A DNA stretch of 51,596 bases. It comes from Sphingopyxis sp. (GTDB lineage Bacteria; Pseudomonadota; Alphaproteobacteria; Sphingomonadales; Sphingomonadaceae). Both the position numbers and the translations under genes were made by a program. Positions within the stretch are counted from its first letter, which is position 1; every line of letters begins with the position of its first letter. The notes under the pieces were generated by a model. It saw nothing but the letters and a program-made list of their open reading frames with translations. It was not told the DNA's origin and made no database searches. The DNA is taken from positions 1-51,596 of the forward strand of contig JAEULK010000033.1 in NCBI GenBank assembly GCA_016793775.1, given 5' to 3'. Shown in pieces: positions 1-51,596 of the stretch.

Positions 1-64
1 TAACCGGCAAAAGCGGCTCGATCCGAGCCCACTGATCGTCCGAAAACCAAAAGAAATCCGCCAT
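1..64 (-). CDS. IS5-family transposase, N-terminal fragment
   Basis: Read on the minus strand from the ATG at 64, the 21 visible codons give MADFFWFSDDQWARIEPLLP followed by V. This opening is typical of IS5-family (DDE) transposases of alphaproteobacteria. A GAGGAGG ribosome-binding site lies just upstream (about 71-77). The rest of the gene runs off the left edge, so the insertion sequence would enter from outside the window with its promoter-proximal end near 80-100. I could not fix the terminal inverted repeat because the partner end is missing. Whether the element is intact cannot be judged. Confidence 0.75.
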   Translation of the reverse strand, partial: MADFFWFSDDQWARIEPLLPV

Positions 65-510
65 TCTCAACGCCTCCTCACAGAAACCGTTGAATCACAT
101 TCACGGCAGAACGGGAACCCGCTTATTGGGTCCGGACCCTAGTACGCTGCGCTCCGGGTCACGGAAAACCACCATTTTCGGCACGTCATCTTCTGAATGT
201 CGATCGGCCCTAGAGGATTCGCGCAGCGGCGCGGAAGCCGCAGAGAAATTTGGTTCACGCGGAGACGCGGAGACGCGGAGAAGAAAAGAGAATAGCGGCT
301 TTGCCGCCTCTATTCCTTTTCCTCTGCGATCTCTGCGCCTCCGCGCGAATCTTTCTCTCTTTCTTCTGTCTTTTCTCCGCGCCTCCGCGTCTCCGCGTGA
401 ACCATAGTCCACCGCCTCCCGCACCGAACCGGCTCTAACGATAAAGCTCTTTTCTCAACCAAAGTAATAATGTATCATCATTCCATCGGTTCGAGCCAAG
501 GGAGAGGGCG
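65..510. other. Gene-free gap holding an IS end and a long palindrome
   Basis: No credible gene lies between the transposase start and the ATG at 511; the short frames here are by-products of the repeats. The gap contains the presumed outer end of the insertion sequence (about 65-110), the inverted repeat described separately at 253-402, and around it diluted GCGCAGAGG-type motifs (about 216-246 and, inverted, 322-350). The last 20 bases include a strong GGGAGAGGG ribosome-binding site (501-509) for the gene at 511. I see no clear sigma-70 promoter. Confidence 0.6.
253..402. repeat. 150-bp inverted-repeat element, ORF-less relative of the element at 2489
   Basis: The left end begins GTTCACGCGGAGACGCGGAG and the right end is its reverse complement. 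Including one flanking base on each side, the arms match over about 30 positions with roughly one mismatch. The same 20-base terminus also bounds the GxxExxY gene at 2489-2926. The interior is purine-rich on one side and pyrimidine-rich on the other and has a small CGGC/GCCG hairpin near 295-305. No coding potential and no flanking direct repeat are evident (ATTTG on the left, CATAG on the right). It resembles a MITE or a solo repeat pair. Confidence 0.8.
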
Positions 511-2478
511 ATGGACGGTTTCACACGCATTTGGGCTTTCGGCCAATGGATCGTCGTCGGCGCGCTGATCGCGTCGCCTCTATGGGCCGGCGCGGTGGCG
601 CCCGTCGCGCAGCAGATCGCGACGGTAACCGGCGCGTCGGACAGCATGCGGGCCTTTTCGGGAGAGGCCGAGCTCAAGGCCTTTCTGGCGAAGCGCGCCA
701 AGCGCGCGGTCGCCGAATCGTTGAATGTCTCCTATGACATGGCGCCGGGTGCCGATGCCGCCGCGGCCGATGCCGAGGCGCCGGCCGCCGCGGTCGCCGC
801 GCCTGCGCCTGCGGAGCCGCCGCCTGCTGCCAAGGCCGACGGCGATGCCATCACCAATGTCCAGACTGCCGGGGTCGACGAGGGCGGGATCGTCAAGAAG
901 CAGGGCGACCTGCTGATCGTGCTGCGCCGCGGGCGGTTGTTCACGATCGATACGTCGGGCGGCGGGATGCGGCCGATCGCCGCGACCGACGTCTTTCCGG
1001 GCAGGAACGAACCCGACGGCACCTGGTACGACGAGATGCTGGTCAACGGCGATACGGTGGTCGTGCTCGGTTACAGCTATGCGCGCAGCGGCACCGAGGT
1101 GAACCGCTTCGACCTCGCCGCCGACGGCAAGCTGACGTGGCGCGACACGCACTATCTGCGCTCGGGCGATTATTATTCGTCGCGCAACTATGCCTCGCGG
1201 CTGATCGGCGACAGGCTGATCTTCTACGCGCCGCTGCCCGCCTATGAGGGTATCGACGACGCGATGCCGGCATTGGCGACCTGGCAGAAGGGCAAGGTCG
1301 GGGCCTTCAAACCCTTCGCCGGCGCCGCCGACATCTATATGCCGCAGCCCGCCTGGACCGACGATCGCCTGGCCGGCGACGTGCTGCACAGCGTGATGAT
1401 CTGCGACCTGGGCGATGCCGATATGGATTGCGATGCAACCAATGTGCTCGGCAGCTGGTCGCGCAGCTTCTATGTCTCGCACAAGGCGGTCTATGTCTGG
1501 GCGGGGCTCGGCATGAGCTATGACGGCGACAATCGCGCCATGCTCTATCGCATCCCGCTGGGCGGCGCCGCGCCGCAGGCGGTCGAGGTCGCGGGCATGC
1601 CGCTCGACCAATTTTCGTTCCGCGAGGAGGGCGACGGCTCGCTCAACGTGCTGACGATGGCCGAGGGCGGCGGCGATGCGATGTGGGCGCCCGAAAAGAA
1701 TGACGAGGGCGACATGGCGCTTCTCCACCTCGCCGCGAACCGCTTCGGTGACGGCGGCGCGAAGGTGAAGCCCGCCGACTTCCGCGTCCTGCCCGGCGTC
1801 GAGGGCTGGGAGCGGCAGAACCGTTTCGTCGGCGACTGGCTGCTCTATGCGGGCGGCCGCGTCCGCCGCGACCTGCGCAAGGAGGGCAGCGAGCAGGCGG
1901 CGCTCTATGCCGTGCCCGTGAAGGGCGGCAAGGTGGTGCCGCTCGATCCGGGGCACCAGGTCGGGCGCATCGACATCATGGGCCGCGATGCGATCATCGT
2001 CGGCTCGGGCGACGACGGCGCGCTGACCTTCACGACCGTCGCGCTCGACGGCACGCCGCGGCTCGCCAGCCGCTACGCCTTTCCTGCTGCGGCGGAGGGC
2101 GAGAACCGCAGCCACGCCTACTTTTATCGCCCCGACCCGGGCAGCGACGGCGACGACGGGTTGCTCGGCCTGCCGGTGATGCGCGGCAGCGACGGCGGCA
2201 CCAAGTTCCTCGGCAGCGCCGCGTCGATCCTCTACCTCCGCCGCGCGGCGCGCGACCTGTCGCTCGCGGGCACGCTCGACGCGCGTCCGGGGCAGGGCGA
2301 CGATCATTGCCTCGCCTCGTGCGTCGACTGGTACGGCAACGCGCGGCCGGTGTTTTTTGGCAATCGCATCTTCGCGCTGATGGGCTATGAGCTTGTCGAG
2401 GGCCGCTGGCAGGACGGGAGGGTGCGCGAAAAGACGCGCATCGACTTCACGCCGCGGGGAGGTGGCCGGTCGGGGTAA
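511..2478 (+). CDS. Secreted beta-propeller domain protein (PF09826-like)
   Basis: A 655-residue exported protein. An N-terminal hydrophobic segment (about residues 12-30, ending near WAGAVAP) looks like a signal peptide. An Ala/Pro-rich linker follows (about 80-108), then the motif NVQTAGVDEGGIVKKQG (about 116-132), which is characteristic of the beta-propeller family PF09826. In that family GVDE-x-DIVK opens a chain of WD-like blades; here the Asp is replaced by Gly. The remainder is rich in GDxLI and YxVP blade-like segments. No catalytic residues are recognised, and the biochemical role of the family is not established. The start is supported by GGGAGAGGG directly upstream. It is monocistronic, and its stop is only 10 bp from the left end of the GxxExxY element. 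Confidence 0.85.
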   Translation: MDGFTRIWAFGQWIVVGALIASPLWAGAVAPVAQQIATVTGASDSMRAFSGEAELKAFLAKRAKRAVAESLNVSYDMAPGADAAAADAEAPAAAVAAPAPAEPPPAAKADGDAITNVQTAGVDEGGIVKKQGDLLIVLRRGRLFTIDTSGGGMRPIAATDVFPGRNEPDGTWYDEMLVNGDTVVVLGYSYARSGTEVNRFDLAADGKLTWRDTHYLRSGDYYSSRNYASRLIGDRLIFYAPLPAYEGIDDAMPALATWQKGKVGAFKPFAGAADIYMPQPAWTDDRLAGDVLHSVMICDLGDADMDCDATNVLGSWSRSFYVSHKAVYVWAGLGMSYDGDNRAMLYRIPLGGAAPQAVEVAGMPLDQFSFREEGDGSLNVLTMAEGGGDAMWAPEKNDEGDMALLHLAANRFGDGGAKVKPADFRVLPGVEGWERQNRFVGDWLLYAGGRVRRDLRKEGSEQAALYAVPVKGGKVVPLDPGHQVGRIDIMGRDAIIVGSGDDGALTFTTVALDGTPRLASRYAFPAAAEGENRSHAYFYRPDPGSDGDDGLLGLPVMRGSDGGTKFLGSAASILYLRRAARDLSLAGTLDARPGQGDDHCLASCVDWYGNARPVFFGNRIFALMGYELVEGRWQDGRVREKTRIDFTPRGGGRSG

Positions 2479-2488
2479 GGCCCCAATA

Positions 2489-2926
2489 GTTCACGCGGAG
2501 ACGCGGAGGGGGACAGTGAAGGACATCGACGTCGTGAGTGGCGATGTGCTGGACCTGTCTCTCCGGCTGCACCGTGACTTGGGTCCCGGCCTGCTCGAGA
2601 GCGTTTATGAAACGGTGTTGGCGGGCAAGCTTATTCAGATGGGCTATAAGGTCGATCGGCAAAAGCCGATCGACATTCGGTTCGAAGATATGCGCTTCGA
2701 GGCGGCGTTTCGCATCGACTTGCTCGTCGATGACCGGCTGCTGGTCGAAATCAAGTCGGTCGAGCGGCTCAATGCCGCGCATGGCAAACAGCTCTTGACC
2801 TATCTGTGCCTCACCGGCCAAGCGGTCGGCCTGCTGATCAACTTCGGCGGCGCCACGCTCAAGGAGGGTGTCCGGCGCGTCGTCAACGATCATAAACCCT
2901 CCGCGTCTCCGCGTCTCCGCGTGAAC
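2489..2926 (+). mobile_element. Inverted-repeat cassette carrying a GxxExxY gene, flanked by CAATA direct repeats
   Basis: The left end GTTCACGCGGAGACGCGGAG (2489-2508) and the right end (the reverse complement ending at 2926) are perfect inverted copies over 20 bp. The right end carries one additional GACGCGGAG unit. Immediately outside, CAATA occurs at 2484-2488 and again at 2927-2931, as a 5-bp target-site duplication would look. The only gene inside is the GxxExxY protein; no transposase is present. The insertion lies between the propeller gene and fabG. Removing the element and one CAATA copy leaves a plausible short intergenic region. Mobility is inferred from structure. Confidence 0.65.
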
Positions 2927-2932
2927 CAATAA
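2516..2932 (+). CDS. GxxExxY family protein (PD-(D/E)XK nuclease-like)
   Basis: With the GTG at 2516 this is a 138-residue protein. It carries the signature GLLESVY (GxxExxY) inside LGPGLLESVYE (about residues 22-32). Further on, RIDLLVDDRLLVEIKSVE supplies the D...ExK pattern of a PD-(D/E)XK nuclease fold (PF13366/TIGR04256-type). Catalytic activity and biological role of the family are not established. The ribosome-binding site GGAGGGGG (2505-2512) is part of the left inverted repeat, and the last residues (about SASPRLRVNQ) are encoded by the right inverted repeat, with the stop in the flanking CAATA. The gene is therefore fitted exactly into the element. A longer in-frame opening extends back into the propeller gene but would translate the left repeat, so I prefer the GTG. 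Confidence 0.85.
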   Translation: MKDIDVVSGDVLDLSLRLHRDLGPGLLESVYETVLAGKLIQMGYKVDRQKPIDIRFEDMRFEAAFRIDLLVDDRLLVEIKSVERLNAAHGKQLLTYLCLTGQAVGLLINFGGATLKEGVRRVVNDHKPSASPRLRVNQ

Positions 2933-2946
2933 AGGAACTGACCCAG

Positions 2947-3687
2947 ATGTTCGATCTCACCGGCATGACTGCCCTCGTTACCGGCGCTTCGGGGGGTATC
3001 GGCTCGGCCATTGCGCAGGCGCTGGCGGCGCAGGGTGCGCGGCTGGCGGTATCGGGGTCCAATGCCGACAAGCTGAACGCCTTCCGCGACAGCCTCGGCG
3101 GCGATCATGTGGCGCTGCCGTGCAACCTCGGCGACGGCGCCGAAGTCGATGCGCTGGTTCCCACGGCGGCCGAGGCGCTCGGCAAGCTCGATATCCTCGT
3201 CAACAATGCCGGGGTCACCCGCGACAATCTGATCCTGCGGATGAAGGACGAGGAGTGGATCGACGTCATCCGCATCAACCTCGAGGCCAATTTCCGCCTC
3301 GCGCGCGCCGCGGCCAAGCCGATGATGAAGGCGCGCTTCGGGCGCATTATCTCGATCACCAGCGTCGTCGGCGCGACGGGCAATCCGGGGCAGGCGAACT
3401 ATGCCGCGTCAAAGGCGGGCGTCACCGGGATGACCAAGGCGCTGGCGCAGGAACTGGCGAGCCGCGGCATCACCGTGAACTGCGTCGCGCCGGGGTTCAT
3501 CGCCACCGCGATGACCGCCGACCTGCCCGATGCGCAGAAGGAGGCGCTCAACACGCGCATCCCCGCGGGCCGCATGGGCGAGGGCGAGGATATCGCCGCC
3601 GCGGTCGTCTATCTCGCCTCGAAGGAAGCGGGTTATGTCACCGGCCAGACGCTGCATGTGAACGGCGGCATGGCGATGTTGTCATAA
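2947..3687 (+). CDS. fabG: 3-oxoacyl-[acyl-carrier-protein] reductase FabG
   Basis: A 246-residue short-chain dehydrogenase that reduces 3-oxoacyl-ACP with NADPH in fatty-acid elongation, in the cytoplasm. Visible features are the nucleotide-binding TGASGGIG (residues 12-19), NNAGVTRDNL (the NAG motif, with the RDNL typical of FabG), Ser139, and the catalytic Tyr152-x3-Lys156 (YAASK). The C-terminal GQTLHVNGGMAM is also typical of FabG. The length fits the family. An AAAGGA ribosome-binding site lies at 2931-2936, right next to the end of the GxxExxY element. That insertion may therefore have separated fabG from its original promoter. No acpP or fabF is adjacent. Confidence 0.93.
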   Translation: MFDLTGMTALVTGASGGIGSAIAQALAAQGARLAVSGSNADKLNAFRDSLGGDHVALPCNLGDGAEVDALVPTAAEALGKLDILVNNAGVTRDNLILRMKDEEWIDVIRINLEANFRLARAAAKPMMKARFGRIISITSVVGATGNPGQANYAASKAGVTGMTKALAQELASRGITVNCVAPGFIATAMTADLPDAQKEALNTRIPAGRMGEGEDIAAAVVYLASKEAGYVTGQTLHVNGGMAMLS

Positions 3688-3730
3688 CGGCAGCTGTCGG
3701 GCGAAAGGCGATGCTCGGGTGAACCACCTC

Positions 3731-3820
3731 CGTCACCCAGGGCTTGACCCGGGGCCTGCCTTTTCTGTGATCCGGCGTCGGAAAAAGAAAGGCGGGTCCC
3801 GGGTCAAGCCCGGGATGACG
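3731..3820. repeat. REP-like palindrome (CGGGCTTGACCCGGG type)
   Basis: Two 32-bp arms (3731-3762 and 3789-3820) are inverted copies with about 28 of 32 positions matching, centred on GGGCTTGACCCGGG, with a short AT-richer loop. This type of sequence, ending in GGATGACG, is widespread between genes of sphingomonads and other alphaproteobacteria. It lies downstream of fabG and could act as a transcript end or mRNA stabiliser; it has no U-tract. Confidence 0.8.
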
Positions 3821-3934
3821 ACCGCACAAGCGGTAGCTCTCCACCCCCAAGCCGCCACCCGACAAAGCCGCGTATTCGGCACGCCAAAAGAAGCTGTCTT
3901 GCGGGGCGCGGGGCGGCGCCCTAGATCAGGCGCC

Positions 3935-4906
3935 ATGACCATTGCGCAAACCAGCCTCGAGCTGATCGGCAACACCCCGCTCGTCCTGCTCAAAGGCCCC
4001 AGCGAAGCGACCGGCTGCGAAATCTGGGGCAAATGCGAATATGCCAACCCCGGCGGATCGGTGAAGGACCGCGCCGCGCTGTACATCGTGCGTGATGCCG
4101 AGGCGAACGGCAGCCTGAAGCCCGGCGGAACGATCGTCGAGGGGACCGCGGGCAACACCGGCATCGGCCTGGCGCTCGTCGCCAACGCGCTGGGGTACAA
4201 GACGATCATCGTCATGCCCGACAACCAGAGCGCCGAAAAGATGGACACGATCCGCGCGCTGGGCGCCGAACTGGTGCTGGTTCCGCCGGCGCCCTTCGCC
4301 AACCCCGGCCATTTCGTCCACACCTCGCGCCGCATCGCCGAGGAAACCGGCAATGCGATCTGGGCCAACCAGTTCGACAATATCGCCAACCGCAAGGCGC
4401 ATATCTTCGGCACCGCCGAGGAGATCTGGGCGCAGATGGAGGGCCGCATCGACGGCTTCACCTGCGCCGCGGGCACCGGCGGGACAATCGCGGGCACGGG
4501 GCTGGGCCTGAAGGCGAAGGACGAGACCATCACCGTCGCACTCACCGACCCGCATGGCGCGGGGCTCTATAATTATTACCAGTGCGGCGAACTGAAGCCC
4601 GAAGGGTCGAGCGTCGCCGAGGGCATCGGCCAGAACCGCATCACCGCCAATCTCGAAGGCGCGCCGATCGACACGCAATTCCGCATCTCGGATGCCGAGG
4701 GGCTGGCCGTGGTCCGCCAACTGCTCGACGACGAGGGGCTGTGCCTCGGCCTGTCGTCGGGGATCAATGTCGCGGGCGCGATGGCGCTGGCGCGGCAGCT
4801 GGGGCCGGGCAAGCGCATTGCAACCATGCTCTGCGACAGCGGGTTTCGCTATCTCTCGACGCTCTACAATCCGGAATGGTTGGCGAGCAAAGGATTGGCG
4901 GCATGA
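3935..4906 (+). CDS. cysK: Cysteine synthase (O-acetylserine sulfhydrylase family)
   Basis: A 323-residue PLP enzyme expected to make L-cysteine from O-acetylserine and sulfide. Lys44 in GGSVKDRAA is the predicted Schiff-base residue. The phosphate-binding loop reads EGTAGNTGIG (69-78) instead of the more usual EPTSGNTG of CysK/CysM. Together with PDNQSAEKMDTIRALGA, this places it in the CysK-like group that also occurs in fungal and alphaproteobacterial genomes. The C-terminal SSGINV and CDSGFRYLSTLYN are typical. Only a weak AGG precedes the ATG. The stop overlaps the next start (ATGA, 4903-4906). The function as cysteine synthase is likely; a substrate variant cannot be excluded. Confidence 0.85.
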   Translation: MTIAQTSLELIGNTPLVLLKGPSEATGCEIWGKCEYANPGGSVKDRAALYIVRDAEANGSLKPGGTIVEGTAGNTGIGLALVANALGYKTIIVMPDNQSAEKMDTIRALGAELVLVPPAPFANPGHFVHTSRRIAEETGNAIWANQFDNIANRKAHIFGTAEEIWAQMEGRIDGFTCAAGTGGTIAGTGLGLKAKDETITVALTDPHGAGLYNYYQCGELKPEGSSVAEGIGQNRITANLEGAPIDTQFRISDAEGLAVVRQLLDDEGLCLGLSSGINVAGAMALARQLGPGKRIATMLCDSGFRYLSTLYNPEWLASKGLAA

Positions 4907-5292
4907 ACATGAAAAAGCCCAAAGCCTCTCCCGTATCGCCGCAGCCGCTGGGTCCGAACGATTCGATGCGACGGTTGCAGATCGGCATCGCCGGGGTGAT
5001 GGCGGTGCTGCTGCTCGTCGGGCTCGCCGGGCTGATCGGCGACCGCGCCCGCGAGCAGGTGGCGAGTGACGCGGTCACCGCCAACCCGGCCGCGATGGGC
5101 GAAGCCGACAAGGGCAGCGGCGCCCCGCTCGAGGAGCTGGGGGTCCAGCCCGTGACGCCGACCGCCGAGGCACCTGCAGCCACACAGCCGACCGCCGCGA
5201 AGACCGCGCCGCTGCCGCCGGCGACCGCAAAGGTGCCCGACCTCGAACCCGATCCGGCCCTGCAACGCGCGCGGAACAAATCGGCGCAGTGA
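4903..5292 (+). CDS. Small single-pass membrane protein, unknown function
   Basis: A 129-residue protein with a short basic N-terminus (MNMKKPKAS), one transmembrane helix at about residues 26-46, and a low-complexity Ala/Pro/Thr/Glu-rich tail predicted to lie outside the cytoplasm. No domain is recognised. It overlaps cysK by ATGA and the next gene by GTGA, so it is probably co-transcribed and translationally coupled. Length and composition suggest a small accessory membrane protein. Confidence 0.75.
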   Translation: MNMKKPKASPVSPQPLGPNDSMRRLQIGIAGVMAVLLLVGLAGLIGDRAREQVASDAVTANPAAMGEADKGSGAPLEELGVQPVTPTAEAPAATQPTAAKTAPLPPATAKVPDLEPDPALQRARNKSAQ

Positions 5293-6449
5293 CGCCCGCG
5301 CGTCCGGCTGCGCTGGCGCAGCGGCTTCTCCCCGCAATCGTCTATATCGTGCTCGCGCTGCTGCTGGCGTGGTTCGCGGGCGGCCAGATACTGTTCGGGC
5401 GGATCGATGCCGCGCTCGCTATCCCCTGGCTGATGCCCGGTGCGCTGTGGCTCGTCTGGCGGCCGCGCGATGAAGGTCGGGCCGTGCGGCTCGCGATCGC
5501 CGGCGCGGCGCTGTTCGGCCTGTTGGCGGTGCAGGGGCTGCTCCACCTCTGGCTGGGCGGGAGCCTGGGTGCCGTACAGCTTGGCCTGACGCTTGCGGCC
5601 GCTGTCTTGGCTTGCGGTCTTGCCGCGCTGGTCATGCGCCGCACGCGTGGCTGGTTGCGCTGGTTGGCGATGTTCGCGACCGTCCTGTTCTGGTTCGCCG
5701 CCGGGCAGATCCTGATCGGCACCGCCTATGGCGCGTTCCACAAACAGCCAGCGCCGCGGCTCGCGGTGCTCAGCGGCCTGCCGCTGCGCTGGGGCGGCGA
5801 CGATCTGGCGGCGATGCTCGCGGCAGGGCCGCAGGATGCGCCCGCCCTCACCGAACTCGGGCGGCGTTTCGACGTCCGGCTGATCGACAGCCTGATGCAG
5901 GTCGAGGACGACGAGCCGCTGCTCGTTGCACACCCGCGCGCGCTGGCGCCCGCCGAGCTGGTCCGCCTCGATGCGCTCACCACCCGCGCGCGGAATATCG
6001 TGATCCTTGCCGATGCGCTGTCGAGCTGGGAGCCGCCCTTTCCGACCGGCGATCCGCGCAATCCGCCGGTAACCAGCCTGCTCACCCCGCTGCTCGACCA
6101 TTGGGGCGTCACGCTCGCCGCGCCCGATCGGGGCGTTTCGGGGTGGGACGGGGATGTCGATGTCTTCATCGATCCGGGGGCGCGGAAATTGCGCCTTCAT
6201 TCGGCCGGGCGTTTCACCCGCCTGCCCGCGGGATGCGCCAGCTATGGCGACCGCCGCGTGGCGCGCTGCGCGGTGGGAGAGGCGACCGTCTGGCTGATCG
6301 GCGACGCCGATCTGCTCCACGAGAGCCTGTGGCAAGCGCCGATCCCGGCCGCGCCCTGGCTCCGCCGATCGGACAATCTGGCCTGGTTGTCGGACGTCCT
6401 GACGCCCACTGGTCAACCCCTGCTCGATCCTATATGGATACGGCCATGA
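5289..6449 (+). CDS. Membrane protein with GldG/DUF4350-like soluble domain
   Basis: A 386-residue protein starting at a GTG that overlaps the previous stop. About five hydrophobic helices fill residues 10-140. A soluble region follows that contains LALxSGLPLRWGG-like, DDEPLLVAHPRALAPAEL and NIVILADALSSWEP segments. This resembles the GldG-type (ABC-associated) or DUF4350 domain, in which a glutamine-amidotransferase-like fold reads 'open the list of terms, choose a position'. No ATPase or permease partner is adjacent, so a transport role is not demonstrated. It ends 280 bp before mraZ and appears to close the cysK operon. Confidence 0.7.
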   Translation: MTPARPAALAQRLLPAIVYIVLALLLAWFAGGQILFGRIDAALAIPWLMPGALWLVWRPRDEGRAVRLAIAGAALFGLLAVQGLLHLWLGGSLGAVQLGLTLAAAVLACGLAALVMRRTRGWLRWLAMFATVLFWFAAGQILIGTAYGAFHKQPAPRLAVLSGLPLRWGGDDLAAMLAAGPQDAPALTELGRRFDVRLIDSLMQVEDDEPLLVAHPRALAPAELVRLDALTTRARNIVILADALSSWEPPFPTGDPRNPPVTSLLTPLLDHWGVTLAAPDRGVSGWDGDVDVFIDPGARKLRLHSAGRFTRLPAGCASYGDRRVARCAVGEATVWLIGDADLLHESLWQAPIPAAPWLRRSDNLAWLSDVLTPTGQPLLDPIWIRP

Positions 6450-6729
6450 ATTCGCCCGGATTCCCGCCCTTTTCGATTTATCCACAGCCTCGCGACCGGC
6501 GGCCCGCTCCGCCGTTTTTCGCCGGTTTTGGCCCGCCTCGCCCCGATCCACCCTAGGCAGGTGGCGAATAAACCCGGTTACGCCCTAATTTACCCCTTTC
6601 CACCCTAGGCCATTCTTGTTAGGCAGAGGTCGGAGAGGGGCATTCTCCACCTGCGTCTTTTGATTCGGATTTTCGCGATTCCGAAGCCGGGAAAGCCATG
6701 CCCAAGGGTGTCAGGCGGGGGGCAAATCG
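6450..6729 (+). promoter_or_regulatory. Leader region of the dcw cluster, with a DnaA-box match and direct repeats
   Basis: This 280-bp gap must hold the main promoter of the downstream cluster. It contains a perfect TTATCCACA DnaA-box consensus (6478-6486) and an 11-bp direct repeat CCACCCTAGGC at 6548-6558 and 6600-6610. The first copy is part of a CCACC/GGTGG inverted pair (6548-6564). The region before the mraZ ATG is G-rich (CAGGCGGGGGG, about 6711-6721) and provides the ribosome-binding site. I did not find the tandem TGGGN boxes to which MraZ itself binds in other bacteria. No convincing -35/-10 pair was identified. Confidence 0.45.
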
Positions 6730-7266
6730 ATGGCGATCATTACGCCCGGCCGCTATACCGGCACCGACTTCGCGCCGATCGATGGCAAGGGGCGCATCGC
6801 CGTCCCCTCGCAGTTCCGCAACAACGTGCCCCTCAATGCGGACGGCCAGCGCGTACTCTGGTGCAATTACCACGAAGATCTGCCGTGCCTGATCGCTTAT
6901 GGTCACGACCAGCAGGACCGGCTGAACGGCGAGGTCGACGCCGACCGCCTGGCGATGCGTCAGCGTGACCCCGGCGCGGCGAAGGCCGACCAGTTCAAGT
7001 CGAGCTACGACTTCGCCTATGCCTATACGCTCGACGAAAGCGGCCGCTTTCTGCCGCATTTCTCGCATCGCGACGTGCCGGAAGACGATTGCTACGCCGA
7101 TCTCGGCCCGATGTCCTTCGCCGGCGGCGCCTGCGCCTTCGTCGGGGCGGGGCATTGCTTCGAAATCTGGTGGCTGCCGCTGCTCGCCCAGTGCGACGCC
7201 GCCAATCCGCGCCTGCGCCGCGTCGCCGCGGCTTGGAATGCCGAGAAGGGGGCCGGCCGCAAATGA
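6730..7266 (+). CDS. mraZ: Transcriptional regulator / division protein MraZ
   Basis: A 178-residue protein with two SpoVT-AbrB-like repeats, which form the ring-shaped DNA-binding protein MraZ. The opening [20 protein letters not shown] is the family signature (DxKGRxxxPxxFR), and the second repeat contains [15 protein letters not shown]. It is the first gene of the dcw cluster, as in most bacteria, where MraZ represses or tunes the cluster. It is slightly longer than the usual 140-165 residues. It overlaps rsmH by ATGA at 7263-7266. Confidence 0.93.
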
Positions 7267-8243
7267 CCGAGCTTCCTCGCGATCCGCGCCATGATCCCGT
7301 GCTTCGCGACGAAATCGTCGCCGCGCTCGCCATTGCCCCCGGCGAGCGCCACGTCGACGCGACCTTCGGCGCCGGCGGCTATACCCGCGCGCTGCTCGCG
7401 GCGGGCGCGGTCGTCGTCGCCTGCGACCGCGATCCCGACGCGATCGCCGAAGGACAGCCGCTTGTCGTTGCGGCCGATGGCAAGCTGACGCTGATCCGCG
7501 GCCGCTTCGGCGAGATCGACCGGCTGCTCGCCGAGCGCGGGATCGACGCTGTTGACGGCATCGTCTTCGATATCGGCGTCTCGTCGATGCAGCTCGACCG
7601 CGCCGATCGCGGCTTTTCGTTCCAGAACGACGGCCCGCTGAACATGACCATGGCACAGGATGGCGAGACCGCGGCCGACTGGTTGAACAGCGCCGACGAA
7701 GGCGCGATCGCCGATGTGCTGTTCCACTATGGCGACGAACGCCAGTCGCGCCGCGTCGCGCGCGCGATCGTCGCGGCGCGACCGCTGAGCCGCACCGCCG
7801 AGCTGGCGACGGTGATCCGCAAGGCGCTGCGCCACCCGCCCGGCGCGCCGAAGGATCCGGCAACGCGCAGTTTTCAGGCGATCCGCATTCACATCAACGG
7901 CGAACTCGACGAACTGCGCGCCGGGCTCGACGCTGCCGAGCGGCTGCTGCGTCCCGGCGGCCGCCTCGCGGTGGTGTCGTTCCACAGCACCGAGGATCGC
8001 ATCGTGAAGAATTTCCTGCGCGAACGCAGCGGTGGCGATGTCCGCGCGTCGCGCCACCGGCCCGCGCTAGCCCCTCCGGCGCGGGCCGCAACTTTCCTGA
8101 GCCCGGCGCGCAAGGTTCGCCCGGGCAAGGACGAAGAAGCCCGCAACCCGCGCGCGCGCTCGGCGACGCTGCGCAGCGCGGTGCGCACCGACGCGGCGGC
8201 CTGGACCGCGAATTCGACGACGAGGGAGGCGATCTCATGCTGA
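7263..8243 (+). CDS. rsmH: 16S rRNA (cytosine-1402 N4)-methyltransferase RsmH
   Basis: A 326-residue SAM-dependent methyltransferase (formerly MraW) that modifies C1402 of 16S rRNA. It shows [10 protein letters not shown] near the start, the SAM-binding [10 protein letters not shown] (about 32-41), [18 protein letters not shown], and [13 protein letters not shown] (about 237-249), all hallmarks of the family. The C-terminus [15 protein letters not shown] is conserved. It overlaps both mraZ (ATGA) and ftsL (7 bp). Confidence 0.95.
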
Positions 8244-8824
8244 TGGCGGCGCGCAAATTGCAGGGCATCGGGCTGGTATTGCTCGTGCTGATCATCGCGA
8301 TGATGCTGTATCCGGTGTCGTTGAAGGTCGCGGCGACGCGCAGCGAGCTCGCGCAGATCAACCAGCAGATCAACCGCACCCGCGACAATATCCGTTATCT
8401 CGAATCCGAACTCGCGGTGCGCGCCTCGATGCGCCAGCTCGAACAGTGGAATGCCGAGACTTTCGGCTATTCGGCGCCGTCGGCCAGCCAGTATCTCGCG
8501 AACGAACGCCAGCTCGCCTCGCTCGGCCGCGTGCCGCGCGCGCGCGGCGCCAACGACGTCGCACCGGTGCTGATGGCGATGGTGTCGCCGGTCGCCTTGC
8601 CCGAAAAGGCGAAGTCCGCAGACAAGGCCGCGGCGACTTCCGAACCCGCGAAACCGGCGCCGATCAAGCTTGCCGCAGTCCAGTCGGACACGCCGCCGCG
8701 CATGGCGCCGACGCGGCGCCGCGAACAATTGAAGATGATCGAGGATCAGCTCCTCGCCGAATCGACGCTCGCCGACCTCAAGCGCGCGGCGGCGGCCGAA
8801 GCAGGGGAAAGCAGGGGCCGATGA
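8237..8824 (+). CDS. ftsL: Cell division protein FtsL
   Basis: A 195-residue bitopic membrane protein. The N-terminus has one hydrophobic helix (about residues 10-28), followed by a coiled coil ([25 protein letters not shown], given in pieces: about 38-62). An Ala/Lys-rich tail reaches the periplasm. Sequence conservation in FtsL is low, so the call rests on the position between rsmH and ftsI plus this topology. FtsL forms the FtsQLB complex that activates FtsWI. It overlaps ftsI by ATGA. It is longer than the E. coli protein (121 aa). Confidence 0.88.
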
Positions 8825-10512
8825 ACACGCTGGTCGTCCGTCCGACGCGCGTCCGCACCGCCGGGGTGCGGCAGCAATTGCTGATGACCGCGCAGCAGCG
8901 GCTGATGATCCTGATGCTGCTGTTCATGGCGGCGATCTTCCTCGTGTCGATGCGCCTGCTCTATTTCGCGGCGTTCGACACGACGCCGCGGCACGCCGGT
9001 TCGTCGGCCTTCATTCCCGCGCGCGCCGATATCGTCGATCGCAACGGCGTGCCGCTGGCGCGCACGATCGACGGCTATTCGATCCGCGTCGTACCGTCGA
9101 AGCTGCTCAACAACCGGCAGTATCTGGCCGACGAGCTGGTCAAGATCTTCCCCGATACGCCGCGCGCGGAATTCCTGGCCAAGCTGTCGGGCAGCCGCGC
9201 CACCTATATCCGCCGCCGCGCGCTGCCCGATCAGGTCGCGGCGGTGAATGCGATCGGCGAGATCGGCTTCGACTTTCCGCGCGAGAAGGAGCGGCTTTAC
9301 CCGCAGCTCAGCCTTGCCGCGCACACCTTGGGCTTCATCAATGCCGAGGGGCAGGGCGTCACCGGGATGGAGGGCGCCTATGACGAGCGCCTGACCGACG
9401 CCGCGACGCGCGGCCAGCCGCTGGCGCTGTCGATCGACGCGCGCGTGCAGGGCGTGCTCGAAAGCGAGCTCGGCAATGCGGTGACCAATCTGGAAGCGAT
9501 CGGCGGCGCGGGCATCATCCTCGACGTCCATACCGGCGAAGTGCTGGCGATGACGTCGCTCCCCACGTTCAACCCCAACAAGCTGACCGGCAGCGACCCC
9601 GCGACGCGCCGCAACGCGGTGACCTACAATCTCTACGAGCTCGGATCGACCTTCAAGCCGCTGACCGTCGCGGCGGCGATCGATGCCGGCACGGTGACCA
9701 GCATGGCGCGCCGCTACGACGCGACGAAGCCGCTCGCCATCGCCGGTTTCAAGATCCGCGACAGCCACCCCGCCGGACGCTGGTACAATGTGCCCGAAAC
9801 GCTGATCCACAGCTCGAACATCGTCACCGCGCAGATCGCCGACGACCTGGGGCGGGAAAAGATGGAGGCGATGTTCCGCAGCCTCGATTTCGACAAGCGC
9901 CCGGGCATCGAGCTGAAGGAACGCGCTTTTCCGCTGTGGCCGCGCGACTGGGGCCGCGTCACGACGATGACCACCGGGTACGGCCATGGCATCGCGGTGA
10001 CCCCGCTGCACCTCGCCAGCGCCTATGCCGCGCTGGTCAACGGCGGCATCTATCGCCCCGCGACGATGCTGAAGCTCGGCGACAAGGCACCGGCGCAGGG
10101 GCGCCGCGTGTTCAAGGCTTCGACCAGCGCGCGGATGCGCCAGCTGCTGCGTCTGATCGTCTCCGACGGCACCGGCAAACAGGCCGAGGCACCGGGCTTC
10201 CGCGTCGGCGGGAAGACCGGCAGCGCCGAAAAGCCGGGCATCGGCGGCTATAACCGGACGGCGGTGGTCGCGACCTTTGCCGCGGCTTTCCCCATGGATA
10301 ACCCGCGCTATGTCATCATCGCGATGATCGACCAGCCCAAGGGCAATGCCTATAGCTCGGGCCAGCGCACCGCAGGCTGGACCGCCGCGCCGGTGGTCAA
10401 GAAGGTGGTGATGCGCGCGGGTCCGATGCTCGGCGTCTTTCCCGACGAAAGCCGCGACGTCGATGTGTCCGAACTGACCCCGCTGCTGTGGAGAAACGGG
10501 GAAGCCGACTAA
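8821..10512 (+). CDS. ftsI: Septal peptidoglycan transpeptidase FtsI (PBP3)
   Basis: A 563-residue class B penicillin-binding protein that cross-links septal peptidoglycan. It has a membrane anchor at about residues 27-49, a pedestal/dimerisation domain beginning with the conserved RxxIxDRNG-like ARADIVDRNGVPLA, and a transpeptidase domain. The active-site Ser276 lies in S-T-F-K279, the second motif S331-S-N333 is present, and the third is K465-T-G467. All catalytic motifs are intact. It shares one base with the murE start (TAATG). Confidence 0.96.
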   Translation: MNTLVVRPTRVRTAGVRQQLLMTAQQRLMILMLLFMAAIFLVSMRLLYFAAFDTTPRHAGSSAFIPARADIVDRNGVPLARTIDGYSIRVVPSKLLNNRQYLADELVKIFPDTPRAEFLAKLSGSRATYIRRRALPDQVAAVNAIGEIGFDFPREKERLYPQLSLAAHTLGFINAEGQGVTGMEGAYDERLTDAATRGQPLALSIDARVQGVLESELGNAVTNLEAIGGAGIILDVHTGEVLAMTSLPTFNPNKLTGSDPATRRNAVTYNLYELGSTFKPLTVAAAIDAGTVTSMARRYDATKPLAIAGFKIRDSHPAGRWYNVPETLIHSSNIVTAQIADDLGREKMEAMFRSLDFDKRPGIELKERAFPLWPRDWGRVTTMTTGYGHGIAVTPLHLASAYAALVNGGIYRPATMLKLGDKAPAQGRRVFKASTSARMRQLLRLIVSDGTGKQAEAPGFRVGGKTGSAEKPGIGGYNRTAVVATFAAAFPMDNPRYVIIAMIDQPKGNAYSSGQRTAGWTAAPVVKKVVMRAGPMLGVFPDESRDVDVSELTPLLWRNGEAD

Positions 10513-11951
10513 TGCGTCTGAGCGCGCTGCTCGAAAATCAGGATGGCAAGGGCGCCGACCCGGTCGTCACCGGGCTGGCGATCGACCACCGCAAGGTCGC
10601 GCCGGGCACGATCTTCGGCGCCTTCGTCGGCGAAAAGTTCAACGGCGAGGATTTTATCGCCGCTGCGATTGCGGCGGGTGCGATCGCGGTCGTCGCGCGG
10701 CCCGAAGCGAAGGTCGAGGGCGCGGTGCATATCGCCGACGCCAATCCGCGCCGCGCCTTCGCGCATATCGCCGCGCGCTTCTTCCACCGCTTCCCGGCGA
10801 CCTGCGTCGCGGTGACGGGCACCAACGGCAAGACCTCGACCGTCGAAATGACGCGCCAGCTGTGGCGCATGGCGGGTTTCAACGCCGCCTCGATCGGCAC
10901 GCTCGGGATCACGACGTCGCAGGACAGCGCGACGATAGGGCTGACCACCCCCGATATCGTCACCTTCCTCGGCAATATGTCGGGCCTGGCGATCGAGGGG
11001 GTGACCCATGCGGCGTTCGAGGCGTCGAGCCACGGCCTCGACCAATATCGCACCGAAGGCTTGCCGGTGAAGGCCGCCGCTTTCACCAATTTGAGCCACG
11101 ATCATCTCGATTACCATGGCGACATGGACAGCTATATGGCGGCCAAGATGCGGCTGTTCCGCGAGGTCGTCGATCCCGCGGGCACAGTGGTGATCTGGAA
11201 CGACGATAGCTGGTCGCCCGCCGCCGAGCAGGAGGCGAAGCAGCGCGGGGTGCGTATCCTGACCGTTGGCGCGCATGGCGACGATCTGCGCCTCGTATCG
11301 CGCGAGCCGACCCAACTCGGCCAGTCGGTGCTGATCCAGGCCGGGCCGCTGGCGCAGAAGGTCATGCTGCCGCTGATCGGCGCCTATCAGGTTGCCAACG
11401 CGCTCGTCGCCGCGGGGCTGGTGATCGCGACCGGGGGCGATGTCGGCCAGACGCTCGGCAATCTTGCGCGGCTCCAGCCGGTGCGCGGTCGTCTCGAACG
11501 CGCCGCGATCACCAAGGCGGGCGCGCCGGTCTATGTCGACTATGCGCATACGCCCGACGCCATCGAGGCCGCGCTCGACGCGCTGCGCCCGCATGCGGCG
11601 GGACGGCTGATCCTCGTCTTCGGCGCCGGCGGCGACCGCGACAAGGACAAGCGCCCCGAAATGGGCAAGGTCGCGGCGGCGAAGGCCGATGTGCCGATCA
11701 TCACCGACGACAATCCGCGCGGCGAGGATCCGGCAACGATCCGTGCCGCGATTGCAGAGGGTGCCCCGCAAGCGCGAGTGATCGGCGACCGCCGCGCAGC
11801 GATTGCGGCCGCGATCGCCGAGGCGCGCGCCGAGGATATTGTCTGCATCGCGGGCAAGGGGCATGAACAGGGCCAGATCGTGGGCCGCGGCGACGAGATG
11901 CGCGTCATTCCCTTCGACGATGTAAGCGTCGCGCGCGAGTGTGCCGCATGA
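10512..11951 (+). CDS. murE: UDP-MurNAc-L-Ala-D-Glu:meso-diaminopimelate ligase MurE
   Basis: A 479-residue Mur ligase adding the third stem-peptide residue in the cytoplasm. The ATP-binding loop is GTNGKTS with Lys107. The DNPR motif (D400-N-P-R403, followed by GEDP) marks specificity for meso-diaminopimelate rather than lysine. The ATG at 10512 is chosen because it overlaps the ftsI stop and gives a normal N-terminus; an in-frame start 24 bp upstream would only add residues read from ftsI. Confidence 0.96.
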   Translation: MRLSALLENQDGKGADPVVTGLAIDHRKVAPGTIFGAFVGEKFNGEDFIAAAIAAGAIAVVARPEAKVEGAVHIADANPRRAFAHIAARFFHRFPATCVAVTGTNGKTSTVEMTRQLWRMAGFNAASIGTLGITTSQDSATIGLTTPDIVTFLGNMSGLAIEGVTHAAFEASSHGLDQYRTEGLPVKAAAFTNLSHDHLDYHGDMDSYMAAKMRLFREVVDPAGTVVIWNDDSWSPAAEQEAKQRGVRILTVGAHGDDLRLVSREPTQLGQSVLIQAGPLAQKVMLPLIGAYQVANALVAAGLVIATGGDVGQTLGNLARLQPVRGRLERAAITKAGAPVYVDYAHTPDAIEAALDALRPHAAGRLILVFGAGGDRDKDKRPEMGKVAAAKADVPIITDDNPRGEDPATIRAAIAEGAPQARVIGDRRAAIAAAIAEARAEDIVCIAGKGHEQGQIVGRGDEMRVIPFDDVSVARECAA

Positions 11952-13357
11952 ACCCGCTGTGGACCGCCCGCGCCATCGCCGCCGCGACCGAAGGCGCCGC
12001 CAGCGCCGACTTCACCGTCCACGGCGTCGCCTTCGACTCGCGCGAGGTGGGCAAGGGCGACCTGTTCGTCGCGATGAAGGGCGAGGCGACCGACGGCCAT
12101 AACTTCATCGACAGGGCGATCGCCGCGGGCGCTTCGGGCATCGTCTGCGAAACCGAAATCGAGCATCCGCACGTCCGCGTCGCCGACAGCGTGGCGGCGC
12201 TGAACGCGCTCGGTTTCGCATCGCGCGCGCGCTGCCACGGCCGCATCATCGGGGTCACCGGTTCGGCGGGCAAGACCGGCACGAAAGAGGCGCTGTTCGC
12301 GGCGCTCGACCGTTTCCGCCCGGGCAAGGCGCATCGCTCGGTCAAAAGCTACAACAACCATGTCGGCGTGCCGCTCAGCCTCGCGCGCATGCCGTCGACC
12401 GCCGACTATGGCGTGTTCGAAATGGGTATGAACCATGCCGGCGAACTCGCCGCGCTGACGCGTATGGTGCGCCCGCACGTCGCCATCGTCACCACCATCG
12501 CGCCCGCGCATATGGAATTCTTCGGCAGCGAAGAGGCGATCGCCGACGCCAAGGGCGAGATTTTCGAGGGCCTCGAACCCGGCGGCGCCGCGATCGTGCC
12601 TTTCGACAGCCCGCATTATGCGCGCCTTCGCGCCAAGGCCGAACAGCACGCGGCGCATGTCGTCAGCTTCGGTCTCGGCGCCGGCGCCGATGTGCGCGCG
12701 GTGGACTGGCTGCCCGACGGGCGCGGCGGTTCGCTCGTCACCGCGCAGGTGCAGGATGCCTTGCTCTGCTTCACCATCGCCCAGGCGGGCGCGCATTGGG
12801 TGTCGAACGCCCTCGCGGTGCTGGCCGCCGTGAAGGCGGTCGGCGGCGACCTGCCCGCCGCCGGGCTCGCCTTCGCCGAAATGGCGGGGCTTGCCGGGCG
12901 CGGCGCGCGGCATCGTTTGCCGGTCGCGGGTGGCCATATCCTGCTGATCGACGAAAGCTATAACGCCAACCCCGCCTCGATGGTCGCGACCATCGGCCAG
13001 CTCGGCAGCGAATCCGGCGACCGGCGCGTCGCGATTCTCGGCGCGATGAAGGAGCTGGGGCCGGGCGGCGAGGCCTATCACGCCGATCTTGCGGCTCCGC
13101 TCATCGCAGCAGACGTGCAATTCGCCTTGCTCGTCGGCGCCGAGATGACGCCGCTCGCCAAAGCGCTTGAGGGGCGTATCGATTTCGCGCATGTGCCCGA
13201 CCATCAGGCCGCCAGGGAGCGGCTGAAAGACTTGATCCGCGCCGGCGATGCCGTGCTGGTCAAGGGGTCGAACAGCGTTGGCCTGTCGCATCTGGTGACG
13301 GCGCTGACCAACGGGGATTTGGGGCTCGGGCCTCTTACCAGCGCCAACGAGGTTTGA
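11948..13357 (+). CDS. murF: UDP-MurNAc-tripeptide D-alanyl-D-alanine ligase MurF
   Basis: A 469-residue Mur ligase that adds D-Ala-D-Ala to the UDP-MurNAc-tripeptide. It carries the ATP-binding VTGSAGKTGTKE with Lys109, FEMGMNHAGE, and DESYNANPASM in the C-terminal domain. The last eight codons plus linker fall inside the left arm of the inverted repeat at 13331-13352, so the extreme C-terminus (about PLTSANEV) is repeat-derived and probably not conserved. It overlaps murE by ATGA. Confidence 0.95.
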   Translation: MNPLWTARAIAAATEGAASADFTVHGVAFDSREVGKGDLFVAMKGEATDGHNFIDRAIAAGASGIVCETEIEHPHVRVADSVAALNALGFASRARCHGRIIGVTGSAGKTGTKEALFAALDRFRPGKAHRSVKSYNNHVGVPLSLARMPSTADYGVFEMGMNHAGELAALTRMVRPHVAIVTTIAPAHMEFFGSEEAIADAKGEIFEGLEPGGAAIVPFDSPHYARLRAKAEQHAAHVVSFGLGAGADVRAVDWLPDGRGGSLVTAQVQDALLCFTIAQAGAHWVSNALAVLAAVKAVGGDLPAAGLAFAEMAGLAGRGARHRLPVAGGHILLIDESYNANPASMVATIGQLGSESGDRRVAILGAMKELGPGGEAYHADLAAPLIAADVQFALLVGAEMTPLAKALEGRIDFAHVPDHQAARERLKDLIRAGDAVLVKGSNSVGLSHLVTALTNGDLGLGPLTSANEV

Positions 13358-13576
13358 GTCAGAATGGCTCAGTACTAGGAGAGAAGACGCAGTCATATGT
13401 CGATATTACAAGACTTCTCGACGACCGGATGGGCCATTCTGGCCAAATCCCTTCGGGACGGCCAAATGGCTTCCATCTCACGCGAAAGCGCGCTTGGACA
13501 GGCAACCAGCCTGCCCTGCGCGCGCCTTCACGCGACCTGTTCGCCATTTGGCCGCCTCGTTGGCGCTGGTAAGAGG
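13331..13576. repeat. 246-bp structured repeat element between murF and mraY
   Basis: The ends 13331-13352 and 13555-13576 are perfect 22-bp inverted copies (left arm begins CCTCTTACCAGCGCC); similarity continues outward for another 10 bp at about 70%. Inside are CGGCCAAATGGC (13459-13470) and its exact inverse (13543-13554), a tight TCCC-TTC-GGGA hairpin (about 13449-13459), a CAGGC/GCCTG hairpin (13499-13513), and CAGAATGGC (13360-13368) with its inverse (13433-13441). Small frames on both strands show no start signals or known domains. The left arm encodes the end of murF; the right arm holds AAGAGG ahead of mraY. It is the only long gap in an otherwise overlapping gene series. Confidence 0.75.
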
Positions 13577-13587
13577 TCCGAACCCTA

Positions 13588-14658
13588 ATGTTATACTGGC
13601 TGGCGGAATGGCTTGGCTTTCCGGGGGTCCTCAACCTCATTCGCTATCTGAGCTTTCGCTCGGGCGCCGCGGTCGCGACGGCTTTGATTATCGGCCTGTG
13701 GATCGGCCCGCGCTTCATCCTGATGCTGCGCATGCGCCAGGGCAAGGGCCAGCCGATCCGCGACGACGGCCCGCAAAGCCATCTCGCGAAAAAGGGCACG
13801 CCGACGATGGGCGGGCTGATGATCCTGATTTCGCTGATGATTTCGGCGCTTTTGTGGATGGACCTGTCGAACCGTTTCGTCTGGGCGTGCCTGTTCGTCA
13901 CCGGCGGTTTCGCGGTCGTCGGCTTCCTCGACGATCTCGACAAGGTCACCAAGGCCAGCCACCGCGGTATTCCCGGGCGCGTCCGCCTGCTGATCGAATT
14001 CATCATCGCGGGGGTCGCCGTGTTCCTGATCGTGTCGCGTACCGGAACCGACCTGTATCTGCCCTTTTTCAGCGGCATCGTGCTCGAACTCGGGCCCTTC
14101 TATTATGTCTTCGCGATGGTGATGATCGTCGGTTTCGGCAATGCGGTGAACCTGACCGACGGGCTCGACGGCCTCGCGACCTTCCCCGTCATCATCGCCA
14201 GCCTGGCCTTCCTCGTCATCGTCTATCTGTCGGGTAACGTGAAATTCGCCGAATATCTCGGCATCCCGCATGTGCCGGGGGCGGGCGAACTGGCGATCTT
14301 CGCCGCGGCGATCATCGGCGCCTGCCTCGCCTTCCTGTGGTTCAACGCGCCGCCGGCGGCGGTGTTCATGGGCGATACCGGCAGCCTTGCGCTGGGCGGC
14401 GCGCTTGCCACCATCGCGGTCACCGCGCAGCACGAACTGGTGCTCGTCATCATCGGCGGGCTGTTCGTGGTCGAGGCGCTGTCGGTGATCATCCAGGTCT
14501 TCTGGTACAAGCGCACCGGCAAGCGCGTCTTCCGCATGGCGCCCATCCATCATCATTTCGAGCAGCTCGGCTGGCCCGAATCGACCGTCGTGATCCGTTT
14601 CTGGATCGTGTCGATCGTTCTCGCGCTCGCAGGGCTCGCGACGCTCAAGCTCCGGTGA
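13588..14658 (+). CDS. mraY: Phospho-N-acetylmuramoyl-pentapeptide transferase MraY
   Basis: A 356-residue integral membrane enzyme with about ten helices. It transfers phospho-MurNAc-pentapeptide to undecaprenyl phosphate to give lipid I. It shows the MraY signature [11 protein letters not shown], the catalytic DD at 115-116 (LDDLDK), [10 protein letters not shown] with Asp191, and the C-terminal [13 protein letters not shown] with the histidine triplet. The nearest ribosome-binding sequence AAGAGG (13571-13576) is inside the repeat arm, about 11 nt before the ATG. Its stop overlaps the murD GTG. Confidence 0.96.
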
Positions 14659-15959
14659 TCACCAGCCGCGCCTTTGCCGGTCGCCGCTATGCGGTGCTGG
14701 GACTGGCGCGCTCGGGGCTCGCGACGGTCGAGGCGCTCGTCGCCAGCGGCGCGGGGGTCACCGCCTGGGACGACCGCGAGGACGCGCGCGACGACGCGAT
14801 GGCGCTCGGCGCCGATATCGGCGATCCGCTGAGCATCGACCTGATCGGTTTTGCGGGCGTCGTCGTGTCGCCCGGCGTGCCGCTCAACCGCCACCCGATC
14901 GCCGCCCACGCGCGCGAGGCGCATGTGCCGGTCATCGGCGACGTCGAGCTGTTCGCCGAGGCGCAGGCCGACCTGCCGCCGCACAAGCTTGTCGGCATCA
15001 CCGGCACCAACGGCAAGTCGACGGTCACCGCGCTGGTGACGCATATGCTCGAAAGCGCCGGGGTGCCGGCGCTGATGGGCGGCAATATCGGGCTGCCGAT
15101 CCTCAGCCGCGATCCGTTGCCCGAGGGCGGGGTCTATGTGCTCGAACTGTCGAGCTATCAGATCGACCTGTCGCACAGCCTGGCCTGCGACATCGCCCTG
15201 CTCACCAATCTCACCCCCGACCATCTCGACCGCTATGACGGCTTCGCCGGCTATGCGGCATCGAAGGCGCGGCTGTTTTCGCTCCAGCATCGCGATCAGG
15301 TCGCGATCGTCGCGGTCGACGACGATCCTTCCAGGATGATCGCGGGGCGGATCAACCATCGCCTCCACCGCGTCTCGGCCAAGGACATCGACCCCGTCGA
15401 CCAGAGGCGCTGGCCGGCGCTGCAAGGGCCGCACAATGCGCAGAACGCCGTCTGCGCGATCGCGGTGAGCCGCGTGCTGGGGCTGGACGACGAACAGATC
15501 GAACGCGGCCTCGCCACCTACAAGGCACTGCCGCACCGGATGGAATGGGTCGGCGAAGTGGCGGGCGTCAGCTGGTATAACGACAGCAAGGCGACCAACG
15601 CCGCTTCCGCTGCACCGGCGCTGGCGGCCTTTCCGCCGGCGCCGGACCAGCGCCTCCACTGGATTGCCGGGGGGCAGGCCAAGGGCGACGGGCTTTCGGC
15701 CTGTCGTCCCTGGTTCCCCAACGTCAAGCGCGCCTATCTGATCGGCGAGGCGATGGATGCCTTTGCCGAAGAGATCGGCGATGCGATCCCGGTCGATCGG
15801 TCGGGCGACCTTGCGACCGCGGTGGCGCGCGCGGCGGCGGTGGCGGCACCTGGCGACATCGTCTTGCTGTCGCCGGCCTGCGCGTCGTTCGACCAGTTCA
15901 AAAGTTACGAGGAACGCGGCGACCGGTTTCGCGGCATCATACGGGCATTCGGGGCATGA
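14655..15959 (+). CDS. murD: UDP-MurNAc-L-alanine:D-glutamate ligase MurD
   Basis: A 434-residue Mur ligase adding D-Glu in the cytoplasm. The start is the GTG overlapping the mraY stop, giving an N-terminal [20 protein letters not shown] that forms the first Rossmann domain. The ATP loop [10 protein letters not shown] has Lys121. [14 protein letters not shown] and WYNDSKATN are typical MurD motifs. It overlaps ftsW by ATGA. Confidence 0.95.
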
Positions 15960-17194
15960 GCGGGGGCATGGAGAATATGGACGCGACGGGGGAAAAGCCG
16001 ATCGTGGTGCAGGCGCGCAGCAGCAAGCGGCGCGGGCCGCGGCTCAGCCGCGCCGACCGCACGCCGCTCGGCCTGTGGTTCTGGGAAATCGACCGGGTGC
16101 TGCTGCTGCTCGTGTCGATGCTGATCGCGGTCGGGCTCGTCGCGGTGACCGCGGCCTCGCCGGTCGCGGCGCAGAAATTGTCGACCTCGACCGCCAGCCT
16201 CGACCCGCTCTATTATTTCTATCGCCAGATCATGTGGGTGATGTTGGGCGTGCCGGTGATGCTCGGCGTGTCGATGCTGCCCAAGGCGCAGGCGCGGCGC
16301 TTCGCCATTTATGGCACGATCGTATTCATGGTGTTGCTGTTCCTCGTGCCGCTGGTCGGCACCGAGGTGAACGGTGCGCAGCGCTGGCTGGGCAGCGGCG
16401 TCTTCCGCCTCCAGCCGTCGGAATTCCTCAAGCCCTTTTTCGCGGTCGCGCTGGCGTGGGTATTGTCGCTGCGGCTGCATGACCAGAGCCTGCCGGTGGT
16501 GCCGCTGACCTTCGTGCTGACGGGGATCATCGCACTGCTGCTGATGGGCCAGCCCGATCTCGGCCAGACGATCATCTTCGTCGCGACCTGGCTCGTGCTC
16601 GTGCTCGTCGCCGGCCTGTCGATGCGGATCATGGGCCTGCTCGCGGGTGGCGGCCTCGCCGGTATCGTCCTCGCCTATTTCTTCTATCCGGTGGCGCAGC
16701 AGCGCATCAACATCTGGCTGTTTGCCGAGGGCGACAGCTTCCAGGTCGATAAGGCGCACGCGACGCTGACCGCCGGCGGGCTGATCGGCACCGGCCCCGG
16801 CGCCGGCCTCGCCAAATTCCAGCTGCCCGAGGCGCATACCGACTATATCTTCTCGGTGATCGGCGAGGAGTTCGGGATGATCGCGTGCATGGCGATCGCG
16901 GTGCTCTATCTGGCAATCATCGTGCGCGTACTCGTCCGCCTGCTCGACGAAGAGGACAGCTTCCTGATCCTCGCGGTCGCCGGTCTGATCGCGCAGTTCG
17001 GCGGACAGGCGATCATCAACATGGCGGTAAACACCCAGCTCTTCCCGTCGAAGGGCATGACCTTGCCCTTCATCTCCTATGGCGGTTCGTCGATGATCGC
17101 GCTGTCGATCGGCATGGGTTTGCTCTTGTCGCTGACCCGGCGAAACCCCTATGCGGCGCGGGTGTCGATGACCCGCAACTGGAACAAGAAATGA
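15956..17194 (+). CDS. ftsW: Septal peptidoglycan glycosyltransferase FtsW
   Basis: A 412-residue SEDS-family membrane protein with about ten helices; it polymerises lipid II at the septum together with FtsI. The family motif FxLQPSEFLKPFF-like segment (FRLQPSEFLKPF) and the C-terminal NTQLFPSKGMTLPFISYGGSS are clear. A charged N-terminal extension of about 45 residues precedes the first helix. Position between murD and murG supports FtsW rather than RodA. Confidence 0.95.
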   Translation: MSGGMENMDATGEKPIVVQARSSKRRGPRLSRADRTPLGLWFWEIDRVLLLLVSMLIAVGLVAVTAASPVAAQKLSTSTASLDPLYYFYRQIMWVMLGVPVMLGVSMLPKAQARRFAIYGTIVFMVLLFLVPLVGTEVNGAQRWLGSGVFRLQPSEFLKPFFAVALAWVLSLRLHDQSLPVVPLTFVLTGIIALLLMGQPDLGQTIIFVATWLVLVLVAGLSMRIMGLLAGGGLAGIVLAYFFYPVAQQRINIWLFAEGDSFQVDKAHATLTAGGLIGTGPGAGLAKFQLPEAHTDYIFSVIGEEFGMIACMAIAVLYLAIIVRVLVRLLDEEDSFLILAVAGLIAQFGGQAIINMAVNTQLFPSKGMTLPFISYGGSSMIALSIGMGLLLSLTRRNPYAARVSMTRNWNKK

Positions 17195-17204
17195 GCGCCC
17201 AAAA

Positions 17205-18389
17205 ATGACCGCGACGCGCCACTTCCTTCTCGCCGCCGGCGGGACGGGGGGACATATGCTGCCTGCCTACGCCCTCGCGGGCGAACTGATTTCGCGCGGC
17301 CACCGCGTCGCGCTGGTCAGCGACGACCGCGGGCTCCAGATTCCGGGCAAACCCGATGAACTCGAGGCGCATGTGCTGCCCGCCGGGCGCGTCGCGGGCG
17401 GCCCGATCGGCTGGGTCAAGGCGGCGCTGGCGATCCGCAAGGGGCGGCGCATGGCGATCGACCTGATCGACGACTTCGATCCCGCGGTCGTCGTCGGTTT
17501 CGGCGGCTATCCCTCGCTGCCCAGCCTGCTCGCCGCCAAGGCGACCAGGCGCCCCAGCGTGATCCACGAACAGAATGCCGTGCTCGGCCGTACAAACCGG
17601 CTGATGGCGGGGCGGGTGAATGCCATCGCGGTCGCCTATCGCAACATCCACCGCTTCCCTGAGAACTGCGAAGCGAAGCGCCACCTCACCGGCAACCCGG
17701 TTCGCGAGGAAGTCATCGCGATCCGCGAGGAAGGCTATCCGCCGCTGCCCGAGGACGGCATCCTGCGCCTGCTCGTGGTCGGCGGAAGTTTGGGCGCCAC
17801 GGTACTCAGCGATGTTGTGCCCGCCGCGATTGCAATGCTGCCGCGCGCGCTGCTCGACCGGCTGCAGATCGTCCAGCAGGCGCGCGAGGCCGATCTTGAG
17901 GGCGTGCGCGCCAAATATGCCGAGCTCGGGGTCGCCGCCGAATGCGCGCCCTATTTTGCCGACATTCCCGACCGCATGCGCTGGGCGCATCTGGTGATCG
18001 CGCGCGCGGGCGCGTCGACCGTCGCCGAACTCGCCTGCGCGGGCCGCCCCGCGGTGTTCATCCCCTATCCGCACGCGATGGACAATCATCAGGCCTATAA
18101 TGTCGCCGACCTCGTCGAAGCGGGCGGGGCGGTATCCTTCGCGCAGCCCGACTTTACCCCCTCGGCGCTGGCCAAGCAGATCCAGCGCATGGCGCTCGAA
18201 CCCGGCGCGCTCGAGGAAGCGGCGGCACGCGCCGCGAGCTGCGGCCTGCCGCAAGCGACGCGCGACCTCGCCGACCTCGTCGAATCGCTCGCCGCGCCGC
18301 CGATGATGGACGTCATCCGCGTCGGCTCGAAATCGCGCAGCGCCGCGGTCGCCGCAGGCGTCGCCGCCACCCGCTCGGGAGATAAATGA
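17205..18389 (+). CDS. murG: Lipid I GlcNAc transferase MurG
   Basis: A 394-residue GT28-type glycosyltransferase that converts lipid I to lipid II at the inner face of the membrane. The N-terminal glycine loop [11 protein letters not shown] (about 11-21), [21 protein letters not shown], and the C-terminal [10 protein letters not shown] (donor UDP-GlcNAc site) are intact. It is about 30 residues longer than E. coli MurG, mostly as a C-terminal tail (from about [10 protein letters not shown]). The stop overlaps the murC start. Confidence 0.95.
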
Positions 18390-19822
18390 TGCGCGGCGTC
18401 GCGACCGACATCGGCACCATCCACTTCATCGGCATCGGCGGCATCGGCATGTCGGGCATCGCCGAGGTGATGCATAACCTGGGCTATCAGGTGCAGGGCA
18501 GCGACATCGCCGATAGCTACGTCGTCGAGGGTCTGCGCAAACGCGGGATCAAGGTCAGCATCGGGCATGAGGCGTCGAACGTCGACGGTGTCGCGGTGGT
18601 CGTCACCTCGACCGCGGTGAAGCGCGGTAATCCCGAGGTCGAAGCGGCGCTCTCGCATCGCATTCCGATCGTTCGCCGCGCCGAAATGCTCGCCGAACTG
18701 ATGCGGCTGAAATCGACCGTGGCCATCGCGGGCACGCATGGCAAGACGACGACGACCAGCCTCGTCGCGGCGCTGCTCGACGCGGGCGGGATCGACCCGA
18801 CCGTCATCAACGGCGGCATCATCAACAATTATGGCTCGAACGCGCGCCTCGGCGCCAGCGACTGGATGGTGGTCGAAGCCGACGAGAGCGACGGCAGCTT
18901 CCTGCGCCTCGACGGCACGATAGCGGTCGTCACCAACATCGATCCCGAACATCTCGACCATTATGGCAGCTTCGACGCGATCAAGGACGCCTTCGTCGAA
19001 TTCATCGAGAATGTTCCCTTCTACGGCGCCGCGATGCTCTGCCTCGACCATCCTGAGGTGCAGGCGATCATCCCGCGCATCCGCGACCGCCGCATTATCA
19101 CCTATGGCTTTTCGGCGCAGGCCGACGTGCGCGGCACCAATGTGACGCCCGGACCCGACGGCAACCGCTTCGACGTCGTGGTGCGCGACCGCGACGCGGG
19201 CAGCCGGACGATCGAGGGCATCCATTTGCCGATGTCGGGGCGCCACAATGTCCAGAACGCGCTCGCTGCCATCGCCGTCGCGCTGCACATGGGGGTGTCG
19301 GACGAGAAGGTCGCCTCGGGCTTCAACGGCTTCGCTGGGGTCAAGCGCCGCTTCACCAAGGTCGGCGAGATCGCGGCGGGTGAGGGCGTGGTGACCGTCA
19401 TCGACGACTACGCCCACCACCCCGTCGAAATCCGCGCCGTGCTGTCGGCCGCGCGCGAGGGTGTCGGGGCAGGGCGCGTCGTCGCGGTCGTCCAGCCGCA
19501 CCGTTTCACGCGGCTGCGCGACCATATGGACGATTTCCAGCAGGCGTTCAACGACGCCGACATCGTGCTCGCGCTCCCCGTCTACACCGCCGGTGAAAGC
19601 CCGATCGAGGGTGTGACCTCGGAAGCGCTCGTCCAGGGCCTGCGCGACCGCGGCCACCGCCACGCCTCGATCGTCGCCGATGCGGGTGCGCTCGCCGCGG
19701 CGATCGCGCAGTCGATTGCCGCGGGCGATCTTGGCGCGGGCGACAAGATCATCTGCCTCGGCGCGGGCGACATCACCAAGATGGCGGCGGGTCTGGCGAA
19801 CGCGGTGGAGGGGCGGACGTGA
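18386..19822 (+). CDS. murC: UDP-N-acetylmuramate:L-alanine ligase MurC
   Basis: A 478-residue cytoplasmic ligase that attaches L-Ala to UDP-MurNAc. It shows the Rossmann [16 protein letters not shown] near the start, the ATP loop [10 protein letters not shown] with Lys120, [21 protein letters not shown], and [10 protein letters not shown] in the C-terminal domain. Two adjacent ATG codons (18386 and 18389) are possible; the first overlaps the murG stop. Confidence 0.96.
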
Positions 19823-19850
19823 CAAACTTCTCCGTTCTCATCCCACCTCC

Positions 19851-19920
19851 GTTTGTGTCGAGCGAAGTCGAGACACGCCAGCGCAGCGCCAGGCGTCCCT
19901 CGACTTCGCTCGGGACGAAC
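19851..19920. repeat. REP-like palindrome (TCGAGCGAAGTCGAGACAC type) between murC and murB
   Basis: The arms 19851-19879 and 19892-19920 are inverted copies matching at 24 of 29 positions, separated by 12 bp. The core TCGAGCGAAGTCGA is characteristic of a repeat very common in sphingomonad genomes. The right arm ends 17 bp before the murB GTG, so the folded element sits in the murB translation-initiation region. Confidence 0.85.
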
Positions 19921-19937
19921 GGGAAAGCGGTGTGGTT

Positions 19938-20837
19938 GTGAGCGACCTTGCCACCCTCCCGGCCGTGCGCGGCAAGCTGACGGCACAGGCGCCACTCGCC
20001 CCGCTCGTATGGTTCAAGTCGGGCGGCCCCGCCGACTGGCTCTTCGAACCCAAGGACGCCGACGACCTCGCCGAATTTCTCCGCGACCTCGATCCGGCGA
20101 TCCCGGTGATGGCGCTCGGCCTAGGCTCGAACCTCATCATTCGCGACGGCGGCTTCCCCGGCGTCGTCGTCCGCCTCGGCAAGGCCTTCGCCAAGGTCGA
20201 GGCCATCGACGCCACCACGCTGCGCTGCGGCGGCGGCGCGTCGGGCATCCTCGTTTCCTCGACCGCGCGCGACGCGGGCATCGCGGGGATGGAATTCCTG
20301 CGCTCGATCCCCGGCACCGTCGGCGGCTTCGTGCGCATGAACGGCGGCGCTTATGGCGGCGAGGTCAAGGATATCCTCATCGAGGCCGACATCGTCCTGC
20401 GCTCGGGCGAGCGCCGCACGCTCGCGCTCACCGACCTCGGCTACACCTATCGCCACAGCGAACTCCCCGAAGGCGCCGTCGTCGTCGGCGCGACCTTCCG
20501 CGGTCGCCCGGGCGAACCCACAGCGATCCAGGCCGAAATGGACCGCATCTCGGCAAGCCGCGAGGCGTCGCAGCCCTTGCGCTCGAAAACCGGCGGCTCG
20601 ACCTTCAAGAACCCCGACGGGCACAAGGCCTGGGCTCTCGTCGACGAGGCCGGCTGCCGCGGGATGACGGTGGGCGGCGCGCAGGTCAGCGAGAAGCACA
20701 CCAATTTCCTGATCAACAGCGGCGAGGCGACGAGCGCCGACATCGAAGCGCTCGGCGACGAAGTCCGCCGCCGCGTGAAGGCGAAGAGCGGCGTCGAATT
20801 GCAATGGGAAATACAGCGCGTGGGAGTGAAGAAGTGA
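19938..20837 (+). CDS. murB: UDP-N-acetylenolpyruvoylglucosamine reductase MurB
   Basis: A 299-residue FAD enzyme completing UDP-MurNAc synthesis. ALGLGSNLIIRDGG, RSIPGTVGG and NGGAYGGE are FAD-binding signatures. The catalytic general-acid Ser221 lies in GGSTFKNP. The start is uncertain: GTG codons lie at 19932 and 19938, with GGGAAAG at 19921-19927. The spacing favours 19932, while homologue-like SDLATLPAVRGK favours 19938. The gene lacks the usual overlap because of the REP before it. Its stop overlaps the ddl GTG. Confidence 0.94.
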   Translation: MSDLATLPAVRGKLTAQAPLAPLVWFKSGGPADWLFEPKDADDLAEFLRDLDPAIPVMALGLGSNLIIRDGGFPGVVVRLGKAFAKVEAIDATTLRCGGGASGILVSSTARDAGIAGMEFLRSIPGTVGGFVRMNGGAYGGEVKDILIEADIVLRSGERRTLALTDLGYTYRHSELPEGAVVVGATFRGRPGEPTAIQAEMDRISASREASQPLRSKTGGSTFKNPDGHKAWALVDEAGCRGMTVGGAQVSEKHTNFLINSGEATSADIEALGDEVRRRVKAKSGVELQWEIQRVGVKK

Positions 20838-21757
20838 GCCGGGGTCCGTGGCACGTCGCCGTCCTGATGGGCGGCTGGTCCGCCGAGCGCGAAGTGTCGC
20901 TGATGAGCGGCAAGGGCGTCGCCGACGCGCTCGAATCGCGCGGGCACCGGGTCACGCGCATCGACATGGACCGCGACGTCGCGCGGCGGCTTGCCGATGC
21001 CAACCCGGATATCGTGTTCAACGCGCTTCACGGCGTCCCGGGCGAGGACGGCACGGTGCAGGGCATGCTCGATCTGATGGGACTCAAATATACCCACAGC
21101 GGGCTGGTCACCTCGGTGATCGCGATCGACAAGGAGCTGACCAAGCAGGCGCTCGTCCCGCACGGCATCCCGATGCCGGTGGGCACGATGGTCGACAGCG
21201 AAAGCCTGTTCAGCGTCGACCCGCTGCCGCGTCCCTATGTGCTGAAACCCGTCAACGAAGGCTCGTCGGTCGGGGTTGCGATCGTCAAGGACGACAGCAA
21301 TTACGGCAATCCGATCGCGCGCGGCGCGGTCGGGCCCTGGCAGGAGTTCGACCGCCTGCTCGCCGAACCCTTCATCAAGGGCCGCGAACTGACCGTAGCG
21401 GTGCTCGGCGACCAGGCGCTCGGGGTCACCGAACTCCGCGTCAAGTCGGGCTTCTACGACTATGACGCTAAATATACCGACGGGCTGACCGAGCATGTCT
21501 GCCCCGCCGAGGTCCCCGACGACGTCGCGGAGCGCATGAAGGACCTCGCCGTGCGGGCGCACCGGCTGCTCGGCTGCAAGGGCGCCTCGCGCTCGGATTT
21601 TCGCTGGGACGACGAACAGGACCTCGCGGGCATCTTCCTGCTCGAGGTCAACACGCAGCCGGGGATGACGCCGCTCAGCCTTGTGCCCGAACAGGCACGC
21701 GCGATCGGCATGGATTATGCGGAACTGGTCGAACGCATCGTGGGGGAAGCAATATGA
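20834..21757 (+). CDS. ddl: D-alanine:D-alanine ligase
   Basis: A 307-residue ATP-grasp enzyme making D-Ala-D-Ala for MurF. HVAVLMGGWSAEREVSLMSG is the family's opening and NALHGVPGEDGTVQG follows. YVLKPVNEGSSVGV and LEVNTQPGMTPLSLVPEQA carry the nucleotide- and metal-binding residues. The size fits DdlB. The GTG at 20834 overlaps the murB stop, and the end overlaps ftsQ by ATGA. Confidence 0.95.
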   Translation: MSRGPWHVAVLMGGWSAEREVSLMSGKGVADALESRGHRVTRIDMDRDVARRLADANPDIVFNALHGVPGEDGTVQGMLDLMGLKYTHSGLVTSVIAIDKELTKQALVPHGIPMPVGTMVDSESLFSVDPLPRPYVLKPVNEGSSVGVAIVKDDSNYGNPIARGAVGPWQEFDRLLAEPFIKGRELTVAVLGDQALGVTELRVKSGFYDYDAKYTDGLTEHVCPAEVPDDVAERMKDLAVRAHRLLGCKGASRSDFRWDDEQDLAGIFLLEVNTQPGMTPLSLVPEQARAIGMDYAELVERIVGEAI

Positions 21758-22692
21758 GCCAGAAGATCAAACGCCCGACGTCGGCCCCGCGCCGCCCGTC
21801 GCGCGCGCCCAAGAAGCGCAAGACGATCAAGACGTCACGGCTGAACGCCGTCATCAACGCGCTGCCGATCAGCCCACAGCGACTGCAGCAGGTCGCCAAC
21901 TGGACGATCGGTATCGGCCTCTTCGCGGTCGTGGGCTTGGCCGCGCATGCGACGGGCGTCACCGCCAAGGTGCAGGAGGAATATGCCCAGGCGGTCGGCC
22001 GCGCGGGGTTCCAGGTCAAGAAGGTCGAGGTCGTCGGCGCCGACCGCATCGACCGGCTCAAGGTCTACGACATCGCGCTGGCGCAGAAGGACCGCTCGAT
22101 GGCGGCGCTCGACCTGGAGGGGGTGCGCGCCGACCTGATGAAATATGGCTGGATCAAGGACGCGCGCGTCTCGCGCCGCCTGCCCGACACGCTCGTCGTC
22201 GATATCGTCGAGCGCACCCCGGCGGCGATCTGGCAGCACAACAACCGCCTGTCGCTGATCGACGAAAAGGGCGTCGTGCTCGAACCCGTCACCATCGCGA
22301 CGATGCCCGACCTGCCCCTCGTCATCGGGCCGAAGGCGAACCAGCGGTCGCAGGATCTCGACAGGCTGCTGGCCGAGGCGAGCAGCCTCAAGGAGTTGAT
22401 GGCGGGCGCGACCTGGGTCGGCAATCGCCGCTGGGACCTGCGCTTCCGCAGCGGCGAGACCTTGTCGCTGCCCGAGGGCGAGAAGGAAGCGAAAGCCGCC
22501 CTCGCCAAATTCGCGCATATGGACGGCGCCAACCGGTTGCTCGGGCGCGGTATCTTGCGTTTCGACATGCGCGACCCCGACCGTTTTGTGTTACGCTTGC
22601 CGCACGAAGGCCAGGTGGCGCCCGCCAAGCTGGAGGGCGCGCGCGCCGCCGCCGACGCGCTGGCCGCCGCGACCGCGGCCGAGGAAGGATAG
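21754..22692 (+). CDS. ftsQ: Cell division protein FtsQ
   Basis: A 312-residue bitopic protein. It has a basic cytoplasmic N-terminus (about residues 1-45, rich in Lys/Arg/Pro), one transmembrane helix (about 48-68), a POTRA domain starting near FQVKKVEVVGADRI, and the FtsQ/DivIB domain with DARVSRRLPDTLVVDIVERTPAAIW split over about 120-150. It forms FtsQLB in the divisome. The last 25 residues are Ala-rich. Confidence 0.93.
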   Translation: MSQKIKRPTSAPRRPSRAPKKRKTIKTSRLNAVINALPISPQRLQQVANWTIGIGLFAVVGLAAHATGVTAKVQEEYAQAVGRAGFQVKKVEVVGADRIDRLKVYDIALAQKDRSMAALDLEGVRADLMKYGWIKDARVSRRLPDTLVVDIVERTPAAIWQHNNRLSLIDEKGVVLEPVTIATMPDLPLVIGPKANQRSQDLDRLLAEASSLKELMAGATWVGNRRWDLRFRSGETLSLPEGEKEAKAALAKFAHMDGANRLLGRGILRFDMRDPDRFVLRLPHEGQVAPAKLEGARAAADALAAATAAEEG

Positions 22693-22697
22693 GAGCC

Positions 22698-23954
22698 ATG
22701 GCGCCGCCGCGGATCGAGAAGATCATCACCGCGCTCGATGTCGGGTCGTGGAAGGTGTGCGCCTTGATCGCGGGGCAGACCGCCGACGGCGCGCTCCACG
22801 TCCTCGGCACCGGCCAGCGCGAAAGCCGCGGCGTCCAGCGCGGCTATGTCGCCGATATGGAACAGACCGAGCATGTCGTGCGCGAGGCGATCGAGCAGGC
22901 CGAGCGCATCGCGGGGCTCAACATCGACGATGTCTGGGTCGCCTTCTCGGCGGGCAGCCTGCTCAGCGACGTCGCCCCGATCGAAAGCGAACTCGGCGGT
23001 CACCGTATCGAGCAGGAGGATGTCGACGACCTGCTCGCGGCGGGCCGTGCCGGCATCGATCCCGAAGGGCGCATGATTCTCCACGCCCAGCCCGCGCTCT
23101 ACACGCTCGACGGCCTCAACGGGGTGAAGAACCCGATCGGCCTCCACGCCGACCGGCTGGGCGTCGATATCCATATCATCATGGCCGATGGCGCCCCCGT
23201 GCGGAATCTCGAAGCCGCAGTCCGCCAGGCGCATCTCGACGTCAACGCCGTCGTCGCGTCGCCGATCGCCGCCGGCCTGTCGTGCCTGTCCGACGAGGAA
23301 CGCGACCTCGGCGTCGCGCTCGTCGAACTCGGCGCATCGGTCACCACCGTCTCGCTCTACGCCGGCGGCATGCTCGTCGAGATGGCGTCCTTGCCGTTCG
23401 GCGCCAGCGACATCACCGACGACATCGCCTCGGCCTTCGGCATCCGCCGCAGCCAGGCGCAGCGCCTGCAAAGCTTCTACGGCTCCGCCTCGGCGTCCCC
23501 CCGCGACAATAATGAGATCATCGAACTCGAACCGGGCGCACCCAGTGGATCGGAATCGCCGCGCATCACGCGGGCGCAGTTGGTCACTGTGATCCGCCAG
23601 CGCCTCGACCAGATGATGGGAGAGATCGGCAGGACCTTGAAAGACCTGCATTTCGTTGGGCCGATCGGGCGGCAAGTCGTGCTCGTCGGCGGCGGCGCCG
23701 ACCTCAAGGGCATTGCCGATTATACCCAGAGTGCGCTCGGCCGCGCGGCGCGGGTGGGGCGCCCCAAGGGCTTGCTCGGGCTGCCCGACGCCCATTCGGG
23801 ACCCGCTTTCGCGACGCTTGCCGGGCTGGTTTTATACGCGGCGTCGGACCCCGTCGACCTGCGCGATCTGCCGATGATGTCACAGGATATCTATCGCCCG
23901 CGGAGTACCGGGATTATCAATCGCCTGATGGCCGCATTGAAAAGCAGTTTCTAG
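22698..23954 (+). CDS. ftsA: Cell division protein FtsA
   Basis: A 418-residue actin-like ATPase that tethers FtsZ to the membrane and recruits late divisome proteins. TALDVGSWKVCALI is the phosphate-1 motif, VELGASVTTVSLY the phosphate-2 motif, and VVLVGGGADLKGI the adenosine motif. The C-terminal GIINRLMAALKSSF is an amphipathic membrane-targeting helix. Ribosome-binding sequences GAAGGA and AGGAG precede the ATG. Confidence 0.96.
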   Translation: MAPPRIEKIITALDVGSWKVCALIAGQTADGALHVLGTGQRESRGVQRGYVADMEQTEHVVREAIEQAERIAGLNIDDVWVAFSAGSLLSDVAPIESELGGHRIEQEDVDDLLAAGRAGIDPEGRMILHAQPALYTLDGLNGVKNPIGLHADRLGVDIHIIMADGAPVRNLEAAVRQAHLDVNAVVASPIAAGLSCLSDEERDLGVALVELGASVTTVSLYAGGMLVEMASLPFGASDITDDIASAFGIRRSQAQRLQSFYGSASASPRDNNEIIELEPGAPSGSESPRITRAQLVTVIRQRLDQMMGEIGRTLKDLHFVGPIGRQVVLVGGGADLKGIADYTQSALGRAARVGRPKGLLGLPDAHSGPAFATLAGLVLYAASDPVDLRDLPMMSQDIYRPRSTGIINRLMAALKSSF

Positions 23955-24105
23955 CGACGAGTTGCGCGAAAGGGTTAATTTTTTGGGTGATTCCGGCGTA
24001 ACAATAGTGCAATGCGGTACCAAGCCGGAGCGGCGGACCACCGCTCCGGCAGGGTCGCAAGGTGAGGGAAGCGGCGCGCGTTCGCCGCTGCAGGGAGACT
24101 GACTG
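23955..24105 (+). promoter_or_regulatory. ftsZ leader with two hairpins
   Basis: This 151-bp gap contains a perfect 10-bp stem GCCGGAGCGG/CCGCTCCGGC (24024-24033 and 24041-24050, 7-nt loop) and a second GCGGCG/CGCCGC stem (24071-24076 and 24083-24088). The stretch before them (23980-24010) is relatively AT-rich and could contain an ftsZ-specific promoter. GGGAGA (24093-24098) serves as ribosome-binding site. The hairpins have no U-tract, so they are more likely 5' mRNA stabilisers or regulatory structures than terminators. Confidence 0.5.
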
Positions 24106-25575
24106 ATGAGCATCAATATTGGCCCGCCGCAGGTCGATGAACTGAAGCCGCGCATCGCTGTCATCGGCGTGGGGGGCGCCGGCGGCAATGCGATCGCCAA
24201 CATGATCGCGGCGCGTGTCGAGGGCGTCGATTTCATCGTCGCCAATACCGACGCGCAGGCGCTCAACGCCTCGCCCGCCGAACGCCGTATCCAGCTTGGC
24301 GCGCAGATCACCCAGGGCCTCGGCGCAGGTTCGCGGCCCGAGGTCGGGCGCGCTGCGGCCGAGGAAACGATCGCGCAGGTCGAGGACGCGCTGCAGGGCG
24401 CGCACATGTGCTTCATCGCGGCCGGCATGGGCGGCGGCACCGGCACCGGTGCGGCCCCCGTCATTGCCAAGGCAGCGCGTGACCGCGGTATCCTGACCGT
24501 TGGCGTCGTGACCAAGCCCTTCATGTTTGAAGGCGCGCGGCGCATGCGCTCGGCGGAATCGGGGATCGCCGAGCTCCAGGACCATGTCGACACGCTGATC
24601 GTCATTCCGAACCAGAATCTGTTCCTCGTCGCCAACCCGAACACGACCTTCAAAGAGGCCTTCACCATGGCCGACGAAGTGTTGCAGCAGGGCGTGCGCG
24701 GCATCACCGACCTGATGGTGATGCCCGGCCTGATCAACCTCGACTTTGCCGACGTGCGCAGCGTGATGCGCGAAATGGGCAAGGCGATGATGGGTACCGG
24801 CGAGGCTGAAGGCGATGGCCGCGCGCTCGAAGCCGCGCAAAAGGCGATCGCCAACCCCTTGCTCGACGGCGTTTCGATGGCAGGCGCCAAGGGCGTCATC
24901 ATCTCGATCACCGGTGGCGAGGACATGCGCCTGATGGAAGTCGACGAAGCCGCGAACCATATCCGCGAACTGGTCGATCCCGACGCCAACATCATCTGGG
25001 GCAGCGCCTTCAACGAAGGGCTTGAGGGCAAGATCCGCGTCTCGGTCGTCGCCACCGGCATCGACGGCACCGGCGAAGCGGCGGCGGCACCCGCCGCGAC
25101 GCGCAGCTTCTCCTTCGCCCCCGTGCGCAGCACCGCGCCCGTCGCGGCGCCGATCGTCGAAGAACCGGTCGAGGAAGCGCCCTTCGAGGCGGCGGTGGAG
25201 GCTCCGGCCGAACCCGATCCGGCTCCGGGCTTCTCGCTCGGCGATACGGTCGCGCCCGAACCCGAGGCGCCCATAGCGAGCGCCGAGGAAGAGCCGATGG
25301 AATTGTCGGACGTCGCCGCCACCTATGACGACACGGCCGACGAACTGGTGCTCGGCGAACCCGACGCGGCGGCGCCGGCCTATCGGCCCGCGCCGGCCGT
25401 CGATCCGGCGCCCGCGGCGAGCGACGACGCGCCTTCGCGCGCCATCGGCGGCGGCACCCTGTTCGAACGGATGTCGCGCCTGTCGCGCGGGGCCGCTCCG
25501 ACCGAGGGTGAGGACGAAGGCAAGGAGGACGGGGTCGATATCCCGCGCTTCCTCAACCGCCAGAACAACCAGTAA
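24106..25575 (+). CDS. ftsZ: Cell division GTPase FtsZ
   Basis: A 489-residue tubulin homologue that forms the Z ring. It has the nucleotide-binding [11 protein letters not shown] (20-30), the GTP signature [12 protein letters not shown] (108-119), and the T7 synergy loop [12 protein letters not shown] long Ala/Pro/Glu-rich linker follows (about 325-475), and the C-terminal peptide [12 protein letters not shown] binds FtsA and other partners. The linker is long, as usual in alphaproteobacteria. Confidence 0.97.
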
Positions 25576-25626
25576 CGGGGCGACCATGGGGCGCCCGCCC
25601 AGGGCGGGGCGGCGCGAGAAATCGGG

Positions 25627-27585
<1,959 letters not shown>

Positions 27586-27605
27586 GCTTGGGTGATGCCA
27601 AGATA

Positions 27606-27638
27606 GATCCTCCCCAACGCCGCGCGATGGGGAGGATC
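27606..27638 (+). promoter_or_regulatory. 11-bp perfect hairpin covering the dgt ribosome-binding site
   Basis: GATCCTCCCCA (27606-27616) pairs perfectly with TGGGGAGGATC (27628-27638) across an 11-nt loop. The right strand contains GGGGAGG, the only good ribosome-binding sequence for the ATG at 27642. Folded, it would hide that site. The absence of a U-run argues against an intrinsic terminator. It may be a dispersed palindrome. Confidence 0.7.
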
Positions 27639-27641
27639 TCG

Positions 27642-28817
27642 ATGGCCAAAGTCGCTGATTGCGCGAGCGACCCCGCGCAGAGCCGCGGCCGCCGCCACGA
27701 GGAAGTCGGCCGGGTCGTGCGCGGCCCGCGCGATGCGTTTCAGCGCGACCGCGACCGCATCATCCACTCGATCGCCTTTCGCCGCCTGCGCCACAAGACG
27801 CAGGTGTTCGTCGCGCCCGACGGCGATCATTATCGCGTCCGCCTGACCCACAGCATCGAGGTGGCGCAGATCGGCCGCGGCATCGCGCGCGCGCTGGGGC
27901 TGAACGAGGATCTGACCGAGGCGCTCTGCCTCGCGCACGACATCGGCCATCCGCCCTTCGGCCATGCGGGCGAGGATGCGCTGAAGACCGCGATGAAGGC
28001 GCATGGCGGCTTCGATCACAACGGCCACACGCTGCGCACGCTCGCCTGCCTCGAATGTCCCTATCCGCTCTTCGACGGGCTCAACCTGACGTGGGAAACG
28101 CTCGAGGGGCTCGCCAAGCATAATGGACCGGTCAAACATCCGGGCTGGGCGCTTGCCGATATCGACGCCGATTTTCCGCTCGACCTGACCAGCCACGCCA
28201 GCCTGGAGGCACAGGTCGCGGCGGTCGCCGACGATATCGCCTATGACAATCACGACATCGACGACGGGCTGCGCGCCGGTTTGCTCAGCTTCGACCAGCT
28301 GATGGAGCAGCCTTTCGTCGCCGCCAATTTCGCGGGCGTCGAGCAGCGTTTCCCGGGGGCGCCGCGCGAGCGGCTGCTCCGCGAACTGGTGCGCGACCAG
28401 ATCGGGGTGATGGTCAACGACGTCATCGCCGCGACCACGGCGAAAGTCGCGGAGGCCGGCGTGAAGAGCGTTGCCGAAGTCCGCGCCGCGGGCCGCACGC
28501 TCGGCGGTTTTTCGGACGAACTTGCGGGCAAGGAGCGTGACCTGAAACGCTTCATGTACGCCAATCTCTATCACCACCCCGAACAGCTATCGGCAGCCGA
28601 GGCCGCGAACCGGGTCATCGCGCGGTTGTTCACCGCCTATGCCGACAGTCCGCGGCTGATGGGCGCCGACTGGTCGGAGCGCATGCCGCACGAAAAATGC
28701 GCGACAGTGCGCCATATCGGCGACTATATTGCCGGTATGACCGACCGCTTCGCCATCGACCGCTATGCCGAGATATTCGGACGCGACCAGGTGCCCGAAG
28801 CGCTGGCGCACGTCTGA
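27642..28817 (+). CDS. dgt: Deoxyguanosinetriphosphate triphosphohydrolase-like protein
   Basis: A 391-residue HD-domain enzyme expected to split dNTPs into deoxynucleoside and triphosphate. It shows FQRDRDRIIHSIAFRRLRHKTQVF, HSIEVAQIGR, and the HD motif LAHDIGHPPFGHAGE. FDHNGHTLR follows. ATG 27642 is chosen for its GGGGAGG site and the ASDPAQSRGRRHEE opening. An alternative ATG at 27582, overlapping the SPOR stop, adds 20 residues and would bypass the hairpin. Confidence 0.92.
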   Translation: MAKVADCASDPAQSRGRRHEEVGRVVRGPRDAFQRDRDRIIHSIAFRRLRHKTQVFVAPDGDHYRVRLTHSIEVAQIGRGIARALGLNEDLTEALCLAHDIGHPPFGHAGEDALKTAMKAHGGFDHNGHTLRTLACLECPYPLFDGLNLTWETLEGLAKHNGPVKHPGWALADIDADFPLDLTSHASLEAQVAAVADDIAYDNHDIDDGLRAGLLSFDQLMEQPFVAANFAGVEQRFPGAPRERLLRELVRDQIGVMVNDVIAATTAKVAEAGVKSVAEVRAAGRTLGGFSDELAGKERDLKRFMYANLYHHPEQLSAAEAANRVIARLFTAYADSPRLMGADWSERMPHEKCATVRHIGDYIAGMTDRFAIDRYAEIFGRDQVPEALAHV

Positions 28818-28824
28818 CGAGGGC

Positions 28825-29484
28825 ATGAGCGCCGAGGTCGCCAGCACCCTGCTCATCGGCGCCACCGGCATGATCGGCACCGCCGTGATCGCGCAAGCGG
28901 CCGATCGCCCGTTGACCGTGCTCGTCCGCCGCGAAGTCGATGGGCTGCCCGAACCCCATGCGCGGCTGGTCGCGGCGTCCGAACGCTGGGCCGATGTCGT
29001 CGCGGTCGAACGCCCGGCAATCCTCATATCCTGTATCGGCACGACGATCCGCCAGGCCGGGTCGGAGGCGGCGTTTCGCGCGGTCGATCATGACCTGCTG
29101 CTTGCCGTCGCCGCCGCCGCGAAGGCCGCGGGCACAAAGCATGTCATCACCGTCAGTTCGGTCGGCGCCGCGGCGAAGAGCCGCAACTTCTATCTCAAGA
29201 CCAAGGGTGAGGCCGAGGACGGGCTGCGCGCGCTCGGCTTCGATCGGCTCGACATATTGCGCCCCGGCCTGCTGATGGGGGAGCGGGGCGGGCCGCCGCG
29301 GCTGGGCGAGGGGATTGCGATGGCCGCCGCGCCCATCACCGACGCGCTGCTCCATGGATCGCTGCGGCGCTTTCGCTCGATTCCGGGCGATGTGGTGGCC
29401 AAGGCGATCGTTGCGCTGAGCGATATGACGCAGCCCGGCGTGCGTTTTCACGAAAATGACGCGATGCGGGGGCTCGCCGATTGA
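28825..29484 (+). CDS. NAD(P)-binding epimerase/oxidoreductase-like protein
   Basis: A 219-residue Rossmann-fold protein with the nucleotide loop LLIGATGMIG (about 9-18), SCIGTTIRQAGS, and KHVITVSSVGA. It resembles the atypical SDR group related to HTATIP2/TIP30 and NmrA. No substrate can be assigned. It starts 7 bp after dgt and probably shares its transcript. It ends before the glycine riboswitch. Confidence 0.8.
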   Translation: MSAEVASTLLIGATGMIGTAVIAQAADRPLTVLVRREVDGLPEPHARLVAASERWADVVAVERPAILISCIGTTIRQAGSEAAFRAVDHDLLLAVAAAAKAAGTKHVITVSSVGAAAKSRNFYLKTKGEAEDGLRALGFDRLDILRPGLLMGERGGPPRLGEGIAMAAAPITDALLHGSLRRFRSIPGDVVAKAIVALSDMTQPGVRFHENDAMRGLAD

Positions 29485-29544
29485 CTCTGCGATAGGGCGC
29501 CGCCAAGGCTCGGGCGTCTGTCGGGTTCCTTCGCGGGGATTCGA

Positions 29545-29755
29545 CCGGCCGCGCGGGAGAGCGCGGGCGCCGGGCGACCGGCGACCGCCACCGAAGGAGC
29601 AACCGCCCCGGAAACTCTCAGGTCAAGCGGACCGCGCGGGCTGGAACGGACACTCTGGAAAGCGTTCCGGCGATTTGCCGGGACCACCGAAGGGGTAACC
29701 CGGCGCGCCCATCGGCTCGTGGGGGAAAACTCTCAGGTTCCCGTGACAGAGGGGG
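29545..29755 (+). ncRNA. Tandem glycine riboswitch
   Basis: Two aptamers are visible. The first (about 29553-29658) has GGGAGAG, CCACCGAAGGAGCAA, AAACTCTCAGGTC and CACTCTGG. The second (about 29657-29753) has ACCACCGAAGGGGTAA, AAAACTCTCAGGTT and ACAGAGGGG. The order of conserved boxes is that of the gcvT RNA family, which binds glycine, usually with both aptamers, and activates glycine-cleavage genes. It lies 60 bp upstream of gcvT, as expected. No clear terminator hairpin separates it from gcvT, so control may be at translation initiation. Confidence 0.93.
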
Positions 29756-29813
29756 CATGGTCGAAACCGCGGCACCCCGCCGCGCGTTCGCCGTGCAACC
29801 GCGGGAGACTGAC

Positions 29814-30956
29814 ATGACCGAAAGTGAACAGGCGGGCGAGGAAGCGGCCCCCACCGCGACGCTGCCGCTCGACGCCTGGCACCGCGCCAAGGGCGGCCGC
29901 ATGGTCGAGTTCGCGGGCTATTGGATGCCGATCCAATATGAAGGCATCATGGCCGAACATCTGTGGGTCCGCGAAAATGCGGGGCTGTTCGACGTCAGCC
30001 ATATGGGGCAGCTGATGCTTTGGGGCGACACCGACCAAGCCGTGGCGGATGCACTCGAAGCCCTCGTGCCGGGAGACATTTCGGCTCTTAAGGCGGGACG
30101 GATGCGCTACTCGCTGCTTCTCGCGGAAGACGGCGGTATTCTTGATGACCTGATGATCACCAACGAGGGTGGCCGCTTCGGTATTGTCGTCAACGGCGCG
30201 GTGAAGTGGGACGACATCGCGCATCTTCGTGAGCATCTTCCCGACGACATCACGCTCAATCACAATGAAGACTTTGGCTTGCTCGCGCTCCAAGGCCCGA
30301 AAGCGGTCGATGCGCTCGCGCGACTGGTTCCGGAAGTGACCGGAATGGTCTTCATGCAAGCCATTGCTGCTACCTGGAACGACCACCCGATCGGCATCAG
30401 CCGGTCGGGCTACACGGGCGAGGACGGTTTCGAAATCTCGCTGCCGAACGAGGCGATGGGAGCCTTTGCCGATGCGCTCTGCGGGATGGAAGAAGTCAAA
30501 CCGATCGGCCTCGGTGCGCGCGACAGCCTGCGCCTCGAAGCGGGGCTGCCGCTCTACGGTCATGACCTCGATCCGGACATCGACCCGATCGAAGCCGACC
30601 TAGGCTTCGCAATCAGCAAACGTCGCCGCGAAGAAGGCGGCTTCCCCGGCGCCGCGCGTATCCTCGGCCATTATACCGACGGGTCCCCGCGCAAGCGCGT
30701 CGGCCTGCTCGTCGACGGCAAGCTGCCGGTGCGCGAGGGCGCCAAGCTGTTCGACGGCGAGCGCGAGATCGGCGTCGTGACGTCGGGGGGTTTCGCGCCC
30801 AGCGTCGGTGCCCCCATCGCCATGGGTTATGTTCCGCGCGATCATGCCGCCCCCGGCACCGCGATCGCCGCCGAAGTCCGCGGGAAGCGCGTGCTCTGCA
30901 CCGTGACCGCCATGCCCTTCGTTCCACACAAGTATGTCCGCAAACAGGGAGGCTGA
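29814..30956 (+). CDS. gcvT: Glycine cleavage system T protein (aminomethyltransferase)
   Basis: A 380-residue protein that transfers the methylene group from H-protein-bound aminomethyl to tetrahydrofolate, releasing ammonia. It shows MVEFAGYWMPIQYEGI, FDVSHMGQL, GYTGEDGFEIS and GLGARDSLRLEAGLPLYGHD, typical of GcvT. The ATG at 29814 follows GGGAG (29803-29807); an upstream ATG at 29757 lies at the riboswitch edge and lacks a site. Codons in about 30040-30450 use CTT, ATT, GGT and GCT more than neighbouring genes. Confidence 0.95.
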   Translation: MTESEQAGEEAAPTATLPLDAWHRAKGGRMVEFAGYWMPIQYEGIMAEHLWVRENAGLFDVSHMGQLMLWGDTDQAVADALEALVPGDISALKAGRMRYSLLLAEDGGILDDLMITNEGGRFGIVVNGAVKWDDIAHLREHLPDDITLNHNEDFGLLALQGPKAVDALARLVPEVTGMVFMQAIAATWNDHPIGISRSGYTGEDGFEISLPNEAMGAFADALCGMEEVKPIGLGARDSLRLEAGLPLYGHDLDPDIDPIEADLGFAISKRRREEGGFPGAARILGHYTDGSPRKRVGLLVDGKLPVREGAKLFDGEREIGVVTSGGFAPSVGAPIAMGYVPRDHAAPGTAIAAEVRGKRVLCTVTAMPFVPHKYVRKQGG

Positions 30957-30959
30957 CCG

Positions 30960-31331
30960 ATGCCGCGTTATTATACCGAAGAGCATGAATGGATCGACGT
31001 CGACGGCGACGTCGCGACGGTGGGCATCACCGATTTCGCGCAGGGCCAGCTCGGCGACATCGTCTTCGTCGAGGTTCCGGACACGGGCGCCGAACTGAGC
31101 CAGGGCGGCGACGCCGCGGTGGTCGAATCGGTGAAGGCCGCGAGCGACGTCTATGCCCCGGTCGATGGCGTGGTGACCGAAGGCAATGGCCAGCTCGAGG
31201 AAGACCCCGCGCTGGTCAATTCGGATCCCGAGGGCGAAGGCTGGTTCTTCCGCATGACGCTCAGCGACAAGAGTCAGCTCGACGCGCTGATGAACGCGAC
31301 GGCGTACAAGGCCTTCTGCGACGATCTTTGA
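30960..31331 (+). CDS. gcvH: Glycine cleavage system H protein
   Basis: A 123-residue lipoyl carrier that shuttles the aminomethyl group between the P, T and L proteins. The lipoylation site is Lys59 in [33 protein letters not shown] at the N-terminus and the [11 protein letters not shown] segment are conserved. It starts 3 bp after the gcvT stop with GGGAGG upstream. Confidence 0.96.
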
Positions 31332-31336
31332 TCATG

Positions 31337-31440
31337 ACTCCCCTCCCGCAAGCGGGAGGGGTCGGGGGTGGGCCTGAATGGTCGTGCTCACCTCTGCGGC
31401 CATGCCCACCCCCAGCCCCTCCCGCCTGCGGGAGGGGGGA
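31337..31440. repeat. Double palindrome (CCCCTCCCGC/GCGGGAGGGG type) between gcvH and gcvPA
   Basis: Two palindromes, CCCTCCCGC-AA-GCGGGAGGG (31341-31360) and CCCCTCCCGC-CT-GCGGGAGGGG (31416-31437), are joined to GGGGGTGGGC/GCCCACCCCC arms. The whole 104-bp unit is itself an inverted repeat. This repeat type is common in alphaproteobacteria. Its right end supplies GGGAGGGGGGAG immediately before gcvPA. Confidence 0.85.
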
Positions 31441-31449
31441 GATAGTGAA

Positions 31450-32808
31450 ATGCGTTACCTCCCGCTCATCGCCGACGACCGTTCGGCCATGCTGGCCACC
31501 ATCGGCGCCGCGACGATCGACGATCTGTTCGTCGATGTCCCCGCCGAAGCCCGGCTCGATGGCCCGATCGCCGATTTGCCCGCCCACGCCAGCGAACTCG
31601 CGGTCGAGCGCCACATGGGGGCGCTGGCGCGCCGCAATCGCGCGGCGGGTGACGGACCCTTCTTCCTCGGCGCGGGCGCGTATCGCCACCATGTACCCGC
31701 CAGCGTCGACCATCTGATCCAGCGCGGCGAGTTCCTGACCGCCTACACCCCCTACCAGCCCGAAATCGCGCAGGGCACGCTGCAGATGCTGTTCGAATTC
31801 CAGACGCAGGTCGCGCGGCTGTTCGGCACCGACGTCGCCAACGCCTCGATGTACGATGGTTCGACCGCCTGCTGGGAAGCGATCGTCATGGCGCGGCGTA
31901 TCACCAGGCGCGGCAAGGCTTTGCTCTCGACCGGTCTCCACCCGCATTACCGCAGCGTCGCGCGGACGATGGCGAAATATACCGGCGATACCCTTGTGGA
32001 TGCCGATCCCGAACTCGTCCCCGGCACCGACTGGGCCGATCTCGCGGCGGCGGTCGACAAGGACGTGAGCTGCGTCGTCGTCCAATATCCCGACATTCTC
32101 GGCCGCATCGACGATATGAGCGCGCTGGCATCTGCCTGTCAGGCGGCGGGGGCGTTGCTGATCGCGGTGGTCACCGAACCCGTCGCGCTGGGTGTGATCA
32201 AATCGCCCGGCGAAATGGGCGCCGACATCGTCGTGGGCGAGGGGCAGTCGATCGGCGTCGGCCTGCAATTCGGCGGGCCTTATGTGGGACTGTTTGCCTG
32301 CAAGGCGAAATATGTCCGCCAGATGCCGGGGCGGCTGTGCGGCGAGACGGTCGACGCCAATGGCAAGCGCGGCTTCGTGCTGACGCTGTCGACGCGCGAG
32401 CAGCATATCCGCCGCGAAAAGGCGACGAGCAATATCTGCACGAACTCGGGGCTTTGTGCGCTGGCCTTCAGCATCCATATGACGTTGCTGGGCGAAGCGG
32501 GGTTGCGCGGGCTGGCGTCGATCAACCATGCCGGCGCTCATGTTGCTGCAAGCCGCTTGGCCGACGTTCCGGGCGTGTCCGTTCTCAACAATGGCTATTT
32601 CAACGAATTCACCTTGTTGCTTCCGCGTGAAGCGCGGCCCGTCGTCCATGAACTGGCGGAGCGTGACATTTTGGGCGGGGTCTCCTTGGGGCGGCTCTAT
32701 CCGGGTAATGCTGCGCTCGCGAATGGCCTCGTCGTGGCTGTGACGGAAACAACGACCGAGGCGGATGTGGCGGCCTTTGCCGCCGCGCTGAAGGAGGTGC
32801 TGGCATGA
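31450..32808 (+). CDS. gcvPA: Glycine dehydrogenase (decarboxylating) subunit 1
   Basis: A 452-residue N-terminal half of the split P-protein, which decarboxylates glycine together with Gcv[21 protein letters not shown] opens the protein, and [20 protein letters not shown] and [14 protein letters not shown] are hallmark motifs. The ATG is chosen because the in-frame extension upstream is read through the palindromic repeat. The ribosome-binding GGGAGG lies in that repeat. Codon use changes near 32530-32808. It overlaps gcvPB by ATGA. Confidence 0.95.
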
Positions 32809-34400
32809 CCGCGCTCAACGCATCCGGCTGGCGGCCCGAAATGAACGCGGGCGGAGCCGACGACAGCGCGACTTTCACCGGAAATCGCGCGCTGATGCTC
32901 GAAGAACCACTGATCTTCGAGATCGGTTCGACCGAGACCACCGGCGTCGATTTCGATTCTGTCGTGATTGGTCGTCCGCAGGTCGGGAACCTGTATCGGG
33001 ACGACCCCATCGGTCTGCCGGGCCTGTCCGAAGGCGAGACGGTCCGCCACTACACCCGCCTGTCGCGCCAGAATTACGCCATCGACCTCGGCCTCTTCCC
33101 GCTTGGAAGCTGCACGATGAAGCACAATCCGCGCCTCAACGAAAAGGTCGCGCGGATGCCGGGCTTTGCCGACATCCACCCGCTGCAGCCGCAGGAAACG
33201 GTGCAGGGCGCGCTTGCGGTCATCAACGAGCTCGCGATCTGGCTGATCAAGCTGACCGGCATGCACGGCGTCGCGATGACGCCCAAGGCGGGCGCGCATG
33301 GCGAGCTGTGCGGCATCCTCTGCATCAAGGCGGCCTTGGAAGCGCGCGGTGAGGATCGGCGCGTGCTGCTCGTCCCCGAAAGCGCGCACGGGACGAACCC
33401 CGCGACCGCGGCCTTCGCGGGCTTCCGCGTCGAGGATATTCCCGCGACCCCCGAAGGCCGCGTCGACCTCGAAGCGCTGAAAGCGCGCCTCGGTCCCGAC
33501 GTCGCGGGGGTGATGATCACCAACCCCAACACCTGCGGCCTGTTCGAGCGTGACATGAAGGCGATCTCGGACGCGGTGCATGCGGCGGGCGGTTATGTCT
33601 ATTGCGACGGCGCCAATTTCAACGCGATCGTCGGCAAGGTGCGCCCCGGCGACCTCGGCGTCGATGCGATGCACATCAATTTGCACAAGACCTTCTCGAC
33701 CCCGCATGGCGGCGGCGGGCCCGGCTCGGGTCCCGTCGTGCTGTCGGAGGCGCTCGCGCCCTTCGGTCCGATCCCCTATGCGGCGCGCTACGCCGATGGG
33801 TCGTTCAAGCTGGTCGAGGAGGAAAGCGCGGGCGCCGAGCATCCCGACACCTTCGGCCGCATGACCGCCTTCCACGGCCAGATGGGCATGTTCACCCGGG
33901 CGCTGACCTATATGCTCAGCCACGGCGCCGACGGGCTGAAGCAGGTCGCCGAGGATGCGGTGCTCAACGCCAACTATATCCTGCGCAGCCTCGACGATGT
34001 GCTCGAAGCGCCCTTCGGCGGCTCGGGCCCGTGCATGCATGAGGCGCTGTTTACCGACAATGGCCTCGCCGAGGGTTTCTCGACGCTCGATATTGCCAAG
34101 GGGATCATCGACGAGGGTTATCATCCGATGACGGTCTATTTCCCGCTCGTCGTCCATGGTGCGATGTTGATCGAACCGACCGAGACCGAGTCGAAAGCGG
34201 TGCTAGACCAGTTCATCGGGGCGCTGCGCAGCGTCGCGCTGCGGGCGAAGCAGGGGGATCCGGCGCTGAAATCGGCGCCGCATTTCGCCCCGCGCGCGCG
34301 GCTCGACGAAACGCGCGCGGCGCGTAACCCGATCCTCAGCTGGTCCGAACCCGCGGTCGCGCCGGGCGAACCGTCGCTGAGCGAACTCGGCGGCAGCTGA
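32805..34400 (+). CDS. gcvPB: Glycine dehydrogenase (decarboxylating) subunit 2
   Basis: A 531-residue PLP-bearing half of the split P-protein. The Schiff-base Lys295 is in [20 protein letters not shown]. Also conserved are [14 protein letters not shown], the [13 protein letters not shown] segment and [11 protein letters not shown]. The first 70 codons share the distinct codon use of the gcvPA 3' end. The split arrangement is usual for many proteobacteria outside the E. coli group. Confidence 0.96.
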
Positions 34401-34957
34401 GGCCTCTCGCCTCTTCGCCGCCCGGCGACGAAGGGGCAGGACGTGCCGCACAGGAAATTCTGGCGGAGGGCTGGCGCGTCCTCGCCTATAAGCGGCTGAC
34501 GCGCGCCGAGGGGGCGGTCGACAGCGGGTTTCGCGCGCTCGGCCTGCCCGATGCGGCGGTATGGCGCGGGCCAGCATCGGCCGATGCGCTGGACACGATG
34601 CTGGCCGCCGAACGCGCCTTCGCGGCCAAGGCGCAGGTCGTCGGCGTGGGACCGGCCTTCGCCGAATATGGCCGCACCGACGCGATCAACCTGGGTCCCG
34701 GCGCGGGCTTTACCGAAGGCGTCGCCGCCATCGCCGCGGGTTTCGATCCCGAACCCGAACCCGGAAGGGCGATCGACTGGGGTCCGGACTTCGGGCTGGT
34801 CGCGCCGTCGGGCGACCTTGGCGTCAGCTTCGGTCGCATCACGCCGAAACAACGGCCTGCCGGCCTCGCGCCCGACGCGCCGATCCCCGCTTCGCCCTTT
34901 TTCACCATCTGGCACCGCGATTCGCCGGACAGCCCCTGGCGCTATATCGCCGAATAG
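34397..34957 (+). CDS. NTF2-like (DUF4440/SnoaL-type) protein, start uncertain or 5' truncated
   Basis: The open frame codes a coherent protein back to the gcvPB stop: AAQEILAEGWRVLAYKRLTR, ERAFAAKAQVVGVGPAFAEY, PSGDLGVSFGRI and FFTIWHRDSPDSPWRYIAE are typical of the DUF4440/SnoaL cone fold. No ATG, GTG or TTG exists in this frame before the ATG at 34598, which would remove about a third of the domain. A CTG at 34397 overlaps the gcvPB stop, like the ATGA overlaps nearby. Relatives usually carry a signal peptide, absent here. It is either a CTG-started gene or a truncated copy. Function unknown. Confidence 0.55.
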   Translation: MRPLASSPPGDEGAGRAAQEILAEGWRVLAYKRLTRAEGAVDSGFRALGLPDAAVWRGPASADALDTMLAAERAFAAKAQVVGVGPAFAEYGRTDAINLGPGAGFTEGVAAIAAGFDPEPEPGRAIDWGPDFGLVAPSGDLGVSFGRITPKQRPAGLAPDAPIPASPFFTIWHRDSPDSPWRYIAE

Positions 34958-35026
34958 CCGGTCCGGCGTGGCATTTCCCGGTCTTGGCGCTATGACACCG
35001 GAGCGTCAGGACAGCGGGGAGAGGCT

Positions 35027-35182
35027 ATGACAAGCGGACAGGAGCGGCTCGACGCCTTCACCGACGCCGTGCCTTTCAAGCCGATCGTCGATGCGACGCT
35101 GCCGCTTTCGATCGGCCTCTTCACCTCGCACCATCATTGGGCAGAGCCCGCCGAACCAACCAAGACAGGGAATGAGACATGA
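35027..35182 (+). CDS. Predicted 51-residue protein upstream of the ABA4-like gene
   Basis: A short frame translated as [20 protein letters not shown], then a hydrophobic stretch (about residues 21-33) and a His-rich [13 protein letters not shown] tail. The site GGGGAGAGG lies 3 nt before the ATG, and its stop overlaps the next start (ATGA, 35179-35182), as in the coupled genes nearby. No family is recognised. Codon composition matches the neighbours. It could be a real small protein or a leader that couples translation of the membrane gene. Confidence 0.5.
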
Positions 35183-35628
35183 GCTGGGACACACTGTTTT
35201 TGCTGGCCAATTATTGGGCGTTCATCGGGTGGATCGCGCTCGCCTTCCTGCCGCGCGGGCCGAAGATATTGGCGCTGATCCTTTATGCCGGGGTGTTCCT
35301 GCTCAGCCTCGCCTATGCCGTGCTGCTGGTCGGTTTCCTGACCGGCACGATCGATCCGGGCGGACCCGGGGGCGGCAGTTTCACGACGCTCGCCGGGGTC
35401 ATGAAGCTGTTCGCGAGCCCCGGCGGCACGACGCTGGGCTGGATCCATTATCTGGCGTTCGACCTGTTCACCGGCCTGTGGATCGCGCGCGACGCCGACA
35501 ACAAGGGCTTCGGCCGCATCGTGCAAATCCCCTTCCTGGTCCTGACGCTGATGGTCGGCCCGGTCGGCCTGCTCGCCTGGCTGATCGTCCGCGAACGCCG
35601 CGCGCGGGCGCAGGCCAAGGCGCGGTGA
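35179..35628 (+). CDS. ABA4-like membrane protein
   Basis: A 149-residue protein with four predicted helices (about 5-22, 28-52, 92-108, 115-138). [19 protein letters not shown] and the [18 protein letters not shown] region are the signature of the ABA4-like family (PF14108, formerly DUF4281), named after a plant protein needed for neoxanthin formation. The bacterial role is not established; a link to carotenoids in a pigmented sphingomonad is possible but not shown here. Confidence 0.88.
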
Positions 35629-36260
35629 CGGCGAGGCCCTGGATGCCGGGCGACGGCGGCGGCGCGGCCAAACGTCATGCCCCGGCGACGCTGCGCAACC
35701 GCGATGCGATCGTCGCGGTGCTGGCCGACTGGCTGCCGGCATCGGGCACCATCCTGGAGGTGGCCAGCGGTTCGGGTGAGCATGTGGTGCATTTCGCCGC
35801 CGCCTTTCCGCAACTCGACTGGCAGCCGAGCGATCCCGATCCCGCCGGTCTCGCGTCGATCGAGGCTCGGCGCGCCGATGCGGCGCTGCCCAATGTCGCG
35901 CCGCCGCTGGCGCTCGATGCCGCCGCGCGCGACTGGCCGGTGGACAGTGTCGATGCGATCCTTTGCATCAACATGGTGCATATCAGCCCCTGGGCCGCGA
36001 CGGTCGGGCTGTTCGCGGGCGCGGTGCGGCTGCTCGCGCTCGGGGCGCCGTTGATCCTCTATGGTCCCTATTTCGATCCCGGGGTCGCGACCGCCGACAG
36101 CAATCTGGCGTTCGACGCCAGTCTGCGCGCGCGCGATCCCGCCTGGGGCCTGCGCGATCTCCACGCGGTGAGGTCGGCGGCGAGCGAGACGGGCCTCGCC
36201 TTTGCCGAGCGGCGCGCGATGCCCGCGAACAATCTGATGCTGCTCTTTCGCAGACCCTGA
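35625..36260 (+). CDS. DUF938 SAM-dependent methyltransferase-like protein
   Basis: A 211-residue class I methyltransferase-like protein. [18 protein letters not shown], the SAM loop [16 protein letters not shown], and the [17 protein letters not shown] region are typical of DUF938 (PF06080). The substrate is unknown. The GTG start overlaps the ABA4-like stop; an internal ATG at 35643 is an alternative. Confidence 0.85.
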
Positions 36261-36360
36261 CAGGTCCGACCGGCGCGGAACTGCGGGATTGCATCGCGCG
36301 CGCCTTGTCCGCAAGATGGCGGCGACACGAAGCTGGCAAAGCCACGCCCGGGAGAGAATG

Positions 36361-37920
36361 ATGAACGATATGTCGCCGCCGCATCTGAGCTTCGACCAGT
36401 TTTTGCGCCATTGGGCGGCGGTGGTGCCGGGCCGCACCGCGCTGACCGAGGAAGACCGCGAATATGATTTCGCGGCGCTCGACCGGATCACCGCCAAGGT
36501 CGCGGGGATGCTGGCCGACATGGGCCTCGTCAAGGGCGACCGCATCGCGTGGATCGGCAAGAACAGCGACCTTTATGTCGTGCTGTTCTTCGGCGCGGCG
36601 CGGCTCGGGGTGGTGATGGTGCCTATCGGCTGGCGGCTGGCGGGTGAGGAATGGGCCTATATCGTCAACGATACGCGCGCCAAGGCGCTGTTCACCGGGC
36701 CGGGCTTCGCCGAGCCGGTCGCGGCGATCCGCGGATCGCTGGCGCATGTCGAACGGGTCGTGGGTGTCGACGACGCCTGGGCGCGGATCGATGCCGCGGA
36801 CGTCCGCGACTTTGAACCGTCGGGCGCTGACGAGGCGGTGCTCCAGCTCTATACCAGCGGCACCACCGGCAAGCCCAAGGGCGCGGTGCTGTCCAACCGC
36901 AACCTGTTCGGGCTGCGCCTGCCCAATCTGGAGGGCGGCGAGCCGTGGACCAGATGGGACGATGACGAGGGCGTGCTCGTCGCGATGCCCTGCGCGCATA
37001 TCGGCGGCACCGGGCTCAACGTCATGGCGCTCGCGGCGGGGGTGGGTAGCCATGTGCTCGCCGAATTCGACACCGGCCGCGTGCTCGACCTGGTCCAGCA
37101 GGGGCGGATCACGCGTTTCTTCATGGTGCCCGCCGCGCTCCACCTGCTGCTCCAGAACCCGCGCTGCGCCGAAACCGATTTCAGCCGGCTCAAATATATC
37201 CTCTATGGCGCCGCGCCGATCCCGCTCGAACTGTTGCGCGCGTGCATCCAGACGTTCGGCGCCGACTTCATCCAGGCTTATGGCATGACCGAGACGACGG
37301 GCACCGTCATCATGCTGCCGCCCGAGGATCACGACCCGGAAGGCAATGCGCGCATGCGCTCGGCAGGCCGGCCGATGAAGGGGGTCGAGGTGCGCATCGT
37401 CGACGGCGACGGCAACGATGTGGCGGCCGGCGACGTGGGCGAGATCATCACCCGCTCGTCGAACAATATGCTGGGCTATTGGAACCTGCCCGAAGCGACG
37501 GCGTCGACGCTCGATAGCGACGGTTGGGTCCACACCGGCGACGCCGGCTATATGGACGGCGACGGTTATGTCTTCATCCACGACCGGATGAAGGACATGA
37601 TCATTTCGGGCGGCGAAAATGTCTATCCCGCCGAGGTCGAAAGCGCGATCTTCGGCCATCCGCAGGTGCTCGAAGTCGCGGTGATCGGCATCCCCGACGA
37701 TAAATGGGGCGAGACGGTGAAGGCGGTCGTCGTCCCCAAGCCCGGCGAGGAGGTCGATCCCGCGAGCGTCATCGCCTGGGCCCGCGAACGCATCGCGCCG
37801 TACAAGGTGCCCAAATCGGTCGATGTGATCGCGGCGTTGCCGCGCAACGCCAGCGGCAAGATCCTGCGCAAGGATCTGCGCGCGCCCTATTGGGAAGGGC
37901 GCGAGCGGATGGTGAATTGA
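36361..37920 (+). CDS. Fatty-acid/acyl-CoA ligase (AMP-forming)
   Basis: A 519-residue adenylate-forming enzyme (ANL superfamily). The phosphate-binding loop LYTSGTTGKPKGA (from Tyr164), QAYGMTETTG, and the hinge HDRMKDMIISGGENVYPAE lead to the catalytic Lys500 in PRNASGKILRKDL. It would activate a carboxylic acid to the acyl-CoA; the acid is not predictable. ATG codons lie at 36358 and 36361, and GGGAGAG immediately upstream suits the second. Confidence 0.9.
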   Translation: MNDMSPPHLSFDQFLRHWAAVVPGRTALTEEDREYDFAALDRITAKVAGMLADMGLVKGDRIAWIGKNSDLYVVLFFGAARLGVVMVPIGWRLAGEEWAYIVNDTRAKALFTGPGFAEPVAAIRGSLAHVERVVGVDDAWARIDAADVRDFEPSGADEAVLQLYTSGTTGKPKGAVLSNRNLFGLRLPNLEGGEPWTRWDDDEGVLVAMPCAHIGGTGLNVMALAAGVGSHVLAEFDTGRVLDLVQQGRITRFFMVPAALHLLLQNPRCAETDFSRLKYILYGAAPIPLELLRACIQTFGADFIQAYGMTETTGTVIMLPPEDHDPEGNARMRSAGRPMKGVEVRIVDGDGNDVAAGDVGEIITRSSNNMLGYWNLPEATASTLDSDGWVHTGDAGYMDGDGYVFIHDRMKDMIISGGENVYPAEVESAIFGHPQVLEVAVIGIPDDKWGETVKAVVVPKPGEEVDPASVIAWARERIAPYKVPKSVDVIAALPRNASGKILRKDLRAPYWEGRERMVN

Positions 37921-37944
37921 GCCGATTGCGGCTAGGCCCTGCCG

Positions 37945-38718
37945 ATGCGGTCGCTCCGATTCCTGCTCGCCCTGCTGCTCGCCAGCCTGCCCTCTCCGTC
38001 GATCGCGGTCGAGGAGGCGGCAGCGCCGCAGCCGCAGGTGGTGATGATCGAAACCGATCCCTGGTTGATGGTCATCGGATCGGATTCGCCCGCCTTCGCG
38101 CTCTACGACAATGGCGACGTCATTTATCAGCGGAAGGACGGCTATCGCTTCGTGCATCTCGATGCGGCGGCGCGCGACACGCTGCTGGCGTCGATGAACC
38201 TTGCCGACGCCGCGGTACACCAGGGCAATATCGAAACCACCGACGCGACCGACCAGCCCGAAAATCTGTTCTTCGTCTTTGACAGCGAACGGCCCTGGGG
38301 GCTGCGCGTCTATGGCGGGATGGCGCCGTCGGGCACCGAGCGCGACGGCCTGCCGGTCGAGTCCCCGGTCCCCGCCGCGGTCCAGCGGCTTTACGATAGG
38401 ATGGCGAACTTCGACCGCGCCGATGCGACGGCGTGGCTGCCCGCGAAGGTCGAGGTGATGATCTGGTCCTATGACTATGCGCCCGCTCCGTCGATCCAGT
38501 GGCCGGCGGGCTGGCCCGGTCTCGACGATGCCGGTACGCGCAAACGCGCCGACGACAGCTACAGCCTCTATGTGCCCTCGGCGATGCTGCCGCAGCTTCG
38601 CGCGTTTTTGGCGACGCGCAACGAACGCGGCGCGGTCGAGATCGGGGGCAAGAAATGGGCGGTCTCGCTGCGTTATCCCTTCCCGGGTGAAGAAAAATGG
38701 ATGGGCGGCGGTGAGTGA
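37945..38718 (+). CDS. Secreted protein of unknown function
   Basis: A 257-residue protein with a clear signal peptide (MRSLRFLLALLLASLPSPSI, cleavage near residue 21-25). The mature part has no recognised domain; it shows alternating beta-like segments and several Trp/Tyr residues (QWPAGWPGLDDAG, YPFPGEEKW). Expected in the periplasm or outer membrane. It overlaps the next gene by 8 bp, so the two are probably co-expressed. Confidence 0.75.
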   Translation: MRSLRFLLALLLASLPSPSIAVEEAAAPQPQVVMIETDPWLMVIGSDSPAFALYDNGDVIYQRKDGYRFVHLDAAARDTLLASMNLADAAVHQGNIETTDATDQPENLFFVFDSERPWGLRVYGGMAPSGTERDGLPVESPVPAAVQRLYDRMANFDRADATAWLPAKVEVMIWSYDYAPAPSIQWPAGWPGLDDAGTRKRADDSYSLYVPSAMLPQLRAFLATRNERGAVEIGGKKWAVSLRYPFPGEEKWMGGGE

Positions 38719-39139
38719 GGCTACGCGCGACGACGCCGAACTGACCGGCACGTGCCTGTGCGGCGATGCCGGATGGACGCTCGCCGGCGATCCCGGCTCG
38801 ATCACCGCGTGCAATTGTACGCTATGCCGACGCTACGGTGCGCTCTGGGCCTATGACTATGAGAACGAACGCATCCGGCCGCGCGGCGCAACCACGAGTT
38901 TCGCGCGCCGCGGCAAGGCCGATCCGGCGCTCGAAATCCATTTCTGTCCGAGCTGCGGCTGCCTGCTGCTCTGGCGCGGCCTGCGGCTGGACGAGGACGG
39001 GCGCCGCCGCATGGCGGTCAATATCCGGATGGCCGATCCCGACGCGGTCGCGGCCTTGCCGATCGATCATTTCGACGGGCTGGACAGTTTCGACGATCTG
39101 CCGTCCGACGGCCGCTGCGTGCGCGATATGTGGTTCTGA
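38711..39139 (+). CDS. GFA (Mss4-like, zinc-binding) family protein
   Basis: A 142-residue protein. Cysteine pairs CLCG, CNCTLC and CPSCGC match the zinc-binding pattern of the GFA/CENP-V family (PF04828, Mss4-like fold). The name comes from glutathione-dependent formaldehyde activation, but most members have no proven reaction. The GTG overlaps the preceding stop. The stop codon abuts that of the convergent SDR gene (TGATCA). Confidence 0.88.
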   Translation: MSEATRDDAELTGTCLCGDAGWTLAGDPGSITACNCTLCRRYGALWAYDYENERIRPRGATTSFARRGKADPALEIHFCPSCGCLLLWRGLRLDEDGRRRMAVNIRMADPDAVAALPIDHFDGLDSFDDLPSDGRCVRDMWF

Positions 39140-39940
39140 TCAGAAAAACTGCGTCCCGCCGTCCTGGTTGATGATCGCGCCGGTCATATAGGCGGCGCGC
39201 CTCGACAGCAGGAAGGTGAAGAGATCGGCGAGTTCGTGCGGGCGGCCGACGCGGCCCAGTGCGACCTTCATCCCCCATTGTTCGCGCATCCAGCGGTCGA
39301 GCGCCTCGTCGGGATCGCCGCCATAGGCGGCCACCGCCTGCTCGGTCGCCGACGCCAGCGCCTCGGTCGCGACCGCGCCCGGCGCGACGCAATTCACCCG
39401 CACGCCCTGCGGCCCATAGGCCATCGCCAGATTTTTCGACAGCGCGGCGATCCCCGACTTCATCGCCACATAGGGATAGAGGTGCGCCGCGGCCGCGCGC
39501 GTCGAATAGGAAGCGGTCAGCACCACCGCGCCGCCGCCCGACGCAGCAATGACCGGCAGCGCCGCCTGGCACGCGCGCACGCTGGTCATGAGCACCGCCT
39601 GGAAACTCGCTTCCCATGCGGCGTCGCCTTCTTCCTCGAAGCCGCCATGGCTGAGTACCGGTCCCGCGGTGACCGCGAGGCCATAGAGCCGCCCGAAATG
39701 GTCGGCGGCGGACGCGATCGCCGCCTCGACCTCGCCCGGCCGGGTGGCGTCGGCGCCGCGCACGATCACGTCGCCACCCCCTTGACGCAGCGCCCGCGCC
39801 TTTGCCTCACCGCGCTCGGCGTCGCGCGCGATCAGGGCGAGCTTCGCGCCCTCCGTGGCGAGTAGCTCGGCGGTCGCATAGCCCATGCCTTGCGTCCCGC
39901 CGACGATGACGATCGGCTCGCCTTGCAGTCCCAGATCCAT
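39140..39940 (-). CDS. SDR family oxidoreductase
   Basis: A 266-residue short-chain dehydrogenase. Cofactor loop VGGTQGMGYA (about 13-22), catalytic Ser144 and Tyr157-x3-Lys161 (YVAMK), and the C-terminal TGAIINQDGG. ARDAER after the second strand suggests an NADP preference through Arg. The substrate is unknown. It is the last gene of the minus-strand block. Confidence 0.9.
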   Translation of the reverse strand: MDLGLQGEPIVIVGGTQGMGYATAELLATEGAKLALIARDAERGEAKARALRQGGGDVIVRGADATRPGEVEAAIASAADHFGRLYGLAVTAGPVLSHGGFEEEGDAAWEASFQAVLMTSVRACQAALPVIAASGGGAVVLTASYSTRAAAAHLYPYVAMKSGIAALSKNLAMAYGPQGVRVNCVAPGAVATEALASATEQAVAAYGGDPDEALDRWMREQWGMKVALGRVGRPHELADLFTFLLSRRAAYMTGAIINQDGGTQFF

Positions 39941-39949
39941 GGCGCCGCG

Positions 39950-41239
39950 CTATTCGCCGCTGTTCTTGCATTGCGACATGTCACCGGCGAGGCAGGCGGC
40001 GGTCTTGCGCCGCCACTCGGCCATCGCCGCCTCATGCTCGCGCGTCAGGCGCGCGCTTTCATCCTGATAGGCCTTCAGCTGGGCGTTATAGGCGGCCTTG
40101 TCGGCGTCGATCTTGGTCTGGCGCGCGGCGAGCGCGTCGCTGCGCTCCTTCTCGATCGCCGCGAGGTTCGCCGAATATTCGGCCTGCTTCTGCTTGTTGA
40201 GGTCGGCCACCGCCTGGCGCTTGGCGGCCTCGTCGGCTTCATACGCCTTCAGCGCGACCTCATAGGCGCGCATCTGCTCCATATAGGCGATCCCTTCGGG
40301 CGTCGGCGGCGCGCCCTCGGCGACGGCGCAGGCCATGTCCTTGGGGCACGGCGGCAGCTTCGGCGCGACGGGCGGCGTCGGGCGCTCGCCGGGCTTGTAG
40401 ACGATGGCCTTCGGGGCCTCGGGCTTCGGCGGCGGCGGGCCGGTGCGGGTGAGCACCGGGCCACCGCCCTTGGGCGCGGGGGTATTCGGCGCCACCGCCT
40501 TCGGTGCCGCTAGGGTTGCAGGCGCGGCTTTGGCGCCCGGAGCCGCCAGGGTGACGGGAATGAAGATAGTGATCCTGCCCTCGTACAGTCGGCACACGCC
40601 GCCTTCGGTCCGATATTCGACATGCGGCAGAAAGCCGCGGAGCCAGCTGATGGTGGTCGGCGAGCCGTTGTCGAGCGGGAAATAGGGCGAGTCGATCGTC
40701 TCGCCATCGCCCAGCGGCCGAATGAAGTAACGCCGGCCGTCGCGCTCTTCCTCGCGCCACAGCGGCCCGCCATCGAGGACATAGGCGGCGAACATCGCGC
40801 CGCCCTGCGGGAAATCATACATCGGCACGGCATAGCCGCCGGCTGCTTCGATCGGCTGGAACGCGATGCCCAGCGCCGAGCGGACGTCGCCGGTCAGAAT
40901 CTGCGCCTTTTCCCGTGCGATCAGCGCGGTGCAGTCGCCGGGAAAACGGTCGTCGGGGCGGAAAACCGGGCTCTCGCGCGAACTCGCTTGGGTGTAGAAG
41001 GGCTCGTAAGGCATGCCGTTGCCGGTCCAGCGATAGCCGATCTCGAAAACCGCCTCGGTCGGCGCTGTCGGAAGCGCGTCGAGCCGCCATTTCTCCAGCA
41101 GATATTCGACCTTCTCGGCCGCCGGTTTGTCCGCGATCCCCGCACTGCGTGAGTCGTCGCGCTGCCAGCCGGAAACATCCTGCGCCGCGGCATGTGCCGG
41201 CGCCAGCAGCGCCATCATCGCCAAAACCCACGCCCGCAT
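39950..41239 (-). CDS. Secreted protein with proline-rich linker and coiled-coil tail
   Basis: A 429-residue protein. The ATG at 41239 is preceded by GGGGA and gives a signal peptide (MRAWVLAMMALLAPAHAAA). Residues about 30-240 form an uncharacterised globular part. A Pro/Ala/Lys-rich linker (about 245-310) leads to a conserved-looking CPKDMACAVAEG, then a charged helical region (about 335-415) and a C-terminal CLAGDMSQCKN. No family is recognised. It is separated from the SDR start by 9 bp. Confidence 0.75.
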   Translation of the reverse strand: MRAWVLAMMALLAPAHAAAQDVSGWQRDDSRSAGIADKPAAEKVEYLLEKWRLDALPTAPTEAVFEIGYRWTGNGMPYEPFYTQASSRESPVFRPDDRFPGDCTALIAREKAQILTGDVRSALGIAFQPIEAAGGYAVPMYDFPQGGAMFAAYVLDGGPLWREEERDGRRYFIRPLGDGETIDSPYFPLDNGSPTTISWLRGFLPHVEYRTEGGVCRLYEGRITIFIPVTLAAPGAKAAPATLAAPKAVAPNTPAPKGGGPVLTRTGPPPPKPEAPKAIVYKPGERPTPPVAPKLPPCPKDMACAVAEGAPPTPEGIAYMEQMRAYEVALKAYEADEAAKRQAVADLNKQKQAEYSANLAAIEKERSDALAARQTKIDADKAAYNAQLKAYQDESARLTREHEAAMAEWRRKTAACLAGDMSQCKNSGE

Positions 41240-41314
41240 CGAATTTTCCCCACCAACGATTGTCCGAAAGTTGGAGACTATGATGGTGCGCGCGCGAGTC
41301 AATCGGCGCGCGAA

Positions 41315-41330
41315 CCCGAATAAATTCGGG
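41315..41330 (-). terminator. Possible terminator of the EamA-GST pair
   Basis: CCCGAA (41315-41320) and TTCGGG (41325-41330) form a 6-bp stem with a 4-nt loop, 11 bp downstream of the GST stop on the minus strand, with a GC-only hairpin next to it (about 41288-41312). There is no U-run after the stem in this direction, so efficiency is doubtful. Confidence 0.3.
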
Positions 41331-41341
41331 GTTTCCGCCGC

Positions 41342-41962
41342 TTAGTCCGCCCGCTGCCGTTCGCGTGCCCGCACGAACCCCTCGCGCGCCGTGCAGCGCG
41401 CCAGCCAGTCCGTCGTCTTCTCGCCCAGCACATCGTCGGCGCCCAGCGTGGTCGCGAGATAGGCCGCATAGCCGATCACGATATCGGCGATCGTGAAGCG
41501 CCCCGCGACCAGCCAGTCGCGCCCGTCGGCCAACGCCGCCTCGATGCTCTTCGCGCGCCCACCGAAAAAGGCTTTATAATCGTCGACCGCTTGACGCAGC
41601 CGCCGTTCGGGCACCTCGACGCGCGTGTAGCGGATCATGATCGCGAGCGGGAAGGTGAGCGTGGCGTCGCTGCGGTGCAGCCAGTTGCGCCAGTCCCAAT
41701 AATCCGCCTCGTCGCGGCGCACTTCGAGGCTCGTGCCCTCGGCGATGCGCTCGCAGATCGCGGCCGATTCGGTCATCAGCCGCCCGTCCTCGACCCAGCC
41801 CGGCACCGTCATCAGCGGGTTCACCGGGCGATAGTCGGGCGCAAAGGCGCGCGGCGGAAAGGGCATCACGCGCAGGTCGACGTCGATGCCGGCTTCCAGG
41901 GCCGCCCACAGGCAACGCAGCGAGCGCGCATCGGCGCAATGATAGAGGATGGGCAGGGTCAT
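41342..41962 (-). CDS. Glutathione S-transferase family protein
   Basis: A 206-residue protein with a thioredoxin-like N-terminal domain (LPILYHCADARSLRCLWAAL; NPLMTVPGWVEDG; the glutathione-binding ES in LMTESAAI) and an all-helical C-terminal domain (AGRFTIADIVIGY, the N-capping box). Its start overlaps the EamA stop by ATGA. Substrate unknown. Confidence 0.88.
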   Translation of the reverse strand: MTLPILYHCADARSLRCLWAALEAGIDVDLRVMPFPPRAFAPDYRPVNPLMTVPGWVEDGRLMTESAAICERIAEGTSLEVRRDEADYWDWRNWLHRSDATLTFPLAIMIRYTRVEVPERRLRQAVDDYKAFFGGRAKSIEAALADGRDWLVAGRFTIADIVIGYAAYLATTLGADDVLGEKTTDWLARCTAREGFVRARERQRAD

Positions 41963-42903
41963 GCGGCGATATCCTTTTGTCGCTCGATGTGCAGGCGATG
42001 CTCGCGCCACGCGATGAAGAGGCCGCTCGCCACGATCAGCGGCGCGCCGATCCATGTCGTGTCGGCGGGCAGGGTGCCGAAGAACCACCAGCCGCAGGCG
42101 ATCGACCACAGCAGGCTCGAATAGTCCATCGGCGTCACCACCGATACGGGCGCGAGGCGCAGCGCGCCGGTCAGCGACAATTGCACCACCGCGCCGAGCA
42201 GCCCGAGCGCGATCAGCAACGCCCATTCTTGGCCGCTGTGCGGCGTCATCACAAAGGGCAGGGCGATACCGAGCGGGATCATCGAGATCAGGCTGAACCA
42301 GAAGACGATCGACATCGCGCTTTCGGTGCGGCCGAGGTCGCGGACCTGGATCGTGATCAGCGCCGTCATCATCGCGCCGCCGAGCGCGATCAGGGTGCCC
42401 AGCCCATGGTCGCCCTCGAACCCCTGCATCAGCAAAGTCGTCGGGTTGAGCACGATCAGCACGCCGACAAATCCGACGACCACCGCTCCCCATCTTTGCC
42501 ACCCGACGCGCTCGCCGAGCAGCGCGGCGGCGAGGAAGACGCAGATGATCGGTACCGACAGGTTGATCGTCGTCGCCTCGGCCATCGGCAGGAAAATCAT
42601 GCCGCCGAAATTGAGCGCCATGCCCGTCAGCCCCATCATCGCGCGCCGCGCGTGGATGCCGATGCGCCGCGTCGCGAACATCGACAGCCCGCCATGCGTC
42701 AGCGCCCATAACCCGAGCAGGGGCAGCACCAGCGCCTGCCGCCAGAACAGGCTCTCGACCAGATGGATGCCCGCGGCCGAGATATGTTTGACCAGCACGA
42801 ACATCACCGACAGGCTCAGCATCGCGAGCAGCCGGAGCGCGATGCCGCCGAGATAATTTTGCGGCGGGTCGGATACGGCGGCGGCGGTCATGCGAGGGCG
42901 CAT
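41959..42903 (-). CDS. EamA/DMT-family permease
   Basis: A 314-residue inner-membrane protein with ten hydrophobic helices arranged as two EamA repeats. PMAEATTINLSVPIICVFLA and the second-repeat LAPVSVVTPMDYSSLLWSIA are typical of drug/metabolite transporters. Substrate unknown. The start at 42903 or ATG 42891 are both possible; neither has a good ribosome-binding site. Confidence 0.88.
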   Translation of the reverse strand: MRPRMTAAAVSDPPQNYLGGIALRLLAMLSLSVMFVLVKHISAAGIHLVESLFWRQALVLPLLGLWALTHGGLSMFATRRIGIHARRAMMGLTGMALNFGGMIFLPMAEATTINLSVPIICVFLAAALLGERVGWQRWGAVVVGFVGVLIVLNPTTLLMQGFEGDHGLGTLIALGGAMMTALITIQVRDLGRTESAMSIVFWFSLISMIPLGIALPFVMTPHSGQEWALLIALGLLGAVVQLSLTGALRLAPVSVVTPMDYSSLLWSIACGWWFFGTLPADTTWIGAPLIVASGLFIAWREHRLHIERQKDIAA

Positions 42904-42990
42904 ATCAGCGCGGCGATGCTTTGCAAGCTAGGTATCGCGCCATAGCCCTTGCCCCGCCCGGCATGTCCGGCTAAGGGCGCACTCCGGCCT

Positions 42991-43066
42991 AGGGGTATAG
43001 CTCAGTTGGTAGAGCATCGGTCTCCAAAACCGAGGGTCGTAGGTTCGAGTCCTACTGCCCCTGCCA
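42991..43066 (+). tRNA. tRNA-Trp (CCA)
   Basis: A complete 76-nt cloverleaf: acceptor AGGGGTA pairs with TGCCCCT, D-arm AGCTCAGTTGGTAGAGC, anticodon stem-loop TCGGT-CTCCAAA-ACCGA with anticodon CCA, T-arm with GGTTCGAGTCC, and an encoded 3' CCA. In many proteobacteria this tRNA precedes secE-nusG; here a 490-bp gap and the sulfatase locus follow. Confidence 0.97.
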
Positions 43067-43556
43067 GGCCGTCCCGGACTCTTGAGCGCCTCGCGCGTCG
43101 AGGCGGGGTAGCGCCGAAACGGGCGGCCCAAAGCTCGACTCATCCCCTGATAGATTTTCTTCGTCTCGAAATCGGCATTCGCGCATTGACGAATCCAATA
43201 TCAATCTTTTAAGTTGAGATTGTCATTCGGAACTGGTCGGACCGGTTGACAGGCTCTCCCGCCTCACTTCGACCCGCGGCTTTTGATCGGGAAGCAGCTT
43301 GCTCCGCGTTACCAACGGCTAAAGCGCGTGATGCTCGGGCGACAGCGCCAGGCATTGCGTTCCCCCAGCAGGGGTATTGCGATGCGCATGTGTAACAGCA
43401 CCGTCTAGTCCATAGCCGGACCCGCGCGCGGGATAGCGGACGACCGCTTCCCCTCCGCGCGGCGGCACTCCCTTTCATCCTCGCCGCGCCTCCCTTTCCT
43501 CAGGGCGCCATGCGGCTTTGCGTCCGGCGCCTGCGCGCGCCGGCGGCAGGTGAATC
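43067..43556 (+). promoter_or_regulatory. Long leader between tRNA-Trp and the TonB-receptor locus
   Basis: No gene is visible. A CGCCTCG/CGAGGCG stem (43087-43105) follows the tRNA. A possible promoter has TTGACG at 43186-43191 and TTTAAG at 43208-43213 (16-bp spacing). An inverted repeat CAATCT-N9-AGATTG (43202-43222), of the kind LysR-type regulators bind, overlaps the -10. A GCGCGGCG/CGCCGCGC stem lies at 43457-43489. The transcript would have a leader of over 300 nt. Confidence 0.4.
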
Positions 43557-43736
43557 ATGCCTTATCTGACCCAATCCGACCTGTCGGATCTGGCTCGCTA
43601 TCCTGCGTCCCTGCGCAGCGCCGCCCGGGCGCTGTGGGGAACGGAGCCGACGGCTGCCCGATCCGGCCCGGCGCCCGGCGCCGCCATTCATCACATCAAA
43701 AAAGGGGCTGCGCTGCCGCCCGGGGAACCCGCATAA
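43557..43736 (+). CDS. Predicted 59-residue protein coupled to the TonB receptor
   Basis: The frame begins MPYLTQSDLSDLARYPASLR, continues with an amphipathic Arg/Ala segment (about 16-28), and ends IHHIKKGAALPPGEPA. AGGTGA lies 5 nt before the ATG, and its TAA shares a base with the receptor's ATG (TAATG), as between ftsI and murE. No signal peptide or transmembrane helix is apparent, and no family is recognised. It could be a functional small cytoplasmic protein or a leader peptide that governs translation of the receptor. Confidence 0.55.
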   Translation: MPYLTQSDLSDLARYPASLRSAARALWGTEPTAARSGPAPGAAIHHIKKGAALPPGEPA

Positions 43737-46165
43737 TGTCCAGATTTTCTTCCGACCATCGTCTGAAATTGCTGCTCGGCGCGGCGCTGCTGGTTCCGGC
43801 GGCGCCCGCCCGGGCGACCGAGGAAGCCGCCGTCGATGCCGAAGCCGCCGTCACCCTGGAGGGCGAGGCCGCGGCGGAGGCCGCCGGCGACAGCTATGAC
43901 GGCACCGAAATCATCGTGTCGGCCCGCCGCCGCGACGAAAGCGCGCAGGACGTGCCGATCGCGCTGACCGTCGTCGGTTCCGAAACGCTCGAAAAGACCG
44001 GCAATTACACGCTGACCCAGATCCAGCAGATCGTGCCCAGCCTGCAGGTGTTCAGCTTCAACCCGCGCAACACCAACATCAACATCCGCGGGCTCGGCAG
44101 CAATGTCGCGCTGACCAACGACGGGCTGGAGAATGGCGTCGGTTTCTATATCGACAATGTCTATTACGGCCGCGTCGGGCAGACGCAGTTCGACCTGGTC
44201 GACCTGCAACAAATCGAGGTGCTGCGCGGTCCGCAGGGGACCTTGTTCGGCAAGAACACCACTTCGGGCGCGATCAACATCACCTCGAGAAAGCCCAGCT
44301 TCGACCCCGAATTTTCGGGCGAGGCGAGCGTCGGCGACTATGGCTATTACCAGCTGCGCGGCTCGGCTTCGACCGGGCTGGTCGACGACCTCCTCGCGGT
44401 GCGGCTGAGCGGCGCGGTCACCGAACGGCGCGGCTTCCTCTACAACGACACGCAGAACGAGCGCGCGCAGGATTATTCGAACGGGAGCGTGCGGGGGCAA
44501 TTGCTCTTCACGCCATCGGCCGATCTGGAGGTGAGGATCATCGGCGACTTCTCGCGCCAGAAACAGAACCACGTCCTCAACATCTTCGCCGATTATTTCG
44601 GCACCTATACCAATGGCGCGGTCATCGCGAACAATTTTGCTCAGCGCGCGGCGCGCTTCCCCGGCTACAGCTTTCCCACGATCGATCCCTTCGCGCGGCG
44701 CGGCGAGGCCGACGGCCATTATCAGTCGAACATGGACGGCTATGGCGTGTCGGGGCAGGCCGACTGGACCATCGGCAGCGCCAAGCTGACCTCGATCACC
44801 GCCTATCGCTGGTGGGACTGGAACCCCTCCAACGATGGCGATTCGACGTCGCTGCCGATCGTCACCAAGGCGCAGCAGGCGAACCGCCAGCGCCAGTTCA
44901 GCCAGGAAATCCGCCTCGCGTCGGACAGCGGCGGGCCGATCGACTATGTCGTCGGTGGCTATTATTTCTGGCAGGTCATCCGCGGCTATGGAAAAAGCGC
45001 CTATGGCCCCGCCGCGGCGCTGTGGAACCGCCCGCCGACCTCGCCGATCCCGCTCGAGGCATGGCAGGCCGCGCTCGACGGGTTCGAGGCCAATTCGACC
45101 TCGGACCCGCGCACCCGAAGCTATGCGCTATTCGGCCAGCTCGACTGGAAATTCACCGACCGGCTCACGCTGACCGCGGGGCTGCGCTACACGCATGAGA
45201 AAAAGAGCGGCTCGTTCAACCAGTTCCATGTCGCGGGCATCGACCTGGCGACCCTGACCCCCGCACTCGCGGCGCAGGCTGCGGCGGTGCGCGCGCAGTT
45301 CAACCCGGTGACCAGCTATGCGACGCGCTTCAGCGACGACAGCCTGTCGGGGCTGGCGACCTTGTCGTGGCAGTTCAGCGACGATGCGCTCGCCTATGCG
45401 ACCTATTCGCGGGGCAACAAGTCGGGCGGGCTCAACCTCACCAACCTGCCGCCCGGCATCGACCCCGATGTCGCGCCGGAAAAGGTCGACAGCTATGAGA
45501 TCGGCATCAAGTCGCAATGGTGGGACCGGCGCGTGACGCTGAACGTCGCGGGCTACTGGACCGAGATCGGCGATTACCAGACCGCGATCACCGAACAGGT
45601 GCCGAACACCGTCAACGTCCGCCAATATATCGCCAACATCCCCGGCGTGCGCTCGCGCGGGGTCGAGGGCGACCTGGTCTTCGCGCCGTCGCGCCGCGGC
45701 AGCTTCTATGCCTCGGTAGCCTATGCCGACACGACCTACAGCGACTATCCCAACGCCCCGCAAGCACCCGAACGGCTCAACCAGGGGGCAATCCAGGACC
45801 TGACCGGCGAGCAACTGCCCGGCGTGCCGAAATTCACCTACACACTCGGCGGCGACGTGTCGGCGCCGCTCGGCGACCTTGGCGGGCGCGATCTGGCGGT
45901 CTATGCGCATGGCGATTATTCGCACCGTTCGACCTTCAACACCTCGTCGAGCAACAGCATTTACGCCGATGTCCCGGCCTATGGCATCGCCAATGCGCGC
46001 ATCGGTATCCGGACCGAGGACGGATTGTTCGACCTGTCGATCTGGGCGCGCAACCTGTTCGACAAGGATTATTTCCAGACGCTGTCGGCGCAGAACACCG
46101 GCATCGTCACCGCGCTGATCGGCGAGCCGCGCACGCTCGGCGTCACGCTGAGGACCAAGCTGTGA
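43736..46165 (+). CDS. TonB-dependent outer-membrane receptor
   Basis: An 809-residue protein. Signal peptide (about 1-28), a TonB-box-like EIIVSARRR (about 60-68), a plug domain with VPIALTVVGSETLEK, NTNINIRGLGSN and VEVLRGPQGTLFGKN-like VLRGPQGTLFGKNTTSGAIN, and a long barrel ending TLRTKL. Energised uptake across the outer membrane; the substrate is inferred from the downstream sulfatase genes as sulfate esters. ATG 43736 has GGGGA upstream; a longer frame to 43550 only adds non-signal residues. Confidence 0.93.
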   Translation: MSRFSSDHRLKLLLGAALLVPAAPARATEEAAVDAEAAVTLEGEAAAEAAGDSYDGTEIIVSARRRDESAQDVPIALTVVGSETLEKTGNYTLTQIQQIVPSLQVFSFNPRNTNINIRGLGSNVALTNDGLENGVGFYIDNVYYGRVGQTQFDLVDLQQIEVLRGPQGTLFGKNTTSGAINITSRKPSFDPEFSGEASVGDYGYYQLRGSASTGLVDDLLAVRLSGAVTERRGFLYNDTQNERAQDYSNGSVRGQLLFTPSADLEVRIIGDFSRQKQNHVLNIFADYFGTYTNGAVIANNFAQRAARFPGYSFPTIDPFARRGEADGHYQSNMDGYGVSGQADWTIGSAKLTSITAYRWWDWNPSNDGDSTSLPIVTKAQQANRQRQFSQEIRLASDSGGPIDYVVGGYYFWQVIRGYGKSAYGPAAALWNRPPTSPIPLEAWQAALDGFEANSTSDPRTRSYALFGQLDWKFTDRLTLTAGLRYTHEKKSGSFNQFHVAGIDLATLTPALAAQAAAVRAQFNPVTSYATRFSDDSLSGLATLSWQFSDDALAYATYSRGNKSGGLNLTNLPPGIDPDVAPEKVDSYEIGIKSQWWDRRVTLNVAGYWTEIGDYQTAITEQVPNTVNVRQYIANIPGVRSRGVEGDLVFAPSRRGSFYASVAYADTTYSDYPNAPQAPERLNQGAIQDLTGEQLPGVPKFTYTLGGDVSAPLGDLGGRDLAVYAHGDYSHRSTFNTSSSNSIYADVPAYGIANARIGIRTEDGLFDLSIWARNLFDKDYFQTLSAQNTGIVTALIGEPRTLGVTLRTKL

Positions 46166-47511
46166 GCGCGGCGCCCGCAACCTCGGGGCAGCTGATCCGC
46201 TTCTCGGCGGTCGCGGTCCCGCTCGCCGCCGCCGGGCTACCGCTCGGCGTCTATCTGCCCGCCATCTATGCGCGCGATTACGGCCTGTCGCTGACCGTCA
46301 TCGGGGTGATCTTCCTGCTCGGGCGATTGTGGGATGCGGTCGCCGACCCGCTGATGGGATCGCTCAGCGACGCCACGCGCAGCCGCCACGGTCGGCGCAA
46401 GCCGTGGATCGCCGTCGGCGGCGCGATCTTCGCCATCGCCGCGGCTTTCCTTTTCTTCCCGCCCTTCGGGGTGACGCCGCTGTCGCTCGGAGTGGTGCTC
46501 TTCTTCCTCTATCTCGGCTGGACCGCGGTGCAGATCCCGTTTCAGGCCTGGGCGGGCGAGGTGTCGGGCGACTATCATGAGCGCACGCGCATCGCGACCT
46601 ATCAGCAGGTCGTCGCCGCCGCCGCGCTGCTGCTGACGCTCATCCTGCCGACGATCGCCGACCAGCTCCGCCCCGGCGACGGGCGGCTGCAACTCACCCT
46701 GATGGGCGGGCTGGTGCTGGCGACGATCGTGCCCGCGCTGATCCTGACGCTGACCGCGCTCAAGGAGCCGCCGCTGCCGCTGCTCCCGGCCAGCAAGCCC
46801 AACCTGCGCGAAGTCTTCCGCGCGATCACGGGCGAACCCTTGCTGCTGCGCGTCCTCGCCTCCGATTTCGCCGTCACGCTGGCGCAGACTATCCGCGGCT
46901 CGCTGATCGTCTTTTTCGTGACCTTCTACATGGGCCGCCCCGAATGGGCGGGCGGGCTGTTCCTGTTCCAGTTCGTTTTCGGTGTCTTTGCCGGGCCAAT
47001 CTGGCTCAAGATCGGGCGCCGCTTTGGCAAGCACTGCACCGCGGTGGCGGGCGAACTGGTCCAGGTCGCTATCAACCTCGCGCTGCTGCTCGTCACCCCC
47101 GACACCTTCGGCCTGCTCCTCGCGCTGACGCTGGCGCAGGGCCTCGCGCAGGGATCGGGCAATCTGATGCTGCGTGCGATCGTCGCCGACGTCGCCGACA
47201 AGCACCGCCTCGACAGCGGCGAGGACCGCACCGGCCTCTATTATTCGGTGTTCAGCCTCGCCGGAAAGACCGCCACCGCGGTCGCGGTCGGCATCGCGCT
47301 GCCGCTCGTCGCCTGGCTCGGCTTCGACCCGAAGGGTGCCAACAGCCCCGAGGCGCTCTCGGGCCTGCTCCTCGTCTTCGGCCTTGGCCCCGCCATCGCC
47401 CACGCCTTGTCCGCCGCCCTCATCGCGCGTTTCCCGCTCGACGAGGCGGCGCACGCCGAAATTCGCCGACAGCTCGATCCGGCCCCCCCGGATTACGCCT
47501 TCGCCGAATGA
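46162..47511 (+). CDS. MFS transporter (GPH/MelB-like)
   Basis: A 449-residue inner-membrane protein with about twelve helices. GRLWDAVADPLMGSLSDATR and SRHGRRKPWIAVG are the loop motif of the glycoside-pentoside-hexuronide type (MelB-like) MFS group, and WTAVQIPFQAWAGEVS also fits. The GTG start overlaps the receptor stop. It probably moves the receptor's ligand or its breakdown product into the cytoplasm; the substrate is inferred only. Confidence 0.87.
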   Translation: MSAAPATSGQLIRFSAVAVPLAAAGLPLGVYLPAIYARDYGLSLTVIGVIFLLGRLWDAVADPLMGSLSDATRSRHGRRKPWIAVGGAIFAIAAAFLFFPPFGVTPLSLGVVLFFLYLGWTAVQIPFQAWAGEVSGDYHERTRIATYQQVVAAAALLLTLILPTIADQLRPGDGRLQLTLMGGLVLATIVPALILTLTALKEPPLPLLPASKPNLREVFRAITGEPLLLRVLASDFAVTLAQTIRGSLIVFFVTFYMGRPEWAGGLFLFQFVFGVFAGPIWLKIGRRFGKHCTAVAGELVQVAINLALLLVTPDTFGLLLALTLAQGLAQGSGNLMLRAIVADVADKHRLDSGEDRTGLYYSVFSLAGKTATAVAVGIALPLVAWLGFDPKGANSPEALSGLLLVFGLGPAIAHALSAALIARFPLDEAAHAEIRRQLDPAPPDYAFAE

Positions 47512-47541
47512 ATAACCGTCCAACCCCCAAAGGAGACTGAC

Positions 47542-48495
47542 ATGACGGACCTTCACAACAGCTATGCCAACGCCCGCGACCGGAATATCCCGCTCGAGAT
47601 CACGCCCGTCACCGGCACCATCGGCGCCATCGTCCACGGCGTCGAACTGTCGGGCGATCTGCCGGCACCCGTGGTGCAGGCCATTCAGGCCGCACTGGTG
47701 CGGCACAAGGTGCTGTTCTTCCGCGACCAGCAGCATCTGACCGACCAGGAGCATGAGGATTTCGCCGCGCTGCTCGGCGATCCCGTCGCGCACCCGACGG
47801 TGCCCGTCGCCGACGGATCGCGCTACCTGCTCGAACTCGACAGCCGCGAAGGCTATGCCGCGTCGAGCTGGCATACCGACGTCACCTTCGTCGATGCCTA
47901 TCCCAAGGCGTCGATCCTGCGCGCGATCACCATTCCCGAAGCGGGCGGCGACACCCAATGGGCGAATGGCGAAACCGCTTATGAAGGCCTGCCCGAGGTG
48001 CTGCGCCAGCTCGTCAACACGCTCTGGGCGACGCATACGAACCTCTACGACTATGCCTCGATCCTGCAGTCGGCACCCGACGCCGAAAGCGCGCAGAAGC
48101 GGATCAGGGAGCATCGCAACGTTTTTGCCTCGACCGTCTACGAGACCGAGCATCCGGTGGTGCGGGTGCATCCGGTCAGCGGCCAGCGCAGCCTGCTGCT
48201 CGGCCATTTCGTCAAGCAGTTCGTCGGGCTGAACCAGGTCGACAGCGCGCGGCTGTTCCAGACGCTGCAAGAACATATCACCAAGCCCGAAAATGTCGTG
48301 CGTTGGCGCTGGCAGGTCGGCGACGTGGCGATCTGGGACAATCAGGCGACCCAGCACCGCGCGACCGCCGACTTCGGGCTCCAGCGCCGCACGCTGCGCC
48401 GCGCGACGGTCCATGGCGAAGTGCCCGTCGCGATCGACGGCCGCCGCAGCCGCACCGTTCGCCAGGAAAAGGCGGTCGAATACGAACCCGCCTGA
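47542..48495 (+). CDS. AtsK-like alkylsulfatase / TauD-family Fe(II) 2-oxoglutarate dioxygenase
   Basis: A 317-residue TauD/TfdA-family enzyme. The iron-binding facial triad is His111-x-Asp113 (WHTDVTF) and His272 (TQHRATADF), with arginines in RRTLRRATVHG for 2-oxoglutarate. AYPKASILR, NVFASTVYETEHPVVRVHP and VRWRWQVGDVAIWDN closely resemble the Pseudomonas alkylsulfatase AtsK, which oxidises alkyl sulfate esters to an aldehyde and sulfate. Taurine dioxygenase is the alternative. AGGAG precedes the ATG. Confidence 0.87.
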   Translation: MTDLHNSYANARDRNIPLEITPVTGTIGAIVHGVELSGDLPAPVVQAIQAALVRHKVLFFRDQQHLTDQEHEDFAALLGDPVAHPTVPVADGSRYLLELDSREGYAASSWHTDVTFVDAYPKASILRAITIPEAGGDTQWANGETAYEGLPEVLRQLVNTLWATHTNLYDYASILQSAPDAESAQKRIREHRNVFASTVYETEHPVVRVHPVSGQRSLLLGHFVKQFVGLNQVDSARLFQTLQEHITKPENVVRWRWQVGDVAIWDNQATQHRATADFGLQRRTLRRATVHGEVPVAIDGRRSRTVRQEKAVEYEPA

Positions 48496-48627
48496 TGAAT
48501 CGCGCCTGACGCTTCCCGCGGACCGGCCTCCAACCTCCCTTCCAGCGACTGCGCCGGTCCCGACTGCGGCGCGCCCGGGTTCCATTCGCCCGCAGCGCGC
48601 CGCCCCTTTCCCGACAGGATATCTCGA

Positions 48628-50253
48628 ATGAAGCGCCTTGCGTCCCTGTTGTTCCTGCTCGTTCTCGCCGCCGCACCCGCGCAGGCGAAGGAACGGCGCC
48701 CCAATTTCCTGATCATCGTCGCCGACGACCTCGGCTATTCGGACCTCGGCGCCTTCGGCGGCGAGATCCGCACCCCCAACCTCGACACGCTCGCGCTCGC
48801 GGGCATCCGCCTCGCGGGGTTCCACACCGCGCCGACCTGTTCGCCGACGCGCTCGATGCTGCTTTCGGGCACCGACAATCATGTCGCGGGCCTCGGCACC
48901 ATGGCCGAGATGATCCGCCCGAACCAGAAGGACAAGCCGGGATATGAGGGCTATTTGCGCACCGACGTCGCGACGCTCGCCGAGCGCTTGGCCGCGGGCG
49001 GCTATGCCACGCTCTTCTCGGGCAAATGGCACCTCGGCCTGACCCCCGAGCGCGATCCGCATGCGCGCGGTTTCCAGCGCAGCTTCGCGCTGCTCCAGGG
49101 CGGGCACAATCATTTCGGTACCGACGTCGGCACCACGGCCACCTACACCGAACAGGGCAAGCCGCTGACCAAGCTGCCCGCCGATTTCTATTCGAGCGAC
49201 CATTTCGCGACCCGGCTGATCGACTTCCTCGGCGAGCGCGAAGGGCAGGGGGCGGCGCAACCCTTCTTCGCCTATCTCGCCTTCACCGCGCCGCACTGGC
49301 CGCTCCAGGCGCATCCCGACGATATCGCGCGCTACAAGGGTCGCTACGACGAGGGTTTCGACATACTGCGCGCGCGCCGCCTCGCCCGCCAGCAAGCGCT
49401 TGGCATCCTCGCCGCCGACGTCGCCCCGCACACCCCGCGCAACCGCGACGGCAGCTGGGATTCCTTGACCGCCGAGCAGCAGCGCACGGCTGCGCGCAAC
49501 ATGGAAATCTACGCCGCGATGGTCGACCGCATGGACCAGAATGTCGGCCGCGTCGTCGAAGCGTTGCGCGCGTCGGGCGAGCTCGACGACACAATCATCC
49601 TGTTCCTCGCCGACAATGGCGCCGAGGCGCTCGACGTCGAGACCACCGGCGCCGAAATGCTGGCCGAGCGGTTGAAGGGCGCCGACAACGGCTTAACCAA
49701 CCGCGGCGCGGCCTCCTCCTATGTCACTTATGGCGCGGGCTGGGCGCAGGCGGCGACCGCGCCGTCCTGGCTGACCAAGGGCTATCAGAGCGAGGGCGGG
49801 ACACGCGCCGTCGCCTTCATCAGCGGCGCGGGAATCGCGCGGCGTGCGGGCGCCGACACGCAGTTCCTGTCGGTCGCCGACGTCGCGCCGACCTTCCTCG
49901 AACTGGCGGGCGTCGATTCGCGAACGGTCGATGTCGGGGGCCGGGCGGTTCGCCCGATCACCGGCCGGTCGTGGACCCGCTGGCTGCACAGCCCCGCCGC
50001 GCGCGTCTATGGCGCGTCCGACGGTTTCGGCGCCGAGCTTTTCGGCTCGCGGGCGTATCGCCAGGGAAACTGGAAAATCACCGACATCGGCGACGGCCGC
50101 TGGCGGCTGTTCGATATCGCCCGCGATCCGGGCGAGACGCGTGACCTGTCGCTCGTGGAACCGGAGAAGCGCGAGCAGTTCGCCGAAGCCTGGCTCCGCT
50201 ATTCGCGCGAGGTCGGCGTGGTGGCGCCCGATTCGATCCCCTATCGCCCATGA
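48628..50253 (+). CDS. Periplasmic arylsulfatase (Cys-type)
   Basis: A 541-residue sulfatase. Signal peptide MKRLASLLFLLVLAAAPAQA. RPNFLIIVADDLGYSD provides metal-binding aspartates. C71-S-P-T-R75 is the formylglycine motif (CxPxR), so an FGE-type maturase is needed elsewhere. KWHLG and LFLADNGAE supply further active-site residues. TMAEMIRPNQKDKPGYEGYL resembles the Pseudomonas aeruginosa arylsulfatase. A 132-bp gap separates it from the dioxygenase gene. Confidence 0.92.
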   Translation: MKRLASLLFLLVLAAAPAQAKERRPNFLIIVADDLGYSDLGAFGGEIRTPNLDTLALAGIRLAGFHTAPTCSPTRSMLLSGTDNHVAGLGTMAEMIRPNQKDKPGYEGYLRTDVATLAERLAAGGYATLFSGKWHLGLTPERDPHARGFQRSFALLQGGHNHFGTDVGTTATYTEQGKPLTKLPADFYSSDHFATRLIDFLGEREGQGAAQPFFAYLAFTAPHWPLQAHPDDIARYKGRYDEGFDILRARRLARQQALGILAADVAPHTPRNRDGSWDSLTAEQQRTAARNMEIYAAMVDRMDQNVGRVVEALRASGELDDTIILFLADNGAEALDVETTGAEMLAERLKGADNGLTNRGAASSYVTYGAGWAQAATAPSWLTKGYQSEGGTRAVAFISGAGIARRAGADTQFLSVADVAPTFLELAGVDSRTVDVGGRAVRPITGRSWTRWLHSPAARVYGASDGFGAELFGSRAYRQGNWKITDIGDGRWRLFDIARDPGETRDLSLVEPEKREQFAEAWLRYSREVGVVAPDSIPYRP

Positions 50254-50265
50254 GGGCGGGGGCGG

Positions 50266-51138
50266 CTAATTGCTCTGCCGGCGCAGGCTTGCGGGAGAAA
50301 AGCCGAAGCGGCCCTTGAAGGCGTTCGACAGATGCGCCTGGTCGGCAAAGCCGCACTGGTGCGCTATGTCGGTCAGCGCCGCGCCGCGGCGGGCGAGGGC
50401 CATGGCGGTCGACAGGCGGATATCCTGCAGGAAGCCGTGCGGGGTCACCCCGACCTCGCGCTTGAACTCGCGCGCGAAATGGGCGCAGGAATAGCCGAGG
50501 CGGTCGGCCATGTCCTGCACCCCGATCTTCGCCTCGAGATTGGCTTCGATCCAGGCGCGCAGGTCGGCGACCATATAGGGCGCGATGCCGCCGCGCGCCG
50601 ATCCGGCAGGCGAGGCGGGCGCGCGCTGGTGCAGCGCCATCATGAAGCTGTCGATCAGCGACTGGGCGAGCGCGCGATCGCCGCTGGTGTCGCGCCGCTC
50701 GTGGCACAGCTGCTCGATCAACGCCTGGAACAGCAGGGTCAGCATCTGGTCATGGTCAGACCAGTCCGCCGTGTCGGCGGAGCCGCGGCGCGAGCCCAGC
50801 GCCGGATGATCGACGATCGCAAAGGCCCAGCGCGTCCACAGGTCGTGGCGAATATTGAGCGGCGTGCCCGCGGGATGGATGAACAATTGGTGCGAGGGCA
50901 GGGTGGCTGGCACCCAGGCACCATTTTCGTAAATCTCGACCGACAGCGGTTGGCCGGTGATCTGCATGCCGATCAGATGGCCCTGCAGCATCAGCGAGCG
51001 GACGTCGCAGCCGCGGTTGTGCCCGACCTCCAGATGCAGGCCGCGCCAGCCCTTTTCCGCCGAACAGCGTTCGACGACCAGGTCCGACTGGTGCCGCGCA
51101 TAGACCGCGCGGTCGCTCTTAAAGAAGCTTCCCAGCAT
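50266..51138 (-). CDS. AraC-family transcriptional regulator
   Basis: A 290-residue regulator with an N-terminal sensing domain (about 1-180) and a C-terminal double helix-turn-helix (about 195-288: IGVQDMADRLGYSCAHFARE, IAHQCGFADQAHLSNAFKGR, FGFSPASLRR). The ATG at 51138 is chosen for GGGAGGTGAGG directly upstream. It is convergent with the sulfatase (12-bp gap) and divergent from cysD, so control of the sulfur locus is likely but not proven. Confidence 0.88.
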   Translation of the reverse strand: MLGSFFKSDRAVYARHQSDLVVERCSAEKGWRGLHLEVGHNRGCDVRSLMLQGHLIGMQITGQPLSVEIYENGAWVPATLPSHQLFIHPAGTPLNIRHDLWTRWAFAIVDHPALGSRRGSADTADWSDHDQMLTLLFQALIEQLCHERRDTSGDRALAQSLIDSFMMALHQRAPASPAGSARGGIAPYMVADLRAWIEANLEAKIGVQDMADRLGYSCAHFAREFKREVGVTPHGFLQDIRLSTAMALARRGAALTDIAHQCGFADQAHLSNAFKGRFGFSPASLRRQSN

Positions 51139-51232
51139 CCTCACCTCCCGCGATGCCGCGCTTTGTGGCGCGATCCCCGCCAAGCTATCACGCCCTTTCG
51201 GCCATGAAAAGATATCTAGTCAGTCGATTAAT

Positions 51233-51261
51233 TAGCAGGATTCTACAAAATAGCAGGAATC
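51233..51261. promoter_or_regulatory. Direct repeat TAGCAGGA(T/A)TC between araC-type gene and cysD
   Basis: TAGCAGGATTC (51233-51243) and TAGCAGGAATC (51251-51261) repeat with 18-bp spacing, 10 of 11 positions identical, in an AT-rich stretch of the divergent intergenic region. Paired direct repeats are a usual target of AraC-family proteins. It also overlaps a possible -10 (TACAAA, 51244-51249). Confidence 0.5.
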
Positions 51262-51299
51262 GTCAAGAGCCGGGCGCAGCGCCTTCCTAAACAGGAGGC

Positions 51300-51596
51300 A
51301 TGAGACCGGCGACCTTCCATAGCCCGCGCCTGCCCGCGGCCCCGACAATGCACACCCACCTCGACCGCCTGGAGGCGGAGAGCATTCACATTCTGCGCGA
51401 GGTGCTGGCGGATGCGGCGGCGCCGGTGATGCTGTATTCGGTGGGCAAGGACAGCGCGGTGATGCTGCATCTGGCGCGCAAGGCCTTTTATCCCTCGCCG
51501 CCGCCGTTTCCGCTGCTGCATGTCGATACGACGTGGAAGTTCCGCGCGATGTACGACCTGCGCGACCGGATGGCGGCCGAGAGCGGGATGGAACTG
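51300..51596 (+). CDS. cysD: Sulfate adenylyltransferase subunit 2 (partial, runs off the window)
   Basis: The first 99 residues of CysD, which with CysN makes APS from sulfate and [23 protein letters not shown] and the PP-loop [18 protein letters not shown] are diagnostic; [20 protein letters not shown] follows. The ATG at 51300 has AGGAGG only one base away, too close to be ideal; the ATG at 51348 has no site but fits the usual N-terminus. The right end is cut by the window. Confidence 0.9.

Follow-up and report, generated by a model that had tools for sequence, protein, structure and literature searches.

GxxExxY genes between mirror-image ends, and scattered hairpins with the same ends, suggest a partnership of an enzyme with a spreading repeat

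Introduction

Why does a small nuclease-family gene lie between two perfect mirror-image ends, in a bacterial genome over which short hairpins with the same ends are scattered? GxxExxY genes, of which this is one, appear in the annotations of many bacteria with no function assigned. The window (the whole stretch of DNA analysed here, 51,596 bp of Sphingopyxis sp., contig JAEULK010000033.1) contains one such gene, and a preliminary description, made from the letters of the window, took the protein and its ends for a single transposing or homing unit with a 5-bp target-site duplication. The arrangement of gene, ends and scattered hairpins suggests instead an enzyme in partnership with a spreading repeat.

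The cassette and its protein

The features of the window on which this study is based are as follows.

254..401 (arms 254-272 and 383-401), no strand: 148-bp gene-free hairpin element with subtype A ends, found by end matches and absent from the preliminary description
2484..2488, plus strand: CAATA, left copy, abutting the left arm; judged a chance match
2489..2508, plus strand: left arm of the inverted repeat, subtype A, 8-bp periodic (from the sequence and arm comparison)
2505..2509, plus strand: GGAGG, likely ribosome-binding site as judged from the sequence, at the inner edge of the left arm
2516..2932, plus strand: GxxExxY gene, GTG start, 138 amino acids, PD-(D/E)XK family (TIGR04256, PF13366)
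2907..2926, minus strand: right arm, perfect complement of the left arm (inverted-repeat comparison)
2927..2931, plus strand: CAATA, right copy, abutting the right arm and overlapping the stop codon; judged a chance match
2947..3687, plus strand: fabG (short-chain dehydrogenase family), right-hand neighbour, which marks the orthologous site in other genomes

The perfect 20-bp inverted ends of the preliminary description are present at 2489-2508 and 2907-2926, where they bound the segment 2489-2926, and the periodic run of the right arm extends inward as far as 2897. The 19-mer end, with up to three mismatches allowed, has seven matches in the window (some of them shifted overlaps) against 0.03 expected, and the inverted arms are far beyond chance. 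The GTG at 2516 is the likely start of the gene. The earlier reading that the gene borrows from both repeats also holds: GGAGG, the likely ribosome-binding site, comes from the left arm, and the last codons run through the right arm, which encodes the C-terminus, with the TAA stop (2930-2932) just beyond it. The left neighbour is a gene for a beta-propeller domain (PF09826), not fabD. The genome from which the window comes (G000; 3.93 Mb in 106 contigs) carries two GxxExxY genes, which lie inside paired ends spanning 436 and 476 bp.

The protein is a member of TIGR04256 (115.2 bits, E = 2e-33; curated cut-off 35 bits) and matches the family PF13366, PDDEXK_3 (116.1 bits, E = 1.5e-33; cut-off 22). 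Residues D68, E78, K80, Q92 and Y96 are invariant in all 22 aligned sequences, and we take D68, E78 and K80 to be the catalytic motif of the PD-(D/E)XK fold. A structure model of the protein has a pLDDT of 89.9. Profile searches with the window protein returned TIGR04256, PF13366 and a sub-threshold Cas4 match, with no Y1 and no transposase family among them; the absence of a Y1 match rules out that the protein is itself a RAYT. Searches of the literature accessible to us, as distinct from the comments of NCBIfam and Pfam entries, found no link between the TIGR04256/PF13366 family and a repeat family, and the repeat-end sequences themselves were not found in literature text.

One family of arms throughout the genus

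Forty of the 80 genomes of our genus set hold a total of 65 matches to TIGR04256, of which two are truncated and three are interrupted by a stop. An inverted repeat of one 8-bp-periodic family, roughly (R)CRCRRAG, encloses every one of the 65 genes. The arm scores of 64 of the 65 cassettes exceed the maximum of 65 control windows; the lowest score, 13 (in G058), is also reached by four of the 65 control windows.

We sorted the arms into subtypes labelled A to I, labels coined in this analysis. On a tree of 63 protein cores, from which the arms had been excluded, these subtypes need eight changes, which is the minimum for nine groups, against a mean of 41.7 when shuffled. Left and right arms match with a score of 25.2 within their own cassette and of 10.0 across subtypes; thus, the two arms of a cassette change together.

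The gene at few loci

At least one flank is common to another genome in 64 of the 65 cassettes. When cassettes were joined by single linkage on at least one common flank, a procedure in which some links may be loose, they fell into groups of 23, 11, 10, 8, 8, 2 and 2 and one single. The largest group is the fabG-side locus, with fabD and fabG on either side in most genomes. In two genomes the same subtype is represented by two genes, C in G019 and B in G030, and a decayed cassette with a shortened and broken gene and still recognisable arms lies at the fabD-fabG locus of G047 (L062). Purifying selection acts on the GxxExxY genes: the median dN/dS of each of five subtypes (A, B, C, E and G) lies between 0.058 and 0.101, with many synonymous sites near saturation.

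The same position is occupied outside the genus, where 15 of the 80 wide loci described below (L145-L159, mostly Sphingomonas but also Novosphingobium and kin) have the gene between fabD and fabG, one of them (L154) with about 850 bp in between, and where a plasmid record of Sphingomonas parapaucimobilis has it likewise. The record L145 (QDFQ01000005.1) is titled Arthrobacter sp. TPD3018, and its fabD-GxxExxY-fabG arrangement is sphingomonad-like, with a fabG 83 percent identical to that of the window; its title may therefore be wrong.

The CAATA copies

The exact CAATA copies that had been reported at both ends are present (2484-2488 and 2927-2931), and they are the sole exact 5-bp flank repeat among the 65 cassettes. 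The target-site duplication that they had been taken for has no counterpart in the wider data: the signal is absent from the 65 cassettes and from 14 short gene-free elements of G000 and G022. Exact flank repeats of at least 4 bp occur in two of the 65 cassettes, against 0.88 expected from re-paired flanks, and flexible repeats of at least 5 bp in eight, against 6.4 expected and a maximum of 11. None of the 14 short elements has an exact flank repeat of 2 bp or more, and one has a flexible repeat of at least 5 bp, against 1.2 expected. Many families of MITEs and insertion sequences lack or lose target-site duplications, so a missing duplication is weak evidence.

The nearest cassette, that of G073, has AAAATAATGG on its left flank and CCAATAAAGG on its right. 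If its boundaries are left free, AATAA stands on both sides, which is the best point in favour of a duplication; CAATA itself stands on the right side only. Type A cassettes at fabD-fabG have CCGGTAA or CCGGCAA as their right flank.

We looked for the empty site with a single CAATA, by which the preliminary description proposed to check its claim. Of 78 loci examined, both fabD and fabG could be placed in 70, and 47 of these 70 have a gene-free spacer of 3-29 nt. CAATA occurs in none of the 47 spacers, which is the result that the preliminary description had named as speaking against its claim, although the left neighbour of these spacers is fabD, unlike that of the window's cassette; in twelve of these genomes a GxxExxY gene lies at another place. 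In G042, which has the same left neighbour as the window's cassette, an unrelated reading frame of 189 amino acids, with no Pfam match, replaces the cassette, so that no clean empty site of the window's own context was found. A homing endonuclease element would be expected in a conserved recognition site, whole in genomes that lack the element; here the position of the cassette is intergenic with respect to fabD and fabG, and the spacers are too diverged for an insertion junction to be read; neither an exact junction nor a target duplication was found in the cassettes, the short elements or the sites compared. The region of G042 in question (L056, 762-1591) comprises the 189-residue frame and a stretch encoding a fabD-like C-terminus, hinting that the beta-propeller gene may have come to lie next to fabG in an old rearrangement.

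The CAATA pair is probably a chance match rather than a target-site duplication. That the cassette itself transposes or homes, and produced a CAATA duplication when it did so, would agree with its perfect ends, the exact flanking copies, the nuclease fold and the AATAA repeat of G073, yet the 65 genes sit in about seven flank-sharing groups, the fabD-fabG position recurs in the 15 wide loci and the plasmid record, and the cassettes and gene-free spacers give the counts above; we consider this reading largely refuted and most improbable. What was seen in the sequence is confirmed, and the link of the protein to its ends holds in all 65 cassettes, whereas the duplication and the jumping cassette are not supported. 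The gene is largely immobile, and what is scattered is a short gene-free element with the same ends.

Gene-free hairpin elements

Elements that have the ends of the cassette and no gene are about 80-230 bp long, and most of those in the five genomes inspected measure about 130-170 bp. In G000, the 19-mer end has 32 matches with up to three mismatches. Twelve of these were left out, namely eight shifted overlaps and four other three-mismatch matches, two of them apart from any element; the remaining 20 ends all lie in facing pairs, which constitute eight short elements of 130-168 bp and the two gene cassettes. Subtype A ends, cassettes included, are in facing pairs in 40 of 46 cases in G008, 16 of 21 in G009, 12 of 12 in G011 and 42 of the 48 listed (of 49) in G013. 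Neighbouring genomes differ in their short elements: at the site L228, an element is present in G022 and another at the same place in G071, with none in G040, G051 and G054.

Several details of these elements may be recorded here. Further degenerate periodic repeats are nested inside the element of the window (254-401) and just outside it. Three elements (L003 937-1093, L004 994-1161 and L229 896-1071) contain an inner palindrome of the CTTCGACAAGCTCAG type; with inner palindromes in some short elements, the same ends enclose different contents. At L227, about 1150-1215, part of another palindromic repeat, with many matches in G022, G040 and G071, adjoins the element. A second architecture is seen in subtype C, whose ends also form pairs that face outward (minus then plus) and span about 50 bp, as at G030:C8:20837-20884, G034:C1:20048-20096 and G000:C89:40045-40093.

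Copy number and gene presence

For each of the 80 genomes of the genus set we counted the exact ends of subtypes A, B and C, the three covered, and subtracted two copies per cassette. The median number of gene-free copies is 10.5 in the 40 genomes with the gene and 0 in the 40 without it (p = 3.7e-8), and five or more copies are found in 29 of the former and four of the latter. The 70 most complete genomes give the same medians. Genomes with the gene of a given subtype hold more copies of that subtype than genomes whose GxxExxY genes are only of another (p = 2.5e-5 for A, 0.02 for B and 0.006 for C). The sharpest comparison is that beside fabG, where cassettes of different subtypes occupy one locus: scattered A copies outnumber B copies in all 13 genomes with an A cassette, and B copies outnumber A copies in six of nine with a B cassette, with two ties and one reversal (A versus B cassettes, p = 0.0006). 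Exceptions exist in both directions: G071 has 19 gene-free copies and no gene detected, and in G019, G058, G060 and G076 the gene is accompanied by next to no copies of these three subtypes.

Might gene and hairpins both be old, and have been lost together in some lineages, with no functional tie? The genomes are related, and absence of the gene is mildly clustered on the tree (21 changes against 25.2 when shuffled, with 31 of 500 shuffles as low). In a comparison by independent pairs, for which we used a fabG tree covering 75 genomes, the contrasts lean one way. For any gene, at a threshold of three copies, 7.1 pairs go the same way and 0.0 the other (median p = 0.016), and likewise at five; for the A gene and A copies, the figures are 8.1 to 0.0 at five copies (p = 0.008). 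Several of these tests fall short of significance: any gene at thresholds of one and eight copies (p = 0.125 and 0.06), A at three copies (5.4 to 0.0, p = 0.06), and B at three or five copies (4.0 to 0.0 and 3.2 to 0.0, p = 0.125 and 0.25), while C is uninformative (1.3 to 0.3 at three copies and 2.0 to 0.3 at five), the p values for B and C ranging from 0.125 to 1. The fabG tree places G022 and G040 next to each other, and they differ in both respects together: one has the gene as well as exact copies of A, B and C, the other neither. Nor would shared ancestry alone lead one to expect that subtypes match at one locus or that the association recurs in distant phyla; we judge it to be quite unlikely as the explanation.

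A second alternative is that the hairpins are non-autonomous elements moved by a RAYT or insertion-sequence transposase, the GxxExxY gene being merely enclosed and using the ends for its expression or mRNA stability. The gene does appear to draw its ribosome-binding site and C-terminus from the arms. Moreover, a search for Y1_Tnp, the only transposase family covered, found matches in 15 of the 80 genomes, among them the one from which the window comes; the median is eight copies where a Y1 transposase is present and one where it is absent (p = 0.005). The effect is seen among genomes without the GxxExxY gene (2 versus 0, p = 0.008) and is not clear among those with it (16 versus 8.5, p = 0.32). 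Yet Y1_Tnp is absent from several of the richest genomes (G073, G064, G013, G062 and G034), and in the 65 genomes that lack it the effect of the GxxExxY gene persists, with a median of 8.5 copies in the 30 with the gene and 0 in the 35 without (p = 2e-6). Passive enclosure also leaves unexplained that all 65 genes are enclosed, that the arm subtype follows the protein tree, and that the scattered copies switch with the subtype at a single locus. We hold this alternative to be unlikely, although it deserves more weight than shared ancestry. The match in the window's own genome, of RAYT type, is at G000:C84:3697-4026.

The nuclease might, thirdly, be a guard that cuts or limits the hairpins, or part of a defence system in which the repeats mark self. 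The PD-(D/E)XK fold is in keeping with such a role, as is the weak similarity to the PADLOC models for Cas4 and for a reverse-transcriptase-associated PDDEXK (E = 3e-4 to 6e-4). A guard should, however, lower the copy number, yet gene-bearing genomes hold more copies; the largest group of cassettes is at a housekeeping locus, fabD-fabG; and there are hits in none of 50,697 phage records and in seven of 72,556 plasmid records. This third reading seems to us very unlikely.

Recurrence beyond the genus

Two conserved peptide patterns, scanned against named genomes, gave at least 588 stretches, at least 575 of them relatives; the best 80 were kept, so that this wide set favours closer relatives. 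An inverted repeat scoring at least 14 flanks 62 of these 80 wide loci (the best 80 of at least 575 relatives, from many phyla) and none of 64 control windows. A stricter motif, periodic and inward-facing on both sides, is found at 55 of the 79 loci that have enough flank (of 84), against none of 68 controls, and fails on one or both sides at the other 24. Outside the sphingomonads, the strict motif is present on both sides at 33 of 54 loci and on one side only at 12 more. Loci from Verrucomicrobia, Planctomycetota, Chloroflexi, Desulfobacterota and some Bacteroidetes pass; both Acidobacteria loci and several Bacteroidetes do not, and a Fusobacteria and a Bernardetia plasmid have the motif on neither side.

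When one mismatch at most is allowed, a degenerate 25-base end has 1006 occurrences in 40 genomes, against 42 of the reversed pattern, and it is present at least once in 38 of these 40 gene-bearing genomes from several phyla. The 40 were picked by hand for spread among the 80, and outside the genus the count covers gene-bearing genomes only.

That protein and ends belong together is borne out by the 65 genus genes and the 62 wide loci flanked by an inverted repeat, and the finding that would have spoken against it, GxxExxY genes generally without such ends, did not occur in either set. The association of GxxExxY genes with hairpin repeats is thus broader than had been proposed.

A proposed mechanism

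We think it slightly on the probable side of even that the window holds the enzyme gene of a REPIN/RAYT-like pair, in which the enzyme is a PD-(D/E)XK nuclease and not a Y1 transposase. A wider statement, to which we give somewhat less than even credence, is that GxxExxY is a nuclease-fold counterpart of RAYT that propagates widespread hairpin repeats of the CACGCRRAG type, its function being the mobilisation of hairpins. The data show that gene and ends are associated, that the match of subtypes follows the protein tree, that presence of the gene goes with the number of gene-free elements, and that the gene keeps its position and is under purifying selection. That the nuclease spreads the hairpins is inferred by us from the REPIN/RAYT-like pattern, together with the effect of the GxxExxY gene in genomes without Y1, for which reason we propose this nuclease as the enzyme that recognises the ends.

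In this scheme, short hairpins with an 8-bp-periodic inverted end are scattered over the genome, and for each subtype a largely immobile, vertically inherited gene sits between two copies of that end. The GxxExxY nuclease would recognise its cognate end, probably with the hairpin or cruciform extruded, a recognition that the subtype matching supports. It may then bind and cut the hairpin, or its cruciform or single strand; the cut could allow the hairpin to reach other sites at a low rate, by copying or by insertion, and host repair would complete the process, as is thought for RAYT transposases and REPINs. Enclosure of the gene by its own ends may keep enzyme and end matched by linkage. The tie to repeats would give the GxxExxY protein a testable substrate, and it accounts for the repeat-coded ends of these proteins.

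Comparison with known systems

MITEs and insertion sequences with terminal inverted repeats resemble the present system in that they include short gene-free elements with inverted ends. They differ from it in three respects: here the 65 cassettes and 14 short elements give no duplication signal, the gene-bearing form does not spread, and the profile searches gave no transposase match for the protein.

REPINs and their RAYTs are closer. According to two studies (PMC3116915, PMC8049555), the RAYT gene is resident and vertically inherited and is flanked by its repeat, repeat and gene co-vary, and genomes with the gene have more repeats. Both systems have short hairpins made of facing pairs in many scattered copies; both have, for each type of repeat, a fixed and vertically inherited gene that is flanked by the same repeat and co-varies with it; and in both the genomes with the gene hold more repeats, as in the medians of 10.5 and 0 for A, B and C. 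In contrast, the enzyme here is of a PD-(D/E)XK nuclease family and not a Y1 HUH transposase, the ends are 8-bp-periodic runs, about 20-40 bp in length, which stand as inverted arms on either side of the gene, and the elements are mostly about 130-170 bp long in five genomes. Having no Y1 match, the GxxExxY system is not a member of the REPIN-RAYT group, but it may work like one. The tie between GxxExxY and repeats suggests that REPIN-like systems may have had more than one origin, with enzymes that are not related to each other.
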